Assembly: GCA_900553635.1 (NCBI GenBank) | Contig: USDU01000011.1 | Span: 1-22,833 of the forward strand | Source: an uncultured Lachnospiraceae bacterium | Lineage (GTDB): Bacteria; Bacillota_A; Clostridia; Lachnospirales; Lachnospiraceae | DNA: 22,833 nucleotides | Direction of reading: 5' to 3' | Shown: in pieces, positions 1-22,833 of the stretch | Numbering within the stretch: position 1 is the stretch's first letter | Layout of the letters: every line of letters starts with the position of its first letter | Translations under genes and position numbers: made by a program | The notes under the pieces: generated by a model | What the model was told of the DNA's origin: nothing | What the model saw: the letters and a program-made list of their open reading frames with translations, nothing else | Database searches by the model: none

Positions 1-693
1 CTGTACGGGGCCTGCTCGACCATAGGGGAGGCGCTGATGCTGGGAGCCATGACCGTACAGGGCGGTTATTCTGAGGCCGTTCTGGCGCTGACCTCCAGCC
101 ACTTCGGCAGTGCGGAGAAGCAGTTTCGGTTTCCGCTTGGGTACGGCGGCCAGCGTCCCTTATCGGCTACCTGGACCGTCACCGGCAGCGGAGCCTTTGT
201 ACTGTCCGGGAGTGGCGGACACGCGAAAATTACCGGAGCCACGCCGGGCAAGGTCATCGACTACGGCGTGAAGGATTCCATGAACATGGGAGCCTGCATG
301 GCTCCGGCGGCCTGCGATACCATCTGTGCGCATCTTGCGGACTTCGGGCGGAAGCCGGAGGACTACGACGCCATTGTAACCGGTGATCTGGGAAATGTGG
401 GGCAGAAGATTCTGATTGATTTGGCTGCCGAGCGGGGGTACGATATTTCCGCCCGGCATCAGGATTGCGGAATACTGATCTTCGATCCGGAGAAGCAGGA
501 CACCCACTCCGGCGGCAGCGGCTGCGCCTGCTCGGCGGTGACTTTGGCGGCGTATCTGCTGCCTAAAATTGAAAGCGGCGAGTGGAAGCGGATGCTTTTC
601 GTGCCCACCGGCGCGCTGCTTTCCACGGTCAGCTTTAATGAGGGGCAGAGCGTACCGGGCATCGCGCATGCGGTGGTGATAGAACATTGCTAG
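1..693 (+). CDS. spoVAD: Stage V sporulation protein AD (SpoVAD), 3' part
   Basis: The gene is open from base 1 in frame 1, so the true start lies outside the window; 230 codons are visible of a family length near 340. SpoVAD is a thiolase-fold protein of the SpoVA complex, which moves dipicolinic acid into the developing spore and releases it at germination. Visible family features are the GACST segment at the very beginning, the SSHF and QFRFPLGYGGQRP block, the WTVTGSGAF stretch, and the C-terminal GALLS...IAHAVVIE ending. The ATG at base 37 is internal, not the start. The gene is followed after 54 bases by spoVAE, which fits the usual spoVA gene order. Identity is confident; only the N-terminal third is missing. 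Confidence 0.95.
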   Translation: MYGACSTIGEALMLGAMTVQGGYSEAVLALTSSHFGSAEKQFRFPLGYGGQRPLSATWTVTGSGAFVLSGSGGHAKITGATPGKVIDYGVKDSMNMGACMAPAACDTICAHLADFGRKPEDYDAIVTGDLGNVGQKILIDLAAERGYDISARHQDCGILIFDPEKQDTHSGGSGCACSAVTLAAYLLPKIESGEWKRMLFVPTGALLSTVSFNEGQSVPGIAHAVVIEHC

Positions 694-747
694 AAGCAGC
701 GGGATATTCGAAAGCATACTCATATTTCGATTAAGGAGATGAATTTT

Positions 748-1104
748 ATGGACTACGTAAAAGCATTTCTTATCGGTGGCCTCATCTGCGCCCTGGTCCA
801 GATCCTGATGGAGAAGACGAAAATGATGCCGGGACGGATTATGGTACTGCTGGTCTGCACCGGCGCGGTACTGGGCGCTGTCGGCGTCTATGAACCCTTC
901 CAGAGGTTCGCGGGTGCAGGCGCTTCGGTTCCTCTGCTGGGCTTCGGCAACGTCCTCTGGAAGGGCGTCAAAGAGGCCGTGGATGCAGATGGATTTTTAG
1001 GAATCTTTAAAGGCGGCTTCAAAGCCAGCGCCGTGGGCATCAGCGCGGCCCTGGTATTCGGCTACCTGGCCAGTCTGATCTTTCAGCCGAAGATGAAGAA
1101 ATGA
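748..1104 (+). CDS. spoVAE: Stage V sporulation protein AE (SpoVAE)
   Basis: A small, very hydrophobic protein of 118 residues with about three or four membrane segments, part of the SpoVA dipicolinic acid channel in the spore inner membrane. Family hallmarks are the N-terminal FLIGGLICALVQ, the PGRIMVLLV segment, the YEPFQRFAGAGASVPLLGFG block, and the GISAALVFGYLASLIFQPK ending. I place the start at the ATG at 748, nine bases after the AAGGAG at 733-738; the ATG at 739 directly abuts that ribosome binding site and would add only three residues. The gene follows spoVAD in the same orientation and is probably cotranscribed with it. No strong terminator follows, only a weak bulged hairpin near 1110-1139. 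Confidence 0.93.
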   Translation: MDYVKAFLIGGLICALVQILMEKTKMMPGRIMVLLVCTGAVLGAVGVYEPFQRFAGAGASVPLLGFGNVLWKGVKEAVDADGFLGIFKGGFKASAVGISAALVFGYLASLIFQPKMKK

Positions 1105-1131
1105 AAGGGAAAGGGAAATAAACGTAATTTC

Positions 1132-1160
1132 TTGCCTTTTTCTGCGCAAACTGCTATACT
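1132..1160 (+). promoter_or_regulatory. Sigma-A promoter of the DegV gene
   Basis: TTGCCT at 1132-1137 and TATACT at 1155-1160 are separated by 17 bases, matching the vegetative promoter consensus. It lies 75 bases before the DegV start, between the sporulation operon and a presumably vegetative gene, so it explains separate expression. Confidence 0.7.
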
Positions 1161-1234
1161 TGTGATATTTGCAGTAAGAAAATCAGTATATGCAGTATTC
1201 TTAATAAAAGAAAGCACAGAAAGGGGCAGCCCAG

Positions 1235-2101
1235 GTGAAAAAGATAGCGGTTGTGACAGACAGCAACAGTGGCATTACGCAGGAAGAAGCACAGAAGATG
1301 GGAATTTATGTGTTGCCGATGCCTTTTACAATTGATGGAAATGAATATTTTGAAGGAATTAATCTGACACAGGAAGAGTTCTACGAGAAGCTGAAAGGAG
1401 ATGCGGATATCGCGACCTCCCAGCCGTCTCCCCACGCGATCCTGAAGCTTTGGGACGAGCTTCTAAAGGAGTATGACGAGATCGTACAGATTCCCATGTC
1501 CAGCGGACTGTCAGGCTCCTGCCAGACAGCGGCTGCCCTGGCGGCGGATTATGAAGATAAAGTATTTGTAGTCAATAATCACCGTATTTCCGTAACGCAG
1601 CGGCGTTCCGTGGATACGGCGTTGGAGCTGGTAAAGGTCGGAAAGGATGGACGGGAGATCAAAGAAATCCTGGAGAAAACCGGCATGGATGCCAGCATCT
1701 ATATCACGGTAGCCACATTAAAATACCTGAAAAAGGGCGGTCGTCTGACCCCGGCGGTGGCAGCTATCGGAACCATGCTCCGGTTGAAGCCGGTGCTGAC
1801 CATCCAGGGCGAAAAGCTGGACAGCTGCGCGAAAGCCCGCGCCATGCACCAGGCCAGGCAGCTGATGATCGATCACATCCGCGAGGACATTGAGACCCGT
1901 TTCGGCGGTGTAGAGGCCCATCGGGTTCATATGGATATTGCCCATACCAATAACGAGGCGGAAGCACTGAAATTCCGCGACGAGGTGGAGGCCGCATTCC
2001 CGGGATACGAGGTCGGGTTTATGGATCCGCTGTCCTTAAGCGTATCCTGCCACATCGGCGACGGCGCGCTGGCGCTGGCTATTACAGAAATTACAGAATA
2101 A
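1235..2101 (+). CDS. DegV family fatty-acid-binding protein
   Basis: A 288-residue cytoplasmic protein of the DegV family. Members bind a single fatty acid between two domains, and FakB proteins of this family present fatty acids to the kinase FakA for phospholipid synthesis. Visible motifs are the N-terminal IAVVTDSNSGI, the TSQPSP loop at residues 61-66, and SSGLSGS at residues 89-95, both of which line the lipid carboxylate site in solved members; the second half carries the usual LKYLKKGGRL and KPVLTI blocks. The start is a GTG at 1235, eight bases after AAGGGG at 1221-1226. It has its own promoter and a strong terminator, so it appears to be a single-gene unit. Which fatty acid it binds, and whether it pairs with a FakA, cannot be seen here. 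Confidence 0.92.
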   Translation: MKKIAVVTDSNSGITQEEAQKMGIYVLPMPFTIDGNEYFEGINLTQEEFYEKLKGDADIATSQPSPHAILKLWDELLKEYDEIVQIPMSSGLSGSCQTAAALAADYEDKVFVVNNHRISVTQRRSVDTALELVKVGKDGREIKEILEKTGMDASIYITVATLKYLKKGGRLTPAVAAIGTMLRLKPVLTIQGEKLDSCAKARAMHQARQLMIDHIREDIETRFGGVEAHRVHMDIAHTNNEAEALKFRDEVEAAFPGYEVGFMDPLSLSVSCHIGDGALALAITEITE

Positions 2102-2110
2102 AAGTATGTT

Positions 2111-2148
2111 ACACCCGGAGAAATGGCGAATTTCTCCGGGTGTTTTGC
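2111..2148 (+). terminator. Rho-independent terminator after the DegV gene
   Basis: A perfect 13-bp stem (2111-2123 with 2131-2143, arm ACACCCGGAGAAA) with a seven-base loop is followed by TTTTGCTT. It lies ten bases after the stop codon. Confidence 0.9.
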
Positions 2149-2149
2149 T

Positions 2150-2178
2150 TTGACAAGCATACAGCCCTGTGATACACT
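2150..2178 (+). promoter_or_regulatory. Sigma-A promoter with extended -10 for the TPR-AAA / MATE unit
   Basis: TTGACA at 2150-2155, a 17-base spacer, then TACACT at 2173-2178 preceded by TGA at 2170-2172, which forms an extended -10. The -35 is a perfect match. It sits directly behind the DegV terminator and 40 bases before the next start codon. Confidence 0.75.
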
Positions 2179-2218
2179 AAAGCTTAAGAATGTGCGGAAA
2201 TAACTGAGGTGAATATCG

Positions 2219-4678
2219 TTGGATAAATATGAATTTCAGATAAAGACAGAACAGTTGGAAAAGCAGCTGGACAGGAAAAATTATGAGACGGCGGCGAAGA
2301 TTGCGGACTCCATCGACTGGAGAAAGGTCCGCAATGTGGGCCTTTTGATGGAAGTGGCGGAAGCCTACGAATATACGGAACGTTATGAGGACTGTTATGA
2401 GATTTTGAATATTGCCTATGACTGTGCGCCCATTGGTCGTATGATTGTATACAAGATGGCGGAGGTCGCGGTCAGGATGGAAGATTACAATGAGGCGGTG
2501 GAGCTTTACAAGGAGTTCGTGAAGATTGCGCCCCATGATCTGGGCCGCTACGTGCTGAAATACAAGATTTACAAGGGCAGAGGCGCGGCGCTGGAGGATC
2601 AGATCGCGATTCTGGAGGAGTATAAGAGCCGGGAATATCAGGAGCAGTGGGCTTACGAGCTGGCGGAGCTTTATTATCAGGACGGGCAGCTTTCCAAGTG
2701 TGTGGAGGAGTGCGACGACCTGATTCTGTGGTTCAGCGAGGGCGAGTATGTGCGCAAGGCCATGGAGCTGAAGATGAAGATCCAGCCGCTGACCGCGTCC
2801 CAGGAAGAGAAGTACCGCCAGATGGTGGGTGAGGAGCGGGCAAAGGATATTGAGATCAAGACGGTCAATATGGAGGACAAGTTCAATACCGTGAACCTGC
2901 AGGCGGCGCTGGCAGCAGGCGTGCAGGATTATATCGAGGAAGAGAAGCATCAGGAGGAGCAAGCGGAGGAGCTGACGCCGGAGGAGCCGAAAGCGGAAGC
3001 ACCGCAGGCAGACGCAGCTCCGGAAGAAGCCCCGGAGGTGCGGGAGGCACAGCAGTTTGAGGATCTGGATCCGGATAAGCTTCTGCGGGAGAAGAAAGAG
3101 CCTTCAGAGCCTGTCAGGCCTTCGGGATTTCTGGGACAGACGGATACCGGACAGATTACCTTCGATCCGGATGAAAGCGTTGTAGAAAAGCAGATTACTG
3201 GTCAGATGAGTATCAAGGATGTGCTGAACACCTGGGAGGAGAAGAAACGTGAGACCGAGGCAGCCATCGCCGAGGCAGCGAAGCGTGATGAAGCACGGAA
3301 AAAAGAGCGGGAGCGCCTGCGTGCCACCGGACAGCTTCCGGATTTGAATATCGAAGTAAAGCAGACTGTGCCGGAAGAGGTACTACGTCTGATTGAGGAG
3401 ATCGAGGGGCGGTATCCCTATAAGGTGCATGTGGATCCCATTGAGCGGAGCGCCGCGCCGCGGCAGACTGTGCCGGAAGCAAAGGCAGCAGCGGAGCCAA
3501 AGCCGGAAGTAACCGTTGTGGAGAAAGCTGAGCCGGAGAAACCGGTGGAAACGGAAAAAGAGCCGCAGGAGATTCTGGAGATTCTGGAGGCACTGTCAGA
3601 AGCTGAAACTGAGGAGAAATCCGAGGGATCTGTCGAGACAGTGAAAGAGCCGCAGGAGATCCTGGAGATTCTGGAAGCGCCGTCAGAGGCGGATACAAAA
3701 AATGAGCAGACGGGAACAATAGCAGAAGCCCCCATGACTGAAACAGGGGAGACAGAGCCGGAGGAGCAGCCGCAGACGGAAGAGGAGACAGAAACTCCGA
3801 CAGCAGAAGCAGAGCCGGAGCCGCAGACCGAAGAGCCGGAACCGGTAGAAGCTGAGTCCGTCTCCCCCATGCTGGACGACCTGGAAAAGGATCTGGAAGA
3901 GACCGTAGCGACCCTGCCTTCCGGCCAGCTTTCCGAGGAGCAGAAGAAGCTGTTTGCGTATTTCACATCCGTGCGTGGCATGAACCAGCAGCTGGCGGCG
4001 CTTCTGGAAGAAGATCGCATGCGCAAGGAGCGCCGGGAGGATTCCCTTCTGGGCAATATCGTTATTACCGGTGAGAGTGGTAACGGCAAGACCACGTTGG
4101 CAGCCGATATCGTAAAGGCCCTGCAGAAGCAGCGCCGCATTAAGGGCGCGAAGATGGCCAAGGTTCCGGCTGACAATCTGAACGGCAAGAATGTATCCGG
4201 CGTCATCCAGAAGCTGGGCGGCGGAGCATTGCTGATCGAAAAGGCAGGCGCGCTGAGGACCGAGACAGCCGTACAGCTGTCCCATGCCATGACCCGCAGG
4301 ACCGGCGGCCTTCTGGTTATTCTGGAGGATGAAAAGGATGAGATCCGTAAGCTGTTCATCCGCTGCGAGAGCCTGGGCGCCAAGTTCACCCGCACCATTG
4401 ACATCCCGGTATTTACCAACAAAGAGCTGGTAGCCTTTGGCGAGTCCTACGCGCTGGAGCAGGAATGCGTTCTGGACGAGATGGCCGTGCTGGCCCTCTA
4501 CAACCGGATTGGCAACAATCAGACCAGCGATCATCTGGTCAACGTGGCCGAGGTCAAGGAGATGGTAGATGAAGCTATTGACCGGGGCGGTAAGAAAGGA
4601 CTTTTTGGCAAGGTGAAGAAGAGCAGACTGGATGAGTTTGGTCATACCATTTTGTTGGAAAAGGATTTTGAGATTTAA
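2219..4678 (+). CDS. TPR protein with acidic linker and CbxX-like AAA ATPase domain, unknown role
   Basis: An 819-residue cytoplasmic protein. I do not recognise an established function. Residues 1 to about 205 are helical and TPR-like (for example the VAEAYEYTERYEDCYEIL repeat type). Residues about 240-550 are rich in Glu, Pro and Ala and look disordered; they include a 29-residue tandem repeat in which KEPQEILEILEA occurs at 447-458 and 476-487. Residues about 575-790 resemble the CbxX/CfqX (SpoVK) AAA family: Walker A GESGNGKTT at 618-626, a Walker B-like ALLIEKAG around residue 674, and an LVILEDEKDEI...KFTRTIDIP block like the sensor and arginine-finger region. The Walker B acidic pair normally reads DE but is EK here, so ATP hydrolysis may be lost. 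The start is TTG at 2219, seven bases after GAGGTG. The MATE gene follows by one base, suggesting translational coupling. Confidence 0.8.
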   Translation: MDKYEFQIKTEQLEKQLDRKNYETAAKIADSIDWRKVRNVGLLMEVAEAYEYTERYEDCYEILNIAYDCAPIGRMIVYKMAEVAVRMEDYNEAVELYKEFVKIAPHDLGRYVLKYKIYKGRGAALEDQIAILEEYKSREYQEQWAYELAELYYQDGQLSKCVEECDDLILWFSEGEYVRKAMELKMKIQPLTASQEEKYRQMVGEERAKDIEIKTVNMEDKFNTVNLQAALAAGVQDYIEEEKHQEEQAEELTPEEPKAEAPQADAAPEEAPEVREAQQFEDLDPDKLLREKKEPSEPVRPSGFLGQTDTGQITFDPDESVVEKQITGQMSIKDVLNTWEEKKRETEAAIAEAAKRDEARKKERERLRATGQLPDLNIEVKQTVPEEVLRLIEEIEGRYPYKVHVDPIERSAAPRQTVPEAKAAAEPKPEVTVVEKAEPEKPVETEKEPQEILEILEALSEAETEEKSEGSVETVKEPQEILEILEAPSEADTKNEQTGTIAEAPMTETGETEPEEQPQTEEETETPTAEAEPEPQTEEPEPVEAESVSPMLDDLEKDLEETVATLPSGQLSEEQKKLFAYFTSVRGMNQQLAALLEEDRMRKERREDSLLGNIVITGESGNGKTTLAADIVKALQKQRRIKGAKMAKVPADNLNGKNVSGVIQKLGGGALLIEKAGALRTETAVQLSHAMTRRTGGLLVILEDEKDEIRKLFIRCESLGAKFTRTIDIPVFTNKELVAFGESYALEQECVLDEMAVLALYNRIGNNQTSDHLVNVAEVKEMVDEAIDRGGKKGLFGKVKKSRLDEFGHTILLEKDFEI
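3557..3694 (+). repeat. In-frame tandem repeat within the TPR-AAA gene
   Basis: Two copies of an 87-base unit starting at 3557 and 3644 both encode KEPQEILEILEA followed by an acidic tail. The DNA differs only at scattered positions in the shared core, so the duplication is recognisable at both DNA and protein level. It lengthens the acidic linker. Confidence 0.8.
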
Positions 4679-4679
4679 A

Positions 4680-6047
4680 ATGAGACATACAAATGATTTG
4701 GGAAAGGATCCGATATTCCCGCTGGTGTTGCGGCTTGCGATTCCCACCATGCTGGCACAGTTTGTAAGCGTCCTGTATTCCATCGTGGATCGAATGTACA
4801 TCGGCGCAGGCGTGGGAAGTCTGGCATTGGCCGGAGTGGGCGTCTGCGCGCCGATTGTTACGCTTCTTTCCTCCTTCGCGTCCCTGATCGGCCTGGGCGG
4901 TTCACCGATTATGGCCATGAGGATGGGAGCGGGGGATAAGCGGGAGGCCCAGAAGATTCTGAATAACAGCTTTTTTATGCTGCTGGTGACGTCAGTGCTT
5001 CTGACCATTGGTTTTCTGGCCCTAAAAGAAAAATTTCTGATGTGGTTTGGCGCGAGTCAGGCCACATTTCCTTATGCGAATACCTATGTGACCATCTATA
5101 CGTTAGGAACCGTATTTGCGTTGTTATCCACGGGCATGAACAGCTTTCTGATTGCCCAGGGCTTTTCCGGCCTGGGTATGGTGACCGTCATGCTGGGAGC
5201 CGTGCTCAATATTGTTCTGGATCCGGTCTTTATCTTCGGCTTTCATATGGGAGTGGCCGGCGCGGCTGTTGCGACAGTTTTGTCCCAGCTTGCTTCCGCC
5301 GTCTTTGTGCTGGTGAGCCTGCGGGGAAAAAGAATGCCCATAAGACTTGGATGGGGCGGCTTTGCCAAACAGACGATGCGGAAAATCATAAGCTTCGGAT
5401 TTTCTCCGTTTTTGATTATCGCCAGCGACAGTATCCTGCTGATTGTGCTGAATACGGTGCTGCAGCGCTACGGAGGTCCGGGCGAGGGCGATATTCTGGT
5501 TACTTGCGCCACCATTGTGCAGAGCTACCTTCTGCTCATTACCATGCCCATGAGCGGCATTACCCTGGGCAGTCAGCCGGTGGTCAGCTTTAATTATGGC
5601 AGGGGTGATGCGGGACGGATTCGAAAAGCCATTTGGTGCATCACCGGACTCTGCGTGCTCTTCTGCAGCCTGATGATGGTGTTTACTTACACCCTGTCGC
5701 CCTTTTATGTGGGAATGTTTACGAAGGACGCGGCGATCCGCCTGCGCTCTGTGCGTTATATCAAGATAATTACAGCTATGATTGTGCCCCTGGCGGTACA
5801 GTATCCGCTGGTGGACGAGACGACGGCGCTGGGGTACGTGAAGCGGGCGCTGTTCTGTTCCGCTTTCCGGAAGCTGATTTATTTTTCCGGACTGCTTTTA
5901 CTTCCCAGGCTGGTATCCGCAGAGGCGGCCTTTTTCTCAGAGCCCATTGCGGATATTCTGGCCGCCACCATGACGACGGTTCTGTTTTTAAAAACCTTCC
6001 CGGGGATTGTGAGGGAAACAGAAATGAGACCTGAATTTAAAGAATAG
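4680..6047 (+). CDS. MATE family multidrug/Na+ (or H+) antiporter
   Basis: A 455-residue integral membrane protein with roughly twelve hydrophobic segments in two similar halves, the usual length and layout of MATE transporters, which export cationic drugs or metabolites using a Na+ or H+ gradient. Family features include the N-terminal LRLAIPTMLAQFVSVLYSIVDRMYIG, the LIGLGGSPIMAMRMGAGD loop, the LNIVLDPVFIFGFHMGVAGAAVATVLSQ segment, and SQPVVSFNYGRGDAGRIRKA in the second half. I chose the ATG at 4680, one base after the stop of the TPR-AAA gene; an earlier in-frame ATG at 4632 would overlap that gene by 47 bases. The ribosome binding site is poor (AAAGGA at 4659-4664, about 15 bases away), which suggests translation is coupled to the upstream gene. 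Substrate cannot be predicted. Confidence 0.9.
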   Translation: MRHTNDLGKDPIFPLVLRLAIPTMLAQFVSVLYSIVDRMYIGAGVGSLALAGVGVCAPIVTLLSSFASLIGLGGSPIMAMRMGAGDKREAQKILNNSFFMLLVTSVLLTIGFLALKEKFLMWFGASQATFPYANTYVTIYTLGTVFALLSTGMNSFLIAQGFSGLGMVTVMLGAVLNIVLDPVFIFGFHMGVAGAAVATVLSQLASAVFVLVSLRGKRMPIRLGWGGFAKQTMRKIISFGFSPFLIIASDSILLIVLNTVLQRYGGPGEGDILVTCATIVQSYLLLITMPMSGITLGSQPVVSFNYGRGDAGRIRKAIWCITGLCVLFCSLMMVFTYTLSPFYVGMFTKDAAIRLRSVRYIKIITAMIVPLAVQYPLVDETTALGYVKRALFCSAFRKLIYFSGLLLLPRLVSAEAAFFSEPIADILAATMTTVLFLKTFPGIVRETEMRPEFKE

Positions 6048-6100
6048 AGTGTTCATACAGTGGTCAATAGCGTAAAGAACAGATGAATAATGTGCAAAAA

Positions 6101-6143
6101 AAGTCTGATGTGTGGAAAACAGGTTACACATCGGATTTTTTTT
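6101..6143 (+). terminator. Rho-independent terminator after the MATE gene
   Basis: The arm GTCTGATGTGT at 6103-6113 pairs with ACACATCGGAT at 6126-6136, with two G-U pairs and a 12-base loop. It is preceded by an A run and followed by eight T residues. It separates the MATE unit from the PTS operon. Confidence 0.8.
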
Positions 6144-6160
6144 GTGTAATTTTTTATACT
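6132..6160 (+). promoter_or_regulatory. Possible activator-dependent promoter of the PTS/deglycase operon
   Basis: TATACT at 6155-6160 is a good -10, but the position 17 bases upstream (6132-6137, CGGATT) is not a -35 and lies inside the terminator. A good -10 without a -35 suits a promoter that needs an activator. No sigma-54 -24/-12 element (GG, ten bases, GC) was found by eye between 6048 and 6218. Confidence 0.3.
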
Positions 6161-6218
6161 TATCTTACCGAACAGGAAATATCAGAAAATGATTTAACAA
6201 AAGAAAGAGGAGGTTCAT

Positions 6219-7238
6219 ATGTACAATTTTGACGTGGAAGATTATATGCTGCAGGGGCGGAAGGCTGTGGCTAGCAGAAATGACTGTGAGGTAATGGCAG
6301 AAACATTACATAAGAGAGGTTATTCCAACATTGTATTGATGGGTGTGGGAGGCACAACTGCAAAATTTATGTCTCTTCAGAAGATGATAGATGACTATTC
6401 AGATGTGGAAACCCTGATTGTGCCTGCAGGTGAGATACTGGCATCAGGAGGAAGCCGAAGACTGACAAAGAATTCTTTGGTTATAACCGGAAGCAAATCC
6501 GGAGATACAAAAGAAGTGGTAGAAGCTGTCAAGAAGCTGAAGGAGGCAGGAATTGAGACCTGTTCTATTACAGGAAACGCAGATACGCCGCTTGCTCAGG
6601 TATCCACTTATAATGTGTACTGTGACGCGAAAAATCTCGTAAATATGTATCTGCCGTTTTACTATTTCCTGTTTAAATTGTTGGAACTGAGAGGAGATTT
6701 TCCGGACTATCAGGAGTTTGCAGATGAGATTGACACGAATCTACACAGATTCCTGGTAAAAACAGCAGAGGAGTTTGATCCGAGAGCAAAGGAATGGGCG
6801 CATAGATATCATAAGGAACCGTATCAGGTCTGGGTAGGATCTGGAGAGGTCTGGGGAGATGTGTATATGTTTACCATGTGCGTACTGGAAGAAATGCAGT
6901 GGATTCCGACAAAGTGTGTGACATCTCCGGAATTTTTCCATGGCACACTGGAACTTTATGATGAGGATACCCTGTTTGTGTTGGTAAAGGGGACAGGCAA
7001 GTACAGAATGCTGGATGAAAGGGTGGAAAAATTTCTGAAGAAAGTAGAAGGCAAGCATATCGTTTTGGATCTTGCAGATTTCAGTTTAAAGGAAAGTGGA
7101 ATAAAAGAAAAATATTCCCCGCTGGTAGACGCACTCATTATGGAAACAGTGACCACAAACAGACTGGCTGCCTGGATGGAATATTATACCGGACATAATG
7201 CAAACTTCCGCAGATATTATAGGCAGTTTGAATACTAA
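6219..7238 (+). CDS. SIS-domain sugar-phosphate deglycase, FrlB/GfrF-like
   Basis: A 339-residue cytoplasmic protein with two SIS (sugar isomerase) folds. It resembles fructoselysine-6-phosphate deglycase FrlB, which splits fructoselysine-6-phosphate into glucose-6-phosphate and lysine. Evidence: the first SIS loop ITGSKSGDT around residues 89-97, the EFFHG motif at 238-242 (the E-F-x-H-G signature shared with FrlB and the GlmS isomerase domain), and a C-terminal NANFRRYYRQFEY that parallels the RRYY...EY ending of E. coli FrlB. The start is backed by AGGAGG at 6208-6213. It opens a seven-gene operon ending in a mannose-family PTS, so the likely substrate is a 6-phosphorylated Amadori compound delivered by that PTS. 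Another aminosugar phosphate (isomerase or deaminase activity) is possible. The family call is firm; the substrate is inference. Confidence 0.82.
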   Translation: MYNFDVEDYMLQGRKAVASRNDCEVMAETLHKRGYSNIVLMGVGGTTAKFMSLQKMIDDYSDVETLIVPAGEILASGGSRRLTKNSLVITGSKSGDTKEVVEAVKKLKEAGIETCSITGNADTPLAQVSTYNVYCDAKNLVNMYLPFYYFLFKLLELRGDFPDYQEFADEIDTNLHRFLVKTAEEFDPRAKEWAHRYHKEPYQVWVGSGEVWGDVYMFTMCVLEEMQWIPTKCVTSPEFFHGTLELYDEDTLFVLVKGTGKYRMLDERVEKFLKKVEGKHIVLDLADFSLKESGIKEKYSPLVDALIMETVTTNRLAAWMEYYTGHNANFRRYYRQFEY

Positions 7239-7306
7239 AAAAAGTATGTTATATTTTTCATAGAAATCCGGTAGATAATGGTAATGCTTGAAAAAGGGAG
7301 AACGCT

Positions 7307-10003
7307 ATGGAAAATAAAACAAGAGAATTGCTGATCGAAGAGATTCGGTCAGCAACTCTCGAATATTTAAAGCATGGGGAAAAAACGGCAACTGCAGAAA
7401 TTATAGGAAAAAAGCTAAATGTATCCAGATCTGTCATTTCTAAATATTTAAATGAAATGTCGAAAAACGGTCAATTGATTAAGGTGTTGAGTCGACCGGT
7501 GTTATTTCTGGAGAAACAGGCAATAAATCTGGAGATAGGCGTGCCACTTGTACAGGAAGAGTTTTTAAGTGTGGCGGAACTGGATGCATGCCTTGCAAAA
7601 TGCAGGAAAAATGGTAAAGATTTTGACAATGTAATAGGAAATGATGGTTCTTTGAAAGAAGTGATCCGGAGACTGAAGGCAGCAGTAAAATATCCAGCGG
7701 TTAATGGACTGGCAGTGTTTATACAGGGAAGAGAAGGAAGCGGAAAGAGCTTTCTTATTACATGTCTGGGAGAATATCTTCAAGAGAAAGTACAATTTAT
7801 TCATTGTATGCATAAGAAAGAAGAGATGCATGAGATACTTTTCGGAAATGAAAGAGAGACAGGCTGTCTGCAAAATCTGGACCGGGAAATTTTAGTTCTG
7901 TGCGATGCGGAATATCTTCCTGTAGAAGAGCAGGATGAAATAGCTATTTTTCTGGAAAATGATTACCAGTTTCGAAAAAACGGAAAATTGTATAAAAGCG
8001 ACGTAAGATTATTATTTTCCACGTCTTCTGTTTCTGAAAAAGAATTTACGGATCGTTTCTTGAACGCAATCCCTATGCGAATTGACGTACCAGAGCTTTC
8101 AGAGAGACCATTAAAGGAAAAGGAACAGCTGGTACAATTCTTTTTCCGACGGGAGGAAATAAAGCTTCAAAGAGAAATTTGCCTTTCCAATCTGGTATAT
8201 CATGTGTTACTGAAACATGAATACATACAGAATATTAATGGATTGCGGGATACGATCCAGACCGTTTGCGCAACTGCGAATGTAGACAGGGAAAACAGCA
8301 AAGACATAGTATCTATATACACAAAACATTTGCCTGAGGCACTGCTCTCGGAGATTCAGAATACAGTCTATGAAGAGAAAAAAATACTTTCCCTGAAGGA
8401 ATTCAGTCAAAACTCTCAAAAGGACGTGGTAATAGAAGCATATGAAGCGATTCGGGAAAGCTTCAAACAGATGAAACAAAGAGAAGTTTCAGTCAATGAT
8501 TTTCTGAAATACGCATTAAAAGCAATGAATCAGTGTAGCGATCATATTATTTTTGAAAAACGTCCGGATAACAAAAGAAGGGATTCAGTACGTCAGATAG
8601 TTCGAAATATAGCGGCTGTTATCCAGGATAAATTGAATGTGGTTATTCAGGGAAGTTGTATAGAGGTGTTGGCTGCACTGGCTTATAAAAAAATGTATCT
8701 GGATACCAATCAACAGAAATGGGAGGAAGAGAACAATCAGGATATAGAAGAAATTCTGGATTTTCTTCGAGACGAATTTCCAGAGGAAACACGAATTTCG
8801 GAACGGTTGATGGAATTGTTGGATAAGGTTCTGGATTTGAATGAATGCGGTATGGATACCATTTTTCTCGTTCTGAATCTGTATTTTTATAAGCCTGGAG
8901 AGTATAGAAAAAAGACAATGGGGCTGATTGTAGCACATGGCTACGCAACAGCCAGTTCAATAGCAGACTGTGTGAATCGATTGTTGGAATCTTATGTGTT
9001 TGATGCCATCGACATGCCGCTTGATGTAGAAGCATGTGAAATTGCAGAGCATGTGCAAAAGTATATTCGTGAATACGCAATGGCTGATAATCTGATACTC
9101 CTGGTCGACATGGGCTCTCTGGAGGAGATGGTCAAGGAACTTCAGTTTCAGGGAACGATGCAACTTGGAATTGTGAATAATGTGTCGACCCGCACAGCTT
9201 TGGATATTGGCAACAGGATAGTATGCTATGAAAATATGGAGGAGATTTTGAAAGAATCCTGTAAAAACAGCAGCTGTACGTATAAAATTCTTGTGGGTCA
9301 GAAAAAAAAGGACGCAATTCTATTTACCACAGAGGCGGGAGAACATGCGACAGAACGTGTGCTTCGTTTGTTTGAAAAAAGTATTCCGAAAAGAATAGAT
9401 GTAAAGCTGATTGCCTGTGATAAAGATGTGATACTACTTGAAAAAGATAGAAATCCGATTTTACAGGAATATAATCCGTTGTTTATTGTTAGCACGATGG
9501 AAAATCAGGGCGCAGAGGTTCCACAGGTTCTGCTGGAGGACGTAGTTGCATTTCAGGATTTTGATATGTTAAAACAAATTTTGCGGCGATACTTCAATGA
9601 GAAAGAACTGGAAGTTTTTAATCAGAATTTACTCACTAATTTTTCACTGGAGAATGTGATTGAAAATATCACCATATTGAATCCCAATGTACTGATGGAC
9701 TTTATTAAACAGGCTATACGAAATCTGGAGTATCAGTATCATTTGAATTTGAATGGAAAGACACAGGTTGCGCTCTATATTCATACCTGTTGTATGGTGG
9801 AGCGGTTGGTTACAAAAGTTTATTGCGATACGCATTTTGGACTGGAAAACTTTATTGAGAAGCAAAAGGAGTTCATACGGATATTTAAGAACAGTTTCCG
9901 GGAAGTAGAGGAACATTATCATATAGAAATACCAGTGGGTGAAATCGCTTATATCTATGATTATATTCAAAATGGGAATCGGAAAGGGACGAAAAATGAA
10001 TAA
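7307..10003 (+). CDS. LevR-like PRD transcriptional regulator with degenerate sigma-54-type AAA domain
   Basis: An 898-residue regulator with LevR/ManR layout. In order: winged HTH (about 28-49), AAA domain with intact Walker A GREGSGKS at 141-148, a PRD1-like region (about 380-510), a PTS EIIA-like domain with VAHGYATASS and probable phospho-His544, a GatB EIIB-like region (about 670-730), and PRD2 with IHTCCMVERL and His826. Known members sense PTS phosphorylation and activate sigma-54 promoters. Here the GAFTGA loop is absent: after LFG at 178-180 the sequence reads NERETGCLQN. Walker B reads VLCDAEYLP where LevR has FLDEVHRLP, and the EIIB-like Cys is replaced (FTTEAGEHAT). It probably works through its HTH and PTS-sensing domains at a sigma-A promoter. 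AAGGGAG lies six bases before the ATG. The last eight bases overlap the next gene. Confidence 0.85.
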   Translation: MENKTRELLIEEIRSATLEYLKHGEKTATAEIIGKKLNVSRSVISKYLNEMSKNGQLIKVLSRPVLFLEKQAINLEIGVPLVQEEFLSVAELDACLAKCRKNGKDFDNVIGNDGSLKEVIRRLKAAVKYPAVNGLAVFIQGREGSGKSFLITCLGEYLQEKVQFIHCMHKKEEMHEILFGNERETGCLQNLDREILVLCDAEYLPVEEQDEIAIFLENDYQFRKNGKLYKSDVRLLFSTSSVSEKEFTDRFLNAIPMRIDVPELSERPLKEKEQLVQFFFRREEIKLQREICLSNLVYHVLLKHEYIQNINGLRDTIQTVCATANVDRENSKDIVSIYTKHLPEALLSEIQNTVYEEKKILSLKEFSQNSQKDVVIEAYEAIRESFKQMKQREVSVNDFLKYALKAMNQCSDHIIFEKRPDNKRRDSVRQIVRNIAAVIQDKLNVVIQGSCIEVLAALAYKKMYLDTNQQKWEEENNQDIEEILDFLRDEFPEETRISERLMELLDKVLDLNECGMDTIFLVLNLYFYKPGEYRKKTMGLIVAHGYATASSIADCVNRLLESYVFDAIDMPLDVEACEIAEHVQKYIREYAMADNLILLVDMGSLEEMVKELQFQGTMQLGIVNNVSTRTALDIGNRIVCYENMEEILKESCKNSSCTYKILVGQKKKDAILFTTEAGEHATERVLRLFEKSIPKRIDVKLIACDKDVILLEKDRNPILQEYNPLFIVSTMENQGAEVPQVLLEDVVAFQDFDMLKQILRRYFNEKELEVFNQNLLTNFSLENVIENITILNPNVLMDFIKQAIRNLEYQYHLNLNGKTQVALYIHTCCMVERLVTKVYCDTHFGLENFIEKQKEFIRIFKNSFREVEEHYHIEIPVGEIAYIYDYIQNGNRKGTKNE

Positions 10004-11069
10004 AACAATGGAAGAATATATTCAGGAAGCCCCGGATAGCATTCGTAACAATATAGAACGAAGAAGCTTTCTTACCAGTGGACTTTCTGAAAAAATAGCA
10101 GAGAGCGGATGTCATGAAATCTGTATGGTAGCTTCCGGGTCTTCCTACAATGCAGCCCTGTGTGCCCTGGAAGGAATGAAAGCCATGAGTGGGATGAAAA
10201 TTCGCATCATTACTCCATTTTACTTTCTGGAATATGAAGAAAGCAACACAGAGACTTGTTATCTTTTGATATCACAGAGTGGTTACAGCACAAACATTCT
10301 GAAAGCGCTGGACGATGCTGAAAGACGACAGATTTGTTGGTATGGGATTACAGGTCATACAGAATCCGATATGGGACTTTATAGAGAGAAAATATATGAT
10401 TACGGACTGGGAGAAGAAACGGTTGGCTATGTGACAAAAGGAGTTGTTCTTCTGAGCTTATTTTTATTTCTTCTGGCGATTCAACTGGGAGAGCGGAAAA
10501 AGAATTTAAGTAAAACTGCAGAAGAGTGGTACAGGCATCTGTCTCTGTGTGCCAGGTATTCCGAGAAAATGTTTTCCTATACAAAAGATTTGTATGAAAA
10601 GCACAGAAAAGAATTTCTATCCATGCAGACTGTTATTTTATGTGGAGGAGGAGCAGCATGGGGAACGGTATGCGAAGGAGCTTTAAAATTAAGTGAGACG
10701 CTCAGAATCCCCTGTATTTGCTGTGATCCGGAAGAATTTTTGCATGGACCGTATTATCAGATAACCCCTAATTATACAATTTTTCTGGTGGGAGATAAAA
10801 AATCGGGGTTTGAAAGGATGCGCGCGATAGCAAATGGATGTCGAGAGGTAACGGAGCATGTATTTACGGTCGGGTTTGAGGAAAAGGAGGCAGGGTTTTG
10901 TAAAGAAGAGATAGCATGGCAAATAAAGCCACTATACCAATTGGTTTTCTTTCAGGAAATTGCGTATCTGGCCAGTGAAGAACTTGACAGTAAAAGATTA
11001 CATCCATTGGCAAAGGGAATGAAAAAATGGGTTCAGGCAAAATCGGAAAATTATAAAAGAGGCAGGTAA
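9996..11069 (+). CDS. Second SIS-domain protein, GlmS-isomerase/GfrE-like deglycase
   Basis: A 357-residue cytoplasmic SIS protein, distinct from the first one in the operon. Its motifs are those of the GlmS isomerase domain: MVASGSSYNAAL at residues 44-55, LISQSGYSTN at 91-100, GALKLSETL at 228-236, and EEFLHGP at 246-252 with the E-F-x-H-G signature. There is no glutamine amidotransferase domain, so it is not a GlmS. In the Salmonella gfr operon a protein of this type is the glucoselysine-6-phosphate deglycase, working beside a fructoselysine-6-phosphate deglycase; that is the best parallel here. I chose the ATG at 9996, which overlaps the regulator stop by eight bases and has GGAAAGGGA just upstream; an earlier ATG at 9939 would overlap far more and lacks a good site. 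EIIA follows after four bases. Confidence 0.8.
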   Translation: MNKTMEEYIQEAPDSIRNNIERRSFLTSGLSEKIAESGCHEICMVASGSSYNAALCALEGMKAMSGMKIRIITPFYFLEYEESNTETCYLLISQSGYSTNILKALDDAERRQICWYGITGHTESDMGLYREKIYDYGLGEETVGYVTKGVVLLSLFLFLLAIQLGERKKNLSKTAEEWYRHLSLCARYSEKMFSYTKDLYEKHRKEFLSMQTVILCGGGAAWGTVCEGALKLSETLRIPCICCDPEEFLHGPYYQITPNYTIFLVGDKKSGFERMRAIANGCREVTEHVFTVGFEEKEAGFCKEEIAWQIKPLYQLVFFQEIAYLASEELDSKRLHPLAKGMKKWVQAKSENYKRGR

Positions 11070-11073
11070 GAAC

Positions 11074-11490
11074 ATGAGTAAGATCATACTGGCAAGTCAT
11101 GGAAAACTGGCAATGGGAATGTACGATGCAGTAAAACTTATTTTGGGTGAGCAGCAGGATGTAAAAATTGTGAGTGCTTACGTCGGTCCAGAATCGTTAG
11201 AGGAAACAATTACAGAAGCTTTACCGGGGAATCCGAATGAGGAGGTGCTGGTAGTGACGGACGTATTTGGAGGAAGTGTGAATAACGCATTTTTGGTGAA
11301 ACTAAATGATTATCCAAAGATGCATTTAATGACGGGCATGAATTTAGGCATGCTTCTGGAATGTTTCAGCAGGAGAGACAATGAAAAGCTGGAAGAAACA
11401 GTGCAGTTTATTTTAAAGGCGGGAATGGAGGGATGTGTATACTGTAATACGCTTATGACAGAGAATACAGAAAACAACTTTGATTTTTAG
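11074..11490 (+). CDS. PTS system mannose-family EIIA component
   Basis: A 138-residue cytoplasmic phosphocarrier. The N-terminal KIILASHGKLAMGM carries the phosphorylation His9, which accepts phosphate from HPr. The body has the family's VLVVTDVFGGSVNNAF segment (usually DLfGGSPfN) and MTGMNLGMLLE. The length matches stand-alone EIIA-Man domains, so A and B are separate proteins here rather than fused as in E. coli ManX. It starts four bases after the second SIS gene and is followed by EIIB after 18 bases. It also links the transporter to the regulator, since LevR-type proteins respond to the phosphorylation state of their own EIIA/EIIB. Confidence 0.93.
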   Translation: MSKIILASHGKLAMGMYDAVKLILGEQQDVKIVSAYVGPESLEETITEALPGNPNEEVLVVTDVFGGSVNNAFLVKLNDYPKMHLMTGMNLGMLLECFSRRDNEKLEETVQFILKAGMEGCVYCNTLMTENTENNFDF

Positions 11491-11508
11491 TAGGAAGAAG
11501 GTGAAAAA

Positions 11509-11976
11509 ATGGAGAAATTTTTCAGAGTGGATTTTCGGCTGCTGCATGGTCAGGTAGGCATGACATGGATTCCATATCTGGGGGCAGATTGTTTGTTGAT
11601 TGCGAACGACCATATTATGGATAACACTTTACTGCTCACATCTATAAGAATGGCAAAACCAAGCGGTGTAAAGCTCGTGATTAAGACTATAGAGGACAGT
11701 ATCGCAGCCCTGAATTCTGGCGTAACGGATAAATATAATCTGATGATTGTGGTAGACAGTATAGAAGATGCATATCGGTTATTGAAAAAGACAGGGTTCA
11801 AACAGCTGAATATTGGAGCAACGCGCTTTGCAGTTGGGAAAAAACAGGTTCTGGATGGAGTTTATCTGGATGAGCAGGACATGGGTAGAGTACGTGAACT
11901 GGCGCAGGATGGAGTACATATGGAAGTGCAGATGATTCCGTCCAAGCCAAAGACAGATATTATGACACTTATTTAA
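11509..11976 (+). CDS. PTS system mannose/sorbose-family EIIB component
   Basis: A 155-residue cytoplasmic EIIB of the mannose/fructose/sorbose family. The motif VDFRLLHGQVGMTW has the phosphoryl-accepting His13, which passes phosphate from EIIA to the incoming sugar. Further family features are LLIANDHIMDN and the later LNIGATRFAVGKKQVLDGVYL stretch. AAGGTG upstream supports the ATG at 11509. It sits in order A-B-C-D. The usual segment is VDDRL; here one Asp is Phe (VDFRL), a small deviation next to the active His. Confidence 0.93.
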   Translation: MEKFFRVDFRLLHGQVGMTWIPYLGADCLLIANDHIMDNTLLLTSIRMAKPSGVKLVIKTIEDSIAALNSGVTDKYNLMIVVDSIEDAYRLLKKTGFKQLNIGATRFAVGKKQVLDGVYLDEQDMGRVRELAQDGVHMEVQMIPSKPKTDIMTLI

Positions 11977-12005
11977 TTGGAGATAGAAAGAATAGGAGGG
12001 GTACA

Positions 12006-12785
12006 ATGCTTGTTGAAGCGTTAATCGTAACATTCGTTTATATATTGGGAAGGTGTGAGTGGTTTTTAGGATCTTCGAATATTCGCCGCCCGATCGTATT
12101 GGGAACTATTCTGGGGATTTTGCTGGGTCAGCCAGCACAGGGAGCGATTATGGGAGCTACATTGGAACTTGCGTTTATCGGAGCGGTTTCCATTGGAGCA
12201 AGTATGCCGCCGGAAATGATTTCTGGAACCGTGTTGGGAGTCGGATTTGCGATTGTAACCGGAGGAGGCACGGAGACAGCTCTGGCCTTGGGAATTCCGA
12301 TTGCGTCCTTGTTACTGGTTGTCAATACTGTATTGAATCAGCCGATTCTGATTTTAATGTGCCATCGCTGTGATCATTACGCAGAACTGGGAGATACCAG
12401 AGGATTTGAGCGGACAGTACTGGCATCTGGCTTTATACCGACGATTATTATGGCACCGATTATATTTTGTGCGTTCTATTTTGGAACAGATGCAGTGACA
12501 TCTGCACTTAATGTCGTTCCGGACTTTGTACGGAGTGGAATCAGTGTTGCGTGTGGAATGATTCCTGCGATAGGTTTTGCTATGCTGGCGCAGATGGTAT
12601 GGGGAAAGAAAGTAGCGCCGTTTTTCTTCCTGGGATATTTTCTGGTGGCATATCTGGAAATTTCCACAACGGGAATTACGATTTTTGCAGTCATTATTGC
12701 AGCTCTGATTATGTTACTTGGAAATCATGGCAATCTGCAATTGGCAGCGAATGCAAAGGAGGAGGTAGATGATAATGAGTTCTGA
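12006..12785 (+). CDS. PTS system mannose/sorbose-family EIIC component
   Basis: A 259-residue integral membrane protein with about seven hydrophobic segments, forming the sugar pathway together with EIID. Family signatures include SSNIRRPIVLGTILGILLGQ, GAIMGATLELAFIGAVSIGASMPPE, and the GGTETALALGIPIASLL stretch. The site AGGAGGGG at 11994-12001 supports the ATG at 12006. Its last 17 bases overlap the first ATG of the EIID gene, indicating coupled translation of the two membrane subunits. Substrate specificity for this subfamily lies in EIIC/EIID but cannot be read by eye; the flanking deglycases point to a glycated amine. Confidence 0.93.
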   Translation: MLVEALIVTFVYILGRCEWFLGSSNIRRPIVLGTILGILLGQPAQGAIMGATLELAFIGAVSIGASMPPEMISGTVLGVGFAIVTGGGTETALALGIPIASLLLVVNTVLNQPILILMCHRCDHYAELGDTRGFERTVLASGFIPTIIMAPIIFCAFYFGTDAVTSALNVVPDFVRSGISVACGMIPAIGFAMLAQMVWGKKVAPFFFLGYFLVAYLEISTTGITIFAVIIAALIMLLGNHGNLQLAANAKEEVDDNEF

Positions 12786-13596
12786 GAAGAATCGTATTAC
12801 AAAGGCTGATTTAAAGAAAATATTCTGGCGTTCCGTTCCGACAGAACACTCATGGAATTATGAAAGACAGAGTAACTGCTCATATTGTTTTGCATTGCTT
12901 CCAATTTTGAAGAAGCTGTATCCGGACAAAAAAGATTTAAGCGAAAGTATGAAACGGCATATGGAGTTTTTTAATACTACGCCTTATGTGGTAACATTTC
13001 CGTTGGCAATCAGTGCGGCTATGGAGGAGAAACGTGCAGAGAATCCGGATAATTTTGATACGGCTAGCATTGTAAATGTGAAAACAGCTTTAATGGGACC
13101 AATGGCGGCTATCGGTGATACGCTGTTTCACGGAACGTTACGTATTGTGGCAACCGGTATAGGAACAACACTGGCGCTTCAGGGAAATCCATTGGGAGCA
13201 TTACTGTTTCTGCTGATATTTAACATACCGGCATGGGCTATTCGTTATATTATGACATTTAAAGGATATGAGGTAGGAACAGGCTTCCTAGAAAAAATTC
13301 AGAAATCCGGTATTATGGAAACTTTTACATTTCTGGCCAGCATTATTGGTTTGATGGTAACTGGAGCAATGTCTGCGGGAAGTATTGGTTTGGCTTTAAA
13401 TATTAATTTTGGAACCGGGGACGCGGTGACATCTGTTCAGTCATTGATTGACGGTATTGTTCCAAGATTACTGCCTCTTGTACTGTTTGGAATTGTTTGG
13501 AAATTGCTTAAGAAAAAGAAAGTGAGTCCGTTGGTGATGATGCTGGCGATGATTGTAATTGGAATTATCGGAGCGTATTTTAACATTTGGGGCTAG
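12769..13596 (+). CDS. PTS system mannose-family EIID component
   Basis: The EIID subunit, 275 residues from the ATG at 12769 or 273 from the ATG at 12775. Both starts share the AAAGGAGGAGG at 12755-12765, so the choice is open; the first gives six bases from the upstream GGAGG core and the second nine from the downstream one. Family features: WRSVPTEHSWNYERQSN near the start, HMEFFNTTPYV, the signature GPMAAIGDTLFHGTLR (usually GPLAGIGDSLFWGTLRPI), and C-terminal membrane segments. It is the last gene of the operon and is followed at once by a strong terminator. Confidence 0.93.
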   Translation: MIMSSEKNRITKADLKKIFWRSVPTEHSWNYERQSNCSYCFALLPILKKLYPDKKDLSESMKRHMEFFNTTPYVVTFPLAISAAMEEKRAENPDNFDTASIVNVKTALMGPMAAIGDTLFHGTLRIVATGIGTTLALQGNPLGALLFLLIFNIPAWAIRYIMTFKGYEVGTGFLEKIQKSGIMETFTFLASIIGLMVTGAMSAGSIGLALNINFGTGDAVTSVQSLIDGIVPRLLPLVLFGIVWKLLKKKKVSPLVMMLAMIVIGIIGAYFNIWG

Positions 13597-13599
13597 AGA

Positions 13600-13646
13600 A
13601 AAACACGTCCGGCTGACAGAATTGATGTCAACCGGACGTGTTTTTT
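13600..13646. terminator. Bidirectional Rho-independent terminator between the PTS operon and pfkB
   Basis: The arm at 13600-13618 (AAAACACGTCCGG then CTGACA) pairs with 13626-13644, interrupted only by a small internal mismatch. There are T runs on both strands, so it can end the plus-strand PTS operon and the minus-strand kinase gene, whose stop is at 13669. Confidence 0.9.
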
Positions 13647-13668
13647 GAATATGATTTTCAAACTTCAA

Positions 13669-14601
13669 TCAGGCAATGATCTCCAGCTCCACCTGGGGCA
13701 GAAGTTCCTTCACGTCGGCCTCCCGGGCCAGCAGGGTGCCTTCCTGGCGGACGGATCCGGCCGCGCAGGCCATGGCGTAGCGGAGCATATCGGCGGTGTC
13801 CAGGCGCTTCCGGAGGGCATAACACATACCGGCCACCATGGAGTCGCCCGCGCCGGTCAGACCCTTGGCTTCCACAGGAATGGCTTTCGCCCGGTAGGTG
13901 TGCTCCTGATCCAGCAATAGCGCGCCGTCGGCGCCCATGGAAATGCAGACATAGGGGATGCCCCCATCTACGATTTGGCGGGCAACCTCGAGGGGACCCT
14001 TGCCGGATTTCAGTTCGTTCTTGAAGGCCTGCTCAAATTCCTTGCTGTTGGGCTTAATCAGGAAGGGCTTTTCTTCCAGTCCCAGCCGGAACGGTTCACC
14101 GGTGGTGTCCAGCACAGTCTTGACATCTTTTTTGTGGGCCAGGTGGATGAGGCGCTGATAGATATTGGCGGGGACGCCGGGCGGCACGCTGCCGCTTAAC
14201 ACCAGAATATGTGTGTGATCCAGTCGCACATCAATTTCGTCCACCAGCTTTTCGATGGCAGCGAAGGAGACGTTAGGTCCGGCCTCATTGACCTCAGTCA
14301 TGATGTGGTTGGACTGGTCAAAAAGCTTGATATTCGTTCGGATAGCGCCCTCTGAACGGACAAAATAGTATTGCAGGCCCCGGGCTGTCATGGCATGTTC
14401 CAGAATATTGCCGCTTTCACGGAAGTTCAGTCCCATGCACATGGTTTCTTCTTTCAGGTTATTCAGCACGGTGCTCACATTCAGTCCTTTTCCGGACAGG
14501 TCTACGCGGGTATTCTTCACCCGGTTGTAAGCGCCGATTTCCAGATTATCCAGATAAATGGTTTTGTCGATGCAGGGATTTAAAGTTACAGATAATACCA
14601 T
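13669..14601 (-). CDS. pfkB: 1-phosphofructokinase-type PfkB family hexose-phosphate kinase
   Basis: A 310-residue cytoplasmic ribokinase-fold kinase. The subfamily is that of FruK and LacC, which phosphorylate fructose-1-phosphate or tagatose-6-phosphate to the bisphosphate. Visible motifs are the N-terminal VLSVTLNPCIDKT, the substrate loop SGKGLNVS at 36-43 (normally GGKGINV), VLSGSVPPG at 134-142, LIKPNSKEFE at 181-190, and the ATP/catalytic signature GLTGAGDSMVAG at 247-258 with base Asp253. It is convergent to the PTS operon and divergent from tetR, with its own near-consensus promoter. It has the GC-rich composition of the backbone, so it is probably not part of the PTS unit. No fruA or tagatose genes are beside it; fructose-1-phosphate is the most likely substrate by family only. 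Confidence 0.88.
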   Translation of the reverse strand: MVLSVTLNPCIDKTIYLDNLEIGAYNRVKNTRVDLSGKGLNVSTVLNNLKEETMCMGLNFRESGNILEHAMTARGLQYYFVRSEGAIRTNIKLFDQSNHIMTEVNEAGPNVSFAAIEKLVDEIDVRLDHTHILVLSGSVPPGVPANIYQRLIHLAHKKDVKTVLDTTGEPFRLGLEEKPFLIKPNSKEFEQAFKNELKSGKGPLEVARQIVDGGIPYVCISMGADGALLLDQEHTYRAKAIPVEAKGLTGAGDSMVAGMCYALRKRLDTADMLRYAMACAAGSVRQEGTLLAREADVKELLPQVELEIIA

Positions 14602-14659
14602 AAATAAATACCTAACTATCCTTTCTTACAGATGATTCACGTCTCTCCCTCTGTCTTTC

Positions 14660-14688
14660 ATTATAGAAAATACAGAAAAGAAAGTCAA
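14660..14688 (-). promoter_or_regulatory. Sigma-A promoter of pfkB
   Basis: On the minus strand TTGACT (14683-14688) and a perfect TATAAT (14660-14665) are 17 bases apart. The -10 ends 58 bases before the pfkB start codon. The ribosome binding site in between is weak, either AAAGGA 17 bases away or TTAGGT close to the ATG. Confidence 0.82.
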
Positions 14689-14742
14689 TGTTGATGGAAA
14701 ATTCTGAAATATAAAAAAGAAAGGAAAAGATTGGTGGAAACC

Positions 14743-14771
14743 TTGACGCTTTATACCGCTCGGTATATAAT
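14743..14771 (+). promoter_or_regulatory. Sigma-A promoter of tetR and the alpha-glucan genes
   Basis: TTGACG at 14743-14748, a 17-base spacer and TATAAT at 14766-14771. This is a strong promoter that would be constitutive unless repressed, and the overlapping palindrome supplies the means. Confidence 0.85.
14752..14767. promoter_or_regulatory. Palindromic operator, probable TetR binding site
   Basis: The perfect 16-base palindrome TATACCGCTCGGTATA has 7-base arms around CT. It fills the promoter spacer and the start of the -10, so a bound dimer would block RNA polymerase. Its position in the promoter of the adjacent TetR gene points to autorepression. Binding is inferred. Confidence 0.72.
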
Positions 14772-14851
14772 GGAAATAGAAACAGAACCGGCGGAAATTC
14801 TGGTATCTCGGAAGAGCTTGGAAAGGGGATTCTTACCGGAGGGACACACAT

Positions 14852-15430
14852 ATGGACAACAGGGAAACCATTCTTGAGACAGCGCTGGATTTATTTTATA
14901 CCAGGGGCTACGACGCAGTGGGCGTCCAGGAGATCGCGGAGCGATCCGGCGTGACGAAGCCGACGCTGTACTATTATTTTAAAAGTAAATACGGTCTTCT
15001 GGAACAGCTGCTGACGAGCCGGAGCGAGGCCTTCGCGGCGGAGCTTCGTGAGGCGTGCGCTTACCGCGGCGACCTGAAGAATACCCTGTGCGCGGCGGCC
15101 CGGACAGCGGCGGCCTTTGTGGCGCGGGAACCGAAGTTTTCGGCGCTTTTCGTGGCGCTCTACCATTCGGCAAAGGGAAATGACGCTTATAAGGCCGTGC
15201 GCCCCCTGGTGTTCCGCCTGCAGCGGCAGATCGAAGAGATTTTCATCGACGCCTCAGCGGACTTAGGCAATATGCACGGGCGGCAGCGGCAGTTTTCCCT
15301 TGGCTTCATCGGCCTGGTTCTGTATTACATCGTCATGAAGCAGGAGACCAGTAAGCGTGAAGACGTACAGATCACCGAGGCGGAGATTGAAGCGCTGGTA
15401 CATCAGTTCATGCACGGTATTTATTCGTAA
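14852..15430 (+). CDS. TetR/AcrR family transcriptional repressor
   Basis: A 192-residue cytoplasmic regulator. The N-terminal 50 residues are a clear TetR DNA-binding domain: ILETALDLFYTRGYDAVGV, then the HTH around 25-44 with IAERSGVTKPTLYYYFKSK. The C-terminal ligand domain is not recognisable as to ligand. GGAGGG at 14838-14843, eight bases before the ATG, fixes the start. The gene lies downstream of its probable operator and 42 bases before the GH13 gene, with no terminator between. It probably controls itself and the two alpha-glucan genes. What ligand releases it is unknown; a phosphosugar or maltodextrin would fit, but TetR proteins also sense drugs and acyl-CoAs. Confidence 0.9.
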   Translation: MDNRETILETALDLFYTRGYDAVGVQEIAERSGVTKPTLYYYFKSKYGLLEQLLTSRSEAFAAELREACAYRGDLKNTLCAAARTAAAFVAREPKFSALFVALYHSAKGNDAYKAVRPLVFRLQRQIEEIFIDASADLGNMHGRQRQFSLGFIGLVLYYIVMKQETSKREDVQITEAEIEALVHQFMHGIYS

Positions 15431-15472
15431 TGGATTCAGAAAAAAGAGACTTACAAGGGGAGGACAAAAAAG

Positions 15473-16825
15473 ATGGCCAAATGGTATGAAGAAGCCATTT
15501 TCTATCATATTTATCCGCTGGGACTTCTGGGCGCGCCCAAGACCCACACGGAGGACGGCGTGACCCACCGGCTACGGGAACTGGACGACTGGGTGCGGCA
15601 CATGAAGGAATGTGGATTCACGGCGACCTATATCGGACCGCTGTTTGAATCCACCAGCCACGGTTACGATACCAGGGATTATAAGCAGGTGGACAGCCGC
15701 CTGGGCGACAATGAGGATTTTAAGCATTTCGTAAAGCTTTGCCATGAAAATGGCATCCGGGTGGTGGTAGACGGCGTCTTTAATCACACCGGCCGCGAAT
15801 TTTTCGCATTCCGGGATATTCAGAAAAACCGGGAGAATTCCCCGTACCGTTGCTGGTATCAGGACGTGAGCTTCGAGGGTAATACCCATTACAACGACGG
15901 TTTTTACTACAAGGCCTGGCACAACTGCTTCGAACTGGCGAACCTGAATCTCTGGGATCGGGGCGTGAAGGATTACCTTCTGGATGTGGTGCGGTTCTGG
16001 ATTGACGAATTCGATATCGACGGTATCCGCCTGGACTGTGCAGACTGCCTGCAGTTTGATTTCATGAAGGAGCTGCGTTGGGTGACCGGTCAGAAAAAGG
16101 AGGATTTCTGGCTCATGGGCGAGGTGATTCACGGAGATTACGCCCGGTGGGTCAACGATGAGACGCTTCATTCGGTGACCAATTATGAGCTGTGGAAGGG
16201 TCTGTATTCCGGCCACAATGATCATAATTATTTCGAAATCGCCCATACCATAAGACGGCAGTTCGACGCGAACGGCGGCATTTACAAGGGATGCAGACTC
16301 TATTCCTTTGTAGAGAACCACGACGTAGATCGTATCGTCAATAAGTTAAAGGAAAAGGGCTTTTTACAGTCAGTATACACGTTACTGTACACACTGCCCG
16401 GTATCCCATCCGTCTACTACGGCGGCGAGTGGGGCGTGGAAGGCCGAAAAGAGGGAGCCTGCGACGATGGTCTGCGGCCCCACCTGGTACTTTCTGAGAT
16501 GGAGGCCAATCCGCCGATTCCGGAGCTAAAAGGATTGTTATGTAAACTGGGTGCCATCCGTCAGGCGAATCCGGCACTGACCGACGGCGTGTATCGGGAG
16601 CTGCTTCTGACGAACAGGCAGTACGCATTTGCCAGAATCCTGGGAAATGAGGCCATAGTCACAGCGGTGAACAACGACGCAAACCCGGTCCACATGGAAA
16701 TCAACTGTCCGGTGTCCGCATCAGGCGCACAGGAAGCGCTGATCGGCACGGATGCAGAGATCCGGGACGGCAGAATTATCTGGGAAATGCCCGCGTATGG
16801 CAGTGCAATATTTGTAATTTGTTAA
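15473..16825 (+). CDS. GH13 family alpha-glucan hydrolase (cytoplasmic alpha-amylase/neopullulanase-like)
   Basis: A 450-residue enzyme of glycoside hydrolase family 13, cutting alpha-1,4-linked glucans. All four conserved regions are visible: VVVDGVFNHTGR (region I), DGIRLDCAD with nucleophile Asp188 (II), LMGEVIHG with acid/base Glu217 (III), and FVENHDVDR with Asp284 (IV). There is no signal peptide or added carbohydrate-binding domain, so it acts inside the cell on stored glycogen or imported maltodextrins. AGGGGAGG at 15456-15463 lies nine bases before the ATG. It lies between tetR and glgB, suggesting a role in glycogen or maltodextrin turnover. Exact activity (alpha-amylase, cyclomaltodextrinase or maltogenic glucosidase) cannot be settled by eye. 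Confidence 0.9.
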   Translation: MAKWYEEAIFYHIYPLGLLGAPKTHTEDGVTHRLRELDDWVRHMKECGFTATYIGPLFESTSHGYDTRDYKQVDSRLGDNEDFKHFVKLCHENGIRVVVDGVFNHTGREFFAFRDIQKNRENSPYRCWYQDVSFEGNTHYNDGFYYKAWHNCFELANLNLWDRGVKDYLLDVVRFWIDEFDIDGIRLDCADCLQFDFMKELRWVTGQKKEDFWLMGEVIHGDYARWVNDETLHSVTNYELWKGLYSGHNDHNYFEIAHTIRRQFDANGGIYKGCRLYSFVENHDVDRIVNKLKEKGFLQSVYTLLYTLPGIPSVYYGGEWGVEGRKEGACDDGLRPHLVLSEMEANPPIPELKGLLCKLGAIRQANPALTDGVYRELLLTNRQYAFARILGNEAIVTAVNNDANPVHMEINCPVSASGAQEALIGTDAEIRDGRIIWEMPAYGSAIFVIC

Positions 16826-16899
16826 ATCAGCCTGAAGCATTTACTGCTGAAGGCGTGAGAAAGCGATTCCGGTATTTATAGTTAAATAGGGGTGAGATT

Positions 16900-18939
16900 A
16901 TGAAGGGTAAGAGAACACGGGCGGACGCCAAGGTAAGAGAGGCAGAAAAGGCGGCGAAGAGAGCCGCACAGGGAAATAAACCGAGGAAAATAGCTGCAGT
17001 AAAGGCAACAGAAACCGGGACAGCAACGGCACAGAAGCCGGAGGTATCCTGCTTCATCAGCGATTTTGACCAGTATCTGTTCGGACAGGGCAATCACTAT
17101 GATATTTTCCGGAAGCTGGGCGCGCATCTGACGGAGCATGAGGGACAGAAGGGCGTACATTTCGCAGTCTGGGCGCCCCATGCGGTGACAGTACACGTCA
17201 TCGGCGAATTCAACGGCTGGAATGAGACAAGCCATCCCATGAGCCGGCTGGATCCATTAGGAATCTGGGAGGTGTTCGTGCCGGGCGTACAGCTTGGCTG
17301 CCTCTATAAATATCTGATTGAGGCGCAGGATCACAGTCTGCTTTACAAGGCCGATCCTTATGCTACCGAGGCGGAGAGGCGTCCGGGTACCGCGTCGAAG
17401 GTATCCGATATCTCGGATTTCCGTTGGTCGGACAAGGACTGGATGGAGAAGCGGAAAAAGAAGGATCCGAAGGAAGAGCCCATGGCCATCTATGAGGTGC
17501 ATCCGGGTTCCTGGAAGAAGCATCCCCATGGTCCCAATGAGGACGGGTATTATAATTACCGGGAGCTGGCCCATGAGCTGGCAGATTATGTGCTGGAGAT
17601 GGGGTACACCCATGTGGAGCTGATGGGCATCGCGGAGCATCCCTTCGACGGCTCCTGGGGCTATCAGGTGACCGGTTACTATGCGCCCACCTCCCGCCAC
17701 GGCAGCCCGAAGGATTTCATGTATCTGATCAATTATCTGCATCAGAAGAAGATTGGCGTCATCCTGGATTGGGTTCCGGCCCATTTTCCCAAGGACGCCC
17801 ATGGTCTGGCGGACTTCGACGGCCAGCCGTTGTATGAGTATCCGGATCCCAGAAAGGGCGAGCATCCCGACTGGGGCACCAAGGTATTTAACTACGAGAT
17901 GAACGAAGTGAAGAACTTCCTGATTGCCAATGCCCTGTACTGGGTCGAGGAGTTCCATGTGGATGGACTGCGCGTGGACGCGGTGGCTTCCATGCTGTAC
18001 CTGGATTACGGCAGAGAGTCCGGCCAGTGGATTCCGAATAAGTTCGGCGGCAATAAGAACCTGGAGGCCATCGAGTTCTTCAAGCATCTGAATTCCGTGC
18101 TGCTGGGCCGCAACCCGGGCGCGGTGACTATCGCCGAGGAGTCTACGGCATGGCCCATGGTGACGGGCAGCCCCGAGGAAGATGGCCTGGGCTTCTCCTT
18201 CAAATGGAATATGGGCTGGATGAACGATTTCCTGGAATATATGAAGCTCGACCCCTATTTCCGGAAGGGCGCGCATAATATGATGACCTTCGCCATGACC
18301 TATGCCTACAGCGAGAATTATATTCTGGTGCTGTCCCATGACGAGGTGGTGCATCTGAAGCGCTCCATGATCAATAAGATGCCGGGCGAGTACGAGGAAA
18401 AATTCGCGAACCTGAAGGCGGCTTACGCGTTCATGCTGGGCCACCCGGGCAAGAAGCTGCTGTTCATGGGGCAGGAATTCGCCCAGCTTCAGGAGTGGAG
18501 CGAGGCCAGGGAGCTTGACTGGTATCTGCTGGAGCAGGACCAGCACCGGGAGCTTCAGGCCTTTGTGAAGGCGCTGCTGCATCTCTACCAGAAGCATCCG
18601 GCTCTCTACGAGCTGGATACCCATCCCGATGGCTTCCAGTGGATCAATGCCAACGACGGCTACCGCAGTATCTTCTCCTTCATGCGCTTCGACAAGGCGC
18701 GGAAGAAGAACCTGCTCTTTGTCTGCAACTTCACGCCGGTGGAGCGCCCTGATTACCGGGTGGGCGTACCGAAGAAGAAGCAGTACAAGCTGGTTCTGGA
18801 CAGCGACGCGGCAGAGTTTGGCGGCAGCGGCGTAGAGAAGCCGACCGTCTACAAGGCCGAGGCCGGCGAGTGCGACGGCCAGCCCTATTCGATTGCTTAT
18901 CCGTTTCCGGGGTATGGAGTGGCTGTGTTTGAGTTTTAA
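16900..18939 (+). CDS. glgB: 1,4-alpha-glucan branching enzyme GlgB
   Basis: A 679-residue glycogen branching enzyme that moves alpha-1,4 chains to alpha-1,6 positions. After an unusual Lys/Ala-rich N-terminal extension of about 50 residues come a CBM48-type beta domain (GVHFAVWAPHAVTVHVIGEF at 85-104), the GH13 barrel, and a C-terminal beta domain ending in GYGVAVFEF. Catalytic residues are Asp360 in DGLRVDAVASMLYLDY, Glu413 in TIAEESTAWP and Asp481 in LSHDEVVHLK. GNNWNEF-type glucan contacts are represented by KWNMGWMNDFLEY. AGGGGTGA about five bases before the ATG at 16900 supports the start and so the extension. It follows the GH13 gene by 74 bases with no terminator. The synthesis genes glgC and glgA are not in the window. 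Confidence 0.95.
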   Translation: MKGKRTRADAKVREAEKAAKRAAQGNKPRKIAAVKATETGTATAQKPEVSCFISDFDQYLFGQGNHYDIFRKLGAHLTEHEGQKGVHFAVWAPHAVTVHVIGEFNGWNETSHPMSRLDPLGIWEVFVPGVQLGCLYKYLIEAQDHSLLYKADPYATEAERRPGTASKVSDISDFRWSDKDWMEKRKKKDPKEEPMAIYEVHPGSWKKHPHGPNEDGYYNYRELAHELADYVLEMGYTHVELMGIAEHPFDGSWGYQVTGYYAPTSRHGSPKDFMYLINYLHQKKIGVILDWVPAHFPKDAHGLADFDGQPLYEYPDPRKGEHPDWGTKVFNYEMNEVKNFLIANALYWVEEFHVDGLRVDAVASMLYLDYGRESGQWIPNKFGGNKNLEAIEFFKHLNSVLLGRNPGAVTIAEESTAWPMVTGSPEEDGLGFSFKWNMGWMNDFLEYMKLDPYFRKGAHNMMTFAMTYAYSENYILVLSHDEVVHLKRSMINKMPGEYEEKFANLKAAYAFMLGHPGKKLLFMGQEFAQLQEWSEARELDWYLLEQDQHRELQAFVKALLHLYQKHPALYELDTHPDGFQWINANDGYRSIFSFMRFDKARKKNLLFVCNFTPVERPDYRVGVPKKKQYKLVLDSDAAEFGGSGVEKPTVYKAEAGECDGQPYSIAYPFPGYGVAVFEF

Positions 18940-18957
18940 ATTGGAATGAAATATTGG

Positions 18958-19008
18958 AAAGGCTGCTGCGGACAGATTTAAGAGAATCTGTCCGCAGCAG
19001 CCTTTTTA
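18958..19008 (+). terminator. Rho-independent terminator after glgB
   Basis: A perfect stem of 18 bp (18961-18978 with 18985-19002, arm GGCTGCTGCGGACAGATT) extends to 21 bp with A-T pairs. It has a six-base loop and is followed by five T residues. On the minus strand it is followed by TTTCC, so it may also weakly end the convergent gene. Confidence 0.92.
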
Positions 19009-19044
19009 TGGAATAGGAAATTCCGATAGAATTCCTTATTCCAT
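19006..19044. repeat. Second imperfect hairpin in the glgB / minus-strand gene gap
   Basis: TATGGAATA at the left pairs with TATTCCATA at the right, with an imperfect GGAAATTC/GAATTCC continuation inside. It directly abuts the glgB terminator. It has no T run of its own on the minus strand, so a terminator role is unproven. Confidence 0.5.
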
Positions 19045-19111
19045 AAAAGCAAGCAGAGTTTGCAAAGATGCGCACTCTTTTTTTAGAATAAATGATTTAC
19101 ATAATTCATTA

Positions 19112-19555
19112 TTATTCTTCGGACGGGAACTTCGCCTTCTCCAGCGCCCGCTCCACGGCTCCGAGGATTACCTGGGAGGTGTACTGGGTTTCTTCGGAGT
19201 AGTCCAGACCGTCCAGGGACTGGGTTTCACAAATCTGGTCCGCCAGGTTGTCGAGGGCGGGCTGCATCAGAGGGTACATGGTTTCGATGGTTTCGTCTAG
19301 GTTGTTGAAGGCGATGGCTTCGATGCGGGTCTCGCTTACGGTGACGGCTACGTCTACGGCGTTGCCTCCCAGGATGATGGACGAGGTGTAGACGCCGGGG
19401 GTGTATGCAGCATCGGCAGATGCAGGGCTCTTTTTGCCCTTCGGCGCGAACATGTAGACCAGCAGCAGAATCAGAAGGATGCCCAGTGCTACGAAGATGC
19501 CGGTGTAGATGAGCTCCTTCATGCGGAGCACGACGATTTTGGTTTTTGAACTCAT
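19112..19555 (-). CDS. Membrane-anchored small protein with degenerate FMN-binding-like domain
   Basis: A 147-residue protein of unknown function. It has a short basic N-terminus, one membrane segment at about residues 17-36, a small Ala/Ser linker, and a roughly 95-residue extracytoplasmic domain. That domain resembles the FMN-binding fold of RnfG/NqrC-type and small flavoprotein domains: YTPGVYTSSIILGGNAVDVAVTV, then LADQICETQSLDGLDYS, then TSQVILGAVERALEKA. In the flavinylated families the segment before the last helix reads SGATxTS; here it reads SEETQYTSQ at 120-128, so covalent FMN attachment is unlikely even though the surrounding frame is kept. AGGAGG (plus-strand 19563-19568) lies seven bases before the ATG. 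It lies downstream of the YitT gene on the same strand. Confidence 0.7.
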   Translation of the reverse strand: MSSKTKIVVLRMKELIYTGIFVALGILLILLLVYMFAPKGKKSPASADAAYTPGVYTSSIILGGNAVDVAVTVSETRIEAIAFNNLDETIETMYPLMQPALDNLADQICETQSLDGLDYSEETQYTSQVILGAVERALEKAKFPSEE

Positions 19556-19622
19556 GGGAAGCCCTCCTGCGGGGGATTCGATTGTTATAGGATATGCGGG
19601 AGGGGCGGGATCTATGACGGAC

Positions 19623-19701
19623 GGGGCGGGGCTTTGTAGTTATCTGTGTTCATCGTTTATCGGACACGGTGTATACAATGATAACTACAAAGTCCCGCCC
19701 C
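19623..19701. repeat. Long hairpin (22-bp stem, 35-base loop) between the YitT and FMN-like genes
   Basis: The arm 19623-19644 pairs with 19680-19701 over 22 bp with a single mismatch, which is G-U in the plus-strand RNA. Its shared core is CTTTGTAGTTATC flanked by GGGGCGGG. There is no T run on either side, so it is not a standard terminator. The outer right part TCCCGCCCCT (19693-19702) is also an exact complement of AGGGGCGGGA at 19601-19610, giving an alternative pairing. Function unknown. Confidence 0.8.
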
Positions 19702-19715
19702 TGATTTTGATTGCA

Positions 19716-20579
19716 CTATCGCTCAATGAAGCCCTCTCCGAGTACTTCCCGAACATCTGTCACGATAACAAAGGCGTTCGGGTCGCATTCTTTTGTCAGC
19801 TCTTTCAGGTAGACAATCTGCTTTTTTGCGACTACGCAAAAAAGCATGTTCTTGGCGTCTCCGGAGTACATGCCGGTGGCGGAGATGCCGGTGACGCCGC
19901 GGTCCAGATCGGTCATGAGGATCCGGGACAGCTCGTCGGGTTTTTCGGTGATGATGAAGGCGGCTTTGGAGAATTTCAGACCGTCTATCAGGCCGTCGGC
20001 GATGCGGGAAGTCAGATAGATGGCAATGATGGCGTAGAGGGCCATCTGGATGCCGAACAGGTATGCGCCGAACAGGACGATCAGGGTGTCCAGCAGCCAC
20101 ATGATGGTGGCGGTGCTGTAGTGGGGCAGAAAGTGCTGGATCAGGGCGGCGATGAGGTCCGTGCCGCCGGTGGTGGCCTGGACTACGAAGACAAGGCCGA
20201 TGCCGGCACCCATGATGAGGCCGCCGTAGAGGGCTGACAGCAGCAGGTCGCCTTCGGCGATGGGGATGACTGGAAGGACGGACAGCCAGAATGACAGCAT
20301 GACGGTGGCGAAGCCGGTGCGCAGCAGGTAGCGGAAGCCTTTGAGCTTCACAGCCAGCAGCAGGAACGGCACGTTCAGGATCAGGTTGGTGACGGACAGC
20401 GGGACGCCGCCGGGCACCAGTTTTTCGGTGAGCTGGCGGATGATAATGGCCAGACCGGAGAAGCCACCGGTGACGAGGCTTGCCGGGTCGAAGACGGACG
20501 CTACGGCGAAGGCCATCAGGGCAGTTCCGATGGTGATGAGCAGAATGTCCCGCAATTTCATTTTTCTAGTTACAGTCAT
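19716..20579 (-). CDS. YitT family membrane protein with DUF2179 domain
   Basis: A 287-residue protein of the YitT/YpjC family. The first two thirds hold about five or six hydrophobic segments with the family blocks FDPASLVTGGFSGLAIIIRQ, LYGGLIMGAGIGLVFVVQATTGGTD and YLTSRIADGLIDGLKFSKAAFIIT. The last 80 residues form a soluble DUF2179 domain, here VVAKKQIVYLKELTKECDPNAFVIVTDVREVLGEGF. Function is not established for the family; a transporter role is often supposed. The start has AAAGGGA (plus-strand 20589-20595) nine bases upstream. The likely promoter is weak (minus strand TTGCTT at 20641-20646 and an extended -10 at 20618-20623). It may be cotranscribed with the FMN-like gene through the long hairpin. 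Confidence 0.9.
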   Translation of the reverse strand: MTVTRKMKLRDILLITIGTALMAFAVASVFDPASLVTGGFSGLAIIIRQLTEKLVPGGVPLSVTNLILNVPFLLLAVKLKGFRYLLRTGFATVMLSFWLSVLPVIPIAEGDLLLSALYGGLIMGAGIGLVFVVQATTGGTDLIAALIQHFLPHYSTATIMWLLDTLIVLFGAYLFGIQMALYAIIAIYLTSRIADGLIDGLKFSKAAFIITEKPDELSRILMTDLDRGVTGISATGMYSGDAKNMLFCVVAKKQIVYLKELTKECDPNAFVIVTDVREVLGEGFIER

Positions 20580-20910
20580 TTTTTTAATTCCCTTTCAATA
20601 TGATCTTTCCACGATTCAAACTATCATAGGAAGTAAGAAAAAGCAAGGGGGAACTGCCGGATACTTCTTTGTGAACTATGCATAGGGGATTTCTGGGGAA
20701 TTTTATGAAGGTAAATTGCGGAAATGCATAAAAATTTTGCATTTCCTCTTTTCTATTTTGTAGTTTTGCATTAATATATAGATTAGGTATTTAGTGTTTT
20801 AGAGAAAACAGGGGTGTTTTTTTGTAAATTTTGCCAGATATGCGATGGGAGAAGGACTGGCGATATGCACAAATACAAAGACTATATGCAAAAAAGGAGC
20901 GGAGAGAGTT
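20580..20910. other. 331-base divergent regulatory gap between the YitT and PucR-like genes
   Basis: No gene is supported here. The left part holds the ribosome binding site and a possible weak minus-strand promoter for the YitT gene. The middle holds a perfect 9+9 palindrome at 20720-20746 and several TGCAT motifs. The right part is AT-rich (around 20750-20830), with no clean consensus promoter for the PucR-like gene; TTGCAT near 20766 followed by AT-rich sequence is the best but poor candidate. A short stem TGTTTT/AAAACA near 20797-20812 precedes a T run. Confidence 0.6.
20720..20746. promoter_or_regulatory. Palindromic site upstream of the PucR-like regulator, possible operator
   Basis: GGAAATGCA at 20720-20728 and TGCATTTCC at 20738-20746 are perfect inverse copies around an AT-rich nine-base centre. 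Further TGCAT motifs lie nearby, including CTATGCATAG near 20680 and TTTTGCATTAAT near 20764. The position between divergent genes, one of them a regulator, suits an operator; which protein binds is unknown. Confidence 0.5.
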
Positions 20911-21999
20911 ATGATTTCGAATCAGGTACTGCAGAATACGATTGACGGTCTCAAAGGAATTACCCGGATCGATCTTTGTGTGATTGATACCGAGGGTAAA
21001 GTTCTTGCGTCTACTTTTCCGGAGGCGGACGCTTATACAGGGTCTGTGCTTGCTTTCATTGATTCTCCGGCGGACAGCCAGGTGATTCAGGGCTTCCAGT
21101 TTTTTAAGATTTTTGACGATACGCAGTTGGAATATATTCTTCTGCTGAACGGCGGAAGTGAGGATGCGTATATGATTGGCAAGCTGGTGGTCTTCCAGAT
21201 CCAGAATTTACTGGTTGCATATAAGGAGCGTTTCGATAAAGATAATTTTATCAAGAACCTGCTTCTGGACAATCTGCTTCTGGTGGATATCTACAACCGC
21301 GCCAAGAAGCTGCATATCCAGACTGAGGTGCGCAGAGCTGTCTTTATCATTGAGACGGGGCGGGAGAAGGATACGGCTTCTCTGGAAAATGTGCGGACAC
21401 TGTTTGGCACCAAGTCCCATGATTTTATCACAGCTGTGGACGAGAAGAATATCATTGTGGTCAAGGAACTGGCAGATAATGAGGGGTATCCGGAGCTGAA
21501 CCGTACGGCCAGGGTGATCTGTGATCTGCTGAACAGCGAGGGCGACGAGCACGTTCATATCGCTTACGGCACCATTGTGAATGAAATTAAAGAAGTGTCC
21601 CGTTCCTACAAGGAAGCGCGGATGGCTCTTGACGTGGGCAAGATTTTCTTTGATGATAAGGATATTATTGCCTACAGTACGCTGGGTATCGGCCGTCTGA
21701 TTTATCAGCTGCCGATTCCGCTGTGCAAGATGTTTATCCGGGAAATTTTTGATGGCAAGTCTCCCGATGATTTTGACGAGGAGACTCTGACCACCATCAA
21801 TAAGTTTTTTGAGAACAGCCTGAATGTGTCTGAGACATCCAGACAGCTGTATATCCACCGCAATACACTGGTGTACAGGCTTGACAAGCTGCAGAAGAGT
21901 ACGGGCCTTGACCTGCGGGTTTTTGAGGACGCGATTACCTTCAAGATCGCGTTGATGGTTGTAAAGTATATGAAGTACATGGAATCTATGGATTATTAA
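20911..21999 (+). CDS. PucR/CdaR-like transcriptional regulator
   Basis: A 362-residue regulator of the CdaR/PucR type, also called sugar-diacid regulators. The C-terminal domain is the PucR helix-turn-helix: FFENSLNVSETSRQLYIHRNTLVYRLDKLQKSTGLDLR with the signature HRNTL at 316-320. The middle resembles the GGDEF-like domain of this family (HIAYGTIVNEIKEVSRSYKEARMALDVG). The N-terminal about 130 residues (IDLCVIDTEGKVLAST...) look like a small sensory domain. I chose the ATG at 20911 with AAGGAG and GGAGAGA just before it; an ATG at 20845 would add 22 residues with no family look. It is followed by a structured inverted repeat and then ftsE on the same strand. Ligand and targets are unknown. 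Confidence 0.85.
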   Translation: MISNQVLQNTIDGLKGITRIDLCVIDTEGKVLASTFPEADAYTGSVLAFIDSPADSQVIQGFQFFKIFDDTQLEYILLLNGGSEDAYMIGKLVVFQIQNLLVAYKERFDKDNFIKNLLLDNLLLVDIYNRAKKLHIQTEVRRAVFIIETGREKDTASLENVRTLFGTKSHDFITAVDEKNIIVVKELADNEGYPELNRTARVICDLLNSEGDEHVHIAYGTIVNEIKEVSRSYKEARMALDVGKIFFDDKDIIAYSTLGIGRLIYQLPIPLCKMFIREIFDGKSPDDFDEETLTTINKFFENSLNVSETSRQLYIHRNTLVYRLDKLQKSTGLDLRVFEDAITFKIALMVVKYMKYMESMDY

Positions 22000-22134
22000 T
22001 TACTGTTCGTAGACACTATTCCGCGAGGTGTTTTGGCATGGATATGCCAAAATCCCGAGGTATATAAGCGCGAACTTACACAGAATGTGTAAGTTCTGTG
22101 CATCGCGGAGCGTGTTACTGGAACAGTAACATTA
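21997..22134. repeat. Imperfect inverted-repeat element with cloverleaf-like folding before ftsE
   Basis: Outer arms TACTGTTC (22001-22008) and GAACAGTA (22121-22128) are exact complements, extended outward by TAAT/ATTA. Inside them CCGCGA (22021-22026) pairs with TCGCGG (22103-22108). Within that, two perfect hairpins stand side by side: TTTTGGCAT/ATGCCAAAA (22031-22052, 9 bp, loop GGAT) and GAACTTACAC/GTGTAAGTTC (22072-22096, 10 bp, loop AGAAT). A further hairpin TGTTACTG/CAGTAACA (22113-22131) competes with the outer stem. It fills the gap between the PucR-like stop codon and the ftsE ribosome binding site. It may be a structured leader RNA or a dispersed palindromic (MITE-like) element. 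Confidence 0.75.
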
Positions 22135-22160
22135 TTAAGCTTCGGCTGAGGAGTGAAAAA

Positions 22161-22833
22161 ATGATTGACATGCAAAATGTGACAAAGTCCTATGCCACGG
22201 GCGTGCAGGCCTTAAACGGCGTGACGCTGCATATTGACAAGGGCGAATTTGTTTTTATCGTAGGAAACAGCGGTTCCGGTAAGTCTACGCTGATTAAGCT
22301 GCTTCTGAAGGAGCTGGATCCCAGCTCCGGAACCATTAAGGTAAATGGAATTAATCTGAATAAGATGAAAGCGCAGGCCATCCCCAAGTACCGCAGAAAG
22401 CTGGGCGTGGTGTTCCAGGATTTCCGTCTTCTGAAGGACCGGAATGTCTATGAAAATATCGCGTTCGCCCAGCGGGTTATCGCGACCCCAAGCAAGGATA
22501 TCCGCAAGAATGTGCCGAAGATGCTGTCCCTGGTGGGACTGGCGGAGAAGTATAAGTCATTCCCGAAGCAGCTTTCCGGCGGCGAGCAGCAGCGTGTGGC
22601 TCTGGCGAGAGCCCTGGTGAACCGGCCCAATATTCTTCTGGCCGACGAGCCCACCGGTAATCTGGACCCAAAGAATTCCAGGGAAATCATGAAGCTTCTG
22701 GAGACTATCAATGAGCGCGGTACCACCGTTCTGGTGGTGACCCACAACCAGGAGATTGTAGATCAGATGAAGAAGCGGGTAATTGTTATGAACAAAGGCG
22801 TCATTATCAGTGACGAGCGCAACGCTGGGTACA
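22161..22833 (+). CDS. ftsE: Cell division ATP-binding protein FtsE, cut at the window end
   Basis: An ABC ATPase of 224 visible residues; the full protein is usually about 230, so only a few residues are missing. FtsE pairs with the membrane protein FtsX to control peptidoglycan hydrolases during division, and in spore formers such as B. subtilis FtsEX also acts in sporulation. Motifs: Walker A VGNSGSGKST, Q-loop VVFQDFRLL, ABC signature LSGGEQQRVALARAL, Walker B ILLADEPTGNLDP and the switch His in VVTHNQE. MIDMQNVTKSYATGVQALNGV is the typical start, seven bases after GAGGAG at 22148-22153. ftsX would be expected just beyond the window. The 161 bases upstream hold the structured inverted-repeat element. 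Confidence 0.95.
   Translation, partial: MIDMQNVTKSYATGVQALNGVTLHIDKGEFVFIVGNSGSGKSTLIKLLLKELDPSSGTIKVNGINLNKMKAQAIPKYRRKLGVVFQDFRLLKDRNVYENIAFAQRVIATPSKDIRKNVPKMLSLVGLAEKYKSFPKQLSGGEQQRVALARALVNRPNILLADEPTGNLDPKNSREIMKLLETINERGTTVLVVTHNQEIVDQMKKRVIVMNKGVIISDERNAGY

Follow-up and report, generated by a model that had tools for sequence, protein, structure and literature searches.

The stretch preceding ftsE in this uncultured Lachnospiraceae bacterium is, with a probability of roughly 0.88, one copy of a Lachnospiraceae MITE family that was most likely mobilised by an IS66-family transposase. The window, i.e. the whole analysed stretch of 22,833 nucleotides, carries this copy between a PucR-like regulator gene and ftsE, with the features listed below.

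20845..21999, + strand: PucR-like regulator (ORF call; intact frame; stop codon inside the duplicated target)
21992..21999, + strand: left target-site duplication copy ATTATTAA (8/8 identity with 22131-22138; its last 3 bases are the PucR-like stop codon)
22000..22130, + strand: whole element, 131 bp (covariance-model match and alignment A2)
22000..22009, + strand: left terminal inverted repeat TTACTGTTCG (GTTACTGTTCAC in same-genus copies)
22021..22059, + strand: core with hairpin 1, CCGCGAGGTG - TTTTGGCATGGATATGCCAAAA - TCCCGAG
22068..22101, + strand: hairpin 2 with one U bulged out and one G.U pair, GCGC-GAACTTACACA / TGTGTAAGTTC-U-GUGC
22114..22130, + strand: right-end palindrome GTTACTG-GAA-CAGTAAC, i.e. 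an inner terminal-repeat copy plus the right terminal repeat (equivalent same-genus form GTTACTGGTCACGGAGTGAACAGTAAC)
22131..22138, + strand: right target-site duplication copy ATTATTAA
22148-22155, + strand: likely ftsE ribosome-binding site GAGGAGTG, outside the element
22161..22833, + strand: ftsE (ATG at 22161; the gene runs past the window end)

The window copy and its fold

The regulator upstream is of the PucR type (HTH_30 domain match) and the downstream gene is FtsE (TIGR02673, score over the cut-off), as the preliminary description had named them. The element starts one base past the regulator stop and ends at 22130, which is 17 nt before the likely ribosome-binding site, or 9 nt when counted from the duplication end at 22138. 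Because the insertion target contained its stop codon, the PucR-like frame remains closed. The covariance model matched the window with 117 bits over model positions 1-142, at 21999-22130. Compared with the common 142-bp form, the window copy lacks the first G of the left terminus and has lost 10 bp from the loop of the right-end hairpin. Its ends read TTACTGTTCG and GTTACTGTTC, and its terminal inverted repeats are 9 bp long and perfect.

The predicted fold of positions 21990-22160 reached -66.5 kcal/mol, against a mean of -39.7 over 200 dinucleotide shuffles (z -7.3), and none of the 200 shuffles folded as low. Thus, the pairing is indeed far above chance, as had been claimed beforehand. All stems are perfect, namely an outer stem of 9 bp (22000-22008 / 22121-22129), a middle stem of 7 bp (22020-22026 / 22103-22109) and two inner hairpins of 9 bp (22031-22039 / 22044-22052) and 11 bp (22072-22082 / 22086-22096). 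An alternative right-end hairpin of 8 bp (22113-22120 / 22124-22131) competes with the outer stem. Regarding the stem lengths proposed earlier, the 9-bp inner hairpin was reproduced and the middle stem fell within the given 6-8 bp, while the outer stem had to be corrected from 8 to 9 bp and the other inner hairpin from 10 to 11 bp.

A known Rfam RNA family was ruled out, as neither the window nor any of 13 loci gave a match at the gathering score; two weak matches to miRNA families lay far under it. An intrinsic terminator was also rejected, the only terminator-like site being located outside the element on the opposite strand. A simple scan gave no promoter-like site within the element.

Terminal repeats and 8-bp target duplications

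From 141 core matches, 108 copies with both ends were obtained, of which 98 were unique. The length of 86 of the 108 full copies was 140-145 bp, and with 131 bp in the window the element is too short for a transposase. The terminal inverted repeats share the form GT(T/A)AC(T/A)(A/G)TTCA(C/G); in relatives they were 10-19 bp long, mostly 12-16 bp with one mismatch allowed, as measured in an end-assignment round in which the duplication had partly guided the choice. The window element (22000-22130) is flanked by the perfect duplication ATTATTAA. When ends were set by the repeats alone and not by the duplication, perfect 8-bp duplications were found in 52 of 81 distinct insertions (swapped-flank control 0.8%), and duplications with at most one mismatch in 64 of 81 (control 1.1%). 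A separate count gave duplications with at most two mismatches in 66 of 78 end pairs lying 130-180 bp apart and in 0 of 77 pairs at 600 bp or more. The family therefore shows what characterises a MITE, namely small size without a transposase, terminal repeats, a duplication of fixed length and many unrelated loci.

Several related units were observed as well. At L142 3405-3637 (Oliverpabstia intestinalis) and L190 1260-1492, the element is 233 bp long, its hairpin 2 region being larger by about 91 bp; each of the two sites has a perfect duplication of a different sequence, which suggests that the 233-bp form was transposed as a whole. Micro-units of 27 bp consist of two terminal repeats back to back, e.g. 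GTTACTGGTCACGGAGTGAACAGTAAC (L072, L078, L082, L084, L245, L248 and others). An 8-bp duplication with at most one mismatch was present at 16 of 33 distinct 27-bp units (loci and eight lengths scanned), and these units are either tiny transposed units or deletion remnants between direct repeats of the 142-bp form. No site among the loci compared was occupied by the 142-bp form in one genome and by 27 bp in another. G001, the nearest genome compared, contains a different element family of 129-143 bp with the same terminal repeats and another hairpin interior (GAATCCGGCC...GGCCGGATTC); it has 8-bp duplications at L069, L075, L217, L218 and L219, and a 33-bp unit at L217. Other mobile elements, with ends CAATGTCATTAAGTTAA, were found inserted within palindromic units (L012 1635, L063 1515, L083 33, L087, L210, L215, L216, L220, L221), and one such copy adjoins a 375-aa DDE_Tnp_1 transposase (L083). 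These elements may have a target preference for palindromic units; the copy seen in L081, L255 and L310 lies outside any palindromic unit.

Dispersal and genomic context

The preliminary description had offered a small non-autonomous palindromic element as one of its two readings and a search for copies at unrelated loci as a check. That search was positive. Kinship was judged from G001: of the 31-letter words sampled from the window, it shares 36%. With the 138-bp query, 29 matches, part of them shorter than full length, were found in 5 of 41 relatives, all five belonging to G001's genus, and their surroundings varied. The core pattern (CCGCGAGGTGTTT, gap, AAATCCCGAG) occurred in at least 120 stretches in named genomes. 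Among the 80 stretches listed, the record titles were Lachnospiraceae, Blautia, Fusicatenibacter, Oliverpabstia, Murimonas, [Clostridium] symbiosum, Clostridium transplantifaecale, Lachnoclostridium and unnamed Clostridia/Eubacteriales. A covariance model trained on 21 full-length copies scored 21 of 299 family genomes (21 of 298 genera) as carrying the element, and 10 of these 21 genomes had at least 10 matches each. Exact GTTACTGTTCAC sites numbered 151 in 6 genomes vs 1 for the reversed control pattern. The palindromic-element reading is hence borne out by dispersed copies, terminal repeats and 8-bp duplications, together with the missing element at the junctions described below.

Two insertions (L011/L017 and L021/L026) occupy the same site in two genomes of the genus, G014 and G008, so some copies are probably vertically inherited. 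Contig ends adjoin terminal repeats (e.g. G013 C16, C60 and C136), which suggests that the element breaks assemblies. The core pattern had no match in viral contigs, and a same-genus copy used as query had none in plasmids. In the phage collection, element-like sequence was present in three unannotated faecal records (MT838670.1, MT839053.1 and MT839183.1), and in one of them the similarity, at 73% identity, extends over more than 90% of the query; they are either phage-borne copies or misfiled bacterial contigs. The pattern GTNACNRTTCA gave no match in the window, a result of little information since it missed even the window copy's own ends.

Genomic context was counted by crude ORF calling for those 78 of the 98 unique full-length copies that had 700 bp on each side. 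Within tandem gene pairs, 27 copies lay with and 24 against the gene direction; 15 separated divergent genes, 5 separated convergent genes, 4 seemed to interrupt a frame, and 3 were without a gene on one side. Gene ends lay within 30 nt of copies in 27 of 61 cases on the stop-codon side and in 15 of 81 on the start side. The absence of any preferred orientation speaks against an obligatory function in a host sense transcript.

The regulator-ftsE junction in relatives

The other earlier reading was a structured 5' leader controlling ftsEX. The regulator-ftsE junction was present in all 16 genomes of G001's genus, and none of the 16 carried the element there. In each of them similarity ends at most 2 bases from the regulator stop and resumes at ftsE, and the distance from the regulator stop to the ftsE ATG is 32-98 nt vs 161 nt in the window. 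Once the 131 nt of the element and the 8 nt of one duplication are deducted from the 161-nt gap, 22 nt remain, and the pre-insertion site in the window lineage would read ...GATTATTAAGCTTCGG.... Because the junction is kept while the element is not, an ancestral ftsEX leader is unsupported.

A cis-acting leader RNA controlling ftsEX in the window's own lineage is very unlikely too. It would fit the strong fold of the window sequence, its position between the regulator stop codon and the ftsE ribosome-binding site, and the covarying structure of the family; however, besides the 16 empty junctions, copies occupy unrelated loci and both orientations occur, and the predicted pairing of the ftsE start region (20 nt) shifts only from 0.38 without the element to 0.49 with it. 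Covariation had been expected beforehand to mark a leader RNA; the strong covariation found here belongs to a mobile element. A single-strand (HUH) element, whether REP/RAYT or of another type, can be given hardly any credence: the palindromic right end and the abundance between genes resemble it, yet 8-bp target duplications are present and contradict the REP/RAYT assignment, and the terminal inverted repeats are held in common with DDE insertion sequences. REP/RAYT and HUH elements are not known to make target duplications.

IS66-family insertion sequences with matching ends

An 8-bp duplication and GTAA-like ends are features of IS66, which was the reason why this family was guessed as the partner. 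Insertion sequences with such ends were then found. L407 (2358 bp) has the ends GTTACTGTTCACACCC / GTTACTGTTCAGACGC and the duplication GCCGGAAT; L408 (1984 bp), with a stop interrupting its frame, has GTTACAGTTCACACCC at each end and the duplication GTATTAGA; L261 (1819 bp) has GTAACTATTCAGAACC at each end (16/16 identical) and the duplication CCGCAAAG; and L255 (1804 bp), whose ends differ at 3 of 16 positions, has the duplication GAGTTTGA. In L327, GTTACTGTTCAC stands at each end and a duplication is absent. GTTACTGTTCAC matches 12/12 at both ends of L327 and at the left end of L407. Overall, the 8-bp duplication was present in 4 of 9 complete IS66-family insertion sequences with such ends and readable flanks, and missing in the complete L314, L315, L324, L327 and L406 (5 of 9) as well as in the shortened L322 and L336.

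Transposases of these insertion sequences match PF03050 and NF033517, that of L408 by PF03050 only. The NCBIfam IS66 cut-off was passed by the L261 and L255 transposases, while those of L407, L327, L315 and L406 (546-581 aa) scored 137-162 bits vs a cut-off of 180; all six L407-type transposases tested passed the Pfam cut-off. As the terminal repeat of the element, or close variants of it, also ends IS66-family insertion sequences, 4 of 9 with 8-bp duplications, an IS66-type MITE is the most likely assignment, and we infer that the element was moved by an IS66-type transposase acting in trans. As a control, the 30 best-scoring of the PF03050 loci listed were inspected, and 0 of 30 carried element-like ends; this control is partial because the available flanks sometimes stop short of the ends. 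The control loci in which ends and duplication were located (3 of 30) read GTAACCGTC, GTAAGTAGG and GTAAGCGTC.

Several findings speak against this assignment, above all that a recognisable partner is missing from many genomes that carry the element; the insertion sequences without a duplication and the window copy's missing left terminal G are further ones. Of 35 element-bearing genomes, 8 had matches to the L407 transposase, and in 3 of these the matches were short remnants only. The matches in G008 and G014 were of 26-29% identity only, and the L261-type subgroup was found there instead. At E<=1e-30, the L261 transposase was present in 8 of 299 family genomes, and only G001 among them also has the element. 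Among the 21 genomes with the element, 10 had an IS66 transposase of any kind, vs 81 among the 278 without it, a weak association (Fisher p 0.088). MITEs can outlive their partner transposase. The model for the two-hairpin interior had no match in the insertion sequences L406, L407 and L408. A long-element candidate in G042, with end-like sites 2.1 kb apart, was rejected since the interval holds ordinary genes.

A covarying two-hairpin core

Compensatory base changes, the other check put forward beforehand, were abundant. Alignment A1 comprised 40 of 49 picked cores. Of the 542 cells in alignment A2 (21 divergent copies), 97.8% were paired; its 81 double-sided changes compare with 24 in shuffles and no more than 16 in slid controls. 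Alignment A3 (36 model hits, 35 of them distinct) had 97.5% of its cells paired, and 170 double-sided changes vs 45 in shuffles and at most 33 in slid controls. The shuffles ignore relatedness, and the slid controls agree with them in direction. Most arm letters of both hairpins change between genera with the pairing kept. The rows of A2 came mostly from the core pattern and, with the window exempt, had to contain TGTGCAT after hairpin 2, the arms being free; because of these two filters the invariance of motifs in A2 is partly selection-made. The rows of A3 are mostly of other genera and were not picked by the core pattern, although they were found and fitted with the model built from A2.

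Imperfect features recur in A3. CGAGG(T/C)G and CCCGAG were both present in 25 of the 36 model hits (4 of the rows in this count being short), 29 of 36 had TGTGCA including its bulged U, and the G.U pair of hairpin 2 was kept in 27 of 31 rows. Judged from the letters, the CGAGG/CCCGAG flanks could stack as C-G, G.A, A.G, G-C, G-C. In a second branch, the hairpin 1 core is kept and hairpin 2 is replaced by a longer hairpin. Mismatches in well-paired hairpins comprised 21 G.U vs 7 A.C, an excess that hints at a + strand RNA; the strand test is weak because one loop-end pair gives 10 G.U counts of the unfiltered set.

What the fold is kept for can be read in more than one way. It is possible, though put forward only tentatively, that the element carries a functional RNA in its core, which would be a protein-binding or processed module, and that selection keeps the transcript and not the DNA. 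Such an RNA would explain the pairing and double-sided changes on the 35 distinct rows of A3, the recurring non-canonical features and the lean of the mismatches to + strand RNA. The unbiased orientation to neighbouring genes, the weak strand test, the missing Rfam family and the missing promoter-like site, all given above, count against it. Another process, which we regard as rather doubtful, would be hairpin self-correction, in which template switching rewrites one arm from the other and so produces the covariation at least in part. The large excess of double-sided over one-sided changes (81 vs 8 in A2, 170 vs 25 in A3) is what it would leave behind; however, self-correction would erase imperfect positions, and many copies across genera keep the G.U pair, the bulged U and the CGAGG/CCCGAG mismatches. 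These imperfect motifs are partly fixed by the choice of rows in A2 and not in A3, though the A3 model derives from A2. We infer that the two-hairpin core is kept for the element itself, in transposition or in tolerance by the host, rather than for ftsEX. More speculatively, a structured RNA module may ride IS66-type MITEs throughout Lachnospiraceae, its two covarying hairpins, one with the CGAGG/CCCGAG loop and one with the bulged U, being recognised by a host or transposon protein.

For the MITE reading, the following course of events is proposed. An IS66-family transposase, from subgroups with ends GTTACTGTTCAC or GTAACTATTCAG, would be produced elsewhere in the cell and act on the terminal repeats, inserting the element into a target with an 8-bp stagger. 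The insertion would duplicate ATTATTAA across the regulator's stop codon. Copies that keep the fold would be those that spread or are tolerated. The fold would sit in any transcript running from the regulator into ftsE, and any effect there would be a by-product.

Relation to known elements

Structured bacterial MITEs such as ERIC/RU, RUP and Correia/NEMIS are, like this element, about 100-150 bp long, intergenic, dispersed, foldable and without a transposase; they differ from it in host, duplication length and partner family. The IS66-family insertion sequences described above share with the element the GT(T/A)AC(T/A)(A/G)TTCA(C/G) ends and, in 4 of 9, the 8-bp duplication, whereas the full insertion sequences encode a PF03050 / NF033517 transposase and the element is non-coding with 131-142 bp. 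They presumably are of the single-transposase type resembling ISBst12. In the accessible part of PMC8024623, ISBst12 is listed as an IS66 subgroup.

MITEPsy1, in the accessible part of PMC3189936, is a 100-nt non-autonomous element with terminal repeats near those of ISPsy2; its duplication is 4 nt and its family is given there as 'IS5?', whereas the element described here has 8 nt and a probable IS66-type partner. In the accessible parts of the literature searched (including PMC10969869, PMC8024623 and PMC3189936), no description of the family, the fold or the IS66 link was recognised. The class of MITEs is already known, and the family, its fold and its IS66 link are absent from those parts of the literature and from Rfam.

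Since covariation is often read as a mark of cis-regulatory RNA, the element also serves as a warning for searches for leader RNAs. It further raises the question why a non-autonomous transposon keeps one fold across 21 genera despite the change of its letters. Should a structured RNA module indeed ride these MITEs, each insertion would install that module in a new transcript, here that of the regulator and ftsEX.
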